Part shown: in pieces, positions 1-61,653 of the stretch | Numbering within the stretch: position 1 is the first letter of the stretch | How the letters are laid out: each line of letters starts with the position of its first letter | NCBI GenBank assembly: GCA_002762795.1 | Contig: PCYA01000010.1 | Coordinates: 10,418 to 72,070, forward strand | Reading direction: 5' to 3' | Source of the DNA: Candidatus Woesearchaeota archaeon CG10_big_fil_rev_8_21_14_0_10_37_12 | GTDB taxonomy: Archaea > Nanobdellota > Nanobdellia > Woesearchaeales > ARS49 | DNA: 61,653 bases | Made by a program: the position numbers and the translations under genes | Notes under the pieces: model-generated | Databases searched by the model: none | Seen by the model: only the letters and a program-made list of their open reading frames with translations | Told to the model about the DNA's origin: nothing

Positions 1-102
1 CGAAAAATACATTTTTCGCGCACAGAAAACCTCAAGGTTTTCTTGTGCCAAAAATCTCCGATTTTTTAGCATATTGAATGGTGGTTTACTATGTAAACCA
101 CA
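1..102. repeat. Tandem mini-hairpin cluster, copy 1
   Basis: Three short palindromes follow one another: an 8-bp stem at 1-18 (CGAAAAAT/ATTTTTCG), a 12-bp stem with one bulge at 20-48 (around AAAACCtcaaGGTTTT), and a 7-bp stem at 50-66 (AAAAATC/GATTTTT). A separate 9-bp hairpin, GTGGTTTAC/GTAAACCAC, lies at 82-102. The second hairpin and its flank recur exactly at 19674-19704. No gene is seen here. The same style of hairpin cluster recurs at other sites in the window. Confidence 0.75.
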
Positions 103-108
103 ATTACA

Positions 109-204
109 TAGGTGGAATTTTGGCGTGCTCAAGAACCACTGGTCATTACAAGCGAAGATGAACCTATCGCTTCATGCCACCCATCAATAGACGGGTGGTT
201 CTTG
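109..204. repeat. CAAGAACCAC inverted-repeat element, copy 1
   Basis: CAAGAACCAC (130-139) pairs with GTGGTTCTTG (195-204) and encloses a small AGCGA/TCGCT hairpin. The interior, from ACTGGTCATTACAAGCGAAG onward, is nearly identical to 19779-19830. The preceding GGTGGAATTTTGGCGTG (about 112-128) recurs near 27321-27337. It is a dispersed structured repeat. Whether it acts as DNA or RNA is unknown. Confidence 0.7.
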
Positions 205-206
205 AC

Positions 207-311
207 AGTTTGGAAGAGCTTTTATCAATAAATAGAGCAGGTAATAAAGGTGAAAAGCTAACAAAAAGAGAAATTATCAAGAAATTTTGTTTAAGAAGAT
301 GCAATAAGTAA
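207..311 (+). pseudogene. Possible C-terminal gene remnant
   Basis: An open frame runs directly out of the CAAGAACCAC element and codes for about 34 charged residues containing LTKREIIKKF before a TAA at 309-311. It has no start codon and ribosome binding site of its own. It looks like the 3' end of a gene whose 5' part was lost or replaced by the repeat. I do not recognise the family, and it could be a chance frame. Confidence 0.25.
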
Positions 312-314
312 ATA

Positions 315-1487
315 CTAATCCCTCAACATAATCAATCCAATTGCAAAAAATAAGATTACAGATGCCATTCCTGCTTGGTAGCTGTAATATTTTGCAAGCC
401 AGCCAAATACAATTGGCCCAAATACGCCTGAAAATTTGTTTGTTAGCTCGAGAAATCCAAAGAATTGTCCGACATTTTTTTTAGGAACTAATTCGAGTAA
501 TTTGGGACGTTGTGCTGTCCAGACTGCGCCCAAAGCGGCCCCGCCGATTGTTCCGGCAATAATAAACACAACTAAATTTGTAAACAACATGAGTGCAGCG
601 ACAACTATGACCCACAAAACTCCGGAATACCACAAAACAGTTTTGCTGTTGTATTTGTCAACATATTTGCCTGCAATAAGACTCCCGATAACTGCGCCCA
701 CTGATTGAATTAAATAAACTGCAAAGAATGCCTGCACGCTGAGGTTGAGTTGTGTTCTGGCGTACAAAAATAAAAACACTATGATTGCAAAAATCGCGTT
801 TGCATAGAAGAACATTGCAAGCAAAAACCTGAAGAATGTTTTGTGTTTTTTGGCTTGTACAATTGTTTTTTTGACATTCTCTAAAGCAGAAAAAAATCCT
901 TTAGTTTCAATTTTCTTTTTTTCTTTAATGCCAAAAAAAGTAAATAAGGATAGTGTAAAAAAGAGAATTGCCGTTAACACAAACATTGCTTTGCTGCCTT
1001 CTATTGTTTCCCATCCTAAACGAGACAAAATAATTGCAGCGATTGCAAGGGATATTAATGTTCCGATGTATCCCATGCCAATGCCAATTCCCGATATTTT
1101 TCCCAAATCGTATTTTCCCGCAATTTTTGGCAGCAGTGCATTATAGGTAGTTAACGCTGCGTGATAACTAAAATTTGCAAAAAAACCAGCAATTAACGCA
1201 AGTGCTAATGTTGTATAGCTGACGAGTAATGTAAGCAAACAACAAATAACAGTAAATATAATAATAAAAGGCATTCTTCTGCCTAGATTATCTGACCATG
1301 CACCAATTATAGGCACTAAAATCGCAACTAATAACATACTTAAACCAAATACTAAACCTATTTGAAATTCATTCCCACCAAGAAATGTTTTAACATAGAA
1401 TGGGAAAAAAAATGTGACAAAGAGTGCAGAGAAGATGGTATTGGCTAGGTCGTACATTCCCCAGTAAAAGACCTCTTTTTTGAGCAT
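315..1487 (-). CDS. MFS transporter, UMF1/Atg22-like family
   Basis: A 390-aa integral membrane protein with about 12 predicted hydrophobic segments. The N-terminal motif YWGMYDLANTIFSALF (residues 8-23) matches the UMF1 branch of the major facilitator superfamily, which includes yeast vacuolar effluxer Atg22. An MFS-type loop with SDNLGRR follows after the second helix. The substrate cannot be told from sequence; amino acids or other small metabolites are plausible for the family. The gene is monocistronic and its 3' side abuts the repeat cluster at the window start. Length is normal for a compact member. Confidence 0.8.
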   Translation of the reverse strand: MLKKEVFYWGMYDLANTIFSALFVTFFFPFYVKTFLGGNEFQIGLVFGLSMLLVAILVPIIGAWSDNLGRRMPFIIIFTVICCLLTLLVSYTTLALALIAGFFANFSYHAALTTYNALLPKIAGKYDLGKISGIGIGMGYIGTLISLAIAAIILSRLGWETIEGSKAMFVLTAILFFTLSLFTFFGIKEKKKIETKGFFSALENVKKTIVQAKKHKTFFRFLLAMFFYANAIFAIIVFLFLYARTQLNLSVQAFFAVYLIQSVGAVIGSLIAGKYVDKYNSKTVLWYSGVLWVIVVAALMLFTNLVVFIIAGTIGGAALGAVWTAQRPKLLELVPKKNVGQFFGFLELTNKFSGVFGPIVFGWLAKYYSYQAGMASVILFFAIGLIMLRD

Positions 1488-1678
1488 GTATGTTAATTTG
1501 ATTTTAGATTTTAAAATGGTTGTGTTTATTTATCAAAGTAAGCAGTACGCAGTAGACAGTAGAGGCAAATAGTAAGAAGAAATTATTTTTGGTTTACTGC
1601 TGACTGTTTACCTTAATTTCTTACTGTGTTTAAGTGGTTACAAAGCTTTTTATCAAGTGATTTTTTTGTTTTGTGTGT

Positions 1679-1779
1679 CAAGAACCACCAATAGTCAATA
1701 ATGTGTTGTGGTAGTTCTTGAGCACCTTGGAAACCTTGCGCCCATCCTAAGAACGCAAGCCAAAGGTTTCCGAGTAAGA
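1679..1779. repeat. CAAGAACCAC inverted-repeat element, copy 2, plus hairpin
   Basis: CAAGAACCAC at 1679-1688 pairs imperfectly with GTGGTAGTTCTTG ending at 1720. A second stem follows: GGAAACC and TTGCG (from 1729) face CGCAA and GGTTTCC (ending about 1779). The copy ends only about 13 nt before the start of the following nucleotidase gene, so it probably forms part of that gene's upstream region. Confidence 0.6.
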
Positions 1780-1791
1780 GGTTTCCAACGT

Positions 1792-2403
1792 ATGAGGATA
1801 GGTGTTGATATTGATCAGATTTTGGCTGATTTTTTGCAAGGTTTTGCAAAATTTCATAACACAGTGTATGATACAACTGTATCTAAAGAAGATTTCCGTG
1901 ATTTTAATCTTTGTACTGTGATTGGCGGAACAGAAGAAGAAAAAAACAACAAGATTCTTGAGTATTACGATTCTGAGTTTTTCAAAAGCATCCCCTCTGT
2001 TCCTGGAGCAAGAGAAGCATTGCAAAAACTTCACGATGAACACGAGTTTGTTTTGATTACTTCCCGTCCAAATCATATTTCTGAAACAACAAAGCAATGG
2101 TTGGCAAAACATTTTAAGACAAATTTCAAGGAATTGCATTTTTCAAATGATTGGTTCAAGAAAGGAAGCAACAAGTTAAATAAAGGAGAATTATGCAAAC
2201 AGCTAAAGATTGATTTGATGATTGAAGACAGTGTGAATAATGCTACATTGTGCGCACAGCATGGAACTCCTGCAGTTCTTTTGGCATACCCTTGGAATGA
2301 GACAGACAACTTGCACTCAGAAATAACTCGCTTGGCTTCATGGACTGATATAGTGGAGCATATTCAAAGAGAAAAAAAAGCAAGAGAAACAAGACAGTTC
2401 TGA
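1792..2403 (+). CDS. 5'(3')-deoxyribonucleotidase-like HAD phosphatase
   Basis: A 203-aa soluble protein of the HAD superfamily, NT5C-like group, predicted to dephosphorylate nucleoside monophosphates. Visible motifs are motif I DIDQILADF (residues 6-14, nucleophile D6 and acid D8), motif II LITSR (88-92) and motif IV MIEDS (143-147), with a lysine between them near residue 131. An upstream in-frame ATG at 1708 would add 28 residues encoded by the repeat element. The ATG at 1792 starts exactly at the conserved beta strand, so I chose it. The natural substrate is unproven. Confidence 0.75.
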   Translation: MRIGVDIDQILADFLQGFAKFHNTVYDTTVSKEDFRDFNLCTVIGGTEEEKNNKILEYYDSEFFKSIPSVPGAREALQKLHDEHEFVLITSRPNHISETTKQWLAKHFKTNFKELHFSNDWFKKGSNKLNKGELCKQLKIDLMIEDSVNNATLCAQHGTPAVLLAYPWNETDNLHSEITRLASWTDIVEHIQREKKARETRQF

Positions 2404-2480
2404 AATTTTTTGGGGTAAGAGTCATAGCAACATTTTTATATTCTCTGCTGTTAACTATATTTTGAAAAAGAGGTGTGGGT

Positions 2481-3074
2481 ATGTTGTTAATCAGGTGGAT
2501 AGTTTGGCCAATTATTAGTTTGTTTGTACGTCATGTTGAAGGATTAAATAAACTTCCGGACGGACCGTTTATTTTAGTGTCTAACCATGCTTCTTATATT
2601 GATGGTCCATTGCTTATCGCATTATTGTATCGTTTCAAAAAAGCAAGAGTGTGTTTTCTCGTAACAAAAGAAGGTTTTACAGGCAAGTTTTGGGATTGGA
2701 TATTTAGAAAAGGAGGAGCAGTTCGAGTAAATGGTAGCGTAGATTCTGCTGTTGCACTTATCAAAAATGGTTTTTCTGTTGGTTTAATGCCTGAGGGTAA
2801 GAGAACAGCAACGGGTTGGCCTGATGAAAAAATAGAGCACACTGGAATCGGAGTTCTTGCGTTGCTTACAAAACGACCGGTTGTTCCAGTGTATGTTGAA
2901 ACTTTTTCATTTTGGAGCAGGCATCATTTTTTCCCAACGTTTCATAATTCTATTGTTGTGCGTTTTGGAAAACCTTTGCAATTTTCTGCAAAGTCGACAA
3001 AAGTAAATATTCAGAGGGCAAAAGCAAGGATTTGGCGTGAGGTGAAAAAGCTTGCAAGAGTTTCTTACGTTTAA
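2481..3074 (+). CDS. 1-acyl-glycerol-3-phosphate acyltransferase-like (PlsC family)
   Basis: A 197-aa membrane-associated acyltransferase. The HX4D catalytic motif is NHASYID (H36, D41), and the PEGKR block (104-108) corresponds to the acceptor-binding PEGTR motif. The N terminus is hydrophobic. The family transfers acyl groups to lysophospholipids, which is unexpected for archaeal ether lipids, so the real acceptor is uncertain. A GAGGTG ribosome binding site at 2470-2475 supports ATG 2481 over GTG 2475. It overlaps the following adenylating enzyme by 23 nt, suggesting one operon and a shared pathway. Confidence 0.75.
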   Translation: MLLIRWIVWPIISLFVRHVEGLNKLPDGPFILVSNHASYIDGPLLIALLYRFKKARVCFLVTKEGFTGKFWDWIFRKGGAVRVNGSVDSAVALIKNGFSVGLMPEGKRTATGWPDEKIEHTGIGVLALLTKRPVVPVYVETFSFWSRHHFFPTFHNSIVVRFGKPLQFSAKSTKVNIQRAKARIWREVKKLARVSYV

Positions 3075-4500
3075 TCAGTTGAAGTTATTCTCGCAGGAAA
3101 AAATTGTTCATTTGCAGACGTTGCGTTTTCGTGCAACCTGCAGATATTTGTTGCCGAATGTTCCGTTTTATAAAAAATTGTTTGCTGAGTACAATGTTGA
3201 TCCAAACATTTTGCGTAATGTTGAAGATTGGCAAAAAAATGGTTTGCCATTGATTAAAAAAGCAGCTTACATGAAAAATCCAAAAGATTTTGTTGTGCAG
3301 CCAGGCAAAGATGTTTTTAAGGAGTATGTTTCTTTGTTGTCAAGTCAGCATGAGTTTGATGAATTGATCAAATTATTATTTTCTGACAAAGAAAAAGAAT
3401 TAAAACAATATTACAGTCCTAAAATGTTGGTGTTTTCTGGCGGTACAGAATCTGGAAATCCTACGCCTGTTATGCTGACTGCAAAGCAAAAGTTTGACAC
3501 ACTTGTTGGGGTGCTTGAAGTTATTGGTAAACTTTTGTTCACACATACAGAGAAAAAAACAGTTGGCATGAACTTATTTCCGTATGCGCCTCACCTTGGT
3601 TGGCATGCAACGCATATGGCGTTGGATATTAACACTGATCTTAATCTAGGAACTGCGGCTGGTGGTGCTATGCCGACAGAAAGATTAGTTATGTTAGCAG
3701 ATAAAACAAAACCAAATGTGATTTGTGGAATGAGTGATTATTTAAGAAATAGATTCTTGCCATTAGCAGTTCAGAAGAAGATTAAGCTTTCTGAAAAAGT
3801 AGTGTTTGTTAATGGCGCGCAAAAAATGCATGATGCGGAGAGAGTAAAGATAAAACAATTAGCGAAAAAACTTGGTGTGAAGCAATGCACTGTGCTTGAT
3901 ATGTATGGTGCGAGTGAGCTTAAAGAAGCCTTGATGCCTGAGTGTGTAGAAGGTTCTGGTTTTCATCATGTTGCTCCGTTAAGCACAATTGTAAGAACTG
4001 TAGAAGCAAAGCATACAACAAAAGATTTGATTGATGATTGGCAGTTTTCTTATTCTGGCTATGCGGTTTCTTGGAATATTGACGGTGCAGGTACATTGCT
4101 TCAGGGCTATTTTCTTGGCGATAAATATGATAAAATAGAAACAAACAAGTGTGATTATTGCAGGTTGAACGTGCAGCGTTTTTTTGGCGTGAACAGAATA
4201 AGAGAAGTTGAAACACAATTAAACCTAACAGGAATTGTTGAAGAAAAAGTAAAGGGAACAAGAGTTAATTTGGTAGCATATAGAGGTGCTGCTTTATCTT
4301 TGGATGAAATTAAAGAAGCACAGGTTGTTTTGAAGAAGAACAAGGTTGAAGTAAGAATTGTTTCTGATAAACCAAAAAAAGCAATTGCAAAATTAGAGAA
4401 GAAGTTTGCAAGTGCAGAAATTAAGCCAATAATAAAATGTGTGTCTATGGACGATCTAAAAAATGATAAATTGAAGTTTAAGCCGATAGTTATTGGTTAG
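3052..4500 (+). CDS. PaaK/LuxE-like AMP-dependent synthetase
   Basis: A 482-aa adenylate-forming enzyme resembling phenylacetate-CoA ligases and LuxE acyl-protein synthetases. The phosphate-binding loop is SGGTESGNPTP (129-139). MYGASE near residue 284 fits the adenine-binding motif and GYFLGDKYDKIE near 345 fits the TGD region. A CDYC pair near 361 may bind metal. It should activate a carboxylic acid as acyl-AMP, but the acid is unknown. The best start is TTG 3052 inside the upstream acyltransferase gene; a TTG nearer 3079 is possible. Coupling with the acyltransferase suggests activation followed by acyl transfer. Confidence 0.7.
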   Translation: MQEFLTFNQLKLFSQEKIVHLQTLRFRATCRYLLPNVPFYKKLFAEYNVDPNILRNVEDWQKNGLPLIKKAAYMKNPKDFVVQPGKDVFKEYVSLLSSQHEFDELIKLLFSDKEKELKQYYSPKMLVFSGGTESGNPTPVMLTAKQKFDTLVGVLEVIGKLLFTHTEKKTVGMNLFPYAPHLGWHATHMALDINTDLNLGTAAGGAMPTERLVMLADKTKPNVICGMSDYLRNRFLPLAVQKKIKLSEKVVFVNGAQKMHDAERVKIKQLAKKLGVKQCTVLDMYGASELKEALMPECVEGSGFHHVAPLSTIVRTVEAKHTTKDLIDDWQFSYSGYAVSWNIDGAGTLLQGYFLGDKYDKIETNKCDYCRLNVQRFFGVNRIREVETQLNLTGIVEEKVKGTRVNLVAYRGAALSLDEIKEAQVVLKKNKVEVRIVSDKPKKAIAKLEKKFASAEIKPIIKCVSMDDLKNDKLKFKPIVIG

Positions 4501-4837
4501 GCATTTATAAAATCTTTAGCATGTCTTTTTAATAAGGTATTGTTTTTTATATCTTCTGTTGTAAAAGTTCTCTTAACAACCCAGTAAGTTCCCTTGTAAG
4601 GATCTCGACGCATATACCAAAATTGATAAGTTCTCTTCGTAATAGTATTGGATCATCATAGTATTTTTCAAGAATAGATGTAACTTCTGTTTCTGAATAC
4701 ACTTTTTCATCCTCAAAGTTGTCAAGCAGTTTTAATAATATGGCTTGTTTTTTAAAATCATTAGCTGGAAATGCTTTGTGTTTTACAAATTTTTCAAAAA
4801 GTTCTTCAACATCGAAAGGAAAAACGATTCCAGCCAT
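4497..4837 (-). pseudogene. DUF2087 protein with a -1 frameshift
   Basis: The N-terminal frame (4547-4837, 96 aa) has the DUF2087 pattern, ending in DDPILLRRELINFG, then turns into unrelated leucine-rich sequence. In the next frame the expected ending YMRRDPYKGTYWVVK is perfectly readable and runs to a TAA at 4497. One missing base at about 4615-4616 (GGTAT where GGTTAT is expected) explains this. The gene is therefore recently broken, recoded, or carries an assembly error. The intact 3' half argues the mutation is recent. DUF2087 proteins are small and possibly nucleic-acid binding. It converges with the upstream ligase gene with a 4-nt overlap. Confidence 0.75.
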
Positions 4838-4964
4838 TAGTTATTTGCTCGATCTTGAGTTTTTATATGTTTCGTGAAAACAAACTGTTATGATTTGTTA
4901 AACAAAAGCTTTAAATAAGATGGCGAGAAATTTTCTTTTATGGCAAGTATAGATGGAGGAGAAG

Positions 4965-5300
4965 ATGAGGATGGGAACGCATCTTCTTGTAAATTTGTAT
5001 GGGTGTCCTGTTGCTGTTCTCAACAAGTCTAAAGTAGTTCTAAGGCTGTTAAATAGTGTTGTAAAAGAAGCTAAATTGAAAAAAGTTGGAGACAAATCTT
5101 ATCAGTTTAAACCAGTTGGTGCCACTGCTGTTATTTTGCTTGCAGAGAGTCACATAAGTATCCACACATGGCCTGAAAACAAAAGTGCTGCTGTAGATAT
5201 ATTCTGTTGTGCTGGAGATAAAAAGCCAGATCTGGCATTAAAATCTTTGCTTAAAAAATTCAAGCCTGAAAAATATTCAGTCAAAAGGGTCAGGAGGTAA
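4965..5300 (+). CDS. speD: S-adenosylmethionine decarboxylase proenzyme
   Basis: A 111-aa short SAM decarboxylase of the prokaryotic type. It makes decarboxylated SAM, the aminopropyl donor for polyamines. The autoprocessing and active-site block is LAESHISIHTWPE; Ser62 should become the pyruvoyl group, His67 is conserved, and a Cys81-Cys82 pair lies in the later catalytic position. GGAGGA at 4955-4960 supports ATG 4965, although ATG 4953 and 4971 are also in frame. The stop lies 1 nt before the next gene, the user of its product. A TATA-like GCTTTAAATAAG lies near 4909. Confidence 0.92.
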   Translation: MRMGTHLLVNLYGCPVAVLNKSKVVLRLLNSVVKEAKLKKVGDKSYQFKPVGATAVILLAESHISIHTWPENKSAAVDIFCCAGDKKPDLALKSLLKKFKPEKYSVKRVRR

Positions 5301-5301
5301 A

Positions 5302-6345
5302 ATGGTTGACAAACTTTCAAACAGCATAAGATATGTTCTCCGTGCTCTTGACATTCCAAAGAATTTTTATGAGCTTGTAAGCTTGCAGGATGTAGGAATA
5401 AAGGAGTTTGCAAAATGTCTGAATTTTTTGATTGAAGAAGGGGTTGTTTGTTATAATAAAAAACTTTTTTCTCTGACAGAAAAAGGTGTTGAGTTGAGAA
5501 AAAAGTTTGGCATAGAATCTGCTTTACACTGCACTTCCTGCAGAAAAAGTTTGCTGCTTGATAAGCGTATTAAAAACATATTTGATAAGTTTGTTGAGAT
5601 AACTAAAAAAAGACCATTAATATCACATGATTTCTGGCAGGAATATATGTTGCCAATTGATGTGTTGTATCGTGTAGAATTCATACGGTCAAAAAATGAT
5701 CTTGAAAATAATAAATTTATAATTATTGGGGATGATGATTTGCTTAGTATAGCTCTTGCGTTGACAGGTCTTGTTAAGCATGTTACGGTGTTGGAGATAG
5801 ACAAGAACATTGTTGATTTGATAAATTTTGTTGCAGAGAAAGAGAATCTTCCTATAACTGCAATGGTCTATAATGTTGAACAAGCTCTTCCAGAGAAGTT
5901 CATAGGCAAGTTTGATGTTTTTGTTACAGATCCTGTTGAAGCACAGGAAGGTTTGAAGTTGTTTCTAAGTAGAGGTCTTTGTGCGTTAAAAGAAAATGGT
6001 GTCATGTATTTTGGAATTACTAGTCTTGATACATCTCATAAGAAAAAACTTAATGTTCAAAAATTTTTAAGTAAAAATAATTGTGTTTTTACTGATATAA
6101 TAAAGAACTTTAGTTTTTATGGAGAAGATTTCCAAAGCAGTTCAGTGAAAGAAAGTTATTCAAGAACAAAATTGCAAGAATTATTTTCATTTGATATTGG
6201 CTCGCCTGATAAAGACTGGTATAATTCACATTTTATTCGCGTACAAGTAGTAGGAAAAGCAGACTGTGCCAACAAAGAGATATTGCTTGGAAAAAGATTG
6301 TATGTTGATTCTGATGTTGTGACTTTTGTTGAAGAACACGTTTAA
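5302..6345 (+). CDS. bpsA: Branched-chain polyamine synthase (BpsA, DUF43)
   Basis: A 347-aa enzyme of the DUF43/BpsA family, which adds aminopropyl groups from decarboxylated SAM to spermidine to make N4-bis(aminopropyl)spermidine. It has an N-terminal winged-helix-like region (1-65), a CTSC zinc-like pair (77-80), RPLISHDFWQEYMLP (104-118), the GDDD motif as GDDDLLS (143-149) and TDPVEAQEG (209-217). Characterised enzymes usually have DPP at the last site; here the second Pro is Val. AGGAGG inside the end of speD serves as its ribosome binding site. Family assignment is strong; the exact product is inferred. Confidence 0.88.
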   Translation: MVDKLSNSIRYVLRALDIPKNFYELVSLQDVGIKEFAKCLNFLIEEGVVCYNKKLFSLTEKGVELRKKFGIESALHCTSCRKSLLLDKRIKNIFDKFVEITKKRPLISHDFWQEYMLPIDVLYRVEFIRSKNDLENNKFIIIGDDDLLSIALALTGLVKHVTVLEIDKNIVDLINFVAEKENLPITAMVYNVEQALPEKFIGKFDVFVTDPVEAQEGLKLFLSRGLCALKENGVMYFGITSLDTSHKKKLNVQKFLSKNNCVFTDIIKNFSFYGEDFQSSSVKESYSRTKLQELFSFDIGSPDKDWYNSHFIRVQVVGKADCANKEILLGKRLYVDSDVVTFVEEHV

Positions 6346-6956
6346 GCATTTGCTTGTTCTGCTGGTAAGTTGTCTTCTTTTTTTGTTGGTTCAGTTGTTA
6401 TTGTTGTTGCTAGAAGATTTTTTGATTTGCTCGTAATCGTAAGATCGTCTACTTTTATTCCACAAACTAATGGTAATTTTTTGGCTGCTTTTTTCAGCGC
6501 TGTTCGTGCAAGTGCTACATGTTCTTTTGTTGTTCCTATTGTGTACAATTCTTGTCCTACACGTACTTGTGCAGCTACACCTATTGGTTTTCCGAAACTG
6601 TGCGCCATTCCTGTGCTTAAACGGTCTGCGCCTGCTCCTGCTGCTAATGGATTTTCGCGCATGATGTGGTGTGGATAAATTCTAACTTTTAAGTAAAAGC
6701 CGATTTTTCCAAGCACTTTTTCAATTGTTCTGTTTGCTGTTAACCTTGCACTTTCTATTGCGTTATCTCTGATTTGCACTTTGTTTTTTGCTACTAAATG
6801 TATTAAGAAGGGGTAATCCTGTTCTTTTCCTGATACGTATCTTGCTATTCTATTTGCCGGTCTTGCGCGTACAAAAGATTTAGCTTTGTATTTAGAGTAT
6901 CTTGTGTAAGGTCTTTTAATGCTTCTGTATGCACAGAACTTTCTTAATCGAGCCAT
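6342..6956 (-). CDS. rpl10e: 50S ribosomal protein L10e (uL16 family)
   Basis: A 204-aa archaeal large-subunit protein that sits near the peptidyl transferase centre and tRNA-binding cleft. The N-terminal MARLRKFCAYR and the loop containing ENPLAAGAGADRLSTGM are diagnostic. A further upstream in-frame ATG would add MWQNS only, so the start at 6956 is preferred. It converges with bpsA with a 4-nt overlap. The C-terminal tail, beyond the fold, is rich in Thr, Glu and Asn and looks disordered. A 44-aa gene with a strong ribosome binding site lies just upstream on the same strand. Confidence 0.95.
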   Translation of the reverse strand: MARLRKFCAYRSIKRPYTRYSKYKAKSFVRARPANRIARYVSGKEQDYPFLIHLVAKNKVQIRDNAIESARLTANRTIEKVLGKIGFYLKVRIYPHHIMRENPLAAGAGADRLSTGMAHSFGKPIGVAAQVRVGQELYTIGTTKEHVALARTALKKAAKKLPLVCGIKVDDLTITSKSKNLLATTITTEPTKKEDNLPAEQANA

Positions 6957-7001
6957 GCTGTTTTGCCACAATCTTCTGTTTATAAATCTTTTGGGTTTGC
7001 A

Positions 7002-7136
7002 TCAATACATTTCGTTTTCTTTGTATCGTGCAAGTCTTGTCATGCCGAAGATAAATTCATATCCGGCAGCGAACTCCCCGTCTTCTTCAAACTCTTCCCA
7101 GATTTTTCCGTTTTTTACGCGGATTATTTGTTTCAT
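7002..7136 (-). CDS. Small conserved-looking protein, 44 aa
   Basis: This short gene starts MKQIIRVKNGKIWEEFEEDG and ends RYKENEMY. A very strong Shine-Dalgarno stretch, AAGGGGGGAT, lies 7 nt upstream of the ATG, which is why I call it. It is acidic in the middle, has no membrane segment and no recognisable domain. It sits 45 nt upstream of rpl10e on the same strand, so they may be cotranscribed. A role in translation would be guesswork. Confidence 0.65.
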   Translation of the reverse strand: MKQIIRVKNGKIWEEFEEDGEFAAGYEFIFGMTRLARYKENEMY

Positions 7137-7306
7137 TTTTATCCCCCCTTGCTATTATTAAATTTTAGAAGGGAAGAAACTATTTAGTTTTGTTCCTTAT
7201 TTTTTAATAAAATTATAAGGATGATACGTTTGCTACCAAATATTTAAACCACTTTTAAGTAATGATTTTAGTAAAGTTTATAAAGGAATTCTTTTGATTT
7301 AACTCT

Positions 7307-7867
7307 ATGGGACGTAAAGACGAAATTCAGAGAGATAATGGCTTGGCTGCACGGCTTGGAAGAGAATACGCAAAGCTAAATATTATTCCATCTTATGCAA
7401 GTAATGTTACTAATTCATCTGCAACAGGAAAATTTGCATGGGCAAAAAATGCAGTTAGTTATGCAAGGCAAGCTTTTTCTGAAAGACGTTCAGCAGATAA
7501 TTATTTTGCTGATGCTGCACAGGCTCATTTGGGTGTAGGGCCAGATGTGGTTGATCAAGCAGGAAATGTTCTTGTACGGAGGTATAATCTCATTCCAAAC
7601 GATACAGCAAGTGATACTGCCTGGGAAACGCGTTTTATTCCTGTCAGAGCAACATACAATACGTATATGGGTGCTAAACGAGTTGCTGGTTATGCAAAGC
7701 TTGCAGCAGGTGTTGCATTCGGAAGTTTTGGGCTTGCTATGCTTTGCAAGGCAACAGAGCATGATTGGACTCAGGCAGGTCTAACATATGTTATAACAAT
7801 ACCCTCAGGTATTCTTTCTGTTGGTCTTGCAGCAGTAGCTGGAGTAAAAGATCATTTCGATGTGTGA
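7307..7867 (+). CDS. Membrane protein of unknown function, tandem paralogue 1
   Basis: A 186-aa protein with a soluble N-terminal two thirds and two C-terminal hydrophobic helices (about 127-148 and 158-178) separated by a short loop containing HDWTQAG. The N-terminal DNGLAARLGREYAKL matches DDGLAARIGRELARQ of the next gene, and the helical hairpins match too, so the two are duplicates. A TATA-like GTTTATAAAGG lies about 25 nt before the ATG, indicating a leaderless transcript. Function is not recognisable. Confidence 0.75.
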   Translation: MGRKDEIQRDNGLAARLGREYAKLNIIPSYASNVTNSSATGKFAWAKNAVSYARQAFSERRSADNYFADAAQAHLGVGPDVVDQAGNVLVRRYNLIPNDTASDTAWETRFIPVRATYNTYMGAKRVAGYAKLAAGVAFGSFGLAMLCKATEHDWTQAGLTYVITIPSGILSVGLAAVAGVKDHFDV

Positions 7868-7911
7868 GTTCTTCGCAAATATTATAAGCTTAAATTTTTG
7901 TTTTTGCGTAG

Positions 7912-8418
7912 ATGAGCTTAAGAGAACAATTTGGTGTTGATGATGGTCTTGCTGCGCGTATTGGCAGAGAGCTAGCAAGGCAGGGTAAAGTTACTGATTA
8001 TGCTGCTGAAGAAGGAAGAAATGTAGAAGACCTTCCTGTTTTTTTACGCAATTTTTTGGGCGTAAATGACGCGCTGAATTATTTTACAGCAGTTCGTTCA
8101 TATAGACAATGGAGTGCGAATAAACGCGAGGATGATGAGCGGTATGGTATTGCTGCAAGAGATCTTGTCAGGCAAGGGGATGTTGATTTGGTTGATTTTG
8201 AAGAGTTGTATAGCAAATATAAGTCAACAAAAGTCATTGCAGTGTATGCTCAAATAGCAGCTGTTGCGTCAGTGGGGCTTGCAATAGGAGCAATAGTTGC
8301 TAAGACTACGGGTCATAACTGGTTGCAAGCAGGATTTGCATATCTTGCTATCCCTGCAGGTCTAGGCGCAGCTGGTTTAGCAGGATTAGCTAAAGCAAAA
8401 GATCGTCTCAGATTATAA
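7912..8418 (+). CDS. Membrane protein of unknown function, tandem paralogue 2
   Basis: A 168-aa paralogue of the preceding gene with the same layout: DDGLAARIGRELARQ near the N terminus, a charged middle, then two hydrophobic helices joined by a loop with HNWLQAG. It has its own TATA-like ATTATAAGCTTAAAT about 25 nt upstream, so the pair is probably expressed from separate leaderless promoters. No enzymatic motif is visible. The pair precedes two exported-protein genes. Confidence 0.75.
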   Translation: MSLREQFGVDDGLAARIGRELARQGKVTDYAAEEGRNVEDLPVFLRNFLGVNDALNYFTAVRSYRQWSANKREDDERYGIAARDLVRQGDVDLVDFEELYSKYKSTKVIAVYAQIAAVASVGLAIGAIVAKTTGHNWLQAGFAYLAIPAGLGAAGLAGLAKAKDRLRL

Positions 8419-8487
8419 CTTGTTGAATGAGTGTGTATCTTTTCTAGCAGCGTAATGTTTTTATAACCGTTCAATTATTTTGGAAGT

Positions 8488-9234
8488 ATGAAAAAAATTG
8501 TGTTGTTGTTATTGATATTAATTCCTGCTGTGTACGCGCAGCTTTCTTGGGACGTTACTGATTTACGTTGTGGTGATGGTAAACTTGATGAGTTTGAGCT
8601 TTGTGAAAAAAATGTTGATAAAAACTGGTGTGATGAACTGGCTGATTTGTTGGAAATTGATACTGCGTGTGACCAGGCACATTGCACTTGCGCTCCAAGA
8701 GTGAACAGAGCTTTTTGCGGAAATGACAAAAGAGAAGGTGTTGAAGTTTGCGATGGGGCTGGCGATAATTTCTGTGAGGAATACGGCAACCTTATTGGTT
8801 TGAAACTATCGTGCAATCCAGATACGTGCGGCTGTAAAATTGATGATGCAGTGCCTGCTGATTATAATCCTTTAATTGTTGATGAACTAGAACAACAAGC
8901 TAATGCGAGAGCAGTTTGCGGAGATAAAGAAATTGGGAGAGGTGAAGATTGTGATCCTCCAAATACTTTGTGCACAAAGGGTACTGGAGAAGCAGGTGTT
9001 TGTACTGAGTTCTGTGAGTGTTTGACTGCTGAAGAACTTGTTGCTTTAGAAACTGAGAATTCTGAAACTGAGAGGAATGAATCAGCAGAAAACCAGATAG
9101 GAGCACTAGAAAATGAAACTGTTGTGCAGGATGAACAACTGGATTTGCTCGAGGAAGAGACAGAAGAAAAAGAAATTGAACAAAAGGGTTTCCTGGCAAG
9201 ACTCTGGGAGTGGATAATTTTGGTGTTTGCGTGA
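8488..9234 (+). CDS. Secreted Cys-rich surface protein
   Basis: A 248-aa protein with a clear signal peptide (MKKIVLLLLILIPAVYA). Three repeated Cys modules follow the scheme CGDG/CGND..., E-x-C-D and a terminal CxC, for example CGNDKREGVEVCDG. A Glu-rich stretch (about 185-232) comes next, then a short hydrophobic tail (LWEWIILVFA) that may anchor it in the membrane. The modules resemble the Cys-rich repeats of many DPANN and bacterial surface proteins and are probably disulfide-bonded outside the cell. A TATA box lies about 25 nt upstream. Its TGA overlaps the next start by one base. Confidence 0.75.
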   Translation: MKKIVLLLLILIPAVYAQLSWDVTDLRCGDGKLDEFELCEKNVDKNWCDELADLLEIDTACDQAHCTCAPRVNRAFCGNDKREGVEVCDGAGDNFCEEYGNLIGLKLSCNPDTCGCKIDDAVPADYNPLIVDELEQQANARAVCGDKEIGRGEDCDPPNTLCTKGTGEAGVCTEFCECLTAEELVALETENSETERNESAENQIGALENETVVQDEQLDLLEEETEEKEIEQKGFLARLWEWIILVFA

Positions 9235-10181
9235 TGAAAAGAATTATTTTGTTTCTGCTTTTGCTTTCAGCATGTCAATCAGTAGAATTTATGGATGATA
9301 CTGCTCAAGAGAATGTTTCTTACAAAGTATACAAAAAAACTAACGAGCCAATTATTGAAAAAAATGAAATTGTTCCTGAAAAAAAAACAATTGTTCGTGA
9401 GGCAGAGCTTGCTACAAAAATAGTTACGCAAAAAAGTTCTCAAGGCAGGAAAGATTTTGGTTTTAGTGAAGATGGCAGATTGTTGCGTGTCGATATAGAA
9501 GATGGTTCTTGGGATTTGTGGTATGAAAATGGCACGTTGGTTGAGATTACAGGACCAAAGCGTGTTGAGTTCAGGTATGTTGAAGGTTTGCTTTCTGAGA
9601 TAAAAACAGCAGACAAAACATTTTCTTTGACTTATGATTCTTTTGACAGGCTTGTTGAACTCAAAGGTGGAAGTGAACCTTTGCGTGCTGACTTTGATGG
9701 CTTTAACAATTTGCGTGTTGCTCATACAGGAACAATAACAAGTCATTTGAGATACAACGAAAAAAATAATGTTAACAGGATAACAAAAGGGTCTGTTGAT
9801 ATGAACGTGGTGTATGATGATAAAGACAGAGTGAGAAATTTTAATGCAGATAGTTTGAAATTTATTCTTGGTTATTGGCGTGATGATAAGTTAATTTCGT
9901 TATCTGGCAATTTATTTGGTGGAGGGTTAACAGTTAGTTATGGCATACATCCTCCTAGAGAAGCGCAGATTATTTTCACAGAAGATGATAGCAGTTTCAA
10001 AGCAACAGAGACAGAATTGCTTTACACTGTTGTTGATAATTATTTGTATTGTAATTATGTGCGCAATTTTGGTGATTTGTTGTTTGAAAATATCGGTTAT
10101 GCTTTTTATGTAAATTATTTTGGTGGAACATTTAATGAATATATTATTCATCAGTTTGCGTGTTTGCCTTATGAGAAATAA
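9234..10181 (+). CDS. Lipoprotein with YD/RHS-like repeats
   Basis: A 315-aa protein with a lipobox-like signal (IILFLLLLSAC, lipidation Cys near residue 14). From about residue 70 it carries degenerate repeats of the type RxDxxDGSWDLWYENGTL and SLTYDSFDRLVEL, resembling the beta-rich YD repeats of RHS proteins. It should be tethered outside the membrane. It overlaps the upstream Cys-rich protein gene by 1 nt, implying coexpression and perhaps a joint surface structure. No toxin domain is visible at the C terminus. Confidence 0.65.
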   Translation: MKRIILFLLLLSACQSVEFMDDTAQENVSYKVYKKTNEPIIEKNEIVPEKKTIVREAELATKIVTQKSSQGRKDFGFSEDGRLLRVDIEDGSWDLWYENGTLVEITGPKRVEFRYVEGLLSEIKTADKTFSLTYDSFDRLVELKGGSEPLRADFDGFNNLRVAHTGTITSHLRYNEKNNVNRITKGSVDMNVVYDDKDRVRNFNADSLKFILGYWRDDKLISLSGNLFGGGLTVSYGIHPPREAQIIFTEDDSSFKATETELLYTVVDNYLYCNYVRNFGDLLFENIGYAFYVNYFGGTFNEYIIHQFACLPYEK

Positions 10182-10184
10182 AAA

Positions 10185-10673
10185 ATGAAACTTTCAAAAG
10201 CATATAAAGAATCTCCGCTTGCAGAAGTTACGCTGCGAAAATATGAAAAACCTTTTCGTTTGTCAGGAAGAGATCTTGTTAAAAAATTATGTTTGAGCTT
10301 AGGTATTCTTCAACCAGGTGATAGACGGGATGTTATTATTGACGTTTTCATGGTGTTGTTGCATGCAAATAAACCATTAACTTCGCAGCACATTGAGGAG
10401 GAAGTTAAAAAGTTGCGAAAACAGCACAAACTTCCTGTTAAAGGTGTTGCGCCATCGAATGTAAGGAGGCAGGTAAAACGATTGAGAGACTTGTTTTTTG
10501 TTGAGCGAGTAGGAAATCTATACAGAATAACAGAAAATGAGCAATTGCATACGATTTTTAGTGAAAGAATTGAAAAGTTTTATTTACCAGTTATTGTTTC
10601 ACGAGTTAAGGAATATTGTGAAGCAGTGGAAAAACAGAGGGGTTCTAATGGGTCAGATATGCAGAAAATGTGA
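10185..10673 (+). CDS. Winged-helix DNA-binding protein
   Basis: A 162-aa protein. Residues about 45-125 read as a winged helix-turn-helix: DVIIDVFMVLLHANKPLTS starts the first helices, APSNVRRQVKRLRDLFF is the likely recognition helix, and VERVGNLYRI the wing. The rest is charged helix. It likely regulates transcription, but no target is evident. It begins 4 nt after the lipoprotein gene and overlaps the following zinc-ribbon gene, so it may control this operon. Confidence 0.65.
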   Translation: MKLSKAYKESPLAEVTLRKYEKPFRLSGRDLVKKLCLSLGILQPGDRRDVIIDVFMVLLHANKPLTSQHIEEEVKKLRKQHKLPVKGVAPSNVRRQVKRLRDLFFVERVGNLYRITENEQLHTIFSERIEKFYLPVIVSRVKEYCEAVEKQRGSNGSDMQKM

Positions 10674-10785
10674 TAGTCCGATGGAAAAAAAGTCAACAAG
10701 GGTGAGTGGTAATGCGCGCTATGATGTGTTTGCTTGTGAAGTTTGTAATAATGAAGAGTGGAAATGTAGTGGAGTTCTGAATTGA
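10648..10785 (+). CDS. Small zinc-ribbon protein, 45 aa
   Basis: The ATG at 10648 follows GAGGGG and starts MGQICRKCDSP. Two CxxC knuckles (CRKC and CEVC) 27 residues apart form a zinc ribbon. An open frame extends further upstream inside the wHTH gene, but the ribosome binding site and zinc ribbon support this later start. It overlaps the wHTH gene by 26 nt and its TGA abuts the next ATG. Possible roles include nucleic-acid binding or a partner of the wHTH protein. Confidence 0.65.
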   Translation: MGQICRKCDSPMEKKSTRVSGNARYDVFACEVCNNEEWKCSGVLN

Positions 10786-11448
10786 ATGTTCAATGAATTA
10801 AATCGTGCAATTAAAGAATCAAAAACTGTTTTCTTGCTTTCATTAATTGTGTTGATTCCTTTGCTCGGTATTTTTTACACTTACGGCTATTTGTTAGATG
10901 TTGCAAGAAGAGCAAGTAAAAAAAAGAAAATAGTTTTCACTGATTTGGAAGATGATGTTGAGAATAAATTCATCAGAGGCTTGCTTGTCTGGGTTATTCA
11001 GCTGGCTTATTTCATTCCATTGTTAATAATATTTCTGTTGTTTGCCTTATTTGCCAGTTATGTTGAAACCATATTTTATGTTATTTTGGCAGGCATTTTG
11101 TATTTAATTCACATTTATTGTATGCCTGCTATTTTGATTACTTATTGCCAAAAATATAAACTAATTGATGCGTTCAGCACAAAAATATTTGCAAAAGTAT
11201 TCACTAAAGATTATCTTATCGCAATGATTTATTCAGCATTGCTGTCATTTGCTGGCTTGGCAGTTTTTCTTATTCCTCTTTTGCTGCTAATTTGGTCGTT
11301 TACTATCACAGAATCGTCAAACTTATGGGTTTTCTTTTTGGTGTTAACTATTCTTTGCACTATTTTGTACTTGTTTTATTTAAAAATGCTGGCGTTGGTT
11401 ACTGTTGTGCTTGTTGTTAGTAAGGCGTATGGAGATGGCAGAAAATAG
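10786..11448 (+). CDS. DUF4013-like membrane protein
   Basis: A 220-aa protein with about five to six hydrophobic helices. The block GYLLDVARRASK followed by an acidic stretch and FIRGLLVWVIQLAYFIPL matches DUF4013, a family of archaeal and bacterial membrane proteins of unknown function. It follows the zinc-ribbon gene with no gap, ending a four-gene operon from the lipoprotein onward. No transport motif is recognisable. Confidence 0.7.
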   Translation: MFNELNRAIKESKTVFLLSLIVLIPLLGIFYTYGYLLDVARRASKKKKIVFTDLEDDVENKFIRGLLVWVIQLAYFIPLLIIFLLFALFASYVETIFYVILAGILYLIHIYCMPAILITYCQKYKLIDAFSTKIFAKVFTKDYLIAMIYSALLSFAGLAVFLIPLLLLIWSFTITESSNLWVFFLVLTILCTILYLFYLKMLALVTVVLVVSKAYGDGRK

Positions 11449-11449
11449 A

Positions 11450-11638
11450 TTACACATGGTTCTGTTCAAAATTCTGATGGTATTGTTTCTCTGCTGATTT
11501 AAGCCAGTTTCTAACCAAGACCAGAACAAACTCTTCAGGAACGCCCTTGTTTGCGGGGTGAATCTTGAAAGCTATTTTTCCATTCGGGAGACTAGTTCTG
11601 ATTATGCCAAGAGCAAATTGTACATCGTCAGGAATCAT
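11450..11638 (-). CDS. Small protein of unknown function, 62 aa
   Basis: The protein begins MIPDDVQFALGIIRTSLPNG and is soluble and mildly basic. Its ATG overlaps the TGA of a 39-aa upstream frame (ATGA), the classic signature of translational coupling. The pair converges with the DUF4013 gene. The two-gene small size is reminiscent of antitoxin or regulatory pairs, but no known domain is visible. Confidence 0.5.
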   Translation of the reverse strand: MIPDDVQFALGIIRTSLPNGKIAFKIHPANKGVPEEFVLVLVRNWLKSAEKQYHQNFEQNHV

Positions 11639-11754
11639 ATTTTTTCCTCAATCATCTTAGCAACTATTTCAAAAAACTGTTCATCCTCTTTTGTTAGTTT
11701 TCTGTTCAGATTAAGTTTTCCCAAAAAATCACTAGAATTTTCTTTTCTTCTCAT
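11635..11754 (-). CDS. Small basic/acidic helical protein, 39 aa, coupled
   Basis: The frame begins MRRKENSSDFLGKLNLN and continues as a charged helix ending MIEEKI. It overlaps the following 62-aa gene by ATGA. The ribosome binding site is weak. The AT-rich region upstream (11761-11790) could hold the promoter. No family is recognised. A single merged gene with a frameshift at the junction is an alternative reading. Confidence 0.4.
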   Translation of the reverse strand: MRRKENSSDFLGKLNLNRKLTKEDEQFFEIVAKMIEEKI

Positions 11755-11853
11755 GAATACTCATATGTAACGGTTATTATTAAGCCTTTCTCCACAAAAT
11801 CCGTAAACTTTTTGGAACATATGTTTTTTAAAGTTCACAGATAATAGTATTTT

Positions 11854-12975
11854 ATGGTCTACGAACCTCAAGAAGATAGTTTTTTGCTGAAAACGTTTGT
11901 GCAGAAATATGCTAAGGGTGTTGTGCTTGATATGGGAACAGGCTCAGGTATTCAGGCATTAACTGCAGCAAAAAAGAAAGAAGTGAAAAAAGTCGTTGGT
12001 GTTGACATTGATCCTGAAGCGATTAAATATGCAAAAAAACATTCAGATCATAAATTAATAACTTATTTGCAAGGTGACTTATTCTCGCCATTCAAATCGA
12101 ATAGACACAAGCATTTTTTTGACACGATTGTTTTTAACGCACCATATCTTCCGCAGGAAGGTAAGCAAAAGCATATTGATTTAGAAGGTGGCAAGCGCGG
12201 TGATGAAGTTATTGAACGATTTCTGAGTGAAGCAAACAATTATGTGAAATCAGACGGGATTATTTTGCTCGTATTTTCCAGTTTAACACCAAACGTACAA
12301 CAGCACATTGACAGAAATTTATTTGTTGGCAAAGAGCTTGGTAAGAAAAGACATTTTTTTGAGGACATTTATGTTTATTTGATTAAAAAATCTCAAATAA
12401 TAAAAAGCCTTGGAAAAAAAGGGGTTGAAGAAATTGAGTTTTTTGCAAAGGGAAAAAGGGGCTATGTTTTTACAGGTGATTACAAAAATAAAAAAGTTGG
12501 AATTAAGGTAAAAAATCCAAAAAGCACTGCTGAGAAAACTATTACAAAAGAAGCAGACATGTTAAAAACAGTAAATGAACACGGAATTGGCCCAAAATAC
12601 ATATTTCACACAACGAAATTTTTAGTGTATGAATTTGTTGAAGGTAAATATTTAAAAGATTTGCTGGACTCAAAACAGATCAAAAATATTTGCAGAAAAA
12701 TATTTGAACAATGTTATGAACTTGATTTATTGCACATCAACAAACAAGAGATGACTAGACCGTATAAGCACGTTATCGTAAATAAGAATAAGATTATACT
12801 GATCGATTTTGAACGTGCGCAGAAAGACAAAGAGGCACATAATGTTACGCAGTTTTGTCAGTACGTTATGGCTTACGTTGACAAAAAGAATGAAAACAAA
12901 TGGATTGCTGCTGCAACGAAATATGCTAAAGATCGTTCAAGAAAGAGTTTTGAGAAGATTTTAGAGTTATTTTAA
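11854..12975 (+). CDS. HemK/Mtq2-like methyltransferase fused to a kinase-like domain
   Basis: A 373-aa two-domain protein. Residues 1-180 form a SAM methyltransferase: YEPQEDSFLL at the start, VLDMGTGSGIQ (24-34), acidic GVDID (49-53) and FNAPYLP (94-100), the counterpart of the NPPY motif that binds the target glutamine in HemK/Mtq2. Here Pro is replaced by Ala. Residues 190-373 resemble the archaeal predicted Ser/Thr kinase family: GKRGYVF glycine-rich loop, GIKVK (K218), KEAD (E233), QEMTRPYKHVIV in the catalytic loop region and LIDFE (D318). A leaderless promoter (TTTTTTAAAG) fits. The fusion suggests modification of translation or release factors. Confidence 0.75.
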   Translation: MVYEPQEDSFLLKTFVQKYAKGVVLDMGTGSGIQALTAAKKKEVKKVVGVDIDPEAIKYAKKHSDHKLITYLQGDLFSPFKSNRHKHFFDTIVFNAPYLPQEGKQKHIDLEGGKRGDEVIERFLSEANNYVKSDGIILLVFSSLTPNVQQHIDRNLFVGKELGKKRHFFEDIYVYLIKKSQIIKSLGKKGVEEIEFFAKGKRGYVFTGDYKNKKVGIKVKNPKSTAEKTITKEADMLKTVNEHGIGPKYIFHTTKFLVYEFVEGKYLKDLLDSKQIKNICRKIFEQCYELDLLHINKQEMTRPYKHVIVNKNKIILIDFERAQKDKEAHNVTQFCQYVMAYVDKKNENKWIAAATKYAKDRSRKSFEKILELF

Positions 12976-13014
12976 ACTTCATCGGTAAAAATCATACCGC
13001 AGCAGAGCTGTAGG

Positions 13015-13118
13015 GTACAAGAAAATCTTGAGATTTTCTGTACAGCGAAAACAACATTTTTCGCGTACAGAAAACCGTGAGGTTTTCTTGTACAGGAAAA
13101 GCAGGGCTTTTCCTTGTA
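13015..13118. repeat. Tandem mini-hairpin cluster, four units
   Basis: Four palindromes are strung together with GTAC or GCG boundaries: GAAAATCT/AGATTTTC (13021-13039), GCGAAAA/TTTTCGC (13045-13064), AGAAAACC/GGTTTTCT (13069-13088) and GGAAAAGC/GCTTTTCC (13095-13113). Units differ in sequence but share the form of an A-run arm and a T-run arm around a 2-4-nt loop. They lie between the kinase fusion gene and the promoter of the next gene. Confidence 0.75.
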
Positions 13119-13140
13119 TTAGACCCAATGAAGAAATAAA

Positions 13141-13157
13141 AAAGGTTTATATATTTG
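13141..13157 (+). promoter_or_regulatory. Archaeal BRE/TATA promoter
   Basis: AAAGGTTTATATATTTG is a near-ideal BRE plus TATA box. The same core, AAAGGTTTATATA, precedes tfb and the CRISPR array. The predicted start site is about 13175, giving a short leader with an AGGTGA ribosome binding site before ATG 13206. Confidence 0.7.
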
Positions 13158-13205
13158 TTGTTGTTGGTGTTATTAGAACAAGTCATAAAATAAACAGGTG
13201 ATAGC

Positions 13206-14141
13206 ATGAATAAAAAAGCAAATGTGTTTCTTTTTTCAATTATTGGTATAGTATTAGTTGTTTCTGTTGCATTTTTAACTGTTAAGCAAATGCAGCAAGG
13301 CGATGCAACAGGAGAGGCAATTAGGTCTCAAAGTTATGTGCGTAAAGCAGCAGCGCGAAGTTTCGTATTGCCTGCACAAATCACTTTTTGTGGTGATGGT
13401 ATTGTACAATCACCTAATTCGATGAGGCAAAATGAGCAGTGTGATCCTCCTGCAAGTCCTTCAAAACAGTGTAGAAGTGGAAACACTTTTTTGAACTGTA
13501 ATGCGAACTGTAGGTGTGATACAGGAGCAGCACCAGCGCAACAAACAGTGTACATGTATGGTCAGCAAGCAGCGCGACAAATACCTACAAGACAAATACA
13601 AACACAGCAGCCAACATGTGGTAATGGTGTGTTAGATGTTCGTGAAAAATGTGATCCTGGTAATCAGGCTCAAGGAATTTCAGGAGTAGCATGCAGTGGA
13701 GGACAAACAGGGTATGCGTGTAATGCGCAATGTCTTTGCATGCCTCCGTCTGTTCAGCAAACACAACAACCTGTACAGCAACCTGTTTGTGGAAACAATA
13801 TGCGCGAAGGAACTGAGCAGTGTGATGGTACTGATTCAACAGCCTGTCCAGGGTTATGCACAAATACTTGTGTTTGCGGGCAAGCACAACCAACTCAGTC
13901 ACTGGGAGCATCATGTGCTCGTCCACCTGCCACTCCAGCACTTAATTGTGATGTTGGAGCGAGGGATATTTATCCAATAATTTCTGGAACAAGTACTGTT
14001 TGCCCACTCTGCATTTCAAGCAATGGTGTTTGTAGCGGCAATTTTGGTGATCCTGATTGCGTTGCTCAAAACTGTGAAATTCCTCAAAGTATGGCTGGAC
14101 AACATACATGCGGAGGAATAATGACTTGGGTAGAACCTTAG
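13206..14141 (+). CDS. Membrane-anchored Cys-rich repeat surface protein
   Basis: A 311-aa protein with an N-terminal membrane segment (VFLFSIIGIVLVVSVAFL, about 8-25) and at least three extracellular Cys modules that begin CGDG, CGNG or CGNN, contain EQCD or EKCD and end in CxC, for example CGNNMREGTEQCDG. Modules are separated by Gln/Pro/Thr-rich linkers. A last, different Cys-rich region ends the protein. It is probably a disulfide-rich cell-surface fibre or adhesin. AGGTGA precedes the start. Confidence 0.75.
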   Translation: MNKKANVFLFSIIGIVLVVSVAFLTVKQMQQGDATGEAIRSQSYVRKAAARSFVLPAQITFCGDGIVQSPNSMRQNEQCDPPASPSKQCRSGNTFLNCNANCRCDTGAAPAQQTVYMYGQQAARQIPTRQIQTQQPTCGNGVLDVREKCDPGNQAQGISGVACSGGQTGYACNAQCLCMPPSVQQTQQPVQQPVCGNNMREGTEQCDGTDSTACPGLCTNTCVCGQAQPTQSLGASCARPPATPALNCDVGARDIYPIISGTSTVCPLCISSNGVCSGNFGDPDCVAQNCEIPQSMAGQHTCGGIMTWVEP

Positions 14142-14160
14142 AAATTTTTTTATTTTTATT

Positions 14161-14280
14161 GCAAAGTTCGCAAGAACTTTGTAGAGGGGTTTAATACCCC
14201 GCCCTTTAGGGCGAACTTTGCAAGTAGAAAAACGCACGATAAATACCCCGACCTTCAGGTCGGGGAATAGTGCGTTTTTC
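14161..14280. terminator. Bidirectional hairpin terminator region
   Basis: Two nested structures lie between convergent genes. GCAAAGTTCG (14161-14170) pairs with CGAACTTTGC (14212-14221) around GGGG/CCCC and GCCC/GGGC hairpins. GAAAAACGCAC (14227-14237) pairs with GTGCGTTTTTC (14270-14280) around CCCCGACC/GGTCGGGG. T-runs flank the stems on both strands. The position suggests transcription termination in both directions. Confidence 0.65.
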
Positions 14281-14281
14281 T

Positions 14282-15127
14282 TTATTTTAATATCTCTTTA
14301 AGAACAAATTCAGTAACAAAATGCATATCTTCATCATTTTCTATGACTGCATCATACGTATCAAGATATTTGCTTAATGAATCTTTTCTGTTGTTCAGAA
14401 ATCCTATTTTAAGAACACATTCGTGCTCTAAGTCTTCAATCATGTTGGTGTCTTCTGGAAGGTCGCCAAGCAGCAGAATGTTTGTTTTATTAGCTATTAT
14501 TTTGTGATATTGGTGTTTTTTTATGAGCAGTCCTGTTTTGTTCATACTGTGGATTAATGGCTCTTTGTGCCCCGTTACAGTTCCTGTGTGATCAAATTCA
14601 AAGAAATTCGAAATGATTTGTGTATTTGAATAAAGTTTGTTATGGTTTAGTAAACCTTTTGTTATAACATCTCCTAAACCAGCAGACAGAATAAGCAAAG
14701 GAATGTTTTCTGCTGCGAGTTTGTCCAAGAATTGCGTGCAGCCAGGGCGTAATTTTAATCTGTTGTCTTGGATAATTGTATCAATTATTTTTTCGTTTAA
14801 TCTGTGTTCTGCAAGCATTTGCAGGACTTGTTTTGTCCAGTCTCCCATATGTTTTTCTTTTTCATGGACTGCAATGCTGTGTGATAATTCTATTGGCAAA
14901 TAGTACTCAAGGAGCACTTTGGTTTTTTCAGCAAATGAGCTGCCAAATGCTCCGCTTTCTTCCACAAGGCGAAATGTGCTGTGTGCGAGCTGACCGTTAA
15001 TCACGGCGTGAGTAAGTGTTTTGTCAAAATCTGCAATGACGTGCAGATTGTTTTTACCATCTTGTTTTATTTTGGCAAGTTTTGCTTCAAATTCTTCTTT
15101 GTTTTTGATGTGTATTCCGGAATTCAT
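14282..15127 (-). CDS. Pyrimidine 5'-nucleotidase, UMPH-1 family
   Basis: A 281-aa HAD phosphatase of the UMPH-1/NT5C3 type, which dephosphorylates pyrimidine nucleoside monophosphates such as UMP and CMP. Motif I is ADFDKTLTHA (about 33-42), motif II LILSAGLGDVI (about 145-155) and motif III/IV LLLGDLPEDTNM (about 229-240). Members are common in animals and plants and rare in archaea. Its pyrimidine substrate and the neighbouring ATCase fusion gene may link it to pyrimidine balance. Confidence 0.8.
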   Translation of the reverse strand: MNSGIHIKNKEEFEAKLAKIKQDGKNNLHVIADFDKTLTHAVINGQLAHSTFRLVEESGAFGSSFAEKTKVLLEYYLPIELSHSIAVHEKEKHMGDWTKQVLQMLAEHRLNEKIIDTIIQDNRLKLRPGCTQFLDKLAAENIPLLILSAGLGDVITKGLLNHNKLYSNTQIISNFFEFDHTGTVTGHKEPLIHSMNKTGLLIKKHQYHKIIANKTNILLLGDLPEDTNMIEDLEHECVLKIGFLNNRKDSLSKYLDTYDAVIENDEDMHFVTEFVLKEILK

Positions 15128-15210
15128 AGGGTATTTTTACTGAATGGCGTATTTTAATGTTTTGATGCTTAATCATAACTTATTTTAAGGTGAACACAAC
15201 ATTGTTTTTT

Positions 15211-15513
15211 ATGCCAACAGTATTCGAACAAAAAGTGTATGATTTATGCAAGAAAATCCCTAGAGGAAAAGTTTCAACTTATGGTGCAATTGCAAAAAAG
15301 CTTAATTCTTCACCAAGAGCTGTTGGTCAGGCATTGCGAAAAAATCCTTATGCGCCTGTTGTTCCTTGTCATCGCGTTGTTTCTTCTGACGGAAAGATTG
15401 GAGGGTTTATGGGCAAAACAAAAGGGAAAGAAATCAAGAGGAAGATTGCTTTGTTGGAAGAGGAAGGGGTTTTCTTGGTTGATTTGAGCGTTAAGAAAGA
15501 AAATATGATTTAA
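15211..15513 (+). CDS. ogt: O6-alkylguanine-DNA alkyltransferase (minimal)
   Basis: A 100-aa alkyltransferase reduced to the C-terminal DNA-binding and catalytic domain. The acceptor site PCHRVV is intact (Cys near residue 51), with the upstream KVSTYGAIAK and RAVGQALRKNP helix-turn-helix region. It should repair O6-alkylguanine by suicide transfer. The N-terminal domain of classical Ogt/MGMT is missing, as in other short members. A GTG at 15190 could add seven residues; ATG 15211 is preferred because it starts at the conserved fold. Confidence 0.85.
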   Translation: MPTVFEQKVYDLCKKIPRGKVSTYGAIAKKLNSSPRAVGQALRKNPYAPVVPCHRVVSSDGKIGGFMGKTKGKEIKRKIALLEEEGVFLVDLSVKKENMI

Positions 15514-15569
15514 GTCACCATTTCGTGATAAGAAACTTTTTTTAAGTTCAACTTCTGTGTTTTCTTGTA

Positions 15570-17033
15570 ATGAAGGATATTGTGGGGATTCGTGATCTTT
15601 CTCGTGAAGATATTGATTTGCTTATTAATGATGCGCTTGAGCTGAAACAAAATAAGTCAACAAAAGCTGATAAAAAGTTCAAGGTTGCTTCTTTGTTTTT
15701 TGAAACTTCAACAAGAACAAGGATGAGTTTTGAGACTGCTGCTGAAGAACAAGGCATGTTCGCAAGTGGTTTTTCTGGCGCTGAGGGAACGTCTGTTAAG
15801 AAGGGAGAGCCTATTTCTGATACATTGAGGATGTTTGAAGGATACGGGTATGATGTGGTGGTGATGCGTCATAATTTGGATGGTGCTGCGCGATTGGCTG
15901 CAGATATTTTGAAGATTTCAGTCATTAATGCCGGTGACGGACAAAACGCTCATCCAACGCAGACCTTGCTTGATTTGATGACGATTAAAGAATTAAAAGG
16001 TAGTGTTGACGGGTTGAAAATAGCGCTTGTAGGAGATCTTAAGTATGGTAGAACTGTGCATTCTTTGTTTCAAGCATTAGAATTGTATTTTGTTGAGCTC
16101 TGGCTTGTTGCTCCTGAAAGTTTGCAAATGCCAAAATGGCGTGTTGATGAGTTTGTTGCGAACACTGGAAAGAATGTAATTCTCAAAGAGGATTTGAAAG
16201 ATGTTATTCCTCATGTTGATATTTTGTACATGACACGTATTCAACGCGAAAGATTTCCAGAAAGTCTTGAGGGAGAACTTGAATACAAAAAAGTAAGCGG
16301 ATTGTATAATTTAACTGCTGCGATGTTAAAGCAGGCAAAGCAAAGTTCGTATGTGTTGCATCCTCTTCCGAGATATAAACATAATTTAGAAATTGCAATG
16401 GATGTTGATACTACAAAACACGCAGGGTATTTTGTACAAGCGCAGAATGGGTTGTTTATGCGTCAGGCAATTTTGAAGAGAGTTTTAGGCGAGGGTTTTA
16501 GAGGTGTTGAAAATGCCATCAAAGAAGTTCCGTTGTGGCAGGATTTGCCTATTGGCGAGGGGTCAAAAAAAGGGGAACATTTGATTTATCGTTTGGATAA
16601 TGGAACGCTGATTGATCATGTTGAGCAAGGTAAAGGGTTGCAGGTTTTTAAAATTCTTGGGCTTGATGGCTGCAATGATTTTGAAGTCGTTCCTGCATTA
16701 AACATTAACAGTGGAAAATTCGGCAAAAAAGATGTTATTGCAGTGCATAATGTTACATTATCTCCTGAGCAATTATTTAAGGTTGCTTTGGTTTCTGAGC
16801 GTGCAACAGTTAATTTGATTCAAAATAACACTGTTGTCAAGAAGGGAAAAGTTACTCCTCCTGAAATAATTGCTGGGCTTGTCAGGTGTGGAAATCCACA
16901 TTGTGTTTCACGAGAGGAACACAAAGAACATTTGGTGAGTAAATTCCAAGTAATTAAAAGACAGCCTTTAATTGTTCGTTGTCATTATTGTGAAAGAAGT
17001 TTTAAAAGAGAAGAATTTGAGCTTGAGTATTGA
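15570..17033 (+). CDS. pyrBI: Aspartate carbamoyltransferase, catalytic-regulatory fusion
   Basis: A 487-aa fusion of PyrB and PyrI, making carbamoyl-aspartate in pyrimidine synthesis. The catalytic half (about 1-315) has the carbamoyl phosphate loop STRTRMSF (47-54), HPTQTLLDL and LHPLPR. The regulatory half (about 330-487) has GTLIDHVEQGKGLQVFKIL, the nucleotide-binding start of PyrI, and the zinc-binding Cys pairs CGNPHC and CHYC near the end. Most organisms encode two subunits; fusions are known in a few lineages. A TATA-like run lies about 30 nt upstream of ATG 15570. Confidence 0.92.
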   Translation: MKDIVGIRDLSREDIDLLINDALELKQNKSTKADKKFKVASLFFETSTRTRMSFETAAEEQGMFASGFSGAEGTSVKKGEPISDTLRMFEGYGYDVVVMRHNLDGAARLAADILKISVINAGDGQNAHPTQTLLDLMTIKELKGSVDGLKIALVGDLKYGRTVHSLFQALELYFVELWLVAPESLQMPKWRVDEFVANTGKNVILKEDLKDVIPHVDILYMTRIQRERFPESLEGELEYKKVSGLYNLTAAMLKQAKQSSYVLHPLPRYKHNLEIAMDVDTTKHAGYFVQAQNGLFMRQAILKRVLGEGFRGVENAIKEVPLWQDLPIGEGSKKGEHLIYRLDNGTLIDHVEQGKGLQVFKILGLDGCNDFEVVPALNINSGKFGKKDVIAVHNVTLSPEQLFKVALVSERATVNLIQNNTVVKKGKVTPPEIIAGLVRCGNPHCVSREEHKEHLVSKFQVIKRQPLIVRCHYCERSFKREEFELEY

Positions 17034-17119
17034 TTTTTACATTAAACTTTCTTGATAACTTGTAATTTTAACAATATTTTGAAAAAACGTTTATAACCTT
17101 TTGTGTTTGTTTTGTTTTC

Positions 17120-17809
17120 ATGCAGGCTGTTATTCTCGCAGGAGGAAAAGGAACAAGATTGTTATCGCTTACTGAAAATATTCCTAAAGCTTTGGTTGAT
17201 GTGAATGGCAAATCAGTTCTTGAACACATTCTTGATGAGTCACAAGGAGCTGGTGTTAAAGAAGTAGTTATTGTTGTAAATCATCTTAAAGAAAAAATTA
17301 TTGAACAAATTGGAGCTGCGTACAAAGGAATGAGTGTGAGGTATGCTGTTCAGGAGAGTTTGAAAGGCGATGCAGACGCTTTGAAATGTGCCGATCCTTA
17401 TATTTCTGATGATAACTTTTTTGTGATTGCCTGCGATAGTTTATTCAGAGGAGATCATTTGAAAAAAATTTCAGAACGTAACTCAGATGGTGTGATGACT
17501 GTTTACAGAGCTAAACATCCAGAAAATCACGGAGTTATTTTGCATGATGGACAATACATACAAAGAATTTTTGAAAAAAGTTCTGAGCCGCCATCAAATC
17601 TGGCAAACAACAGCATTTATTATTTTCCAAGAGCTATTTTTGATGCTTGCAATCGTATTTCACCAGGGCATAAAGGAGAGTTTAAGATTGTTGATGCCAT
17701 TCAGCTTTTAATTGATGAGGGCAAACAGTTTACTTTTGAGGAAATAGCTGAATATTATGATGTTGGTACATTAGATAGTCTTGCGTATGCAAGAGCGCAT
17801 TGGAATTAG
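17120..17809 (+). CDS. NDP-sugar nucleotidyltransferase
   Basis: A 229-aa Rossmann-like nucleotidyltransferase. LAGGKGTRLLSLTENIPKAL (6-25) is the signature loop with the catalytic Arg and Lys, and FFVIACDSLF near residue 107 gives the metal-binding Asp. It should form an NDP-sugar from a sugar 1-phosphate for glycan or glycolipid synthesis; the nucleotide and sugar cannot be told apart here. CGTTTATAACC about 26 nt upstream indicates a leaderless transcript. It converges with the SDR gene with a 4-nt overlap. Confidence 0.85.
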   Translation: MQAVILAGGKGTRLLSLTENIPKALVDVNGKSVLEHILDESQGAGVKEVVIVVNHLKEKIIEQIGAAYKGMSVRYAVQESLKGDADALKCADPYISDDNFFVIACDSLFRGDHLKKISERNSDGVMTVYRAKHPENHGVILHDGQYIQRIFEKSSEPPSNLANNSIYYFPRAIFDACNRISPGHKGEFKIVDAIQLLIDEGKQFTFEEIAEYYDVGTLDSLAYARAHWN

Positions 17810-18516
17810 TCTTCTTTTACTGCATCAGGCAAGAATGATTTTTCGCTAACTTCCCATACATCTACATCACATTTGTCTGCTTGGATTTTTCCTTTTGCTG
17901 TGTTTACGATTATTTTTGCGACGTCTTCTGCGGGTCTGCCTTCAAAGTTTGTCATTGCTGTTTTGGTCATGTCTGGATTTACAGAATAAATGTGTAGTTC
18001 TGGATGTTCTTTTGCAATGGTTTGCGTGAATCCTCTAACACCCCATTTTGTTGCACAATACGTGCTTAATGTGGGATGTGCGTGTTTGCCTGCTCCGCTT
18101 GAGATATTAATTATGGATTCTTTAATGTGTGGCAGTGCTGCTGAAGTCATTTTGATTAACCCTTCTAAGTTAACGCGTACTTGTTGTTCTATTTCTTCAA
18201 AAGTTTGGTCTTTAAATTTTTTCCATGCAATTACTCCTGCATTGTTGATTAAAATGTCTATTTTTTTGAATTTGTCAACAGTTTGTTTTACACAATTTCT
18301 GATGTTGTTGTCGTTAAGAACATCTAGTTCAACCAGTAACATATCTGTTGCTCCAAGTTCTTTGCATTCTTTTGCAAGTTGTTCTGCTTCTTTTTTGTGG
18401 CTTCTATAGGTTAATACAAGTTTGCAATTTTCTTTTGCAAATTCTTTGGCTGTTGTACTGCCGATGCCAATGCTTGCTCCTGTGATCAGCACTACTTTTT
18501 CTTTTAATTCTGTCAT
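17806..18516 (-). CDS. Short-chain dehydrogenase/reductase
   Basis: A 236-aa classical SDR. It has the cofactor motif TGASIGIG (14-21), NNAG, a catalytic Ser in NISSGAG and the YCATK active-site Tyr/Lys. The acidic/basic pattern after strand 2 (TYRSHKK) suggests NADPH preference. The substrate is unknown. It is convergent with the nucleotidyltransferase and divergent from the following pseudogene. Confidence 0.85.
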   Translation of the reverse strand: MTELKEKVVLITGASIGIGSTTAKEFAKENCKLVLTYRSHKKEAEQLAKECKELGATDMLLVELDVLNDNNIRNCVKQTVDKFKKIDILINNAGVIAWKKFKDQTFEEIEQQVRVNLEGLIKMTSAALPHIKESIINISSGAGKHAHPTLSTYCATKWGVRGFTQTIAKEHPELHIYSVNPDMTKTAMTNFEGRPAEDVAKIIVNTAKGKIQADKCDVDVWEVSEKSFLPDAVKED

Positions 18517-18593
18517 GAGGGTGTTGAATGTTCTATCCTTTTATATTTTGTGTCACCATAAAGCATTTAAGACTTGTTATGGCTTAGTCTTAT

Positions 18594-18977
18594 ATGGACG
18601 AAAAAAAGCTGAACGAATTTATAGAGTGTTGTTTGCCAGAGTATAAAGAACAGTTGGCAAAGTTGGTAAGAATTCCAAGTATTAGTTCGTTTGAAGAAAA
18701 CAAAAAAGATGTATGCCGAGTTGTTGAGGAAACAAAACAGTTTGTTGAACAACTTGGTTTTAATGAAAAACCGTTGTTCGTTGCATGTGGTGGAACAATT
18801 GGTAGTGTTCCGCAATTTCAGAGAGTATGGAATGTTCCTGTGGTGTTGATTGCACAGAGTTTATTGACTGATAATTATCATGGTCCTAATGAGGAGTTTC
18901 ATTTTAAGCAGGCAAAAGCTGGAATGAAAACAATTGCAAAGTATATTTCAAGTATTGGCGAATTGAGAGAGTCATAG
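18594..18977 (+). pseudogene. Internally deleted M20 family peptidase
   Basis: The 127-aa frame joins the N-terminal end of an M20 metallopeptidase (PEYKEQLAKLVRIPSISSFE, about 15-34) directly to the C-terminal end (GGTIGSVPQFQRVWNVPVVL and NYHGPNEEF). About 300 residues, including most metal ligands, are missing. It cannot be an active peptidase. The single open frame shows a clean in-frame deletion. A TATA-like GCATTTAAGAC lies upstream, so it may still be transcribed. Confidence 0.75.
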
Positions 18978-19305
18978 TTTTGTGTTTCATCAAGCAAAAC
19001 CAGGAACTGATATGTTTCCAACAATGAGTGTTCCTTCATCTATTGAATTCAGCCTTGATGGAAAACCAGCAGGGCATGAAAAGAAGGAATCTTGCAGACC
19101 AAAAATGTTTGTTAATGTTGGTTCTGTTGGTCAAGCAAGACATGGTATTGCAAAAGCGTGCTATGGCATTATTGATATTGACCTTGATGTAATTCGTGCA
19201 AACTTTTTTGAAGTTTCATATGATGTTAAAGCAGTTCAGAATAAATTACGAGTTATTGAGGGCTGTCCTCCGGGTTTATGGAACAGGTTAGAAAAAGGGT
19301 TATGA
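18967..19305 (+). pseudogene. C-terminal fragment of a calcineurin-like phosphoesterase
   Basis: From 18967 the second frame reads ESHSFVFHQAKPG, which looks like the GHxH metal-binding region of metallophosphoesterases, then FVNVGSVGQARHG, the conserved GSVGQ-R motif, and a typical C-terminal YDV...PPGLWNRLEKG. The N-terminal two thirds is missing, and the fragment begins at the end of the M20 remnant in a different frame. This is a second deletion junction, not an independent gene. GTG 18982 is the only plausible start. Confidence 0.65.
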
Positions 19306-19353
19306 TTCTCATCGAAAAATAAATTTGTTTTCTTATTCTAAACTATTTACTAT

Positions 19354-19590
19354 TCACTTCCTAACTTTCTTATCTCTATAAATTTCCTTAATTACGTGTT
19401 CTAATCGTGGCTCGTGTACTGACATATCAACAACATCGCAAACGTCCATTAATTGTTTCATGATTTCTGCAACATTCACTTTCTTTTTATCAAACCTGAT
19501 ACTTTTGAAATGTTTTTGATCTGTTTGTACAATACCTTTTTTCAAAATTTGTTCGAACATTTTTGGTTTTTTTACATGTCGTAATGCCAC
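19354..19590 (-). pseudogene. C-terminal remnant of an ABC transporter ATPase
   Basis: The 78-aa frame ends with a module (VNVAEIMKQLMDVCDVVDMS then EPRLEHVIKEIYRD) typical of the far C terminus of ABC-2-type ATP-binding proteins. Walker A, signature and Walker B regions are absent. Its 5' side runs into hairpin and inverted-repeat elements at 19591-19850, suggesting that the repeats mark the break. Confidence 0.55.
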
Positions 19591-19770
19591 TTATGTGCGT
19601 CACTAGTGGTTTACTGTAGCGAGTGGCACAACAAAAATCCTTGATTTTTGTGTGCAGCGAAAAATATATTTTTCGCGCACAGAAAACCTCAAGGTTTTCT
19701 TGTGCAAGAAAATTCAAAGAATTTTCTTTGCATTCCGAGCATGATCAAGCCAAGAAAATGCAAAGCATTT
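19591..19770. repeat. Tandem mini-hairpin cluster, five units
   Basis: Five palindromes occur in series: CAAAAATC/GATTTTTG (19632-19650), GCGAAAAAT/ATTTTTCGC (19657-19676), AGAAAACC/GGTTTTCT (about 19680-19699), AAGAAAATTC/GAATTTTCTT (about 19705-19728) and AAGAAAATGC/GCATTTTCT (about 19752-19773). The last is inserted inside the left arm of a CAAGAACCAC element, splitting it. No gene is supported in 19591-20084; frames there follow the repeats. Confidence 0.75.
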
Positions 19771-19774
19771 TCTG

Positions 19775-19850
19775 GGGAACCACTGGTCATTACAAGCGAA
19801 GATGAAGCTATCGCTTCATGCCGCTCGTCTATTGACTGGTGGTTCTTGAC
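19775..19850. repeat. CAAGAACCAC inverted-repeat element, copy 3 (interrupted)
   Basis: GGAACCACTGGTCATTACAA and the following AGCGAAGATGAA repeat copy 1 nearly base for base, ending in GGTGGTTCTTGAC at 19838-19850. The left CAAGAA is separated from CCACTGG by an inserted AAAATGC/GCATTTT palindrome. This gives a relative order: the element came first and the mini-hairpin inserted later. Confidence 0.7.
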
Positions 19851-19907
19851 ATTCTTGAAGTCCATATCTATGGTTTTCCATTTGATGTATTTCTTTTTGA
19901 CTTTTTC

Positions 19908-20080
19908 AAAGTTCCCTATTGCCTATTCGTTCTTTTCTCGAAAGAATTTTTCTTTTAGGCAACTTTGAATTAGTCAGTTTTTTGGTGAATGGCGTGAACG
20001 CCCTATGATTTTTGTCGTCGATATTCAAAGTTGGCTTAGGGAACTTTGACTCAATTAAGATAGTTTTTCAAAGTTCCCTA
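19908..20080. repeat. AACTTTG structured repeat, copy A, with 50-nt duplication
   Basis: The core (19957-20080) has an outer stem AACTTTGAAT (19961-19970) / ATTCAAAGTT (20023-20032), an inner GGCGT/ACGCC hairpin (19991-20002) and a following stem AGGGAACTTTGA (about 20038-20049) / TCAAAGTTCCCT (20068-20079). About 50 nt (19908-19957) are repeated at 20068-20118, where they encode the last residues of the 667-aa gene. The unit therefore looks tandemly duplicated at the 3' end of that gene. Confidence 0.75.
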
Positions 20081-20084
20081 TTGC

Positions 20085-22088
20085 CTATTCGTTCTTTTCT
20101 CGAAAGAATTTTCCTTTTATGCGCGCCCAAAAGCGTGATCGAGTTGATTTTTCTATGTCCTTTTTCTCAAATGACAGGTATCCTGGTCTTTGATCAGGTT
20201 CCAGGGTTGATGTTAATTCATTTAGTTTTTCTGTGACATACGCGCATGTAGTTTTTACTGGAGGCACGTCAGTTCTCCAGTATCTTTGAAATAATTCTCT
20301 ATCAGATTTGAACTTAAAGCAATGCTTAGGTGGGATTCTCTGGTCAGAGCCACCATTCTCAATCATTATATAAAGTTCATTTGCATCTGCAAGTGCATCA
20401 CCAAGTTCAAATAGGCATAAGCTGGTTAACGTGTGATCTGGAAGGAAAGGGTCCTGACAGTATTCAACAAGGGGACGAAATCGTTTAATGGCTTTATGTT
20501 CGGTTTTATCAATAGGTATGCGTATTGGTCCAGACCAGAATGTTCGTCCTAAAGATTCAATAAGCAAGGTATAAAAATCAACTTGTCTTTCAAGTGACGT
20601 AAAGATCATTAACTCAGCCATAGAATTAGAAGAAAGTGTTATATTTTCTTCAGTTGCCTCTTCTGTTACATGGACCTTATATTGTGACCACCTATCTATT
20701 TCTCTGTCTATATGTGCACGTCTTTGACGAATATCATTTAGGATATCAGAAGATGCGTTAGCATGTTCATACTGGTCAATGAGGCTGTCCAAGAGTTTTT
20801 GCTCAATACCGCAGTTAAAGAGGACTGCATCTGCTGCTTCAGTCGGAGTCAAGAGTCTGCTTCTTTGTTTTCCTTCAAGCCTTCCTTTTTTAAGTAGTAG
20901 ATATCTGTTTAAACTTTTTACTGCTCTGCGCAATCCATGTTCACAAAGTGCTGATTCTATTTCAGCAGATTTTAACTCATCAATACGTTGAGCGATATTC
21001 CTGTCTTGTGAACTAAGTCCCCTTTGTAAATCTTGAGACACTACAGTCCAATTGTTGAATAGGCAATCAAGTGCGATAGCATAACGTTCGTTAACAAGTC
21101 CCCCTTGAGCGGAAGTAAGAATGGCTCTTTCTAGATTTATTAGTTCTTCAAGTGCTTTATCGGGACTACCGAGCTCCTCGTGTAGTAACGACATTCCTAA
21201 AAAAGGTACATAAGTTGCTTTTACTGTTTCTGGCGTATCAATGCACATACTTACTATTTTTGCAAGATCGCTTCCTATTACTGGATCATGCAGAAAATGA
21301 TTACGTACCAAGTAATCCCCAGTCCCTCGTCTTGCTAAGTAAAATGCGTTTGTGATGTTTAACTTTTCCTCAGGATCAGGACAGAGTGCGTGGATTAACT
21401 GCAAAAATCCATATCGGTCATCATAGAGTTCATCAGGGAGTTCTCCTGCAGCTAGTTTTGCAAGTATTTTCTCTCCAACAGCTTCTGCTGTTTCTCCATA
21501 AATGACTGTTGGAATATTATAGAATATGTTGTTAAATTCGTTCCAGTGTGCGAGTAATTCAGCAACGTCATTTTTCACACGTTCAATTCTAGGAGTAATA
21601 TCTTCATTTCCTGAGCTTCTTGCGTGTAACCGTTTAACAATTTCTGCAAGTGATGACAAGTTTAGTACGGTTTGTACAGGAATTCCTTCTGATCTGAAAT
21701 ATGCTGCAACTTCTGGAATTGGTTTGTACTCTGCAACTTGTTCAGAGATAGAATGTCCTGCTCGAAGTGCTGAAAGCATAGTTTGCTTTGGAAAACCGTA
21801 CCACGCTCCTGTTGCAGGGTCAGGGTAAAGACGTACGCCTACAAGAGCGTTCTGTCCAACGAGCGTACTAAATTCTTCTTCAGTAATGAAGTATCCATGG
21901 GCGCGTGGTGCTTTTTCTGGGTGGTAAGCTCTGGTATCTATTTCACCCCTATGTTCTCTTATCGTTCTAGTAGTTACCCGATACGAAATAGGGTTTGGTT
22001 TAATTAGTGGATGTCCGCGTTCAATAATTGATGTTTTTCCAACACCGCTCGGTCCCGCTATTAGCGTTAATATCCCTGTCATAATCAT
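20085..22088 (-). CDS. Guanylate-kinase-like P-loop domain fused to an orphan region
   Basis: A 667-aa protein. Residues 1-205 look like a guanylate kinase: P-loop AGPSGVGKTSI (12-22), a VTTR nucleotide-binding region (38-41) and a lid-like segment. Canonical guanylate kinases are about 200 aa. The remaining 460 residues are helical and charged, with no domain I recognise and no membrane segment. The GMP-binding residues are not all evident, so a kinase or a P-loop scaffold are both possible. Its 3' end runs into repeat copy A and copy B lies just upstream of its start. It is probably lineage-specific accessory content. Confidence 0.6.
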   Translation of the reverse strand: MIMTGILTLIAGPSGVGKTSIIERGHPLIKPNPISYRVTTRTIREHRGEIDTRAYHPEKAPRAHGYFITEEEFSTLVGQNALVGVRLYPDPATGAWYGFPKQTMLSALRAGHSISEQVAEYKPIPEVAAYFRSEGIPVQTVLNLSSLAEIVKRLHARSSGNEDITPRIERVKNDVAELLAHWNEFNNIFYNIPTVIYGETAEAVGEKILAKLAAGELPDELYDDRYGFLQLIHALCPDPEEKLNITNAFYLARRGTGDYLVRNHFLHDPVIGSDLAKIVSMCIDTPETVKATYVPFLGMSLLHEELGSPDKALEELINLERAILTSAQGGLVNERYAIALDCLFNNWTVVSQDLQRGLSSQDRNIAQRIDELKSAEIESALCEHGLRRAVKSLNRYLLLKKGRLEGKQRSRLLTPTEAADAVLFNCGIEQKLLDSLIDQYEHANASSDILNDIRQRRAHIDREIDRWSQYKVHVTEEATEENITLSSNSMAELMIFTSLERQVDFYTLLIESLGRTFWSGPIRIPIDKTEHKAIKRFRPLVEYCQDPFLPDHTLTSLCLFELGDALADANELYIMIENGGSDQRIPPKHCFKFKSDRELFQRYWRTDVPPVKTTCAYVTEKLNELTSTLEPDQRPGYLSFEKKDIEKSTRSRFWARIKGKFFREKNE

Positions 22089-22127
22089 TACTGTAAAGTG
22101 CTAACTTTTTAAGGTTTTTGTTGTTTT

Positions 22128-22249
22128 GGCAACTTTGAATTAATCAGTTTTTTGGTCAATGACGTGAACGCCCTATGCTTTTTGTCGTCGGTATTCAAAG
22201 TTGGCTTAGGGAACTTTGATGTATTTTTTTAATTGTTCAAAGTTCCCTT
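22128..22249. repeat. AACTTTG structured repeat, copy B
   Basis: It has the same orientation and the same stems as copy A: AACTTTGAAT (22131-22140), TATTCAAAGTT (22192-22202), and AGGGAACTTTGA (22208-22219) / TCAAAGTTCCCT (about 22237-22248). The inner hairpin is weaker here (GACGT/ACGCC). The right end touches the stop codon of the PhoU-like gene at 22250. The copy occupies almost the whole space between two minus-strand genes. Confidence 0.75.
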
Positions 22250-23188
22250 TTATGCTTTTTCTTCAAGTAAGCTAACAAGTAAATCATATGATACTTCCAA
22301 ACGTATTAGTAAGATTGTATTGGGCGTGTCCAGTTTTTTGTTTTTTAACTTATAGGCCCAAACATTATCTCTTAATCTAAGTATTTTAGAAACAGCTGAA
22401 TCCAAGTTTTTATGATAAAATAAAGAATACTCATCTATGGCAGTTATTAGATCGTTTGTTAATTTTATTAATTTTGGTGATATTCTTTTTTTGTAGTGAA
22501 TGATATCTATCGCGACGAGATAAATTTGATCTCCTATTTCTTCTAATGCTAATAAGGTTGCGTAGCTAAACATTGCTTTTTTTGTTTCTCGCATTCCTTT
22601 TTTGTTTAAAATTCGTATGCAGAAATTAAAAAATTTATTTATTTGTCTGTCTGAAAGCCACATGCTTTGCAATATATTTTGATCTTTTTTTTCCAGAGCA
22701 GTAACGAGCAATGCAACTTGCGATTTCAGTTTTTTAAAAATTTGCAGCATTGAATTGTTAAAATCTTGTTCTCTTATAGTGCCAAATTGTTTCAACGTAA
22801 TTAATGTTGGCGTATCATGTTCTACTTCCATCCCGAGACATTCAAGCGTTACAACACGTTCAATTTCGTCTCTGACGTTAATTCCTCTGTTGCTCCTATA
22901 AGATATCAAAGGCATATTTTCGTAAGTTACATGAATAATATCAGCGCCTGTGCGATACATATTAGCTATTTTGCGTGCTAACTGTTGTGCACCCATTCCT
23001 CTTACGTCAACGTGAATCTCTTTCGGAATGTCTACTTCTTTTTCAGTTGAGATAATAATATTGCTGCCTTCCTCAATTACTTCAAGCTCATCTCCTGCTT
23101 GAATGTTGAATTTTTTAATCCAACTTGCTGGGAGGGTTATTGTTGTTGAGCTTCCACTTGATCCTTGCTGTATTACTTTTCGTTTCAT
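22250..23188 (-). CDS. AbrB-PhoU phosphate uptake regulator
   Basis: A 312-aa two-part regulator. Residues 1-50 form an AbrB/SpoVT swapped-hairpin DNA-binding fold (ITLPASWIKKFNIQAGDELE), followed by a linker and a helical PhoU-like region (about 120-312). Proteins with this layout are widespread in archaea and are annotated as phosphate uptake regulators. No pst transporter genes are in the window, so its targets lie elsewhere. The 5' leader is unusually structured (mini-hairpins and a multi-stem element at 23217-23353). Confidence 0.8.
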   Translation of the reverse strand: MKRKVIQQGSSGSSTTITLPASWIKKFNIQAGDELEVIEEGSNIIISTEKEVDIPKEIHVDVRGMGAQQLARKIANMYRTGADIIHVTYENMPLISYRSNRGINVRDEIERVVTLECLGMEVEHDTPTLITLKQFGTIREQDFNNSMLQIFKKLKSQVALLVTALEKKDQNILQSMWLSDRQINKFFNFCIRILNKKGMRETKKAMFSYATLLALEEIGDQIYLVAIDIIHYKKRISPKLIKLTNDLITAIDEYSLFYHKNLDSAVSKILRLRDNVWAYKLKNKKLDTPNTILLIRLEVSYDLLVSLLEEKA

Positions 23189-23216
23189 GCTAAAAAATTC
23201 CTCCTTGGAATTTTTG

Positions 23217-23353
23217 GCACAAGAAAATGTTCCATTTTCTGTGCAGAAAATCCAAGATTTTCTTGCATGCTGAAAATCCCGTGATTAAAACTAGTCCAAA
23301 AGTAAAATCTTGACCTTTAGGTCGTGGGTTTTTGGACTCATACGGGATTTTCA
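23217..23353. repeat. Mini-hairpins and nested stem structure upstream of the phoU-like gene
   Basis: Two mini-hairpins (AGAAAATG/CATTTTCT and AGAAAATC/GATTTTCT, 23217-23263) are followed by a three-tier structure: TGAAAATCCCGT (23271-23282) / ACGGGATTTTCA (23342-23353), then AGTCCAAAA (23293-23301) / TTTTGGACT (23330-23338), then GACC/GGTC. It lies 30-165 nt upstream of the phoU-like start and 70 nt from the divergent orphan gene. It could be a regulatory leader or another mobile palindrome. Confidence 0.65.
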
Positions 23354-23420
23354 TCATATTATTAATATAACTAATAGGCAATAAATATAAAAAGGTTTCG
23401 CATGTTACTCTAAAGTGACG

Positions 23421-25268
23421 ATGAGCAGAATACGATTGAGTGTACGAGAACCAGAAAATGAGAATCTTTCAATAGAAGAAAGAATACAAAAAGAAACTGC
23501 ACGTTGTTTTGTTGATTTCAGAGATTCAGCGCTTATTGATTTGTTCTATTGCCCAAGAGATGGAGCAGTAGCGCATGCTGGTTGTGTAATGGATTCGGGG
23601 CAATCAAGACCGTTGCATGAACGCCATGCGGGCAGTAGATGCGGAGAAGTTATGCAACCTGTTGATGAAATTTATTTTGCACGATTTAATCAAGGTAAAT
23701 CTGCGCGTAGAAAGAGCACAGAATTAACAGGAATAAGTTTCATAGATCACGATAGTGGTGATGATTTTTCATTAGATGACTTCGATCCGGAAGAAATATT
23801 GATAGAATGGGGAGAATTCCCACAGAACCCATACGCTACAAGAATAGAAATTAGTTCTGAACCGAGAGATGTTCTAACTGATTCAGATTTTTTACCTCCT
23901 GTAGATGAATATGCTGCACGAGAAAGAGTTTATAGTTTGTTAAGTAGAAGGGAATTAAATGCAATTGGTCAAGGCTTGCCCATAAATTATGACCCTGATC
24001 TACGTATTAGGGAAGAACAGCAAAGAAGAACTTTGGAAAGAAGGTCATCTGCAGAAAGAAGGCTCAGACAAATAATGGCAGAATCAGTTTCTTCTATAGG
24101 AGATGTATTAACAACCGAAGAACACGTACGTTTACGAAGGCGACTTGTAGATATGCAAATAAGTTTAGTATCGAACCTTGGACGGGAATTAACCGAGGAA
24201 GAATTTAGTCACTTAAGGAATTATGTGCGCGCGCAAGAACTTGTAGGGGCAGAAACAAGAATGAGTAGGGACTTTGACAACAACTCACTTCAAAGAAATG
24301 GTGTTCGGAGGTTAACAAGGTCTTTCTTTAATTGGATGACATCTAATGCAAAAAACATTGCAGGAGTTGCTGCAACAGTTGCATTTCTCGGCTATACTTC
24401 AATTGCAGGAGGAATTGCGCATTTTATGCCTTCGCCAGATTATCTTGGTTATATCGAGGGCAAAAAAATTGAATATAAAGAAACAGTTCCGATGTTTTTC
24501 AACAATTGTGATGATTGGCGTCATTTATTTAAACGTCATTATGGAAACAAGCTTGTATTGAATGATGGAGAAACAGAAGTAACATTCTTTGATTCTTGTG
24601 ATGAAACTTCTTTAGGCCAACCAGCAAGAATTGAAGGATTTGTAGAAGAAAAAGAAGGAGAAACAAAAAAAGTATGGGAGTCAGCCAATATTACTGCAGA
24701 AGCAAAAAAATTACTCGATGAAAAAAATGAATTATATGATCAGTTAAGAAGTCAATTAAAAAGAGATCTTGATGCAAATGGTGCGGTTAAGGCTCCTGCA
24801 TATCGTCCGGTATTTCGAGGTGTTGTTGATAAAAAAATTGTGTTATACGATGAAGCTTGGAGTTTTGAAAGTGACGGAAGTGGAGAACATGGAAAATATG
24901 TTGACAAAGGAGTCATATGGGATTATGAAGGTTGGAGAGTGAAAGCTTTTCCTGACTCTCATTTCAGCTATTTCTGCCCAGATCATAGCATGCATTCTCA
25001 GGCTGGAAATCACATGCGTATTGTTGAAGAAGGAAGAGAAATAGATTGCTATGATTTGTGTGGGAACCATGATTTGCCCGTTCCATCTTGGAAATATGGA
25101 TATGGTCTTATCGATGATGTTTTGGATTTTGTAATTATACAAGAGAATGGAGAAAGAACGTATCTTTGCGCTCCTGAAGATATGGGGAATTCTACATTTC
25201 AAGCAGCGAACAGGTTGTATTTGAAATTAAGAAAAAACATTCATGATGTATTTGTGGAGAACCCATGA
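23421..25268 (+). CDS. Orphan membrane protein, cassette gene 1
   Basis: A 615-aa protein of unknown family. The N-terminal region has a Cys/His-rich patch (FYCPRDGAVAHAGC, then LHERHAGSRC), a possible zinc site. A charged helical region follows, then one membrane helix (NIAGVAATVAFLGYTSIAGG, about 311-330). The C-terminal half starts YLGYIEGKKIEYKETVPMFF and is related to the next protein, so both share an ectodomain with conserved Cys and a central FRGVVDKKIVLYDE. ATG 23421 is preferred to GTG 23415. It overlaps the next gene by ATGA. No known function. Confidence 0.65.
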   Translation: MSRIRLSVREPENENLSIEERIQKETARCFVDFRDSALIDLFYCPRDGAVAHAGCVMDSGQSRPLHERHAGSRCGEVMQPVDEIYFARFNQGKSARRKSTELTGISFIDHDSGDDFSLDDFDPEEILIEWGEFPQNPYATRIEISSEPRDVLTDSDFLPPVDEYAARERVYSLLSRRELNAIGQGLPINYDPDLRIREEQQRRTLERRSSAERRLRQIMAESVSSIGDVLTTEEHVRLRRRLVDMQISLVSNLGRELTEEEFSHLRNYVRAQELVGAETRMSRDFDNNSLQRNGVRRLTRSFFNWMTSNAKNIAGVAATVAFLGYTSIAGGIAHFMPSPDYLGYIEGKKIEYKETVPMFFNNCDDWRHLFKRHYGNKLVLNDGETEVTFFDSCDETSLGQPARIEGFVEEKEGETKKVWESANITAEAKKLLDEKNELYDQLRSQLKRDLDANGAVKAPAYRPVFRGVVDKKIVLYDEAWSFESDGSGEHGKYVDKGVIWDYEGWRVKAFPDSHFSYFCPDHSMHSQAGNHMRIVEEGREIDCYDLCGNHDLPVPSWKYGYGLIDDVLDFVIIQENGERTYLCAPEDMGNSTFQAANRLYLKLRKNIHDVFVENP

Positions 25269-26200
25269 CAAAAGAACTTGATGAACTAGTAGATGAAACA
25301 AAAGAAAAAGAATCTTTTTTCAGTAAGGTAGGGCGAAGAATTAAAAAAGCCGTTGTTGCACTTGCAATTAATTCTGCGCTGTTGTATGTTGCAGTTCATG
25401 CTGCGAATTGGTATGGTATTACGCGCCCAAATTATGAAGGGTACATTAACGGGGTGCACGTTACGTATAAAGAAAATGTTCCGAATCTTTTTGGTTTTTG
25501 TGGTGATCTTGAACACGCAATAGATGCTATTCTTGCGAATAAGCTAGTAATGAAAACTGCAGATGGCACTCGTACATACATTGACTCTTGTAATGAAACT
25601 CAAGTAGGATATGTGGCAGTTGTTGACGGCCTTATAGTGGATAGATATGGCGAGTCCGAACAATATTGGGGAAATCATGTTGAGCTCGACTATGCAACAA
25701 GAAACTACAATGATATCCGCGCAGCTATAGGTGGTGATTTAAGAAGGCAAGGTCCACTTGCAAAAACAAGTGATGCTTTATTCAGAGGAGTTATTGGTGG
25801 TAAAAGCGTGCTGTACAGAGAGGGGACACTTGATTATTCTGATCGTGTGAAGCAAGAAAAAATTAATGCAGGAAAACGAGCAACATTATCATATGATTGT
25901 GGTATCTGGCTACATTTTAATTGGTTGTCTAATCATAGCAGAGGATCGTGTCTTACTGTTTCAACTGATCGCGAAACTAAGTATTTTTATATTTTTTGTG
26001 GTGACAAATCTTTGAGTCTTGATGCTGCGCAAGCAACAGAATTCAATTATCAGGATCTAGATGTGCTAGTTATTTGTAATTCTGAAGGAATACGAGAAAT
26101 TGATATGAATAGCTCTGGTGAATGTTTTGCGTATGAACGAGCAGAATGTGCAAAACTGATGGGTGATATAAGAAGAACATTGTTGAGGTATGCAGAATGA
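25265..26200 (+). CDS. Orphan membrane protein, cassette gene 2
   Basis: A 311-aa protein with a short acidic/basic N-terminal tail, one membrane helix (AVVALAINSALLYVAVHAAN, about 29-48) and a large ectodomain. The ectodomain parallels that of gene 1: NYEGYINGVHVTYKENVP, IDSCNETQVGYVAVVDG and LFRGVIGGKSVLYREG match YLGYIEGKKIEYKETVP, FDSCDETSLGQPARIEG and VFRGVVDKKIVLYDEA. Several Cys residues may form disulfides. The ATGA overlaps on both sides show coupled translation of all three cassette genes. Confidence 0.65.
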   Translation: MTKELDELVDETKEKESFFSKVGRRIKKAVVALAINSALLYVAVHAANWYGITRPNYEGYINGVHVTYKENVPNLFGFCGDLEHAIDAILANKLVMKTADGTRTYIDSCNETQVGYVAVVDGLIVDRYGESEQYWGNHVELDYATRNYNDIRAAIGGDLRRQGPLAKTSDALFRGVIGGKSVLYREGTLDYSDRVKQEKINAGKRATLSYDCGIWLHFNWLSNHSRGSCLTVSTDRETKYFYIFCGDKSLSLDAAQATEFNYQDLDVLVICNSEGIREIDMNSSGECFAYERAECAKLMGDIRRTLLRYAE

Positions 26201-26820
26201 GACGAGATAATCTGGAACAAAGATTGGACGAATTGTGGGAATTAATACCTGAAACTGATAAATTACAAATAGAAGTAGATACGGGAATTACATGGAGAGC
26301 TGTATCTGGTGTGGAAAAAGTTGAGCTTTTAGGAACTTATATTACATTTTTACAAGAGCAAGCAGCAAGAGGACAAGGAATAGAAGTTTATCTGCAAAGG
26401 CTTATTGAAGAAGGTAGAAATCCAGTAATAGTTGTACAACAACCTCCAAAATATTCTCCTGTTGCACCACCTGCTGCTGGAGTATCACAACCAGACAGAC
26501 AACCTTCGCTACGTACAGTAGAATACACAAGTTGCGTTAAAGATCATCAAGGACCACAAAATGCAGTTCAAGTAGAATCAGGGTCGGAGGGAAATAATTA
26601 TTTATGCAGAGTTGCAGCAGCGGCGCACAGCAACAGTTGGTTTACAAGAATTTTTGGATTAAGGTTTCTGAATGAAAAAGTTCTTGAAGAACAAGGATGT
26701 CCTTTTCCAAAGAGTAATGAGCTGAGAAGAAGAATTCCGGGACTCTATAAATTCTTTTACTCTCGTACAACTTGCCCTCTTGCAAAAGGAGAAAAAGTTG
26801 AAGAAAAATATGCTGTCTAA
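26197..26820 (+). CDS. Orphan soluble protein, cassette gene 3
   Basis: A 207-aa protein beginning MRRDNLEQRLDELWELIPET. It has an acidic helical N-terminal third, a Pro/Gln-rich linker (VVQQPPKYSPVAPPAAG, about 88-104) and a basic C-terminal region with several Cys. No signal peptide or membrane helix is seen. It is the third gene of the coupled cassette and overlaps gene 2 by ATGA. It may be the cytoplasmic partner of the two membrane proteins, by position only. Confidence 0.55.
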   Translation: MRRDNLEQRLDELWELIPETDKLQIEVDTGITWRAVSGVEKVELLGTYITFLQEQAARGQGIEVYLQRLIEEGRNPVIVVQQPPKYSPVAPPAAGVSQPDRQPSLRTVEYTSCVKDHQGPQNAVQVESGSEGNNYLCRVAAAAHSNSWFTRIFGLRFLNEKVLEEQGCPFPKSNELRRRIPGLYKFFYSRTTCPLAKGEKVEEKYAV

Positions 26821-27047
26821 CTTAATTTTATCTTTTCTATCCTCATCACAACACTATATCTTTCTTCTTCTGTAAGTGCATTAGGTACTGCAATCATTCC
26901 TATTTGAGAGAAATCATAAAGGTCTTGTGCAATCTGGTCAACAGATATGGCTGCTGTGTTAATGTATCCCACACTGTTGGGTGTATGTTGCAGATTTAAG
27001 AAATTATGTTGCCTGTGAAAGATATTTGTATCTCTCCTTATATGCAT
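26817..27047 (-). CDS. Small protein of unknown function, 76 aa
   Basis: The C-terminal half, VGYINTAAISVDQIAQDLYD followed by LTEEERYSVVMRIEKIK, looks like folded helical protein. The N-terminal 20 residues are less convincing. It converges with the orphan cassette with a 4-nt overlap, a common arrangement for real genes here. The upstream region is a repeat cluster, so its promoter or true start may have been altered. Family unknown. Confidence 0.45.
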   Translation of the reverse strand: MHIRRDTNIFHRQHNFLNLQHTPNSVGYINTAAISVDQIAQDLYDFSQIGMIAVPNALTEEERYSVVMRIEKIKLS

Positions 27048-27139
27048 AAGCGGCGTTCCTTACATTTATTCAAATTTTGTACTTTTTGATAAAAATGTAA
27101 GGAAGAAATGACCCCTAAGATAATGATATTATTCTGCGC

Positions 27140-27425
27140 TTTTATGTTTGCCAAGAACCACTGGTGATCGCTCCTTCGTCGCTCAACACCAGTGGCATGA
27201 CTGTTCAGAAAATCATAAGAAAAATATGACCAGTGGTTCTTGATCATGCTCGGAATGCCACTCGCTCCAGTAAACCACTCGTGATACGCTAAAAATTCCA
27301 CCAATATTACGTTGTTTACTGGGTGGAATTTTGGCGTGCTCAAGCCCAAGAAAATTTGTGATTTTCTGGGCGCAGAAATGCTTTGCATTTCTTGCGAACT
27401 GTCACAATAATAAATCAATTTTGAC
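27140..27425. repeat. CAAGAACCAC element, copy 4, plus further hairpins
   Basis: CAAGAACCACTGGT (27152-27165) and ACCAGTGGTTCTTG (27229-27242) form a perfect 14-bp inverted repeat; an internal CCACTGGTG/CACCAGTGG pair offers an alternative fold. GGTGGAATTTTGGCGTGCTC near 27321 matches copy 1. Two mini-hairpins follow (AGAAAAT/ATTTTCT near 27352-27370 and AGAAATGC/GCATTTCT near 27373-27393) and then a CAAGAACTGTCA/TGACAGTTCTTG-type pair. No gene is supported in 27048-27401. Confidence 0.7.
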
Positions 27426-28073
27426 AGTTCTTGGCACACACGAGTGGCATTCCGACATGTCAACCATTTTTTTCTTTTTGCACATAAAGTTGAGGTAGAT
27501 TTGTTCAGGGTTTATTTCAACGCGAGAAAAGTGGATAATTTCAAATAATTCTGATAGCAAAAGTTCTAATTCTTCTTTTGTGTATTGAGCAAAGTACCGT
27601 CCGTAGCCAGAATATCTTGCGTCTTCTTTCATTCCGTCAAATACGCCTTCTTTCATTCCCATATAGAAAATTCCGTCATTTGTCAAAATATGAGCTATGT
27701 TCTCTAATGTTTGTTTTACTCTTGATTTTGGTATGTGTAATAGAGATGTGTATGCCCAAATGCCATCAAAAGAAGCAGGTTCAAAAGTAAGATGTTCCAT
27801 GTCCATTTCATACGCTTCAAGTCCTTTTTTTTTGCATAAGGAGATCATTGCAGGAGAATTATCAATGCAAACAGGAAAAAACCCTTTTTGCTTAAATAAT
27901 GACGAGTCTCTTCCAGGGCCGCTTCCAATGTCAAGTATTCTTTTTCCTTTGATAGATTTCAGAAATAGGTCAAAATCAAATTGTAAGTATTTCTCAACGT
28001 ATTGCTTTGTTTTTTCCTCGTATTCTTTTGCAAACAAATCATATGTTGCTTTTGTTTTTTGAATTTCGTTCAT
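27402..28073 (-). CDS. Class I SAM-dependent methyltransferase
   Basis: A 223-aa protein with the motif I loop ILDIGSGPGRDSSLF (about 46-60), an acidic end of strand 2 (PVCID) and LLHIP after strand 4. The small-molecule methyltransferase-like layout does not define the substrate. The last 20 or so residues, after CKKKKM, are encoded by the CAAGAACCAC/hairpin repeat region, so the original C terminus was probably changed by repeat insertion. Confidence 0.8.
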   Translation of the reverse strand: MNEIQKTKATYDLFAKEYEEKTKQYVEKYLQFDFDLFLKSIKGKRILDIGSGPGRDSSLFKQKGFFPVCIDNSPAMISLCKKKGLEAYEMDMEHLTFEPASFDGIWAYTSLLHIPKSRVKQTLENIAHILTNDGIFYMGMKEGVFDGMKEDARYSGYGRYFAQYTKEELELLLSELFEIIHFSRVEINPEQIYLNFMCKKKKMVDMSECHSCVPRTVKIDLLL

Positions 28074-28093
28074 TAATCCGTGCTAAAAAGAAA

Positions 28094-28105
28094 CCTTTTA
28101 ATAAG
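28094..28105 (+). promoter_or_regulatory. TATA box for leaderless small ORF
   Basis: An AT-rich CCTTTTAATAAG stretch lies about 25 nt before ATG 28126, the spacing of a leaderless archaeal start. It supports expression of the 23-aa membrane peptide frame. Confidence 0.4.
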
Positions 28106-28125
28106 AGTTATCTTTTCTTGATTGT

Positions 28126-28197
28126 ATGATGGCAAGAAATGCAGTTCAAAGATTGGTTGTTTTGATTAGTGTTGTTGCCATCATTATTATAGCTTAA
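28126..28197 (+). CDS. Tiny single-helix membrane peptide, 23 aa
   Basis: MMARNAVQRLVVLISVVAII and three more residues (IIA) read as a short positively charged head and one hydrophobic helix. The frame starts about 25 nt after a TATA-like box and ends 81 nt before ileS. Small membrane peptides of this size occur in archaea, but a chance frame is possible. It is too short for family assignment. Confidence 0.4.
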   Translation: MMARNAVQRLVVLISVVAIIIIA

Positions 28198-28278
28198 GTC
28201 TGTTTGGCTTAAGCAAAAGACGTTCTATCATTTGTTTGAGCCGAAACTTATTTAAGCAGCTATAAGGAGGATAAAAAC

Positions 28279-31107
28279 ATGTCTCACAAGGAACGCGAAG
28301 AGAAAATAGCAAAGTTTTGGGAACAGCATAACTGTTTTGAGAAGTCTGTAGAGCAAAGAGCAAAGACTAAACAGTTTGTGTTTTATGATGGTCCTCCATT
28401 TGCTACTGGCACTCCGCATTATGGTCACATTCTTGGTTTGACGAGCAAAGATTTGTTTCCAAGGTATAAAACAATGCAGGGGTTCAGAGTTGAACGTCGT
28501 TGGGGTTGGGATTGTCATGGTCTTCCGATTGAAAATATGATGGAGAAAGAGCTTGGCATCAAGACAAAGAAAGGAATTGAAGAGTTTGGTGTTGATAATT
28601 TTAATGAAGCTTGCAGAGCGAAAGTGTTGTTTTTTGCTGATGAATGGAAAAAAACACTTCGTAGAATGGGCAAATGGATTGATTTTGATAATTCGTATAA
28701 AACAATGGATAATAGTTACATGGAGACTGTTTGGTGGATTTTCAAAACGCTTTACGATAAAGATTTAGTTTATGAGGGCAAAAAGATTTTGTTGTATTGT
28801 CCTCGTTGTGAAACGCCGATAGCGAATGCAGAGATTGCAATGGACAACAGTTACAAGAATGTTACTGAAAAATCTGTTGTTGCAAAGTTTAAATTAAAAG
28901 AAGAGAACACTTTTTTGTTGGCTTGGACAACTACTCCTTGGACGCTTCCGGGTAATGTTGCGTTGTTTGTAAATCCTGAATTCACGTACGTTAAAGTAAA
29001 ACAAGGAAACGAGTTTTTACTTCTTGCAAAAGACTGTTTGAGTGTGCTTGTTGGTAAGTATGATGTTGTTGAAGAATTATCTGCCGAGACACTTGTAGGT
29101 AAACAATACGAACCATTGTATGATTTGTTCAAAGGTGATAAATTTTACACTGTTTACAAGGCAGAATTTGTTACGTCTGAGCAAGGTACGGGGATAGTTC
29201 ATACTGCTACTTTGTATGGTGAAGATGATTTCAGGGAAGGTCAAAAAACAGGGCTAACTCCTGAGCATACTGTTGGTTTAAACGGTTGTATGTTGCCTAA
29301 CGCAAAGCTTGTTGCTGGTTTGTTTTTCAAAAAAGCAGACAAAGTCATTCTTGAAGATTTGGAAAACAGAAATTTGAGTTATAAGCAGGAGATGACAACA
29401 CACAGCTATCCGCATTGTTATAGGTGCGATACTCCTTTGTTGTATTATGCAATAAATTCTTGGTTCATTAACATACAGAAAGTAAAGGAAAATATATTGA
29501 AGAGAAATGAAGATATTAATTGGAGTCCAAAACATCTGAAGCACGGCAGGTTTAAGCAGATAGTTGAAACAGCTCCTGATTGGAGCATTAGTAGGAATCG
29601 TTTCTGGGCAACATCAATGCCCGTGTGGAAAAGCGAAGATGGACAGGTTGTAAGAGTTGTTGGCAGTGTTGAAGAACTGCGCAAACTTTCAACAACAAAA
29701 TTTCTGGATGATGTTGATTTGCACAAGCATGTTACTGATTTAATTGAATTGAAAGATCCTGAAACAGGAAAAATACTAAGAAGAATTCCTGAGGTGTTTG
29801 ATTGTTGGGTTGAGTCCGGAAGCATGCCGTACGGTGAGTTGCATTATCCATTTGAAAATAAGGAAGAATTTGAATTGCGTTTCCCAGGAGATTTTATTTC
29901 CGAATATGTTGGTCAGGTGAGAACGTGGTTTTATTATATGCACGCGATGGGTGTTTTGTTGTTTGATAAAGCTCCTTTCAAGGATGTTGTTGTTACTGGA
30001 AATATTCTTTCTGAAGATGGCAGTAAAATGTCTAAATCAAAAAAGAATTATCCTGATCCTGTGCATATGTTTGATACATATGGTGCAGACGCGTTGCGAT
30101 TTTATTTGATGTCTTCGCCTGTTATGCGTGCTAATGATTTGAATTTCAGCGAGAATGGTGTTAAGGAAGTTTACAGAAAAGTGATTACGTTGCTGACAAA
30201 TGTTAAACGATTTTATGATTTGTTCTCAGAAGAAAATAAAGAGTTTGACAGTTATGGAAAAAAAGATGTTCTGGACAAATGGGTTGTGAGCAAAACAAAT
30301 AATCTTGTAAAATCAGTTACTGCAGCACTTGACGAGTATGATACGATTACTGCTTGTACTATGTTGACTGGCTTTATTGACGAATTATCAACGTGGTATG
30401 TGCGCAGAAGTAGAGACCGATTTAAAGGTGATGATAAAGATGATGCAGTGAAGACTTTGGCGTATGTGTTGCGAAGGTTGTCTCTTATTATGGCGCCTTT
30501 AACTCCTTTTGTTGCAGAAGAAATGCATCAGTCATTCAAGGAGAAAAATGATAAACTTGCATTATCTGTTCACTTAGAAGATTGGCCAAAAGCTGATTTA
30601 AAATTAATTGATGAACAACTTGAAGCCGACATGATTTTAACTCGGGAAGTAGTAAATAAAGCGTTGGAACAGCGCGATATAGCAAAGATTCCTGTTCGTC
30701 AGGCACTTGGCACGTTAGAAGTTTCTGGTGTTGAATTATCTGCTGATTTTCTTGAGCTTGTTAAGGATGAAGTTAATGTGAAAGAAGTTAAGCTTTTGAA
30801 AGGAAAAGAATTAGCAGTTAAACTTGATACAACAATAACGCCTGAATTGTTGCAAGAAGGTATGGTGCGTGATTTCATGCGAAAAGTGAACGATTATCGG
30901 AAAGAATTAAAGTTGCAAGTTGCTGATAGAATAGAATTATATTATGAAACAACAAATACAGATCTTACAATAGCGTTAAAAAAGTTTGAGAAGGACGTGA
31001 AAGAAGGAACACAGTCTACTGTGTTCAAGTTTAAGATTCCTGATGGATTAACTTTGAAAGATTTGAAAGTTCATGATGTGGATGTGCGTGTTGCAGTAAG
31101 GAAGTAA
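28279..31107 (+). CDS. ileS: Isoleucyl-tRNA synthetase
   Basis: A 942-aa class I synthetase charging tRNA-Ile. It has the HIGH-type motif HYGHI (47-51), a WDCHGLP block, the KMSKS motif in SKMSKSKKNYPDP, the CP1 editing domain with TTPWTLPGN and a CPRC zinc-like pair. The C-terminal anticodon-binding domain is present, though somewhat short (about 1040 aa is common). AAGGAGG upstream gives a strong ribosome binding site, and an ATTTAAG TATA-like element lies about 30 nt before the start. Confidence 0.95.
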   Translation: MSHKEREEKIAKFWEQHNCFEKSVEQRAKTKQFVFYDGPPFATGTPHYGHILGLTSKDLFPRYKTMQGFRVERRWGWDCHGLPIENMMEKELGIKTKKGIEEFGVDNFNEACRAKVLFFADEWKKTLRRMGKWIDFDNSYKTMDNSYMETVWWIFKTLYDKDLVYEGKKILLYCPRCETPIANAEIAMDNSYKNVTEKSVVAKFKLKEENTFLLAWTTTPWTLPGNVALFVNPEFTYVKVKQGNEFLLLAKDCLSVLVGKYDVVEELSAETLVGKQYEPLYDLFKGDKFYTVYKAEFVTSEQGTGIVHTATLYGEDDFREGQKTGLTPEHTVGLNGCMLPNAKLVAGLFFKKADKVILEDLENRNLSYKQEMTTHSYPHCYRCDTPLLYYAINSWFINIQKVKENILKRNEDINWSPKHLKHGRFKQIVETAPDWSISRNRFWATSMPVWKSEDGQVVRVVGSVEELRKLSTTKFLDDVDLHKHVTDLIELKDPETGKILRRIPEVFDCWVESGSMPYGELHYPFENKEEFELRFPGDFISEYVGQVRTWFYYMHAMGVLLFDKAPFKDVVVTGNILSEDGSKMSKSKKNYPDPVHMFDTYGADALRFYLMSSPVMRANDLNFSENGVKEVYRKVITLLTNVKRFYDLFSEENKEFDSYGKKDVLDKWVVSKTNNLVKSVTAALDEYDTITACTMLTGFIDELSTWYVRRSRDRFKGDDKDDAVKTLAYVLRRLSLIMAPLTPFVAEEMHQSFKEKNDKLALSVHLEDWPKADLKLIDEQLEADMILTREVVNKALEQRDIAKIPVRQALGTLEVSGVELSADFLELVKDEVNVKEVKLLKGKELAVKLDTTITPELLQEGMVRDFMRKVNDYRKELKLQVADRIELYYETTNTDLTIALKKFEKDVKEGTQSTVFKFKIPDGLTLKDLKVHDVDVRVAVRK

Positions 31108-31150
31108 AATCGGAATTTTTGATAGTAAATTCTTTAAATCAATCACTGGT

Positions 31151-31447
31151 TTACTTTATGCATGCTGTTTGGGAAGATGCTCCTACTTCCCTTGTTTGAG
31201 ATGGGTCTACAATGGTGAGTGTTTCAAGTGCGTTGTTATGCCATTGTATGCTTCTTACATCTGCTGTCCATGTTCTTCCTTTGTTTATCTGGTCAAGCAT
31301 TAACTGCGCTTTGTTTAATTCAATGAATGCGAAGCCTTCTTCTTTTCTTTGATATTTTATTTTGAAAGGAAGTATTTTGGTGTAGAACTTGAGAGATTTT
31401 TCTACGTTTGTTACTGCGAGTTCCGGGATGAGTTGATTGAATTGCAT
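31151..31447 (-). CDS. Truncated glyoxalase/VOC-fold protein
   Basis: A 98-aa protein. The N-terminal LIPELAVTNVEKSLKFYTKI and FAFIELNKAQLMLDQIN are characteristic of VOC (glyoxalase/bleomycin resistance) proteins. The family usually has 115-130 residues; here the second half after NKGRTW does not follow the family pattern and ends early, so the second metal site is probably lost. ATG 31447 is used because the upstream extension is basic and unlike the family. Confidence 0.6.
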   Translation of the reverse strand: MQFNQLIPELAVTNVEKSLKFYTKILPFKIKYQRKEEGFAFIELNKAQLMLDQINKGRTWTADVRSIQWHNNALETLTIVDPSQTREVGASSQTACIK

Positions 31448-31457
31448 GGGACTTTTT

Positions 31458-32294
31458 TTATGATAGTTTTTTCTTATTATTAAAATGAATTTCTTTTGCA
31501 TTTTTTGAGGTGACTATCTTTTCTCCTAATCGTTTCTCTATTCTGTCTTTTGCAACTTTTGCTGTTTTTCCACCTTCTCTAGCGATTTCTTTGCTTTTGT
31601 GAAGAGTTGCAGGGTTTTCTTTCTCAGAGATTTCTTTTGTGGCCGCTTCTGCAAGCATATTAAGGATAAGCTCAATATTAGTCATATTATCTCTTAAATT
31701 TTCTTTTTTTAATCCTTTGAATTGCTTATACTCTTTGACTGTCTTGCCAGCCCATGCTTCAGTGATCTCATTAGTGAGAATAGCAAAATCTTCCTGTTTT
31801 GAAATGCCAACCCGGTTCCATTCATCAGTTAATTGTTTTCTGACTTCAATGGTTTTGAGTCTCTGGTTTATCCATTCCTCAGAATATCCTTTTTGCAGAT
31901 AAGTCCTCATTGCCCTGTCGATCGTTAATTCAGGGTCTTCAGTTTCATCAAGTCTCTCTCTTCCAACTTTGGCAAGCCACATTTTGAACGGCTCTGCCTT
32001 CTTTGAGGGAATTGACTGGATTAATCTCAGCAATTGTTCAGTATCTGCTACGTCTGTAGAATAATATTTGCCATCAGCTGCCTTTAATTTCAGTTGGTGA
32101 CAATTTGTCACCGACTCATTTCCTTCCTCACGCAAACGCTGTGCCAGCTTATTCCAGTATTTCCTCGCAGTCTGATATTCATTATCGGTTAATACTGCTA
32201 CAACATCAACTATTGAAAAATACCATTTTTCCTTATCCGAATCCCACTCTACACGGATCTTTTTATCATTGAATAGTTTTATTGCGTTTGTCAT
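31458..32294 (-). CDS. DinD/BRO-N family protein
   Basis: A 278-aa protein with an N-terminal BRO-type domain (VEWDSDKEKWYFSIVDVVAV) and a C-terminal region as in bacterial DNA-damage-inducible DinD, including LTIDRAMRTYLQKGYSEEWI and a late KEIAREGGKTAK. BRO-N proteins bind DNA and are common in viruses and as regulators. DinD interacts with RecA in bacteria. This archaeal copy is probably horizontally acquired. It stands alone between the VOC and racemase genes. Confidence 0.75.
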   Translation of the reverse strand: MTNAIKLFNDKKIRVEWDSDKEKWYFSIVDVVAVLTDNEYQTARKYWNKLAQRLREEGNESVTNCHQLKLKAADGKYYSTDVADTEQLLRLIQSIPSKKAEPFKMWLAKVGRERLDETEDPELTIDRAMRTYLQKGYSEEWINQRLKTIEVRKQLTDEWNRVGISKQEDFAILTNEITEAWAGKTVKEYKQFKGLKKENLRDNMTNIELILNMLAEAATKEISEKENPATLHKSKEIAREGGKTAKVAKDRIEKRLGEKIVTSKNAKEIHFNNKKKLS

Positions 32295-32356
32295 TTTAGT
32301 TATTTATTGGTTGAATTGCATGATGAATAGCTAATTAATATGGTTTTTATTAGTTT

Positions 32357-33043
32357 TCATTCCAACGCCTTTTTCACAGCAGCTTCTGCATGAATTCTTG
32401 TTGTGTTGAATAGGGGAATTTCAACATCTTTTTGATTAACAATTAATGGCAATTCTGTACAGCCTAAAATAATGCCTTCTACTCCTTGTTGTTCTAATGT
32501 GTTTATGATGTTAATGAGCAGTTGTTTTGCTTCGGGGTTTGCTTTTCCCATGCAGACATTGTTTATTTCATTGTTAATTGTTTCTTGGTCTTTTAGTTCT
32601 GGGACAAGAACAGTGAGACCCTTATTTTCTAATCTTTTTTTGTAAAAGTCTTGTTGCATTGTATATGCTGTTCCTAATAAGCCTACTTTTGTGATGTTTT
32701 TTGTTTTGATATGTTCTGCTGTTGCATCTGCAATGTGTAGAATAGGGATTGTAACTTGTTTTTGTATTTGATCAGCAAGCACGTGCGCAGTATTTGCTCC
32801 AATAAGAATAAAGTCAGCTCCTGCTTTTTCTAAAGATTGTGCAGCAGTGAATAAGATCTGGTCTGATTTCTCTGCATGGTCTGTCATGTGTTCCAAATCA
32901 ATCTCTTCAAAATCAACAGAATAAAGGATAATTTTGGCAGAATGCCAACCACCAAGCTTTTTGCTTATGAGTTCGTTGATTATCTTATAGTAATCTATAG
33001 TTGAATGCCAACTCATGCCTCCGATAAGACCGATGGTTTTCAT
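32357..33043 (-). CDS. Aspartate/glutamate racemase family protein
   Basis: A 228-aa racemase. GLIGGMSWHST (5-15) is the N-terminal signature and GCTELPL holds the second catalytic Cys. The first site is GANTAH, where typical two-base racemases have a Cys immediately before Asn. One-Cys members with other specificities are known, so racemization of aspartate is not assured. The gene lies next to a divergent wHTH-membrane gene. Confidence 0.8.
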   Translation of the reverse strand: MKTIGLIGGMSWHSTIDYYKIINELISKKLGGWHSAKIILYSVDFEEIDLEHMTDHAEKSDQILFTAAQSLEKAGADFILIGANTAHVLADQIQKQVTIPILHIADATAEHIKTKNITKVGLLGTAYTMQQDFYKKRLENKGLTVLVPELKDQETINNEINNVCMGKANPEAKQLLINIINTLEQQGVEGIILGCTELPLIVNQKDVEIPLFNTTRIHAEAAVKKALE

Positions 33044-33121
33044 TGTTGATTGGAGGGATTTGAGGGTTAAAAGGGTTTTGATATGGTAATAAATATAAAG
33101 AACTAAAAAAAGTTTGAATGG

Positions 33122-33583
33122 ATGAACGAGCTTGAAAGGTATAAGAAATTTTTAGAGTTTTTGGCAAAACAGAAAAAACCAATAACATATGAAAAAGTTA
33201 TTAGTGAGCTTAAGTTAAATAAGGACTCGTTTGAACAACTTATGAGGCACATGTATGAGTATTTTGAAACAATAGGACATGTTAAAGGAAAAGAGAGCGA
33301 TTGGGGACATCATTTGATGGAGATTACACACAAAGGAGTAGAATATTTAAGAAACTTGCAGCTTCAGAGAATAGCTGAAGATCAAACAAAATCTAACAAA
33401 ACAGTTGCGATAGCAACAGTGGCTATAGCTTTGGGATCCTTAGCTCAAGCGATCGTATTGTTTAAACAGTTCAGCAACAATGTAGACAGATGGACAGATT
33501 TTGTAGCACTAATATTATTGCTTGTTCTTGTGGTTCTTATTTCTGGGCTAGCGTGGAGTTCTTTTGCACTATTAAAAAGATGA
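33122..33583 (+). CDS. Winged-helix-like protein with two membrane helices
   Basis: A 153-aa protein. Residues 1-80 resemble a small wHTH (RYKKFLEFLAKQKKPITYEK and ITHKGVEYLRNLQ). Two hydrophobic helices follow (about 90-111 and 124-148). It may be a membrane-bound regulator or simply share an alpha-helical cytosolic part. The transcript divergent from the racemase would be leaderless or have a very short leader. Confidence 0.6.
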   Translation: MNELERYKKFLEFLAKQKKPITYEKVISELKLNKDSFEQLMRHMYEYFETIGHVKGKESDWGHHLMEITHKGVEYLRNLQLQRIAEDQTKSNKTVAIATVAIALGSLAQAIVLFKQFSNNVDRWTDFVALILLLVLVVLISGLAWSSFALLKR

Positions 33584-33651
33584 TGGCATACACAATTCAA
33601 ATTAATTCAAAAGAAATACTTTTTTAAATTACAAAACTTAGGTCTTTCTTA

Positions 33652-34074
33652 ATGATTCAAAAGTTTACAAAGAAGGGGATTGGTCAGATTTGGTTAATTG
33701 TGATAGCTTTATTGATTATTGGCGCAATGAGATTTTATAATGTAGTTGGTTGGTTTTTTTCAATTGTTACAGTAATGGCGATCATTTGTCTTGCTATTTG
33801 GTATTATAATAAAAAACAAAAAGAAAAAAGAGAATATTTAACCAAAAAATACAAGAAAAAAGATATAGTTGAGAGAATAATGTATGGAGAATTCTGGGAA
33901 GGGCAATCTGCTAAGCAACTTAGAGATTCATTAGGGTCTCCAAAGGAGATAGATGAAACAGTACTAAAACGCAAGAAACGAGAAGTTTGGAAATACAATC
34001 AAGATGGATATAATCGATTCAGATTAAGAATATCACTGGATAATGATGTTGTTGTTGGTTGGAAACAAAGATAA
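33652..34074 (+). CDS. Membrane protein with BamE/SmpA-like tail
   Basis: A 140-aa protein with two N-terminal membrane helices (about 10-28 and 31-50), a basic linker and a C-terminal module IMYGEFWEGQSAKQLRDSLG, then EVWKYNQDGYNRFRLRISLD. This beta-rich pattern, in which the LGSP and WxY positions are conserved, resembles the SmpA/BamE fold. Function in an archaeon is unknown. Confidence 0.55.
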   Translation: MIQKFTKKGIGQIWLIVIALLIIGAMRFYNVVGWFFSIVTVMAIICLAIWYYNKKQKEKREYLTKKYKKKDIVERIMYGEFWEGQSAKQLRDSLGSPKEIDETVLKRKKREVWKYNQDGYNRFRLRISLDNDVVVGWKQR

Positions 34075-34125
34075 CTTAAAATTTATATAGAAATCTTTAT
34101 TAACTATTTTAAGGAAGATTTATTA

Positions 34126-34431
34126 ATGGATATATTCAAATCAATGAAAAAATTTGGTAAACAGCTAACATTAAACAATAATAAAATGAATGGGAAGTTA
34201 GCGGAGTCAAATTACGCCATGTCTAGACGTTTCGAAGGCTACGAAGTAATAAGAACTGGGAGGGGAAGCGACTATAAGGAAAGAAAGGTTGATTGGTTAA
34301 CCAGGCAAAAAGGTCCTTGGACACATGTTGAAGTCAAATCAAGCCGAACAGCGCCTCTATCAAAATTACAAAAAAAGACTGAGAAGAAAACAAAGAGATA
34401 CAGAGTTCATAGAAATGCTAGTTTCTTTTAA
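34126..34431 (+). CDS. PD-(D/E)XK-like nuclease candidate
   Basis: A 101-aa basic protein. GKLAESNYAMSRRFEGYEVI gives a helical Glu, GRGSDY and KVDWL give the acidic site, and HVEVKSS followed by LSKLQ resembles the E-x-K core and following helix of the restriction-endonuclease-like fold. It could cut or bind DNA. Small stand-alone members are known near mobile DNA, but no partner is visible here. Confidence 0.55.
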   Translation: MDIFKSMKKFGKQLTLNNNKMNGKLAESNYAMSRRFEGYEVIRTGRGSDYKERKVDWLTRQKGPWTHVEVKSSRTAPLSKLQKKTEKKTKRYRVHRNASFF

Positions 34432-34491
34432 TTGTTTGTTCGATCAATTCAATTCCTAACATTTAAAAACACAAGTTTTTTTGTTAATATT

Positions 34492-35409
34492 ATGCTTGCC
34501 CTCTCAATATCTAACCTCAAAAAACAATATTCAAAAGGCCCTGAAGCGTTGAAAGGTATTAACTTAGAAGTAAAGCAAGGTGATTTCTTTGGTCTCTTAG
34601 GCCCTAATGGTGCTGGTAAAACAACTACGTTAGGAGTATTGGTAGGTTTAGTTACAAAAACTGAAGGTCAAATAAAAGTTTTCAATAAAGATTTAGACAA
34701 ATCCCCAACTGAAGTTAAAAACAGCATTGGTATTGTCCTCCAGGAAATCAACTTGGAAACATTCGGCAAAGTTGAAGACTCAATCTTAGATCAAGCAGGT
34801 TACTATGGCATCCCAAGAAGTAAAGCCAAGCCTAAAGCTGAGAAAGTAATGAAAATGTTAAACATTTGGGAGAAAAGAAATGCATTAAACAGACAGTTAT
34901 CGGGTGGCATGAAACGTCGTGTAATGATTGCAAAGGCGTTAATGCACAATCCAAAACTACTGATTTTAGACGAGCCTACTGCTGGTGTTGATGCAGAGTT
35001 AAGAATTGAAACGTGGAATTTATTAAAACGGTTAAACAAGAAAGGATTAACAATAATCTTAACAACCCATTACTTAGAAGAAGCAGAATATCTCTGTAAA
35101 AACATAGCTATAATTAACCATGGAAAGATTTTGTTAAACACGTCAACAAAAGAATTGGTGACAACTTTAGATAAAGAAACGTTCATTTTAGACACAGATA
35201 AGCCAATTAAAAATCTTAAATCTAAAGAGTTCAAAATAAAGATAACAGACACAAATCAATTAGAGCTTACGTTAGCAAAGAAAGACAACCTAAACAAATT
35301 CTTTCATTTCTTAGACAAACACAACATCAAAGTGTTATCAATGCGTAACAAACAAAATCGTTTAGAGCAATTATTTTTAGATTTAATAAAAAACAGGAGA
35401 TCCAAATGA
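34492..35409 (+). CDS. ABC-2 type transporter, ATP-binding subunit
   Basis: A 305-aa ATPase with Walker A GPNGAGKTTT (near residue 38), the signature LSGGMKRR, Walker B LLILDEPTAG and an H-loop TTHYLEEA. With the following permease it forms an export system of unknown substrate. An upstream in-frame ATG at 34432 would add 20 hydrophobic residues not typical of the family. The stop overlaps the permease start by 4 nt. Confidence 0.9.
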   Translation: MLALSISNLKKQYSKGPEALKGINLEVKQGDFFGLLGPNGAGKTTTLGVLVGLVTKTEGQIKVFNKDLDKSPTEVKNSIGIVLQEINLETFGKVEDSILDQAGYYGIPRSKAKPKAEKVMKMLNIWEKRNALNRQLSGGMKRRVMIAKALMHNPKLLILDEPTAGVDAELRIETWNLLKRLNKKGLTIILTTHYLEEAEYLCKNIAIINHGKILLNTSTKELVTTLDKETFILDTDKPIKNLKSKEFKIKITDTNQLELTLAKKDNLNKFFHFLDKHNIKVLSMRNKQNRLEQLFLDLIKNRRSK

Positions 35410-36170
35410 ATAATTTAGTAAGTTTTTACACCATTTTGAGGTACAGCGTTGCAAGAATGATTGCTATTTGGAAGCAAACCTTGATAGCTCCGTTAGTATC
35501 AACCAGTCTCTATTTTATCATCTTCGGAACGTTCATAGGGTCAAGAGTTGGGGAGGTTTCAGGCTTTGATTACATGACTTTTATCATTCCTGGTATTGTG
35601 ATGATGCCTGCTATTACTGCATCATATATGCAATCAGGATTCGTCCTCTTCATGGCAAGATTTCAAAAATGGATTGAGGATATTTTGATCTCACCTACAT
35701 CTCCATTTTGCTTACTGGCTGGTTTGGTTCTTGGTGGTGCAATTAGAGGCATTATAATAAGTACGTTAACACTTATCATATCTTTATTCTTTTCAAAATT
35801 ACACATTTTCAACATTGCATACATCGTGTTATTTATGGTGTTAACAACGGTTTTCTTTTCATTATTGGGTTTTGCGTCTGGTTTGCACGCTAGAAATTTT
35901 GATGATATGAATATTCTTCCAACATTTGTTTTAACTCCATTAACTTATTTAGGCGGTGTTTTCTATTCGATAAATGCCCTCCCGGAATTTTGGCAAACAA
36001 TATCAAAACTCAACCCAATCTTGTACATGGTGAATGGTTTCAGGTATGGTTTTTTGGGTGTTTCTGATGTGAATGTGAACGCAGGAATAGGAATATTAAT
36101 AATATTCATTGTGATTGCAAGTTCATATAATTTATATTTGATGAAGAAAGGTGTTGGTTTAAGAACATGA
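35406..36170 (+). CDS. ABC-2 type transporter, permease subunit
   Basis: A 254-aa protein with six predicted helices and the conserved ABC-2 late motif LTYLGGVFYSINALPEFWQ with LNPILYMVNGFRY. It partners the ATPase encoded immediately upstream. Family members export drugs, lipids or polysaccharides. The stop overlaps the following GST gene by 4 nt. Confidence 0.9.
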   Translation: MNNLVSFYTILRYSVARMIAIWKQTLIAPLVSTSLYFIIFGTFIGSRVGEVSGFDYMTFIIPGIVMMPAITASYMQSGFVLFMARFQKWIEDILISPTSPFCLLAGLVLGGAIRGIIISTLTLIISLFFSKLHIFNIAYIVLFMVLTTVFFSLLGFASGLHARNFDDMNILPTFVLTPLTYLGGVFYSINALPEFWQTISKLNPILYMVNGFRYGFLGVSDVNVNAGIGILIIFIVIASSYNLYLMKKGVGLRT

Positions 36171-36853
36171 CCGAAAGCGTAAAATTATTTGGAAGAATTG
36201 GCTCGCCAAACGTATTAAGAGTAGCACTGGCGTTAGAAGAAAAACAAATCCCCTACGAACTCATAGAAAACATCATGATTGATGAATTTCTGAAAAATTC
36301 AAGGTGGGGTTTGATGCCTTGTATCGAATATCAAGGCAATTACATCTCAGAATCATTAGCAATTCTTGAGTTTTTAGAAGATCAATTTCCAGATAAACCA
36401 TTGCTTCCAGATTCAATTGTAGAAAAAGCACAAGCGCGTTCTTGGATGTACAGAGTCGCGTTAACAGTTCTTGATACAAGAAGAAAGATTTGGTTTGGTC
36501 CTGATAAAGAGCAGGCAAAACAAGAGTTAAAAGAGCAGTTAGAAGATATTAACAAAGAGTTAGAAGGAAAAACATTTTTAGTTGCAAATACATACACGTT
36601 AGCTGACTTAAACCTTTCATTGTTTTATGTTGCGTTGGATGAATTTAAAAACGTGTTAGGAACTGACTTAGATCAATTGCCAAATCTCAAAAAACATAAA
36701 GAAGCAATAACAAGTAGACCTTCTTTCAAAAAACTTGATCCGAGCGAATCGTTTGCAGGTTTCATTAAAGGTATGGCTGATGAAGAAATAAGAGCAAAAA
36801 TAGTTGCATCAAAGCAGGAGCGCATCCAGAAGTGGAAAGAGCAGAGAAGTTAA
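36167..36853 (+). CDS. Glutathione S-transferase-like protein
   Basis: A 228-aa two-domain GST. The N-terminal thioredoxin fold has LFGRIGSPN (7-15, possible catalytic Ser) and the cis-Pro region LMPCIE with SESLAILEFLED. The C-terminal helical domain has NTYTLADLNLS. GSTs are unusual in archaea, most of which lack glutathione, so another thiol or a non-enzymatic role is possible. It is translationally coupled to the ABC exporter, suggesting detoxification by conjugation and export. Confidence 0.8.
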   Translation: MTESVKLFGRIGSPNVLRVALALEEKQIPYELIENIMIDEFLKNSRWGLMPCIEYQGNYISESLAILEFLEDQFPDKPLLPDSIVEKAQARSWMYRVALTVLDTRRKIWFGPDKEQAKQELKEQLEDINKELEGKTFLVANTYTLADLNLSLFYVALDEFKNVLGTDLDQLPNLKKHKEAITSRPSFKKLDPSESFAGFIKGMADEEIRAKIVASKQERIQKWKEQRS

Positions 36854-36894
36854 TTACTAAAATTTAAATATACATTTACAAAATTATTGTTGCA

Positions 36895-38334
36895 ATGAAA
36901 CATAACGAGGTTAAAAGTCATCATCTTTCTCCTTGGCTTCAGCAGATTAGGAAAGAGAGGGTTTCTAAAAAAGTTGATAAAACTATTCGCACTGACATTG
37001 CGATTATTGGTGGTGGTATTGCAGGGGTAACTACTGCGTATTATCTGTTAAAGCATACAAAAAAGAAAGTTATTCTTATTGAGGGGAGCAAGATTGCTCA
37101 TGGTGCTACAGGCCATAATGCTGGGCAGGTTGTTGCTTATTTTGAAAAGCCTTTTTCAGAAATTGTTGAGGAGTATGGGCTTCATCTTGCTGCAAAAGCG
37201 CAAAAGGATGTACTGAACGCGTGGAATTTACTGAAAGATATTTACAGAGATACGAAAATTAAAGTGCCGCTTACAATTTTCAAGGGTTATGCTGGTTGTT
37301 CAAGTGTTGAGCAAGTTTTGGTCCATTTGCATAATAAGGAGTTGCGTCATAAAGCAAATATCCGTATGGAGAAAATTTATGTTGCAGATGATAAGTCTGT
37401 TTTGGAGCATGTTTCGCGTAAATACAGTAAACTGTATACGACGCGATCGCAAAAAGATATTTTGAGTATGCTTCAGACAAGGCACAAGCATTATGTTGCA
37501 GCTTTAGAAACAAAGAAGGGAACATTGAACAGTGCATTGTTTTGTGAAGAACTTATCCATTATTTTCAGCACAAATATCCAAAAAGATTTACTCTTTACG
37601 AGCACAGTCCTGTTAGTAAAGTAATCCTGCACAAGAAATATGCAGATCTTAAAAGCCACAAAAACATTCGGGCAGGTAAAGTTATTCTTTGCACGAATGG
37701 TTTTGAGCACATTCATGTAATAAACAAGGCAGGAGCTGCTACTGATAAAAAGTTTCACGAATCGGTTATAGGGATTGTGAGCCACATGGCAGGATACATT
37801 GAAGAAAATCACAAATTACCAATAGCGATCAGTTATTTTGATGATAAAGAAGTTGATAGTTCTGCAGCGTATTTTTATCTTACGCGAAGAAAGTATGAGT
37901 TTGAAGGAAATAAACACTGCGATTTAGTTTGTGTTGGAGGTCCTGAGATAACATTGCGGGATAAATCAAAGTATGTGCGGGAGAAAGATTATCATCCGAC
38001 TGCACATAAGCAAATTAAGAAGTTTGTAAAATCTGCCTATACGGCAGCTCCGAAAAATCCAAAGTATTCTTTTTTCTGGCATGGTTTGATGGGTTATACA
38101 AAAACTAAATTGCGTATTGTTGGTTTTGAGCCGTGCAATTCTGTTCTTTTGTATAATCTTGGTTGTAATGGTGTTGGAATTTTACCTTCGATTTATGGAG
38201 CAAAAAGAATTGCTGATTTGCTTACGAAAAAGAAAGCAGAGTCTACAATTTTTGATCCTAAAGATGTGCGTTGTGAGCTGAAGAAATCAAAATCTGATGC
38301 GCACATACGCCCTGCAAAAATTCATAGAATTTAA
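36895..38334 (+). CDS. FAD-dependent oxidoreductase (DAO family)
   Basis: A 479-aa flavoprotein. IAIIGGGIAGVTTAYYLL (about 35-52) is the dinucleotide-binding loop, followed by LIEGSKIAHGATGHNAGQ, a typical D-amino acid oxidase family FAD-binding region. A late GCNGVGILPSIYGAKRIADL binds FAD in this fold. The substrate, probably an amine or amino acid, is not determined. A basic N-terminal extension of about 30 residues precedes the fold. Confidence 0.85.
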   Translation: MKHNEVKSHHLSPWLQQIRKERVSKKVDKTIRTDIAIIGGGIAGVTTAYYLLKHTKKKVILIEGSKIAHGATGHNAGQVVAYFEKPFSEIVEEYGLHLAAKAQKDVLNAWNLLKDIYRDTKIKVPLTIFKGYAGCSSVEQVLVHLHNKELRHKANIRMEKIYVADDKSVLEHVSRKYSKLYTTRSQKDILSMLQTRHKHYVAALETKKGTLNSALFCEELIHYFQHKYPKRFTLYEHSPVSKVILHKKYADLKSHKNIRAGKVILCTNGFEHIHVINKAGAATDKKFHESVIGIVSHMAGYIEENHKLPIAISYFDDKEVDSSAAYFYLTRRKYEFEGNKHCDLVCVGGPEITLRDKSKYVREKDYHPTAHKQIKKFVKSAYTAAPKNPKYSFFWHGLMGYTKTKLRIVGFEPCNSVLLYNLGCNGVGILPSIYGAKRIADLLTKKKAESTIFDPKDVRCELKKSKSDAHIRPAKIHRI

Positions 38335-38784
38335 TTATTCTTCTATGAACTCCAAAGCCAAAGAATTAATACAATATCTTTTTCCGCCTTTTTCTGCCGG
38401 GCCATCATCAAATACGTGTCCTAAATGTTCGCCACAAGTGCTTAATATCTCGGTGCGTTTAACAAACAAAGTATTATCTTCTTTCAAAACAATATTCTCG
38501 TAAATAGCATCTGTAAAACTTGGCCATCCTGTTCCTGAATCATATTTATCAGCTGACTTAAACACAGGTAGTTTGCATCCTTTTGTAACATATGTTCCTT
38601 CTCTTTCCTCATTTAACAATGTGCCGCTTCCAGGTCGTTCAGTTCCTTTCTTAACCAACATGTGATATTCTTCAGGTGTCAAGTCTGTTGTCCAATCAAA
38701 TTGTTGTTTTTGTACAGGTGCACAACTAACAAACAGTGTTAGTGTTAAGAACAACATAAAATAGGATTTCATAAGTTTATTCAA
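38335..38784 (-). CDS. msrB: Peptide-methionine (R)-S-oxide reductase, lipoprotein form
   Basis: A 149-aa MsrB that repairs methionine sulfoxide in proteins. The signal sequence ends in a lipobox (LFVSC), so it should act outside the membrane. SGTGWPSF, CGEHLGHVFDDGP and the catalytic RYCINSLAL are intact. One Cys of each structural zinc pair is missing (KGC and STC where CxxC is expected), so zinc binding is doubtful. It converges with the oxidoreductase gene. Confidence 0.88.
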   Translation of the reverse strand: MNKLMKSYFMLFLTLTLFVSCAPVQKQQFDWTTDLTPEEYHMLVKKGTERPGSGTLLNEEREGTYVTKGCKLPVFKSADKYDSGTGWPSFTDAIYENIVLKEDNTLFVKRTEILSTCGEHLGHVFDDGPAEKGGKRYCINSLALEFIEE

Positions 38785-38812
38785 TCACAAGCCATTAAAA
38801 TACTTTATGAAC

Positions 38813-39208
38813 TTAATAATCTCTTTTATAGTTTGGTTCACCAAGCATATATAAACTACTTTGTACAGTAATTAAAGGATGAGTTGCTATGTAAGCGAGT
38901 GCACCAATCATACGACAGCTAACCAGTCCATCTTTCAGGAATGAATCTTCTCCGCAGGGTTGAACCTGCCAGTAGCGTTGTCCGTGTTTAAACGGATCAA
39001 ATCTGAATTCTGAGCGTTGTCTTGTGAACCTCATTAGATGTTTCAAACTTTTGTATCCTTTGCGTGCTTTTTCCAATGGTCCGTCTCTATGCGAATATAA
39101 TGCTGCATCTTCAGGAGATAATATTGCTACTGGGCGAAGATCATCTAAAGTTTCTAATTCTGGCAACAAGCGTTGTTCAAGAGTTTTAGTTCTAAAAATA
39201 AATGACAT
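38813..39208 (-). CDS. Protein of unknown function, 131 aa
   Basis: A soluble, basic protein beginning MSFIFRTKTLEQRLLPELE. It contains PVAILSPEDAALYSHRDG and a Trp/Arg-rich centre. No known domain is recognised. An upstream in-frame ATG exists at 39250, but the later ATG follows a plausible TATA-like TTATATA about 25 nt away. It lies between MsrB and the large Cys-rich protein gene. Confidence 0.55.
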   Translation of the reverse strand: MSFIFRTKTLEQRLLPELETLDDLRPVAILSPEDAALYSHRDGPLEKARKGYKSLKHLMRFTRQRSEFRFDPFKHGQRYWQVQPCGEDSFLKDGLVSCRMIGALAYIATHPLITVQSSLYMLGEPNYKRDY

Positions 39209-39240
39209 AGGTCTAACTAAGTAAACAACATTTATATATT

Positions 39241-40812
39241 TTATGCACAACTAGTTGGTATTGTTGTCGGATTTTGCTGACAAACTCCTTGCGATTTGTT
39301 GCAGAAATATTCTCCGTCGCAGGTTGTTTTTTCATGTTTATCGCAGTCAGAATCTTGTGCGCATTCACAAACAAATTCTCTGGAAATGCATTGTCCTGCT
39401 TGACAGGAATCGTTTGATGTGCACGCATTTCCATCATCACATAATGTTCCATCAATTACTGTTTGCATTTCACATTCTCCTGTTTCAAGTTGGCAGATAT
39501 TTTGCAAGCAGGCAGTGTCATCCACTGTTGGGCAAGTTACAACAGTTGCAGGATTTATTTTACACTCATAACTCTCAAGATCACAATATAATGTTCCATC
39601 ACACAAATTATTATTTTCATATTTTTGGCAGTCTTCTTGTGCGTTGCAAATAACATCATCTTCGTTTGAAACAAAGATATCCCACCAAGGTCTTGATTCT
39701 ATCTTTTCCTGATTTTCGATATCAACAGTTCGTCTAACTGGCATTTCTGTTGGGAATAAACCAAATAGTTTTACGCGAGTTAATACAGTGATGTCAATTT
39801 TCGTTTTTCCTTCTTTATCAGAAACAACAACATTTTTTACGGTTTCATGTACTGCAACATGTTTTATTACTGCGTTGTTTATTTTTCTTTCCAGTTCAAC
39901 AGTTGTTCTATCACCATCACCAAATATAACTGTTATTTTGTTTCCAGATGGGGTTGTTACAGTCATGCCTGTTTCAGTTCGTTCAACCACTGCACCAGGT
40001 CTTGTTACTGCTGCTTGTGGCAGTTCTTTTCTTTGTCCTTTGCGTTCTTCTCTGTGTTCTGCTCTTTCTATATTTTCTTCATGTTCTTGTTGTTGTGTTT
40101 CTTCGCGTTCTATTTGTTTTCGGTCATCTAGTGTTCTTTGTGGTGGCTTGTCACAAGCATGCAGGTCTGAATTGCAACCATTTTCACATTTTGTTCGAGT
40201 GTATTTGCATGTTTCTGCGCCAATGTCATAATATCCATCGTAGTAAAGAACGTCTTCTTCGCAATAAGCAAGGCATTCATCTACAACAGCAATATATGGT
40301 GAACATTTTTCTCTTTTTTTATCGCAGCCAAATCTGCAGAGTTCTCTTGAGTAACTGCATGTTTGTCTGCCAGCATCATACCTGCCCGTATGGTAATGTG
40401 TCCCTTGTTCGCAATATTCATTGCATTGTGTTGAGGAAGGCAATGCACAGCTTTTTAGATTAGTTGCGCAACCATTTTCGCATCTTGATTTTTGATACTC
40501 GCAACGTCTTAAAGTATTGTCATATCTTCCTTGAGAGGAAAGAATGCCTGCTCTGCAAACATCAGGACAGCTTTCATATGTTCTTGGACGTTCTTGTGTT
40601 TCCGCGGTTGTTCGCTGCACAGTTGCGCAAATATTTCCATTGCAGCCGTGTCTGCAAGCAGTTCGCTGGTATTCGCAGTCGCCTGTTCTTTCATTGAATG
40701 TTCCAGTGTATTGAACTCTGTCTCTGCAATAAGTATCGCAACTATTTTGTTCTGCAAATACAGGTATTGCTAATAAAGAAGCCAATAATATTAATATCAA
40801 CAAATATTTCAT
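39241..40812 (-). CDS. Large secreted Cys-rich repeat protein
   Basis: A 523-aa exported protein with a signal peptide (YLLILILLASLLAIPVFA). Four tandem Cys modules (about 20-225) follow a pattern of C-x3-C, a Y-x-G-x-Y/F-D-like segment, CxY and CxxGC. A long charged, Gln/Glu/Arg-rich linker leads to a beta-rich region (about 265-375) and a second Cys-rich region (about 385-523) with CxxDxDC-like modules. It is probably a disulfide-stabilised surface or extracellular matrix protein. GGTG precedes ATG 40812. Confidence 0.7.
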   Translation of the reverse strand: MKYLLILILLASLLAIPVFAEQNSCDTYCRDRVQYTGTFNERTGDCEYQRTACRHGCNGNICATVQRTTAETQERPRTYESCPDVCRAGILSSQGRYDNTLRRCEYQKSRCENGCATNLKSCALPSSTQCNEYCEQGTHYHTGRYDAGRQTCSYSRELCRFGCDKKREKCSPYIAVVDECLAYCEEDVLYYDGYYDIGAETCKYTRTKCENGCNSDLHACDKPPQRTLDDRKQIEREETQQQEHEENIERAEHREERKGQRKELPQAAVTRPGAVVERTETGMTVTTPSGNKITVIFGDGDRTTVELERKINNAVIKHVAVHETVKNVVVSDKEGKTKIDITVLTRVKLFGLFPTEMPVRRTVDIENQEKIESRPWWDIFVSNEDDVICNAQEDCQKYENNNLCDGTLYCDLESYECKINPATVVTCPTVDDTACLQNICQLETGECEMQTVIDGTLCDDGNACTSNDSCQAGQCISREFVCECAQDSDCDKHEKTTCDGEYFCNKSQGVCQQNPTTIPTSCA

Positions 40813-40887
40813 AGTCACCTTTTTTAAGTTTTTATTCGTTATAAGAGATGTTCTTTAATAAATGTTGTGGAATTGGAAGAGTTATTG

Positions 40888-41028
40888 TTAATTTGCTGTT
40901 GTATTTGCTAAAGAGTATATTCCATCTCGGCCAAGTTGGAAATTATGATAATACGCTCTGGCAATAGTCACGTTTACTGCTTCAGAGCAATAATAGATTC
41001 CATTGTATTTGTCGTTGCTTTCTATCAT
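40888..41028 (-). CDS. Small protein downstream of tfb, 46 aa
   Basis: The frame begins MIESNDKYNGIYYCSEAVNV and has AGGGA 6 nt before the ATG. It starts 15 nt after the tfb stop on the same strand, consistent with cotranscription. It is soluble with several Tyr and Asn. No family is recognised, and chance is possible. Confidence 0.4.
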   Translation of the reverse strand: MIESNDKYNGIYYCSEAVNVTIARAYYHNFQLGRDGIYSLANTTAN

Positions 41029-41043
41029 CAGTATCCCTAAATA

Positions 41044-41973
41044 CTATCTTCCCTTTGGTTTCTTTTTCTGTTTCTTTAATTCTTTGTCTAACTTTAATTT
41101 CTCAAGAAGTTCCTTATACCGATTTCTAATTGTAACTTCAGTAACACCAGCAACATCAGCAACTTCTCTCTGTGTTCTTTTTTCACCGTGCATTAAAGCT
41201 GCTACATAGAGTGCTGCTGCAGCGATTCCAGTAGGACCACGTCCTGATGTTAATTCTGCTTTTTGTGCTTGCTCAAGTATTTCAACAGCTTTGCTTTGTG
41301 TTTCTGCATTAAGTTTTAAGCTTGATGCAAATCGTGCAATGTAATCTGCTGGGTTGCTTGGCAAGATTGTTAATCCTAGTTCGCGAGTTACAAAACGATA
41401 TGTTCTGCCAATTTCTTTTTTTTCTATGCCTGATGCTTCAGAAAGTTCATCGAGTGTTCGTGGCACTTCGTGTCGTCTGCAAGCTGCATATAATGCTCCT
41501 GCTACAACGCTTTCCATTGATCTGCCTCGTACGAGTCCTCGTTGGACTGCTTGGGTGTAAATCATTGCTGATTCTTCTTCTACCATTTTTGGCAGTTTTA
41601 AGAATGAACTTACTCTTTTCAGTTCAGCTAATGCCAGTTTAAGGTTTCTTTCTATTGCAGTGCTTATTCTGTACTGCCATTTTCGTAATCTGAAGAATTT
41701 GTTTCTGTCTTTGCTTGCTAATTGGAAAAGGTCTGCTTTTTGTCCTACTTCTGTTCCTAATCCTTGGTCAAATTGGGTGTAGGTCATTGGCGCGCCTGTT
41801 CTTCTGCGCCCGCTTGAATCACCGTCTTCAAATTCACGCCATTCCTGGCCGAATTCTACCATTTTGTCTTCTATAACAAGTCCGCAGTCTCTGCACACTA
41901 TTTCGCCTTTATCACGGTTTACAAAGAGATTTATACTTCCACAATCTGTGCATTTTTTAACATAATGCTGCAT
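41044..41973 (-). CDS. tfb: Transcription initiation factor IIB
   Basis: A 309-aa TFB that bridges TBP-TATA and RNA polymerase. The N-terminal zinc ribbon has CTDCGS and CRDCGLVI. The B-reader region follows (WREFEDGDSSGRRRTGAPMT), then two cyclin folds, the first with SMESVVAGALYAACRR and the second with RGPTGIAAAALYVAALMHG and a terminal helix-turn-helix, TQREVADVAGVTEVTIRNRY. ATG 41973 is preferred to GTG 41982 by ribosome binding site spacing. Confidence 0.95.
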   Translation of the reverse strand: MQHYVKKCTDCGSINLFVNRDKGEIVCRDCGLVIEDKMVEFGQEWREFEDGDSSGRRRTGAPMTYTQFDQGLGTEVGQKADLFQLASKDRNKFFRLRKWQYRISTAIERNLKLALAELKRVSSFLKLPKMVEEESAMIYTQAVQRGLVRGRSMESVVAGALYAACRRHEVPRTLDELSEASGIEKKEIGRTYRFVTRELGLTILPSNPADYIARFASSLKLNAETQSKAVEILEQAQKAELTSGRGPTGIAAAALYVAALMHGEKRTQREVADVAGVTEVTIRNRYKELLEKLKLDKELKKQKKKPKGR

Positions 41974-42052
41974 ACAAGCCACCTTTTGTTTCTTTTCTCA
42001 TGAAAGAAACATATATTTCCCAAAACAATTATATTTTTATACTACTTTTGAT

Positions 42053-42070
42053 GAAATATATAAACCTTTC
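42053..42070 (-). promoter_or_regulatory. BRE/TATA promoter of tfb
   Basis: On the minus strand GAAAGGTTTATATATTTC lies about 80-95 nt before the tfb start. It shares the AAAGGTTTATATA core with the CRISPR and 13.1-kb promoters. A leader of about 60 nt is expected. Confidence 0.6.
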
Positions 42071-42251
42071 GGTAGTTATTTATATATGTGGCTTTTTTGG
42101 GACTTTTTCACCATGCCTTTTCTCTGATTTCTTGATGATTGCTTTGTTGATTTATTCTATTGTCCTTCAACATCATCAAAAGAATACCCTTACACATCGT
42201 GTTTTATGCACCTCTCAAAAAAATTAGATTATTTTCCGCAAAGTTTGGCAA

Positions 42252-42587
42252 TTAAATAACTCTTCCACCACCGCACGATCCTACTTGCTGGAAATACGCA
42301 GGGTGTGTTGGTGTGCTTGATTCTACTTGGCATGCGTTAATACATGCTTGTGTTTTTTTAGTAAAATCTGCATATTTTGGTGTTATGACATGATGTAATT
42401 CAAAGAAGTTTCCTTGTTGTGTTCTGCAACAGCAGATTGTTAATTCTGTTTGCACTAGCTTTACGTTTATTGGAGGGGAAATAAATGCTTTACCAGCAAT
42501 TTCATCATAAATAAAGTATATTGCTCCTAGTGCTACTAAAATAACAAGTATAATTATAATTGTTTCTATTTGTTTTTTTTGTTTCAT
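42252..42587 (-). CDS. Membrane-anchored small Cys-rich protein 3
   Basis: A 111-aa protein with one N-terminal helix (TIIIILVILVALGAIYFIYD, about 9-28) and an outer Cys-rich domain containing TICCCRTQQG, ACINACQ and VGSCGGG. It is the last of three adjacent genes with the same plan, starting 3 nt after the preceding one. Function is not recognised. Disulfides and surface exposure are likely. Confidence 0.6.
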   Translation of the reverse strand: MKQKKQIETIIIILVILVALGAIYFIYDEIAGKAFISPPINVKLVQTELTICCCRTQQGNFFELHHVITPKYADFTKKTQACINACQVESSTPTHPAYFQQVGSCGGGRVI

Positions 42588-42589
42588 GT

Positions 42590-42970
42590 TTACCTGAACG
42601 AACAGTATCCGTCATGCATATCAACAATAAAGTATCCTCTATCAATTAAGTTCTGTTGAATAAATGGATCGTTTACTCCACAGCCAGTGTATGCTTGTTG
42701 TTTTAACTGTGATGCTCTTTCTGGATGTTCGCCGTACACACAGCGAATGTTGCAAATGTTTGAATAATCTTCGATTCCTGCAGCGTATTGTGCTTGTAAT
42801 TGTTCTTTTTTCCACATTAATTGTCCTAATGATATTGTGTCTGTGACTGCTTGACCATGTTTTCCCTGAACTTGCCAGATGTAATAGAATGCACCTGCTG
42901 CAACGATAACAGCAATGACTAGTCCTGCAACTGCAAGAGTTACATGATTGTTTTGTTTTTTGTTTTTCAT
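42590..42970 (-). CDS. Membrane-anchored small Cys-rich protein 2
   Basis: A 126-aa protein with a Lys/Asn-rich head and one membrane helix (VTLAVAGLVIAVIVAAGAFY, about 10-29). The outer part has CNIRC, GCGV and a final GYCSF. Its start overlaps the stop of the first gene (ATGA), so translation is coupled. A longer upstream start overlapping that gene is disfavoured. No family is known. Confidence 0.6.
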   Translation of the reverse strand: MKNKKQNNHVTLAVAGLVIAVIVAAGAFYYIWQVQGKHGQAVTDTISLGQLMWKKEQLQAQYAAGIEDYSNICNIRCVYGEHPERASQLKQQAYTGCGVNDPFIQQNLIDRGYFIVDMHDGYCSFR

Positions 42971-43233
42971 GGGTTTAATGTGCATAATCCTTCTTGTGAA
43001 AAGACTCTTCCTCCTGTAGTGTATCTTTGACATGCAATATTGCAACTGTCTTCAAAGGTTTGTATCTGTGAACGTACCAAGAGATCTCCTTGATCTGTTA
43101 AAATGTTGCAACAACAAGATATGTAGTTTTGTGTTATTGCTGCTCCAGTGTTTCCGGATTCTATAATGATATAACCTGTTACGGCTATGACTGAAAGAAC
43201 TAAGATGCCTATTGTTGCATATGTTTCATCCAT
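42967..43233 (-). CDS. Membrane-anchored small Cys-rich protein 1
   Basis: An 88-aa protein: MDETYATIGILVLSVIAVTG begins a single membrane helix and is followed by an outer domain with ISCCCNIL, SCNIACQ and a final CTLNP. It is the first of three coupled genes with the same architecture and CCC or CxxxC motifs. A short AT-rich promoter region (TTTAAGT near 43260) is shared with divergent rlmH. Confidence 0.6.
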   Translation of the reverse strand: MDETYATIGILVLSVIAVTGYIIIESGNTGAAITQNYISCCCNILTDQGDLLVRSQIQTFEDSCNIACQRYTTGGRVFSQEGLCTLNP

Positions 43234-43283
43234 GCAATCATCAAATAAAGGAAAGTATTTAAGTTGTTTGTATGTACTGTACG

Positions 43284-43685
43284 ATGATGAAAATTCGTTT
43301 TGTAGTTGTTGGGAAGCCTTCAAGAGAGTTTTTGTCTGTTATTGTTGATTTTGAAAAGCGTTTGCCAAAGTATTGCTCTTTTGAAGTATTTGAAGTAAAA
43401 GATGAGTCAGGAGTTGAAAATAAGCTAAAAGGCACAATTGTTGTTTTGGATGTTAGGGGAAAACAACTTTCTTCAGAAGCGCTAAGTAGCTGGCTGAGAG
43501 ATAAGGAGGCTGTAACTTTTGTTATTGGCGGAGCAGAAGGGTTATCCTCAAAGGTTAAACAAAAAGCGAACTTTTTGTTATCTTTCTCACAAATGACTTT
43601 TCCTCATCAGCTTGCAAGGTTAATATTAACAGAACAAGTTTACAGGGCGTTTACAATTTTAAAGAATGAAAAATATCATAAATAA
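43284..43685 (+). CDS. rlmH: 23S rRNA pseudouridine-1915 N3-methyltransferase
   Basis: A 133-aa SPOUT methyltransferase that modifies the pseudouridine in helix 69 of large-subunit rRNA. FVIGGAEGLS, QMTFPHQLARLILTEQ, YRAF and the terminal YHK are diagnostic. ATG 43284 and 43287 are adjacent; either gives the same fold. RlmH is mainly bacterial and occurs in a subset of archaea. Confidence 0.92.
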   Translation: MMKIRFVVVGKPSREFLSVIVDFEKRLPKYCSFEVFEVKDESGVENKLKGTIVVLDVRGKQLSSEALSSWLRDKEAVTFVIGGAEGLSSKVKQKANFLLSFSQMTFPHQLARLILTEQVYRAFTILKNEKYHK

Positions 43686-43698
43686 AGCACAACTAATT

Positions 43699-44175
43699 TT
43701 ATTCGCCAGCAGAATTATCATTTCCATATTTGTCCGGAAGATTTGTTTCGCTTCCTGAACTGCTGTGGTATTTTGCGCCAAAATCTTTTTCTGCTTCAAC
43801 TCCTGGAACTCCAAGACCTCTTTGAAGCAACGCACGTGTTCTCTCTTTCAAAGCATCTTTTCCTGTTGCTCCTGAAGTTACTGGTGGATAGAAATTTCCT
43901 ACTTTATCAGAATCAACAGTTGTGGTATCTATTATGTCAACTGTTCCTCGCTCTTGAATTTCTTCAAGAACTTCAGCTGCAGTTTCTCCTGTTTCGCCAG
44001 TTCCCACAGCAGTTTTTTCAGGTTCTGCATCTTCAACAGGCTTGTAATCATCTGTTGAAACAGCGCCACTTATTCCTGGAACTGCTACTTTTTTGCCAAC
44101 TGTTTTTGATTCGCAGGCAGCAAGAAGTAGGAATGCTGCAATTAATGTTATTAGCAACACAACTTTTTTGTTCAT
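43699..44175 (-). CDS. Lipoprotein of unknown function
   Basis: A 158-aa protein with a signal helix and lipobox (FLLLAACES, Cys near residue 21). The mature part is acidic and rich in Thr, Gly and Glu, with no recognisable fold. It is probably tethered outside the membrane. It converges with rlmH. The upstream region runs into the hairpin/tRNA-Ser cluster. Confidence 0.6.
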   Translation of the reverse strand: MNKKVVLLITLIAAFLLLAACESKTVGKKVAVPGISGAVSTDDYKPVEDAEPEKTAVGTGETGETAAEVLEEIQERGTVDIIDTTTVDSDKVGNFYPPVTSGATGKDALKERTRALLQRGLGVPGVEAEKDFGAKYHSSSGSETNLPDKYGNDNSAGE

Positions 44176-44309
44176 GCTGTAATTTCTGCGTGGTTGTATA
44201 TTTAAACTTTTTGCGTGTGCAGTGAATAGATTGTACTTCACCGCCCAGATTCCAAGAAAAGCAGAGCTTTTCTGGACCAGAGAACTTTGTTCTCTTGGTA
44301 CTTGAAAAC

Positions 44310-44392
44310 GCTACGACCCGGATTTGAACCGGGAAATCCTTTCGGAAACCGATTTTCGAGACCGGCGCACTACCAGGTTATGCGATCGTAGC
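44310..44392 (-). tRNA. tRNA-Ser (CGA)
   Basis: A complete class II tRNA. The acceptor stem is GCTACGA/TCGTAGC, the anticodon stem is CCGGT/ATCGG with loop CTCGAAA (anticodon CGA), the long variable arm is TTTCCGAAAGGATT and the T arm is CCCGG-TTCAAAT-CCGGG. It has no intron. Two broken relatives lie just upstream. Confidence 0.92.
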
Positions 44393-44410
44393 AAGCGTTT
44401 TCAAGTTGCT

Positions 44411-44503
44411 CAGAAATTCATACAATTCTATGTAACTTCTTGTGAATTTCTGACATGTCGAGGAATCACAAATTCCTAGACATCCCAAAAGTCGTAGACT
44501 TTT
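44411..44503. repeat. Palindromes between tRNA-Ser and its first broken copy
   Basis: CAGAAATTCA (44411-44420) pairs with TGAATTTCTG (44443-44452); GAGGAAT/ATTCCT-type (44459-44477) and CAAAAGT/ACTTTTG (44485-44503) hairpins follow directly. The last abuts the point where the broken tRNA copy loses its 3' T-stem. Confidence 0.7.
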
Positions 44504-44625
44504 GATATGAACCGGGATATCCTTTCGGTTATGAAAACGAAGTTTTCAGAACCCCTGAAAAACTTTGTTTTTCATGGGAAACCGATTTTCGAGACCGGCG
44601 CAGTACCGTATTGTGCCACGTCGGC
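44504..44625 (-). pseudogene. Broken tRNA-Ser-like copy with two inserted hairpins
   Basis: It begins GCCGACG-TG and keeps a D arm, the anticodon stem-loop CCGGTCTCGAAAATCGG (CGA) and the variable arm, but two palindromes split the variable arm: TGAAAAC/GTTTTCA (44532-44548) and TGAAAAAC/GTTTTTCA (44556-44574). The T arm stops after CCCGGTTCATAT and is replaced by another palindrome. The matching acceptor strand is not seen. It cannot make a normal tRNA unless the inserts are removed and the 3' end is supplied from elsewhere. Confidence 0.8.
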
Positions 44626-44649
44626 AATTAAGTGGTTTCCGAGTTCCCC

Positions 44650-44743
44650 AAAAATTCTGTGTTTTATAAATTTATGGAACACAGAATTTTTGCGATGACT
44701 TGACAAACCAAGTTTGTCGAGTTCTAGGAAATTTTCAATTTCC
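44650..44743. repeat. Palindromes between broken tRNA-Ser copies
   Basis: AAAAATTCTGTGTT (44650-44663) pairs perfectly with AACACAGAATTTTT (44678-44691). GACAAAC/GTTTGTC (44702-44718) and GGAAATT/AATTTCC (44727-44743) follow. The last abuts the T loop of the second broken copy. Confidence 0.75.
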
Positions 44744-44813
44744 TCGAAACCGGGAGATCCTTTCGGAAACCTGTTTTCGAGACCGGCTCAGTGCCAGATT
44801 GTGCCACGATGGC
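44743..44813 (-). pseudogene. 3'-truncated tRNA-Ser-like copy
   Basis: It starts GCCATCG-TG and has a weak D arm, anticodon loop CTCGAAA (CGA), the class II variable arm and CCCGG of the T stem, then runs into a GGAAATT/AATTTCC palindrome. The 3' T strand and acceptor strand are missing. The acceptor sequence differs from both other copies, so it is either an old duplicate or derived from another tRNA-Ser. Confidence 0.75.
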
Positions 44814-44878
44814 AATATTTTCTAACTTTTTCTTCAGAAGTTTTTAAAGCTTGCCTGACATAGTTTTAGGGGAATATT

Positions 44879-45403
44879 TTGAATCTGGAAACTATTGTTA
44901 AATCGTGTAAAAAAGCCTGTGCTTTTGCTGAGCGGTTTACATATGAGATTGTAATTAAAAAACCTGACGAAAAGGATGAGCTTAAATTACGTGTTGGTTT
45001 GGTAACAAAAGCGCAGGATTATTCTGGAAAATTATTTGGTTTAGTAACTGACGCATGGATGGGTACGCCTTGGGAGTTTGGAGTGTATAATTATGCGCAA
45101 AGTTGTTCAGAAGTGTTTCAACTTGGCGTTGTGAATGATGCAATGGAATGTGCTGATTTGCAAATTGGTTTGGTGAATCGTGTAAAAAAAGCAACAGGTG
45201 GCTTGCAGTTTGGTGTTGTTTGTTATGGTAGACGAGCACGTTTTTCATCATCTGCAACAGCACAAATTGGTTTATTTTGTGTTGCAAAAGGCAAAGGAAC
45301 ATATGATCAATTAGGCTTAATCACAGTTCGTTTAGGTGATTCATGGAGAGATACAAGAATAACACCGTTTTATGGGCGCAAAAATTGGGAAGATAGTGAA
45401 TGA
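44879..45403 (+). CDS. QxGLVN-repeat protein of unknown function
   Basis: A 174-aa protein made of short repeats such as VGLVTKA, FGLVTDAW, LGVVNDA, IGLVNRV, FGVVCYG and LGLITVR, spaced about 15-25 residues. This suggests a beta-helix or beta-barrel-like stack, as in surface repeat proteins with GLVN motifs. No signal peptide is seen. A TTG start at 44879 preceded by AGGGGA is the best start. Function is unknown. Confidence 0.6.
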   Translation: MNLETIVKSCKKACAFAERFTYEIVIKKPDEKDELKLRVGLVTKAQDYSGKLFGLVTDAWMGTPWEFGVYNYAQSCSEVFQLGVVNDAMECADLQIGLVNRVKKATGGLQFGVVCYGRRARFSSSATAQIGLFCVAKGKGTYDQLGLITVRLGDSWRDTRITPFYGRKNWEDSE

Positions 45404-45404
45404 T

Positions 45405-45749
45405 TTAATTCATTGGTTGTATCGCGATTGGTGGTTGACTTTTGTTTCTGAAATAAGCAAAAACATATTTGCCTTGCAATTGTACAGATCGCTCAGCTTT
45501 CATTTCTGCCAGAAATTTAGCGTATGTTTCTGGGCCTTCAAGTTCAAACTTGTACGGTGTGTGCCGGCCTTCAAGTTTTAATCGTAGTTCAAGGCTGTCA
45601 GAAGAACTTTCGCCAGCATCACCAAACAAGCCAAGTTGCCCGGATCTGCCAGGAACGACTTTTGCATCAGTTATTTCAACTTGCACTGGACTGTTACCTT
45701 TCAAAACTATTTTTTGTTCTCCTCGTCTAAAGTAAATCGTGCCAGGCAT
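45405..45749 (-). CDS. Protein of unknown function, 114 aa
   Basis: A soluble, beta-rich-looking protein beginning MPGTIYFRRGEQKIVLKG. It contains GQLGLFGDAGESSSD and LEGPETYAKFLAEMKAERS. No signal peptide or known domain is present. It converges with the QxGLVN gene (1-nt gap) and is divergent from transketolase across repeat copy C. Confidence 0.55.
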   Translation of the reverse strand: MPGTIYFRRGEQKIVLKGNSPVQVEITDAKVVPGRSGQLGLFGDAGESSSDSLELRLKLEGRHTPYKFELEGPETYAKFLAEMKAERSVQLQGKYVFAYFRNKSQPPIAIQPMN

Positions 45750-45789
45750 GAATTTTTTAAGTTCAGAATACGTTTAAACCTTTCCTTTT

Positions 45790-45912
45790 AGGCAATTTTG
45801 AATAAGTCGCTTATTTGGTGTTGGGCGTTAAACGCCTTTCAATTTTATCGTCGATATTTAAAATTGCCTTAGGAAAATTTGACTCTATTTTTATAGTTAT
45901 TTAAAGTTTCCT
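45790..45912. repeat. AACTTTG structured repeat, copy C (diverged)
   Basis: GGCAATTTTGAATA (45791-45804) pairs with TATTTAAAATTGCC (45855-45868); AACTTTG/CAAAGTT in copies A and B has become AATTTTG/TAAAATT, keeping pairing by compensatory changes. The inner hairpin is GGCGTT/AACGCC. The right stem is AGGAAAATTTGA/TTTAAAGTTTCCT with one mismatch. It lies in the 226-nt space before transketolase. Confidence 0.75.
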
Positions 45913-45975
45913 TTAATTTTTAGAATTTATTTCTTAAACCAAACCATTATAAAGAAATAATTCATTGTCAAGTGT

Positions 45976-47775
45976 ATGAAAAAAGAGGCTGTGTTAAAAA
46001 GTATAGCGACGCGTTTGCGCATTCGTTCTATTCAACTTACAACAAAAGCAGGAAGTGGCCACCCTACAACTTGTTTAAGCATGGCGGAACTTATGGCTTG
46101 TTTATTCTTTGATGAGATGAAATATGATATAAGAAATCCAAATAATTTGGGTAATGATGAATTTGTGTTAAGCAAAGGTCATGCAGCTCCTATTTTGTGG
46201 GCATCTTATGCTGAAGCTGATTTAATTTCTGAAAAAGAATTGCAAACGTTCAGACAGTTTGGTTCGCGTTTAGAAGGCCATCCTACTCCGAGAATGCAGT
46301 GGATAAAAGCAGCTACGGGAAGTTTAGGTCAAGGCTTGGCGGTTGGTTTGGGCATGGCATTAGCTGCAAAGTTGCAAAAAGCACCAAGCAAAGTTTTTGT
46401 TATGCTTGGTGATGGTGAATGTGCAGAAGGTTCTGTTTGGGAGGCTGCTGCGCTTGCCGGAAAATACAAGCCAGATAATCTTGTTGCAATTCTTGATGCA
46501 AACAGACTAGGACAATCAGGAGAATCTTTGTACGGACATGATATAAAAAATTGGCAAAAAAGATTTGATGCAATCGGTTGGAAAACATTAACAATAGATG
46601 GTCATTCTATTCCGCAAATTTTAAACGCGTTTGTTTCTGCAAAAAAAGCAAAGGGTCCTGTGATAATCATTGCAAAAACAGTCAAAGGGAAAGGTGTTTC
46701 ATTTTTAGAAAACAAAAATGGTTGGCATGGCAAAGCGTTAACAAAGGAGCAGAAAGAGAAGGCATTTAAAGAGCTGGGAAGTATGCTCGGAGTTGATTCA
46801 AAAAAATATGTTGAAAAGCCAAAAAAATTTATCAAGCACATTTCTTCTGACTTCAGACTACAAACTGTGAACTACAAACAAGACGAACTTGTTGCAACAC
46901 GTACTGCGTTCGGTAATGCATTAAAAACTCTTGGCAAAAATCAATCATTAATCTCTCTTGATGGAGATGTTCAAAATTCAACGTATTCAGAGTATTTTAG
47001 CAAAACATATCCGAAACAGTTTGTTGAGTGTTTTATTGCTGAGCAAACAATGGTTGGTGTTGCGCAAGGTTTTGCTATACGAGGTTTTGTTCCTGTTGCA
47101 AGTACATTTGCGTGTTTTTTAACAAGAGCACATGACCAGTTACGAATGGCTGCTATTTCCAAAGCAAACATCAAATTATGCGGTTCACATTGTGGCGTGT
47201 CTATTGGCGAGGATGGTCCATCACAAATGGGCCTAGAAGATTTAGCATTATTCAGAAGTTTACCTGAAAGTATTATTTTGTATCCTTGCGATGCTGTTTC
47301 TGCAGAAAAATGTACTGAGTTGATGGTCAAACATAAAGGATTATCTTATTTACGCACAACTCGTCCAAAAACACCAATAATTTACAAAAACACTGAAAAC
47401 TTCAAAATTGGAGGGTGCAAAATATTAAAACAAAGCAAGTCAGATAAATTTATTATTGTTGCAGCAGGAATAACTGTTCATGAAGCGTTAAAGGCTACAA
47501 AAAACACAAACAATGTGTGTGTTGTTGATGCATATTCTGTCAAGCCATTGGATGAAAAAACAATCAAACAAATAACAAAAAACAAGAAAGTGATTGTTGT
47601 TGAAGACCATTATCCTGAAGGTGGTTTGGGTGAAGCTGTCAGAAGTTTAGGAATAAATTTGGCAGAGCATTTGTGTATTAAACAAATTCCGCAATCTGGA
47701 AAATCAGCTGATTTGATGCAAGCATATGGAATTGATGCGCAAGCAATCAAATCTGTCGTGAAAAAATTGTTGTAA
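45976..47775 (+). CDS. tkt: Transketolase, single-chain
   Basis: A 599-aa thiamine diphosphate enzyme of the pentose phosphate network. GSGHPTTCLS (27-36), the ThDP/metal motif GDGECAEGSVWEA (about 144-156) and the late EDHYPEGGLGEAV are typical. Many archaea encode separate N- and C-terminal transketolase subunits; here both halves are in one chain, slightly shorter than bacterial enzymes. It may supply ribose phosphate for the nucleotide genes nearby. Confidence 0.93.
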   Translation: MKKEAVLKSIATRLRIRSIQLTTKAGSGHPTTCLSMAELMACLFFDEMKYDIRNPNNLGNDEFVLSKGHAAPILWASYAEADLISEKELQTFRQFGSRLEGHPTPRMQWIKAATGSLGQGLAVGLGMALAAKLQKAPSKVFVMLGDGECAEGSVWEAAALAGKYKPDNLVAILDANRLGQSGESLYGHDIKNWQKRFDAIGWKTLTIDGHSIPQILNAFVSAKKAKGPVIIIAKTVKGKGVSFLENKNGWHGKALTKEQKEKAFKELGSMLGVDSKKYVEKPKKFIKHISSDFRLQTVNYKQDELVATRTAFGNALKTLGKNQSLISLDGDVQNSTYSEYFSKTYPKQFVECFIAEQTMVGVAQGFAIRGFVPVASTFACFLTRAHDQLRMAAISKANIKLCGSHCGVSIGEDGPSQMGLEDLALFRSLPESIILYPCDAVSAEKCTELMVKHKGLSYLRTTRPKTPIIYKNTENFKIGGCKILKQSKSDKFIIVAAGITVHEALKATKNTNNVCVVDAYSVKPLDEKTIKQITKNKKVIVVEDHYPEGGLGEAVRSLGINLAEHLCIKQIPQSGKSADLMQAYGIDAQAIKSVVKKLL

Positions 47776-47820
47776 AATGAATCAGAAACCTTTTTAAGTG
47801 TTTTATTTGGCAGTTTTTGT

Positions 47821-48288
47821 ATGAATGATGTATATTTATCTCGAGCAAAAGAAGCACTTGGAACGCATAAAGTTCGTGTTGTAGAAGCTTCGTTTGGTTA
47901 TTTGGTAATCAAAGGAAATGACAGAGAGCTTGACGGTGCTAATCTTTTGGGCTTTGAACTTGATTTAACTGGCAGAGTATTGCATGAGCGTGTTGCAATT
48001 CTTGAGCGCGGTGTTGGAATCAGAAGTCATGAAGAAACATCTGCAGAAGTTGTAAAAAATGTTGGCGATACTGATTTACAAATCGTGTTTCCACATGATA
48101 AACAATTAATCCGTCCAGGAGAATTAAGGTACAGTGTCGCTCCTTCTGGCAGTGATCTTGGACGAGGATTTTATCATGGGTTTGACATAACAGATGGTCC
48201 GGGCTTGTTGTATGTTGCAAAAGCATTGCATCCTGAATTTGTTGAGGGTGATTCTTTCAGGGTTCCTGATAATTCTTACAAACAATAA
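47821..48288 (+). CDS. Protein of unknown function, 155 aa
   Basis: A soluble protein beginning MNDVYLSRAKEALGTHKVRV. It has DLTGRVLHERVAILERGVGI and GPGLLYVAKALHPEF. No membrane segment or familiar domain is recognised. The upstream TTTTTAAGTG about 25 nt before the ATG suggests a leaderless transcript. Confidence 0.55.
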   Translation: MNDVYLSRAKEALGTHKVRVVEASFGYLVIKGNDRELDGANLLGFELDLTGRVLHERVAILERGVGIRSHEETSAEVVKNVGDTDLQIVFPHDKQLIRPGELRYSVAPSGSDLGRGFYHGFDITDGPGLLYVAKALHPEFVEGDSFRVPDNSYKQ

Positions 48289-48392
48289 AAATATTTACTT
48301 TGAACTATCTGCTTCTTACTTCTAACCTCTAACTTCTTACCACTTACAATACGTACTTAATGTTTAAATAAGAACTCTTGCTTAATGATATT

Positions 48393-48920
48393 ATGAGAAA
48401 GCTTCCGTCATGGTTGGAACTTGTTGAAAAGTTTGTTGATAAATCAATTCCATTCGTACTTGTTCTGCTTACTGCATTGTTAATCGTAGAGTTTTTTCAT
48501 TTTGCAGATAATTATTTGAGTTGGATTCATGCAGCTGATTCTGTGATTGTTGGATTTTTTGTTGTTGATTTGTGCTTCAAATGGTATAGGACAAGAAACC
48601 TGTTAAAATTTATGAAAATGTATTGGATTGACATTATTGCTGTGTTTCCATTCTATACTGCATTTAGATTGTATGCATCTGTTCGTGATCTTACCTTTAT
48701 TGGAGAACAAACACAAAAAGTTTTGCACGAGGCTGTTTTGTTGAGGGAAACAAGATTATTAAGAGAGGGTGAATTTGCTGCAAAAGTAGCGAGTCAGACA
48801 CGCATTCTTCGTTACGGTCGTTTTGTGCGTGTTTTTGCAAGAGTGTTGCGTTTGTTCAAAGCTCGTTTTTACATTACTCACTGGCAATTAGATGATGTTT
48901 CAAAAAGAATAAGACATTAA
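48393..48920 (+). CDS. Voltage-sensor-like membrane protein without pore
   Basis: A 175-aa protein with about four hydrophobic segments matching the voltage-sensor part of ion channels (AADSVIVGFFVVDLCFKWYR and FMKMYWIDIIAVFPFYTAFR). The Arg-rich segment near the C terminus has RILRYGRFVRVFARVLRLF. The pore loop and S5-S6 helices of potassium channels are absent. It could be a sensor, a proton channel-like protein or a truncated channel. It converges with deoA with a 4-nt overlap. Confidence 0.65.
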   Translation: MRKLPSWLELVEKFVDKSIPFVLVLLTALLIVEFFHFADNYLSWIHAADSVIVGFFVVDLCFKWYRTRNLLKFMKMYWIDIIAVFPFYTAFRLYASVRDLTFIGEQTQKVLHEAVLLRETRLLREGEFAAKVASQTRILRYGRFVRVFARVLRLFKARFYITHWQLDDVSKRIRH

Positions 48921-50410
48921 ATAATGTCTATTCCCCCACTTTTTTGAAGTGCTTTTTTTGCGTATTCAAGTTTTTTCTGGCTTCGCGAGTAAATTGTTAA
49001 TATTGGTTCTCCTTGTACAATGTTTTCTCCACAGTGTTTGTGGATGTACACTCCTGCTTCAGGATCTGCTGGCGCTCCTGCAAGTCGTGCAAGTTTAGTT
49101 ATTGTTGGATTAAGTAAACAGTAAATTTTGCCTGTTTTTTTAGCCTTAACATCATATGTTTTGAGTGCAACTTTCAGCTGTTCTGGTTGTATCATTTTTC
49201 CACTTTGTGCTGTTACTATTTTTTCCATTGTAGCGTACGCTTTGCCGCTTTCAAGAATTTGTTTTGCTTTTTTGTAACCTTCTCCTTTTTTTGCTTTACC
49301 AACAAATTCCAGCAATATTCCTGTGAGTTTAAGGCTTTTTTGCACAAGATCTTTTGGAGCTTCTGGTTTGTTTTGCAACGCCCAAAGAACGTCTCTTGTT
49401 TCAAGTATGGGGCCGATTCCTTTTCCTACTGCTTCTGTTCCGTTAGTAATGACAATTTTTATTTTGATTTTCAGAAGCTTGCTGAGTTTTTCAAAACTTT
49501 GTTTTAATTTATTGGCTTCTTTTTTTGTTGTTATTTTTGTTCCTGAGCCTATTGGAAGTTCAAGAAGCAAATGTGTTGCTCCTACGCTTGCTTTTTTTGC
49601 CATTATGCTTGCAAGCATTTGTGCTTGAGCATCTATTTGTAATGGTTTTTCAACGTTGATAATAATGTCGTCTGCAGGCGCAATGTTTATTGACCCTCCC
49701 CAAACAATAAAGCCTCCTACAGTATCAATTATTTTTTTAAGGTGTTTAACTGAGTGAGTAACAGGACAAAGCACCTCCATCGTGTCTGCTGTGCCTGCAG
49801 GACTTGTTATTGCTTTACTGCTTGTCTTTGGAACAATGCACCCTGCTGCTACCAAAATTGGCACCATGAGCATTGTTGTTCTATTTCCTGGAACACCTCC
49901 TATTGAGTGTAAATCTACAACTGGACTTTTGTTGAACGTTAGTTTTTCTCCTGTGTTTACCATTGCTTGGGTAAGTGCTGCTGTTTCTTCCATGTCCATT
50001 CCTTTTGTGTAGCTTGCAATGATAAAGCTTGTAAGTTCAATGTCGTTTAGTTTACTGTCAACAATGTCTTGTATGATGCACAGAATTTCTTTTGAGTTGA
50101 GTTTTTTGCCGTCCATTTTTTTTTTGATGTATGTAATGCTTTCTGGTTTTTCTGCAAAATCTATTTTTATTTTATCGTTGTTTTTTGCATGGATTGCATC
50201 AAGTGTTTCTTCAAATAAACCTATTCGTCCAGGAGGCATTGCTTTGTGACTTTCAGCAATATCTAGTGTTGCAATTATTTTTTTGCTGTTCTTTTTTACA
50301 ACAACTCTGTCCATTGGATGAAGATCAAGTTCTCTTGCATCTTTTTTGTTCAATATTACAACAGGAATGCCTCCTGTTGCAATGTCCATGTCTTTGACAC
50401 GCAGTTTCAT
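48917..50410 (-). CDS. deoA: AMP phosphorylase
   Basis: A 497-aa archaeal AMP phosphorylase of the thymidine phosphorylase superfamily. It splits nucleoside monophosphates with phosphate into base and ribose 1,5-bisphosphate. VVDLHSIGGVPGNRT (phosphate loop), SSKAITSPAGTADTMEVL and an archaeal N-terminal barrel (residues 1-80) identify it. In some archaea it feeds RuBisCO; neither RuBisCO nor R15P isomerase is in this window. GAGG precedes ATG 50410. Two short upstream frames repeat its first seven residues. Confidence 0.9.
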   Translation of the reverse strand: MKLRVKDMDIATGGIPVVILNKKDARELDLHPMDRVVVKKNSKKIIATLDIAESHKAMPPGRIGLFEETLDAIHAKNNDKIKIDFAEKPESITYIKKKMDGKKLNSKEILCIIQDIVDSKLNDIELTSFIIASYTKGMDMEETAALTQAMVNTGEKLTFNKSPVVDLHSIGGVPGNRTTMLMVPILVAAGCIVPKTSSKAITSPAGTADTMEVLCPVTHSVKHLKKIIDTVGGFIVWGGSINIAPADDIIINVEKPLQIDAQAQMLASIMAKKASVGATHLLLELPIGSGTKITTKKEANKLKQSFEKLSKLLKIKIKIVITNGTEAVGKGIGPILETRDVLWALQNKPEAPKDLVQKSLKLTGILLEFVGKAKKGEGYKKAKQILESGKAYATMEKIVTAQSGKMIQPEQLKVALKTYDVKAKKTGKIYCLLNPTITKLARLAGAPADPEAGVYIHKHCGENIVQGEPILTIYSRSQKKLEYAKKALQKSGGIDII

Positions 50411-50484
50411 TTGCTATGCCTCTTTTGCGTGTCAAAGGCTAGAAAAATCTCTGATTTTTCTTTGTCTTTAACTTTGAGTTTCAT
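50407..50484 (-). CDS. Duplicated 5' end of deoA, upstream ORF 2
   Basis: A 25-aa frame begins MKLKVKD, a near copy of the deoA start MKLRVKD, then enters a palindrome (GAAAAATC/GATTTTTC, about 50441-50460). It ends in a TGA that overlaps ATG 50410. GGAGTG gives it a ribosome binding site. It is best read as a relic of a duplicated gene start with an inserted hairpin; it may act as a coupled leader peptide. Confidence 0.6.
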   Translation of the reverse strand: MKLKVKDKEKSEIFLAFDTQKRHSK

Positions 50485-50555
50485 ATTCTTATCACTCCTT
50501 TCAAAGTTAAATGCTTGAAAACTTTGTTTTCATTGTCTTTAACACGCAGTTTCAT
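50481..50555 (-). CDS. Duplicated 5' end of deoA, upstream ORF 1
   Basis: A 24-aa frame begins MKLRVKDNENKVF; its first 21 nt differ by one silent base from the deoA start. A GAAAAC/GTTTTC palindrome (about 50515-50531) interrupts it immediately after MKLRVKD. It overlaps the upstream permease stop and the next frame by ATGA on both sides. The chain permease, ORF 1, ORF 2, deoA is therefore coupled throughout. Confidence 0.6.
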   Translation of the reverse strand: MKLRVKDNENKVFKHLTLKGVIRI

Positions 50556-51697
50556 TTTATTACTTTTTTTGTTTTAATTGATTTTATGTGATTTGTTTTT
50601 CCCAGAATATCGAGATGAATTTCTTTAACGTGTGGTTTTTGCTCTCGTTCGTATATTTCAAGAAGTTTTTGAAGTATTGCAAGTATGATTGGTCCAATAA
50701 GGATCCCTACTGCACCGAAGACAAACAAACCTCCTAATACTCCTACGAGAATTAACAAGGGATGTACACGTGCACGTTCTGCAACGAGTATTGGTTTAAG
50801 AATATTGTCAATGCTTGATATGATAATTAATCCATAGAAGAAAAGACCTAATCCTCTCCAGATCAAACCAGGTTCGTTTTGTAAGTATCCTGTAACAAGA
50901 AGTACCATGCTTGCTGGCAACCACACGACCCATGTTCCGATGAATGGTATGAGCGCAAAGAAAGTCATGACAATACTCCACCAGATGAAATTTTTAATGC
51001 CGAAAAGCCAAAGTCCGAATGCGCCAAGTAAACCTTGGATAAGTGCAACTATTAAACTGCCGTAAATAACTGCGTAAATGATGTCTCCGAATTGTTTGAG
51101 TATTTCTTCTTGATGATGGACTTTTAGTGGTGCAACACTTGCTATTCTTGCAATAAGTAATTTTCCGTCTTTAAGCATATAATATGTTGTGAATAAAACA
51201 ACCAGCAAGTGTATTGCTATTTTTGGTAGTGAAAATATGATGCCGCTTATTTTTCCAGTCACAAATGTTAGAACATCGTTAAGTACTCCTAACAAGTATC
51301 CTTTTATTTCTTCGTCACGCATCCAATCATTTATTGTGTTAACGCCTTTACAAAGAAACCCTTCATCATAACATCTGCTTTCTATAAACTCGCCGCTGAA
51401 TATTTGTTGTTTTGCACGCAAGTACATGTATCTGGTGTCTTGTGTAAGATCCTTTATGAGAAATCCTGCAGGAACTGTGACTAGCAGAACAATTATGACT
51501 GCTGTGATAAATGCAGTCAGACTTTCTGATCGTATGTGTTTTTTCATCCACTTGTACGACGGATAAAAGATGTATGCGAGAATTGTTCCTGCAATAATGC
51601 TTGTAAAAAAAGGCAATGCTACAAATACGCTCGCAATAGCAGTTATGATAACTAATGCAATAAAAAAGTACTTACTACTCATCCCCTCTTTTTCCAT
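50552..51697 (-). CDS. AI-2E family transporter (PerM-like)
   Basis: A 381-aa membrane protein with about eight helices. The internal loop and helix pattern, including LVALIQGLLGAFGLWLFG, FFALIPFIGTWVVWLP and ILVGVLGGLFVFGAVGILIG, identifies the AI-2E/PerM family. Members are linked to autoinducer export or sodium/proton antiport, but function here is unproven. Its stop overlaps the deoA-like upstream ORF. Confidence 0.85.
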   Translation of the reverse strand: MEKEGMSSKYFFIALVIITAIASVFVALPFFTSIIAGTILAYIFYPSYKWMKKHIRSESLTAFITAVIIVLLVTVPAGFLIKDLTQDTRYMYLRAKQQIFSGEFIESRCYDEGFLCKGVNTINDWMRDEEIKGYLLGVLNDVLTFVTGKISGIIFSLPKIAIHLLVVLFTTYYMLKDGKLLIARIASVAPLKVHHQEEILKQFGDIIYAVIYGSLIVALIQGLLGAFGLWLFGIKNFIWWSIVMTFFALIPFIGTWVVWLPASMVLLVTGYLQNEPGLIWRGLGLFFYGLIIISSIDNILKPILVAERARVHPLLILVGVLGGLFVFGAVGILIGPIILAILQKLLEIYEREQKPHVKEIHLDILGKTNHIKSIKTKKVIK

Positions 51698-51742
51698 GAT
51701 AGTTTTATAGCGAGTGTTATTTATAAATGTTATTACAAACTA

Positions 51743-52369
51743 TTATATTTCGTTAACATTTCCTATGAACTCTTGTAACAACTGTTTGTCTTTTTCTCCA
51801 ATGTATTCTATTGATAGAACATGAGTGTATGGTATTCCTTTTGGTAAATAAAGTTCAACAGGGTAAATGAGTTGTTTATCCCATCCTTTTTTATCTGCAC
51901 TGAAGGCTTTTTCAACTTTAAGGTCTAAATCTGTAATTTTTGGTCCGAAACCAATTACAACACCTAATTTTTCTCTTAACTCTGCTTTTGCTTCTCTGTC
52001 TGCCTTTCTGTGTTGCATTACATTTCCGTTAAAATGTTCTTTATAATATTCAGGTGTAAAATCATCTTTATCGCAACCAAATCTTTTGAGGTATTCAGAA
52101 TCTATGGTATGAAGTTTTGCCCAAATTTCAGCTTCTTTGTTTGCTTCTGCATCAGAGTATGCTTTTGGAAATTCTGTAGGAGGTTGAATTTGATAGTAAT
52201 CATATCCTGCTTTAATGGGCCAAAAGTAAAATTTGCCGCTCGCATTATCTGGCGTTAACAATCCCGTTTCAAGAAGTTCTATTGCTTTACCTACTGTTGT
52301 TCCTCTGATCAATACTGGATGTTGTCTGCTGGATGTTGTCAATCTAATTATTTCTTGTTCAGGAATCAT
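51743..52369 (-). CDS. Protein of unknown function, 208 aa
   Basis: A soluble protein beginning MIPEQEIIRLTTSSRQHPVL. LIRGTTVGKAIELLETGLLT in the N-terminal part looks like the opening of an ADP-ribosyltransferase-like fold, but catalytic residues cannot be confirmed. The rest is charged with no clear domain. A TTTAAAAAT TATA-like element lies about 25 nt upstream. The reading as an ART is weak. Confidence 0.5.
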   Translation of the reverse strand: MIPEQEIIRLTTSSRQHPVLIRGTTVGKAIELLETGLLTPDNASGKFYFWPIKAGYDYYQIQPPTEFPKAYSDAEANKEAEIWAKLHTIDSEYLKRFGCDKDDFTPEYYKEHFNGNVMQHRKADREAKAELREKLGVVIGFGPKITDLDLKVEKAFSADKKGWDKQLIYPVELYLPKGIPYTHVLSIEYIGEKDKQLLQEFIGNVNEI

Positions 52370-52431
52370 ACGTTTTCTGACAAAAAACCCCTTTAAAAAT
52401 TTATCTAAAATTATCTACTAAAAAGTGACAA

Positions 52432-52543
52432 TGAGCCCGCCCAGATTTGAACTGGGGACTTCCTCGATTTTGTGGCCAATAATGCACTTTTGTAGTGCAA
52501 ATGCCTCGTCAACGAGACGTCATAACCGCTAGACCACGGGCTC
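52432..52543 (-). tRNA. tRNA-Val (GAC) with a 39-nt intron
   Basis: The acceptor stem GAGCCCG/CGGGCTC, D arm, anticodon stem TCTCG/CGAGG and T arm CCCAG-TTCAAAT-CTGGG are intact. The loop TTGACG carries anticodon GAC and is followed by a roughly 39-nt intron at the usual 37/38 position containing a TGCACT/AGTGCA hairpin. This fits an archaeal bulge-helix-bulge intron, though exact splice sites are not fixed. Confidence 0.85.
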
Positions 52544-52574
52544 GTCTATATTTTTTATGTTTTTCACGAGAGCG

Positions 52575-52615
52575 TGGTTCTTCAAAAGTTTACTTTTGAT
52601 AGACCACGGGCTCGA
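52575..52615 (-). repeat. tRNA-Val 5' fragment with hairpin
   Basis: On the minus strand GAGCCCGTGGTCTA repeats the first 14 nt of the intact tRNA-Val and is followed by a TCAAAAGT/ACTTTTGA palindrome. It lies about 57 nt upstream of the intact tRNA. The arrangement matches the deoA and tRNA-Ser duplications. Confidence 0.65.
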
Positions 52616-52722
52616 ATTATTTAAAGAAACAAGTTGTTTTGTTTATAAAACTTTTCACATAGTTAATTTGAGTCATATGATGCTTTATTCAATCAAGAAA
52701 AAACAAAAAGAAAAAAAGCCAC

Positions 52723-52902
52723 TTATTTTTTGAATGTCAATAATGCTACTATAACGCTTGCCAATCCAACAAGAATTTGGATCCATGGTGTTCCGCCTGT
52801 TAGGTTTGCCAACCAGTCATATAATCGTGGGATCAAATGCACTAATCCACCGATCAATAATAACCATGTTGCCCATAGTTGTACGTTGTTTTGTTTTGCC
52901 AT
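52723..52902 (-). CDS. Small membrane protein (DUF378-like), 59 aa
   Basis: Two hydrophobic helices (WATWLLLIGGLVHLIPRLY and WIQILVGLASVIVALLTF) are separated by a short Gly/Pro-containing turn. The pattern resembles DUF378 small membrane proteins. AAGGTGAT gives a ribosome binding site with good spacing to ATG 52902; ATG 52908 is an alternative. Function unknown. Confidence 0.6.
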   Translation of the reverse strand: MAKQNNVQLWATWLLLIGGLVHLIPRLYDWLANLTGGTPWIQILVGLASVIVALLTFKK

Positions 52903-53021
52903 TTGCATATCACCTTCCTTTGAGTGTTTAATGACTTAATCACTTCTTTATTTATTAAAATTGTGGTACGGTAAGTACGTTTTTAGAGTTTTATCCAAAA
53001 GATCTGAATTTTAGATTAAAG

Positions 53022-53951
53022 TTATTTTTTCAATATCCAGTCCAGCACGTTTTTGAAAGCGCCTTGGCTTTCTACTTTGTACACCTGTGCTGTTTGCTGG
53101 TACAAATACTTTGCAATTTCTCTTGAAATTTTAACACCTGTTACTTCGTTTATGCCAGCGTGTACACTCGGACTTAAGTTTACTTCAATAACAGACGGTC
53201 GTCTTGTGTTAAGAATATCCACTCCGCAAATGTCTGCTTTTATTGCTCTTGCAGATTTTATTGCAAGTTTTTCCTGTTCTGGAGTAAGCATGTGAGGTTT
53301 TCGCGTTCCCCCTGAATGTGTGTTTGCTCTGATTTCTCCTTTTGCTGCTTTTCTTTGATATGCTGCAATTACTTTATCTCCTACAACTATTGCTCGTATG
53401 TCTGTTGTTTTGCGTGTTTTTACAAATTCTTGTATGATGTATGGTTTTTTGAAAACTTCTAACATGTCAACAATTGTTTTTGCTGATTTTGTGCTGTCTG
53501 CGATAAGAACGCCTTTCCCATGTGTTCCGTCAGGAACTTTAATGATAACAGGATATCTGACTGCCTTATCTAATGTTTTTTTAGCAATTTCTTTTGTTGC
53601 GACGTAGTATGTTTTTGGAATGGAGATTTTGTTTTTTTGCAGTTCAAGAAGTGTTAAGAATTTATCATGGCCGAGCAAAAATGTTCTTGGTTGAAATGGG
53701 ATATATGTAGATTGCTGAAGAACTGATGTTATAGCGTATTGAATTAAAGAGTATTTAGTGCTTCCTCGGATGTACAAGCAGTCATATTTTGGAAGGCTTT
53801 TTTGATTGTATAAAACAGAAGGTCCGCTGTTTGCAAGATTAACTTCAAATTGTCTGATGTCAAGAAGGTCTACTTGATCAAAATATTTCTTAGCGGCTTT
53901 TGCAACAGCTTTGCTGCTTTTGCCTCCAAGGCTAACAATACCTAGTTTCAC
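53022..53951 (-). CDS. rimK: RimK-like ATP-grasp ligase
   Basis: A 309-aa ATP-grasp enzyme. FLLGHDKFLTLLELQ, YPVIIKVPDGTHGKGV (ATP-binding lysine and glycine loop) and the metal-binding VIEVNLSPSVHAGINEVTG identify the RimK/LysX group, which ligates amino acids, usually glutamate, to protein C termini or small carriers. Its target here is unknown. The next gene upstream encodes a RimK-associated retropepsin-like protein, supporting a tail-editing role. Confidence 0.85.
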   Translation of the reverse strand: MKLGIVSLGGKSSKAVAKAAKKYFDQVDLLDIRQFEVNLANSGPSVLYNQKSLPKYDCLYIRGSTKYSLIQYAITSVLQQSTYIPFQPRTFLLGHDKFLTLLELQKNKISIPKTYYVATKEIAKKTLDKAVRYPVIIKVPDGTHGKGVLIADSTKSAKTIVDMLEVFKKPYIIQEFVKTRKTTDIRAIVVGDKVIAAYQRKAAKGEIRANTHSGGTRKPHMLTPEQEKLAIKSARAIKADICGVDILNTRRPSVIEVNLSPSVHAGINEVTGVKISREIAKYLYQQTAQVYKVESQGAFKNVLDWILKK

Positions 53952-53963
53952 GAAACCACCCCC

Positions 53964-54290
53964 TTACTGTTTCATTGTGTCGATGAGGAACCCGTGTTTT
54001 AGCACGTTTCTGCCGATAAGTACTGGGTAGCTCATTTCCTTTCTGTCTGCAAGGTTAAACGTTGCATTAAAGGTCCTGTTTTTAATTGTTACGGTTGTTT
54101 TAACTACTGGTCTTTCACTTTCTCCGTGAACTGATTTGACTTTTGCTGTTTTAATGATTGGTCCGAGCCCTAGTTTGCGCGCTATTGTTTTGTCTATGGA
54201 ACATCTTTTCGCTCCTGTGTCTATTCTTGCTTTGTAGGTTCTTCTGCATATTTTTACGTTTTCTACAAGACCAATAACTGTATGTTTCAT
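53964..54290 (-). CDS. RimK-associated retropepsin-like protease (RimB family)
   Basis: A 108-aa protein with the aspartic protease signature ARIDTGAKRCSID (about 20-32) and a later PVLIGRNVLKHGF flap-like motif. It belongs to the putative ATP-dependent zinc protease/RimB family that trims or regulates RimK products. The upstream ATG at 54344 is disfavoured. It ends 12 nt before rimK on the same strand, so the two are coexpressed. Confidence 0.8.
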   Translation of the reverse strand: MKHTVIGLVENVKICRRTYKARIDTGAKRCSIDKTIARKLGLGPIIKTAKVKSVHGESERPVVKTTVTIKNRTFNATFNLADRKEMSYPVLIGRNVLKHGFLIDTMKQ

Positions 54291-54348
54291 AATATCAGCT
54301 CTTTTTTTATCATATAGTGTTGGGAAGTTATTAAATATTTGCATTGAA

Positions 54349-54753
54349 TTAATCAGTAAATGTTTCGTATGTTACTGTTCCGCCTGTTAATGCGAAGTGT
54401 TCTTCCTCTATTTGCCTGATAATTTCGCGTCTCTGCCCTTCGCGTTCTGTAACATAGTCGTCTTTCAGTCCAGGAGCTTCAGTCATAGTTGAGGATTTGT
54501 CTGGAAATGCATCCAAATAATAAGTTAAAGTTCCTTCTGTGAAATACGCCGGTGTTTCTTGAACTTCTCTAGGATGTTCATTTACTGCCATTTCAAGGTC
54601 TGTTTCTTTAACATCATCTACTATTTCTTCCAGTCCGATAGGCTGATAAGAATCTGTTGGTTCGTATGCTAAAGGTTCATAACTATCAGAAATATTGTCA
54701 GGAGGTGGAGGATCATCTTCCTCAGAACTAACTTCTTGTTGAAATTGCACCAT
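54349..54753 (-). CDS. Acidic protein of unknown function, 134 aa
   Basis: A highly acidic, Tyr- and Pro-rich protein beginning MVQFQQEVSSEEDD, with DSYEPLAYEPTDSYQPIGLE. It is probably largely disordered, with a charged helical region near residues 95-120. It lies directly upstream of the retropepsin-rimK pair on the same strand. It could be a substrate or regulator by position, but nothing in the sequence proves this. Confidence 0.5.
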   Translation of the reverse strand: MVQFQQEVSSEEDDPPPPDNISDSYEPLAYEPTDSYQPIGLEEIVDDVKETDLEMAVNEHPREVQETPAYFTEGTLTYYLDAFPDKSSTMTEAPGLKDDYVTEREGQRREIIRQIEEEHFALTGGTVTYETFTD

Positions 54754-54835
54754 ATCCAGTTTATTTATTCACCCTTTCATATATCTTGGAGGAACTAGTT
54801 ATTAAACTTTGTGCTTTTTAGGAGTTATTGCGAAG

Positions 54836-56263
54836 TTAATCGCTCATTTTTGTTCCTCTGCCTTGGCTTTCATACCAGCCTGCAGGGGTGATGCGTATGA
54901 ATTCTGCATTTCTTTGCATTTCTGGTATGTTTCTTGCACCGCAGTAGCTTATGCCGCTTTGTACTCCTTTAAGGATATTTTGAATTATTCCTGCTACAGA
55001 GCCTTTATAGTCTACAAGAATAGGTATTCCTTCTACGTGCACGTCTAGTTCTTGTTTTATTTTCTGTTTGCGAAGCAATTCTTCTCTGTTATGATTATTA
55101 TCATATGACGCACTGCCCATGTATTTTTTGTATCGCTTGCCGTCTTTTGTAATTATTCTTCCTGGTGCTTCATCTGTTCCTGCAAATAAGCTTCCTGAGA
55201 ATATGCTGCTTGCTCCTGCTGCTAATGCTTTGACAACATCTCCTGGGTAAATCATTCCTCCGTCTGCAGTTACAGGAACAGCATGTTCTTTTGCAACTTT
55301 GCAAACATTCAAAACAGCAGTAAACTGTGGAATTCCTGCTCCTGACATGATGCGTGTTGTACAAACAGGAGAAGGCCCTATGCCAACTTTTAATCCATCT
55401 GCTCCTGCTGCTATTAAATCTCGTGCTGCTTCTGCTGTTGCAATGTTTCCTGCCATTACATCTATGTCAAATGTTTCTTTGAGTTCTTTGATGCGTTTGA
55501 TTGCATAATCCGAATGGCAGTGTGCGATATCTAAAACAAGTAGGTCAACATTTGCGTTAACAAGTGCTGTTGCGCGTTCTATGGTATCTTTAACTCCGAC
55601 TGCTGCTGCAACTCGCAATCGCCCTTTTTCGTCCCTGTTCGCGTTTGGCCAGTATTCAAGTTTTTTTATGTCTTTTGTTGTAATAAGCCCTTTAAGCTGT
55701 TTATTTTCATCAACCAAAGGAAGTTTTTCAACTCTGTTTTTGTGCAATATCTGTTTAGCTTCTTCTAATGTTATTCCTGGCTTTGCAGTTATGAGTTTTT
55801 CTCTCGGAGTCATCACTTCTCTTACTTGTTTGTCAAGGTTTGTTTCAAACTGATAGTCTTTGAGAGTGAATATGCCTACAACAGAATTATCTGTGACGAT
55901 CAAACTAGTTACGTGTTCATCATCCATAATTTGTATGGCTTCTTTAATTGTTGCCGTTGGTTCTATGCAAACAGGTTCCTCAATTACGTAACACGTACTT
56001 CTTTTTACTCTTCTTACTTGTGCAACTTGTTGCTCGATAGTATCGAACTGGTGTATGACTCCCAGACCTCCTTCTCTTGCCATTGCTATTGCCATGTCTG
56101 CTTCTGTGACTGTTGCCATGTTTGCAGAAACAAGCGGAATGTTCAAAGAAATGTTTTTCGTAAATTTAGTTTTCAGTTCTGCTTGTCCTCTTGATGATAA
56201 TGGTGTTCTTTTTGGTACTAGTAAAACGTCAGAATATGTTAATCCAATAGGAAAATTGTTCAT
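54836..56263 (-). CDS. guaB: Inosine-5'-monophosphate dehydrogenase
   Basis: A 475-aa enzyme converting IMP to XMP in guanine nucleotide synthesis. LTYSDVLLVP, two CBS domains (about 95-205), the catalytic loop GIGPSPVCTTR (usual form GPGSICTTR) and late GVEGIPILVDYKG are present. The catalytic Cys is intact. The ATG at 56263 matches the family N terminus; the upstream frame adds 20 unlike residues. The terminal GRGTKMSD is typical. Confidence 0.93.
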   Translation of the reverse strand: MNNFPIGLTYSDVLLVPKRTPLSSRGQAELKTKFTKNISLNIPLVSANMATVTEADMAIAMAREGGLGVIHQFDTIEQQVAQVRRVKRSTCYVIEEPVCIEPTATIKEAIQIMDDEHVTSLIVTDNSVVGIFTLKDYQFETNLDKQVREVMTPREKLITAKPGITLEEAKQILHKNRVEKLPLVDENKQLKGLITTKDIKKLEYWPNANRDEKGRLRVAAAVGVKDTIERATALVNANVDLLVLDIAHCHSDYAIKRIKELKETFDIDVMAGNIATAEAARDLIAAGADGLKVGIGPSPVCTTRIMSGAGIPQFTAVLNVCKVAKEHAVPVTADGGMIYPGDVVKALAAGASSIFSGSLFAGTDEAPGRIITKDGKRYKKYMGSASYDNNHNREELLRKQKIKQELDVHVEGIPILVDYKGSVAGIIQNILKGVQSGISYCGARNIPEMQRNAEFIRITPAGWYESQGRGTKMSD

Positions 56264-56315
56264 TCCGTTAAAAAATATCAAAAGAAGAGCTTTAAATAAT
56301 TTTGTATGATGTAGT

Positions 56316-57059
56316 TTACTCAAAAACAGCAGAATAAAATTCTTTTTTTGTGTACTCTTTTATTTGTCCTTCTTTGAGCTTCCCAAGAGCAAGTTTTGCA
56401 ATTTGTACTCTGACTAGCTTTGTAACATTCAAGCCAACAGCGTTGCACATTTTTCGTATCTGTCTTTTTTTGCCTTCGATGATTTTCAGTTCAAACAAGC
56501 TTTTCTTGTCTGATGTGGAAAGTACGTGAATTTTTGCAGGTAGAGTTTTATATTTTGTTTCATCAATATCTATCCAGACTCCTTCACAAAGTTTTTTGAT
56601 TTTTTCTTGTGTTAATAATCCGTCAACCTTGACTTCATATATTTTTTCGCGTTTTGTTTTTGGATCAAGAATTTTCTTCCCTGCTCTACCATCATTTGTT
56701 AATATTATTAACCCTGTGCTATCCTTATCAAGTCTTCCTACAGGATAAAAAGAATAAAAATCTTTTGAAGGAACTTTTCCTCTGAGAAAATTTAATAAAT
56801 TTTCCTTTGTTGTTTCAAAACCAAGCGGTTTGTTTAGGACAAAATATCTTCTGTTTTCTTTGAATTGAATAAGTTTGCCTTTAAATGTTATTTTGTCTTT
56901 GAATGGGCGAACTTGGTAGTGCAGGCATTCCATTGGCTTGCCGTTCACAAAGATTGCTCCCTTTCTTGCAAGCATTGCTGCTTCTGTTTTGCTTTTTACT
57001 GATCCTGTTGCAACAAGGAGTTGGTAAATTCTCCATTGTCGACGGGGGTTTTTGCTCAT
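56316..57059 (-). CDS. RsuA/RluB family RNA pseudouridine synthase
   Basis: A 247-aa enzyme with an N-terminal S4 RNA-binding domain (about 8-60) and a catalytic domain. YPVGRLDKDSTGLIILTNDG contains the catalytic Asp and defines the RsuA/RluB/RluE/RluF group. KKRQIRKMC is the usual late RNA-binding loop. The family modifies rRNA in bacteria; this archaeal copy is probably transferred. The target is unknown. Confidence 0.88.
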   Translation of the reverse strand: MSKNPRRQWRIYQLLVATGSVKSKTEAAMLARKGAIFVNGKPMECLHYQVRPFKDKITFKGKLIQFKENRRYFVLNKPLGFETTKENLLNFLRGKVPSKDFYSFYPVGRLDKDSTGLIILTNDGRAGKKILDPKTKREKIYEVKVDGLLTQEKIKKLCEGVWIDIDETKYKTLPAKIHVLSTSDKKSLFELKIIEGKKRQIRKMCNAVGLNVTKLVRVQIAKLALGKLKEGQIKEYTKKEFYSAVFE

Positions 57060-57151
57060 GTGAGCAATAAAAACACAAACCTTTATAAAGGCACCCAGAG
57101 AAATGTGTTTATTGCGATTCTAAATATAGTTTAGAGACTGCAGGAGCGAAG

Positions 57152-58483
57152 ATGTTATTTTCAGACTTAAAATTACCAGAGCACATACTTAGAGCGATAA
57201 AAGAACAAGGATTCACAGAACCAACACAAATTCAGGAGAAAACAATACCTCTCCTTTTGGCAGGCAAAGATATACTTGGACAATCACAAACGGGTTCTGG
57301 GAAAACAGCAGCATTTGGTCTGCCTATTCTTAGCAAGCTAACTTCCAATCAAGGTATTAAAGCACTTATTCTCACTCCTACAAGAGAACTTTGTGTCCAA
57401 GTAAGTGATGCTCTCAGAAAATTTTCAAAACACATGCGCTGCCATATTGTTCCTGTTTATGGAGGTGTAGGTATTGGGCCTCAACTGGGCGCAGTGAAGC
57501 AGGCAGATATTCTTGTTGCAACTCCTGGACGTTTGCTTGACTTAATGGAACGCGGAGTCAAGCTTAACACTGTTACATATCTTGTTTTGGATGAAGCAGA
57601 CAGAATGTTAGATATGGGATTTATCAACGATGTTGAAAAGATAATTCGTAGCACGTCAAAACAGCGCCAAACAGTGTTATTTAGCGCAACTCTTTCACCA
57701 AAATTGCGCAGTCTTGTTAATAAACATATGAACTCTCCTGTTTCAGTTCAGGCAAAAATAACAGTAGATACGAGTTTGCTTACAGAAAAAGTTTTTCTTG
57801 TGCAATCAAATGACAAATTTTCTTTGCTTGTACATTTTTTAAAAACTTCGCCTCCTGGAATAGCTATTGTTTTTTGTAAAACAAGACATGGTTGTGATAA
57901 ACTCGCAAAAAAATTGCGCACGCAAAAAATTGATGGAATTGCGATTCACGGCGGTTTGCCACAGAATAAGCGTATGAACATTATTAATAACCTTCACAAA
58001 ACTGGACAAGGAGTTCTTGTTGCAACTGATGTCGCGTCAAGAGGTTTGCACATTGATAATATTTCTCACGTTTACAATTATGATTTGCCGCAGGTTTCTG
58101 ATGATTATGTGCATAGAATTGGCAGAACAGCGCGTGCGGGGCAAAAAGGGGATGCAATCACTTTTGTTACTTCGCAAGATGTGAGAGATTTTAAAACAAT
58201 TATGCGTGACACAAACAGAAATCTTGTCACAACACCTCTTCCAGAATTTGAGAGGATTATTGTTCCTGAAATTAAAGGCGATCATCACAGAAATTCGCAG
58301 GGTAATCGCAGATCTTTTCAGTCTGATGGGCGGAGATCTTTTGGAAGATCAGGAAATAATCAGCGACCCAGAAGTCAAGGAAGAAGTAATAGTAGAACAG
58401 ATGATAGCAGAGAAAAAAGAGGGTCTAATAGGGCTTGGAGAGGAAGCAAGAGACCTGCCAGGCCAAAGAAGCAAAGACAGTAA
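57152..58483 (+). CDS. DEAD-box RNA helicase
   Basis: A 443-aa helicase. The Q motif is FTEPTQIQ, motif I SQTGSGKT, Ia PTRELC, II DEAD, III SAT and VI HRIGRTARAG. The last 55 residues are rich in Arg, Gly, Ser and Asn, as in CsdA/RhlE-type proteins that remodel RNA at low temperature or in ribosome assembly. ATG 57152 follows GGAG. The next gene is 13 nt downstream. Confidence 0.93.
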   Translation: MLFSDLKLPEHILRAIKEQGFTEPTQIQEKTIPLLLAGKDILGQSQTGSGKTAAFGLPILSKLTSNQGIKALILTPTRELCVQVSDALRKFSKHMRCHIVPVYGGVGIGPQLGAVKQADILVATPGRLLDLMERGVKLNTVTYLVLDEADRMLDMGFINDVEKIIRSTSKQRQTVLFSATLSPKLRSLVNKHMNSPVSVQAKITVDTSLLTEKVFLVQSNDKFSLLVHFLKTSPPGIAIVFCKTRHGCDKLAKKLRTQKIDGIAIHGGLPQNKRMNIINNLHKTGQGVLVATDVASRGLHIDNISHVYNYDLPQVSDDYVHRIGRTARAGQKGDAITFVTSQDVRDFKTIMRDTNRNLVTTPLPEFERIIVPEIKGDHHRNSQGNRRSFQSDGRRSFGRSGNNQRPRSQGRSNSRTDDSREKRGSNRAWRGSKRPARPKKQRQ

Positions 58484-58496
58484 TTTCTTTTAAAAA

Positions 58497-59036
58497 ATGA
58501 CGGCGATAAAAGTAAAGGGTTATGAATTTGAATTATTTAGAGTGAAAGATTCTTTCAATAGACGTGCAGTCCAGTTCATGAATCAAACTATTGAGTCACT
58601 TAAAAAAATTGGTGTTCATGAAGATCATATTGAGATAGAATTGGAAGCGTTTGCACTAAAAAAAGCTCCTGCTTCTGCGTTATGGTTTGTGGATGGTCAT
58701 CGCATGTATTTTAGTTATGATCTTGCAGGCAAATTTGTTGATAATTTATATGTTGTTTCGAAAGTAATTTCTCTTGAAGTTGCAGCAGTTATTAATGGAC
58801 AAAAAACAATGCAGGACTTCATCAGCGAATTTTCTGAAGATGAAAATATTGAGGAAGTGCGCAAAAAAGCAAGAGAAACGCTTGGTTTGGACAAAGACAC
58901 AAACGATTTCGAACTTATTGATAAAAAATACAAAGAATTAGCAAAAGAACACCATCCTGATAAAGACACAGGAAATTTACACTTATTCAAAGAAATCAAT
59001 CATGCACATAAAGTGTTGAAAAGGGAATTGAAATAG
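58497..59036 (+). CDS. J-domain-containing protein
   Basis: A 179-aa protein with a C-terminal J domain (about 122-179) containing the HPD motif in KEHHPDKD and the following FKEINHAHKVL. The N-terminal 120 residues are a conserved-looking but unnamed domain. It may recruit DnaK to RNA or ribosomal complexes; dnaK itself is not in the window. It follows the helicase gene by 13 nt and may be cotranscribed. Confidence 0.75.
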   Translation: MTAIKVKGYEFELFRVKDSFNRRAVQFMNQTIESLKKIGVHEDHIEIELEAFALKKAPASALWFVDGHRMYFSYDLAGKFVDNLYVVSKVISLEVAAVINGQKTMQDFISEFSEDENIEEVRKKARETLGLDKDTNDFELIDKKYKELAKEHHPDKDTGNLHLFKEINHAHKVLKRELK

Positions 59037-59163
59037 TAAGCCTCAAGAAGGACTCAGTACACGGCGAGTAAGCACCACTTTGCTCTCTCGGTTGTTGAGA
59101 GGGTTTAGCTAGAGAATGTGTTGCGAATATTTAATGGTTTTGGAGTTTTGAGACTGAGCTTGT

Positions 59164-60180
59164 TTATAACGTGCAAAAGGTGTTCCAGTATGTGCCTTTG
59201 TATTCTGCGTAGATGAAGTTGAAAAGTTTTTGGTAAGGTTTTATGTCTGTGCTGAGCAAATTTTTTCTTATTGCGTTGTCTGCTTCATTCATTGCTTCAA
59301 TGTATTCATCTCTGTTTTTCTTTTGTATGATAAGAGGAGGATAACCCAAAGTTAGGAGAATATGATTTAAGAGTATTCTTCCTGTTCTTCCGTTGCCATC
59401 ACTAAATGGGTGAATGTTCTCGAATTTGTGGTGGAAGAATATCACAAGTGCGAGTGGGTGCGTTGTTTTTTTCTGTTTATTGAACCAATCAAGTAAAAGT
59501 TTAATATCTGTTTTTACATAATGTGCAGGGCTTGGTTTAAATGGTTGCCCTAAAATTCTAATATCATGATTTCTGTATCCTTTTCTCGAATCAATTCGTT
59601 CTAATAGTGCATCATGAACCTCTTCAATCATATTTAAAGAGAGTTCTGGTTTTTTCCCTAACAAATCGAAAAACACATTTTTAGAGTTCTGCAAGTCATA
59701 TATTTCTCGCAATGTTCTATTTTTTGGGGCTCTGTGTTCCCTAAGCAGTTTTGTTGCTTCCTTTAGCGTTATCGTATTGCCTTCTATTGATGTACTACTA
59801 ACTGCAAACTTAATTAAAAAAATATCAAAAATTTCTTTTTTTGTTTCATTAGAAAATTTCAAGAATTTTAGGTCGTAATGAATCTTAGTTGATTCAATAA
59901 ACTCCATCTGCTCTTTTGAAAAAAAAAGGCTTTTTTTGAGCTTTTTATTTTTTGCTTTGTTAAGATAATACTCTGATTCAAGAAACTTTTTTATCGTATG
60001 ATAAGATTTACGGGTTTCTTTTTTATGTTTTTTCTCAAGATTTTCAATATTTATTTTACTCAAATCTGAACCCAGATTTTCAATATCTTTTGTAATCACT
60101 CTACCGGCTTTATCCCTGACAGAAACACGCAAAGTATAATACTTTTTTCCACCAACTTTCTTCACATGGATGTAAGCCAT
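59164..60180 (-). CDS. Fic/DOC family protein (AMP transferase-like)
   Basis: A 338-aa Fic protein. The active-site motif HPFSDGNGRTGR (about 257-268) is complete and the N-terminal inhibitory motif SSTSIEGN (about 128-135) marks a class II autoinhibited enzyme. The N-terminal 60 residues start MAYIHVKKVGGKKYYTL and form a separate basic part. The expected activity is AMPylation of a protein target, perhaps as a toxin or regulator. ATG 60180 follows a TTTAAATAG TATA box about 25 nt upstream. Confidence 0.85.
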   Translation of the reverse strand: MAYIHVKKVGGKKYYTLRVSVRDKAGRVITKDIENLGSDLSKINIENLEKKHKKETRKSYHTIKKFLESEYYLNKAKNKKLKKSLFFSKEQMEFIESTKIHYDLKFLKFSNETKKEIFDIFLIKFAVSSTSIEGNTITLKEATKLLREHRAPKNRTLREIYDLQNSKNVFFDLLGKKPELSLNMIEEVHDALLERIDSRKGYRNHDIRILGQPFKPSPAHYVKTDIKLLLDWFNKQKKTTHPLALVIFFHHKFENIHPFSDGNGRTGRILLNHILLTLGYPPLIIQKKNRDEYIEAMNEADNAIRKNLLSTDIKPYQKLFNFIYAEYKGTYWNTFCTL

Positions 60181-60294
60181 ACACGTATGCATGAATAATA
60201 CTATTTAAATCTTTCCCCTTACAAGTTCTTTTTCAAATGTAAGGGGAAATTTGGCTTACAATCCAAAAAGGAGTGCTTACGAATTGAAATTATA

Positions 60295-60379
60295 AGCCTC
60301 CGAAGGGAGTTGCACCCTCGACCTCGACATGTTTGTTGATTAATACCAATGTCGCGCTATACTACTAAGCTACGGAGGC
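60295..60379 (-). tRNA. tRNA-Thr (GGT) with a 13-nt intron
   Basis: The acceptor stem GCCTCCG/CGGAGGC, D arm GCTTAGTAGTATAGC, anticodon stem CGACA/TGTCG and T stem GAGGG/CCCTT are present. The loop TTGGTA carries GGT and is followed by about 13 extra nt, read as a minimal intron. The T loop is TGCAACT with G where U55 is expected. Discriminator U73 fits archaeal tRNA-Thr. It precedes the CRISPR array. Confidence 0.85.
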
Positions 60380-60463
60380 AAAGTAGTTTAAAGATAATAT
60401 TTAGCACTCAGTACTCAGTTTTTAAAGTTTTCTTGCAAATAAGCAGTTTTTGCCACCAATTCC

Positions 60464-61009
60464 ATCTACAATAGTAGAAATTAAAGCATGCTTCTAGACA
60501 ATGAGCTGTAAAGTTAGCGTCAGGTTTTATCTACAATAGTAGAAATTAAAGCATGCTTCTAGACCTTATCTCTTTAACACCTTGCATTAAACATCTACAA
60601 TAGTAGAAATTAAAGCATGCTTCTAGACATCAAATAAGACTTTTTGTAATTAATATCTACAATAGTAGAAATTAAAGCATGCTTCTAGACGTTCGACAAC
60701 CACGATTAATCCAACATTATCTACAATAGTAGAAATTAAAGCATGCTTCTAGACATTATCACCACGATTACTCTCGATAGCATATCTACAATAGTAGAAA
60801 TTAAAGCATGCTTCTAGACGTCAACCCAAGGAGGAACGAAAAAATGATCTACAATAGTAGAAATTAAAGCATGCTTCTAGACGTTACCCCTCAACGTTGC
60901 TACTTCTTTTATCTACAATAGTAGAAATTAAAGCATGCTTCTAGACCAGAATTTGTCTCGCTTCCAGAAAAACATCTACAATAGTAGAAATTAAAGCATG
61001 CTTCTAGAC
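60464..61009 (-). CRISPR. Type V-A-like CRISPR array, 9 repeats and 8 spacers
   Basis: Nine identical 36-nt repeats start at 60464, 60529, 60593, 60655, 60719, 60784, 60847, 60911 and 60974. Spacers are 26-29 nt. On the minus strand the repeat starts GTCTAGAAGCATGC and ends AATTTCTACTATTGTAGAT; the TCTAC-loop-GTAGA handle is the hallmark of Cas12a crRNA. Transcription runs toward lower coordinates, away from cas2, with the leader at 61010-61231. All repeats are intact, including the leader-distal one. It is very probably the array of a type V-A system. Confidence 0.97.
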
Positions 61010-61231
61010 AGGTAATCTGGTGATTATATAAACCTTTTTTTTCTGTTTTACTTAAATTCCAGTCGTGTGTACATCATTTTAGAGTGTTACATCTAAAACT
61101 CATTTTTCAAGAATGCAATACTATCATTATTTTTATATTTTCCTGAAATTAGCCTCACTGCCTCTTAAAAGAGAGAATTTATGGGATTTAGCAATTTAAA
61201 CGCTAAAAAATTAAGACTGAGGTTTGCAGGT
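61010..61231. other. CRISPR leader / cas2-array intergenic region
   Basis: This AT-rich 222-nt region separates cas2 from the array. Besides the TATA box near the array it contains a TTTAAGAGGCAGTGAGG patch and a run of A/T. No reading frame is supported. It is the expected leader position for new spacer integration. Confidence 0.6.
61021..61038 (-). promoter_or_regulatory. CRISPR leader promoter
   Basis: On the minus strand AAAAGGTTTATATAATCA is a strong BRE plus TATA box about 12-30 nt before the first repeat, so transcription would start at or just inside the first repeat. It shares its core with the tfb and 13.1-kb promoters. Confidence 0.65.
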
Positions 61232-61504
61232 TTAATACATAAGAAGGTCTGTTTCTTCATTTTTAGCATAGCCAAACCTTGATATTTGGTTTTCTGCGGT
61301 TATTTTAAATATCAAAACACTATCTCCTTGATTGAATCTTTTTTCGAAGCGATTCTTAATTTCTTCCTGCACTATTTCGAGAATCCTTTTGCTGTTCTTT
61401 ATTTCATATACTGAATACTGGAGTCTACGCCCATAACTTAAAATGAACTTGGAAAATTCAGTTCTTAAATGGTCGTCTTGAATATCATACGTTAAAATAA
61501 TCAT
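61232..61504 (-). CDS. cas2: CRISPR-associated endoribonuclease Cas2
   Basis: A 90-aa Cas2 with the ferredoxin-like start IILTYDIQDD (catalytic-type Asp near residue 7), RRLQYSVYE and a second strand region with DSVLIFKI. It is the adaptor that joins two Cas1 dimers for spacer integration. Its ATG overlaps the cas1 stop (ATGA). Gene order cas1-cas2-array and the repeat type match type V-A loci. Confidence 0.92.
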   Translation of the reverse strand: MIILTYDIQDDHLRTEFSKFILSYGRRLQYSVYEIKNSKRILEIVQEEIKNRFEKRFNQGDSVLIFKITAENQISRFGYAKNEETDLLMY

Positions 61505-61653
61505 ATGTCTGCCTCAATAGTGAAATTAGGATATTCATCTATTTTTTTTCCTTTTATGAAAGACCTATAATACGATTGAATATATAAGAATATTTTTTCT
61601 TTATGTTGAAGAATCTCCCTTAACATTAATTCAGAATATTTTTTATTAAATTC
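61501..61653 (-). CDS. cas1: Cas1 C-terminal end (partial at window edge)
   Basis: Fifty codons remain inside the window and end EYPNFTIEADI-stop, with SYYRSFIKGKKIDEYPNF resembling the Cas1 C-terminal tail after its catalytic domain. The gene continues beyond 61653 on the minus strand. The stop overlaps the cas2 ATG. Identification rests on position and the tail pattern, so it is less certain than cas2. Confidence 0.75.
   Translation of the reverse strand, partial: EFNKKYSELMLREILQHKEKIFLYIQSYYRSFIKGKKIDEYPNFTIEADI

Follow-up and report, generated by a model that had tools for sequence, protein, structure and literature searches.

Class 2 CRISPR-Cas systems are rare in archaea. In the Cas12a family, Cas4, Cas1 and Cas2 take up spacers, while Cas12a matures its crRNA unaided and cleaves the DNA that matches it. 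Type V-A loci such as that of Francisella novicida U112 combine Cas12a with PREFRAN-type Cas1 and Cas4, a 36-nt repeat with TCTA near its start and the V-A handle at its end, and spacers of 26–29 nt, and the locus described here has the same genes, the same catalytic and processing residues and a repeat and spacers of the same form. Subtype II-D, described in the part of the 2025 classification considered here as the class 2 system widespread in DPANN (PMC12669027), resembles our locus as a class 2 system of small-genome archaea but is based on Cas9, and V-A is not mentioned there in that part. Reshuffling of effectors against a constant background of adaptation modules has already been described and is an accepted general idea (PMC6452270). 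In the open-licence literature we found no report of V-A (Cas12a/Cpf1) in Woesearchaeota or DPANN, an earlier report elsewhere being possible, and no report of effector exchange over conserved adaptation genes and repeats in these archaea. Our analysis points with high confidence to an archaeal chromosome carrying a complete type V-A locus for adaptive immunity, and to a mosaic make-up of this locus, with an archaeal adaptation lineage and a replaced effector cassette.

The window analysed is a stretch of 61,653 nucleotides (G000:C10:10418–72070) whose end is also the end of contig C10 (C10:72070). A CRISPR array of nine identical 36-nt repeats and eight spacers of 26–29 nt occupies 60464–61009 and is transcribed on the minus strand, with its leader end at 61009, in agreement with the repeat and spacer lengths in the first-pass annotation. 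The minus-strand sequence of the repeat is GTCTAGAAGCATGCTTTAATTTCTACTATTGTAGAT, and all nine copies found in the whole genome (up to three mismatches) lie within this array. It ends in the handle hairpin TTTCTACTNTTGTAGAT, as V-A repeats do; the canonical Cas12a handle that had been claimed for its 3′ end was confirmed, as the last 19 nt form a 5-bp V-A hairpin of −4.8 kcal/mol, a stability reached in 0 of 200 shuffles. A leader of 222 bp (61010–61231, minus strand) separates the first repeat from cas2 (61232–61504, minus strand; 90 aa; PF09827 E=5e-14, TIGR01573 above cut-off), which is preceded by the last 50 codons of cas1 (61501–61653, minus strand; TIGR04329 positions 273–316, the type V Cas1 C-terminus). 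The earlier reading that cas1 and cas2 run into the array on the same strand was borne out. Adjoining the leader-distal end of the array is a tRNA gene (60295–60379, minus strand; Rfam RF00005, 52.4 bits) that was missed by ARAGORN, has a long anticodon arm resembling an intron and possibly marks an island boundary. When the gene on the outer flank was used to look for an empty site, only distant homologues (~35% identity) were returned.

The leader contains a palindrome, TTTTAGATGTAACACTCTAAAA, about 108 nt before the handle. Palindromes of the form TTTTAGA-N6-8-TCTAAAA were found 94–108 nt before the handle in the leaders of this locus and of three related archaeal loci introduced below (G362, G032 and G307), and the leaders of two further relatives, G471 and G213, have palindromes at the corresponding site with paired changes (TTTTGA...TCAAAA and TTTGGA...TCCAAA). 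Taken singly the palindrome is mostly within chance, being reached by 4–18 of 100 shuffles in most leaders; it is its conservation across the six leaders that argues for it, and that it binds an adaptation factor is our guess. For F. novicida, in vitro work found at most three bases of the leader to be of importance (PMC13034035). Among the spacers, spacer 6 (60820–60846, GTCAACCCAAGGAGGAACGAAAAAATG) resembles a ribosome-binding site followed by a start codon, and the array of G362 holds two near-identical spacer pairs (L010:4972 and 5948; L010:6013 and 6077), as if acquired from variants of the same virus. Exact matches in viral_contigs were found neither for the cores of six of the eight spacers of the window's array nor for one of the G362 pairs. 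Cas1 relatives were likewise not found in viral_contigs, so there is no sign there of a virus-borne module.

Since the window ends where its contig ends, the cas4 and cas12a genes that had been predicted beyond position 61653 on the minus strand were looked for elsewhere in this genome, on a different contig. A Cas1 search of this genome returned an N-terminal part at C1:1–609 on the minus strand of C1, a contig of 8,010 b that starts inside cas1, and the fragments at the C10 end and the C1 start are the only Cas1 matches that the genome contains. The predicted genes follow on C1: the remainder of cas1 (L002:1–690, minus strand; TIGR04329 positions 1–219), and on the same strand cas4 (L002:668–1246, with 21 N inside; TIGR04328, 229 bits against a cut-off of 70), a Bro-N gene (L002:1246–2103) and an intact cas12a of 1313 aa (L002:2146–6087; TIGR04330, 1427 bits against a cut-off of 300). 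Hence PREFRAN-type cas4, cas1 and cas2 adjoin the effector as in V-A loci, and the assignment to type V-A rests on matches to TIGR04330, TIGR04328 and TIGR04329 across C1 and C10. Neither Cas9 nor a type I effector gene, which according to the first-pass annotation would have spoken against this assignment, adjoins cas1.

We infer the join between C10 and C1. Sequence overlap was not found between the C10 end and the C1 start, so the two contigs are separated by a gap, which lies inside cas1 and amounts to about 53 codons (~160 bp): with a full-length archaeal Cas1 as query, positions 285–332 matched C10 and positions 4–231 matched C1. TIGR04329 accordingly matches in two pieces (224 and 54 bits, with 53 positions missing), to which the whole-gene cut-off of 300 does not apply. 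The two cas1 fragments complement each other and lie at two contig ends, which makes chimerism unlikely. The Bro-N (DinD-like) gene belongs to the PADLOC candidate defence family PDC-S13 and is also found between cas4 and the effector in G307 (L109:2129–2959; 57% identical). Another Bro-N copy (43%) lies at 31458–32294 of the window, and homologous Bro-N fragments occur in the bacterial Cas12a loci L037 and L074.

The C1 effector scored above the Pfam cut-offs for the REC1, REC2, NUC and RuvC_1 domains, as V-A effectors do. Alignment to FnCas12a showed that D925, E1016 and D1266 of RuvC, R1229 of Nuc and the crRNA-processing residues H852, K861 and K878 are all kept, and judged by its sequence the protein looks active. 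An identity as Cas12a2 was ruled out: PDLC01230, the PADLOC model best matched by the Cas12a2 of G307, scored 54 bits on the window's effector in comparison to 1514 for a Cas12a model, and no zinc-ribbon match was obtained for it. PDLC01230 had no matches in the window's own genome at E 0.001.

Contig C10 carries TFIIB (413 bits) and an archaeal-type uL16, which indicate an archaeal host, as had been proposed from the window's sequence, and placement of this host in DPANN is likely. Its genome has a size of 1.35 Mb and a completeness of 99%. Bacterial contamination was rejected in view of the archaeal marker genes together with the split cas1.

Relatives of the locus were sought in 371 genomes drawn evenly from the phylum, in which Cas12a above cut-off was found in three (the window's, G362 and G032) and this kind of Cas4 in four (the same three and G307). 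A Cas1 search of 353 genomes of the window's order yielded G471 and G307. Relatives of the locus are on archaeal contigs too, as seen from an archaeal NAC in G362, an archaeal-type uS10 in G032 and an NcsA-like gene in G307, the last on the contig with the continuation of the effector gene. L014 (JAHYJW010000001.1), a twin of G362, is titled Patescibacteria bacterium yet carries an archaeal NAC, and the label is probably wrong. In total, five archaea of five families possess one cas4-cas1-cas2 lineage with a conserved leader. The repeat is identical in the window's locus, G362 and G032, which represent three families; among these three loci Cas4 is 82–87% and Cas1 about 71–88% identical, and the window's Cas2 is 92–94% identical to those of G362 and G032. 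Cas12a identity is 67% between the window's locus and G362, 35% between the window's and G032, 37% between G362 and G032 and 42% between the window's and G471.

In G307 a Cas12a2 homologue adjoins the archaeal adaptation module (L109:2961–4502 and L123:1–2454, on two contigs overlapping by 127 bp). Its C-terminal and N-terminal halves match PDB 8d49 with 406 and 313 bits, respectively; we take this entry to be SuCas12a2, the record itself reading 'OrfB_Zn_ribbon domain-containing protein'. Guides are interchangeable between Cas12a and Cas12a2 (PMC9811890), which makes effector exchange under a fixed repeat workable. In G213 (L012:400–963) a Cas12a frame leads, after its first part, directly into cas2, reflecting either a deletion of most of cas12a with cas4 and cas1 or an assembly error.

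Trees were built from short searches with SH-aLRT support only, without bootstrap. With 45 bacterial Cas1 sequences from a scan of named genomes included, the five archaeal Cas1 formed one clade (SH-aLRT 99). In the Cas12a tree, the window's protein and that of G362 were sisters (99) nested in a Bacteroidota clade (99–100), G032 fell inside a clade of Spirochaetota, Bacteroidota and Planctomycetota (100) and G471 was placed on a separate branch. A single clade was rejected both for the four archaeal Cas12a (p-AU 9e-7) and for those of the window, G362 and G032 (p-AU 1.8e-8). DNA similarity among the five modules continued through the adaptation genes and ended at the cas4 start codon when the effectors differed, in the pairs G362/G032, window/G032, G471/G032, G307/G032 and G471/G307, which indicates that the effector cassette was exchanged at this point. 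Similarity between the window's locus and G362 also ends near the cas4 start, on account of the Bro-N gene in the former, and resumes in cas12a. The same boundary was seen in bacteria, where two Flavobacteriales loci (L018 and L068) have Cas12a of different clades but an adaptation part and array with 77% DNA identity, the shared DNA starting just before cas4; exchange at this boundary is therefore not special to archaea.

The PAM-interacting (PI) stretch of the window's Cas12a (~612–781) was 12–35% identical to every relative compared, in comparison to mostly 55–77% beside it. The Pfam match to this domain (PF22222) was weak, at 38.8 bits against a cut-off of 27 and 126.7 bits in G362, the best match of the PI domain reached only 64 bits, and the DNA match between the window's locus and G362 has a hole at this stretch. 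Across the clade the PI stretch is likewise the most variable (mean identity 27–35% versus 47–89% elsewhere), so the window's PI domain takes to an extreme a tendency of the clade as a whole. Such strong variation among all relatives fits a fast change of PAM use, and the window's PI domain may have arisen by replacement or by fast divergence. Two compensating frameshifts were rejected as its cause, as the other frames contain stops and the PI motifs are kept. AlphaFold modelled the stretch as folded (pLDDT mostly 75–93), with Cas12a as the best structural matches. By alignment, R674 stands in place of the PAM lysine (FnCas12a K671, AsCas12a K607) and Q606 at the position of FnCas12a N607 and AsCas12a S542; an arginine at the position of R674 is also found in G471, L038 and L079. 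AsCas12a with S542R and K607R makes more use of TYCV PAMs (PMC6212782), and Arg674, corresponding to one of these two changes, leads us to predict a PAM departing from TTTV for the window's Cas12a.

It could be argued that C1 is a misbinned bacterial contig, for example from a member of the Bacteroidota, and that the archaeon itself possesses only the array with cas1 and cas2. The nearest bacterial Cas12a sequences, about 60–62% identical over their full length, are indeed those of Bacteroidota, and the join is made at two contig ends. We nevertheless regard this as very unlikely, as C1 carries precisely the N-terminal part that is missing from the cas1 gene cut off at the end of C10, and its Cas1 and Cas4 are 77–84% identical to the versions in archaeal genomes, while full-length bacterial Cas1 and Cas4 reach at most about 50% and 55% identity to the archaeal kind, respectively. 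Moreover, G362, G032 and G471 hold the same gene block within long contigs, those of G362 and G032 being the ones with archaeal markers, and C1 and C10 differ little in GC content (35.5% versus 36.2%) and only slightly in tetranucleotide make-up. Transfer or inheritance of the whole locus as a unit, with effectors that merely evolved faster than the adaptation genes, would account for the sister position of the window's and G362 Cas12a, which do have part of their history in common. It is hardly credible, given that the G032 Cas12a is 53–57% identical to members of its Spirochaetota, Bacteroidota and Planctomycetota clade versus 35% to the window's, that a single archaeal Cas12a clade was rejected, that similarity at the DNA level breaks off sharply at the cas4 start codon and that Cas12a2 takes the effector place in G307.

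A decaying locus, in which Cas12a has lost interference and the divergent PI domain is a sign of this, would be consistent with the low identity and weak Pfam score of this domain. Loss may occur in this lineage, as the effector gene of G307 has two in-frame stops near L123:220 and G213 is without the adaptation genes and the greater part of cas12a. For the window's locus we consider decay improbable, since its reading frame is open where the other PI frames contain stops, none of the catalytic residues is lost, the model of the PI stretch is folded, the array repeats are all identical and strong variation of the PI domain is common to all the relatives.

In summary, the preferred reading is that of a mosaic V-A locus. 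By analogy with the family, Cas4-Cas1-Cas2 would add spacers, Cas12a would cleave the array transcript at every repeat, producing crRNAs that carry a 19-nt handle, and Cas12a with its crRNA would find and cut matching double-stranded DNA beside a 5′ PAM. The adaptation genes, leader and repeat form the archaeal lineage; on more than one occasion the effector cassette upstream of cas4 has been replaced by kinds of Cas12a with bacterial relatives, and in one relative (G307) by Cas12a2, the direction of these transfers being one that we infer. There is about an even chance that the lineage is an exchangeable-effector platform of fixed leader, repeat and cas4-cas1-cas2, on which cassettes are swapped at the cas4 start between Cas12a kinds and the RNA-triggered Cas12a2, and in which the PI domain is also replaced on its own, giving a PAM other than TTTV. 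The first-pass annotation could not know that the effector and adaptation genes differ in history or that the PI domain is unusual.

This V-A lineage may be seen as a natural experiment on effector exchange, with a common adaptation set, four effector kinds and one breakpoint, in which effector shuffling becomes visible within one subtype at near base resolution. The three loci with the same repeat make it directly testable if one crRNA serves Cas12a proteins that are only 35% identical, and the divergent PI domain provides a testable PAM prediction that is useful for Cas12a tools. In comparison to known V-A loci, the one described here resides in an archaeal host, has adaptation genes of an archaeal lineage, whose Cas1 reaches no more than about 50% identity to full-length bacterial Cas1, carries a Bro-N gene between cas4 and cas12a and has a divergent PI domain, in which the AsCas12a K607 and S542 positions are taken by Arg674 and Gln606. 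Its Cas12a is nested among environmental Bacteroidota proteins (such as those of L078, L018, L015 and L056; about 60–62% identical), whereas the adaptation genes adjoining those effectors, where seen, are different, bacterial Cas1, Cas4 and Cas2, and the repeats differ as well. Several Bacteroidota loci also have, close to Cas12a, a second large gene weakly similar to Cas12a2 that is without counterpart on C1; among bacterial loci such a gene was observed in L015, L019, L026, L036, L046, L053, L056, L058 and L059. SuCas12a2 (PDB 8d49) has its homologue beside the same adaptation module in G307, while the window's effector is Cas12a. As a system, the locus is a V-A system; what is new with respect to the open-licence literature is the occurrence of V-A in this archaeal group with its own adaptation lineage, the exchange of effectors including Cas12a2 and the divergence of the PI domain.
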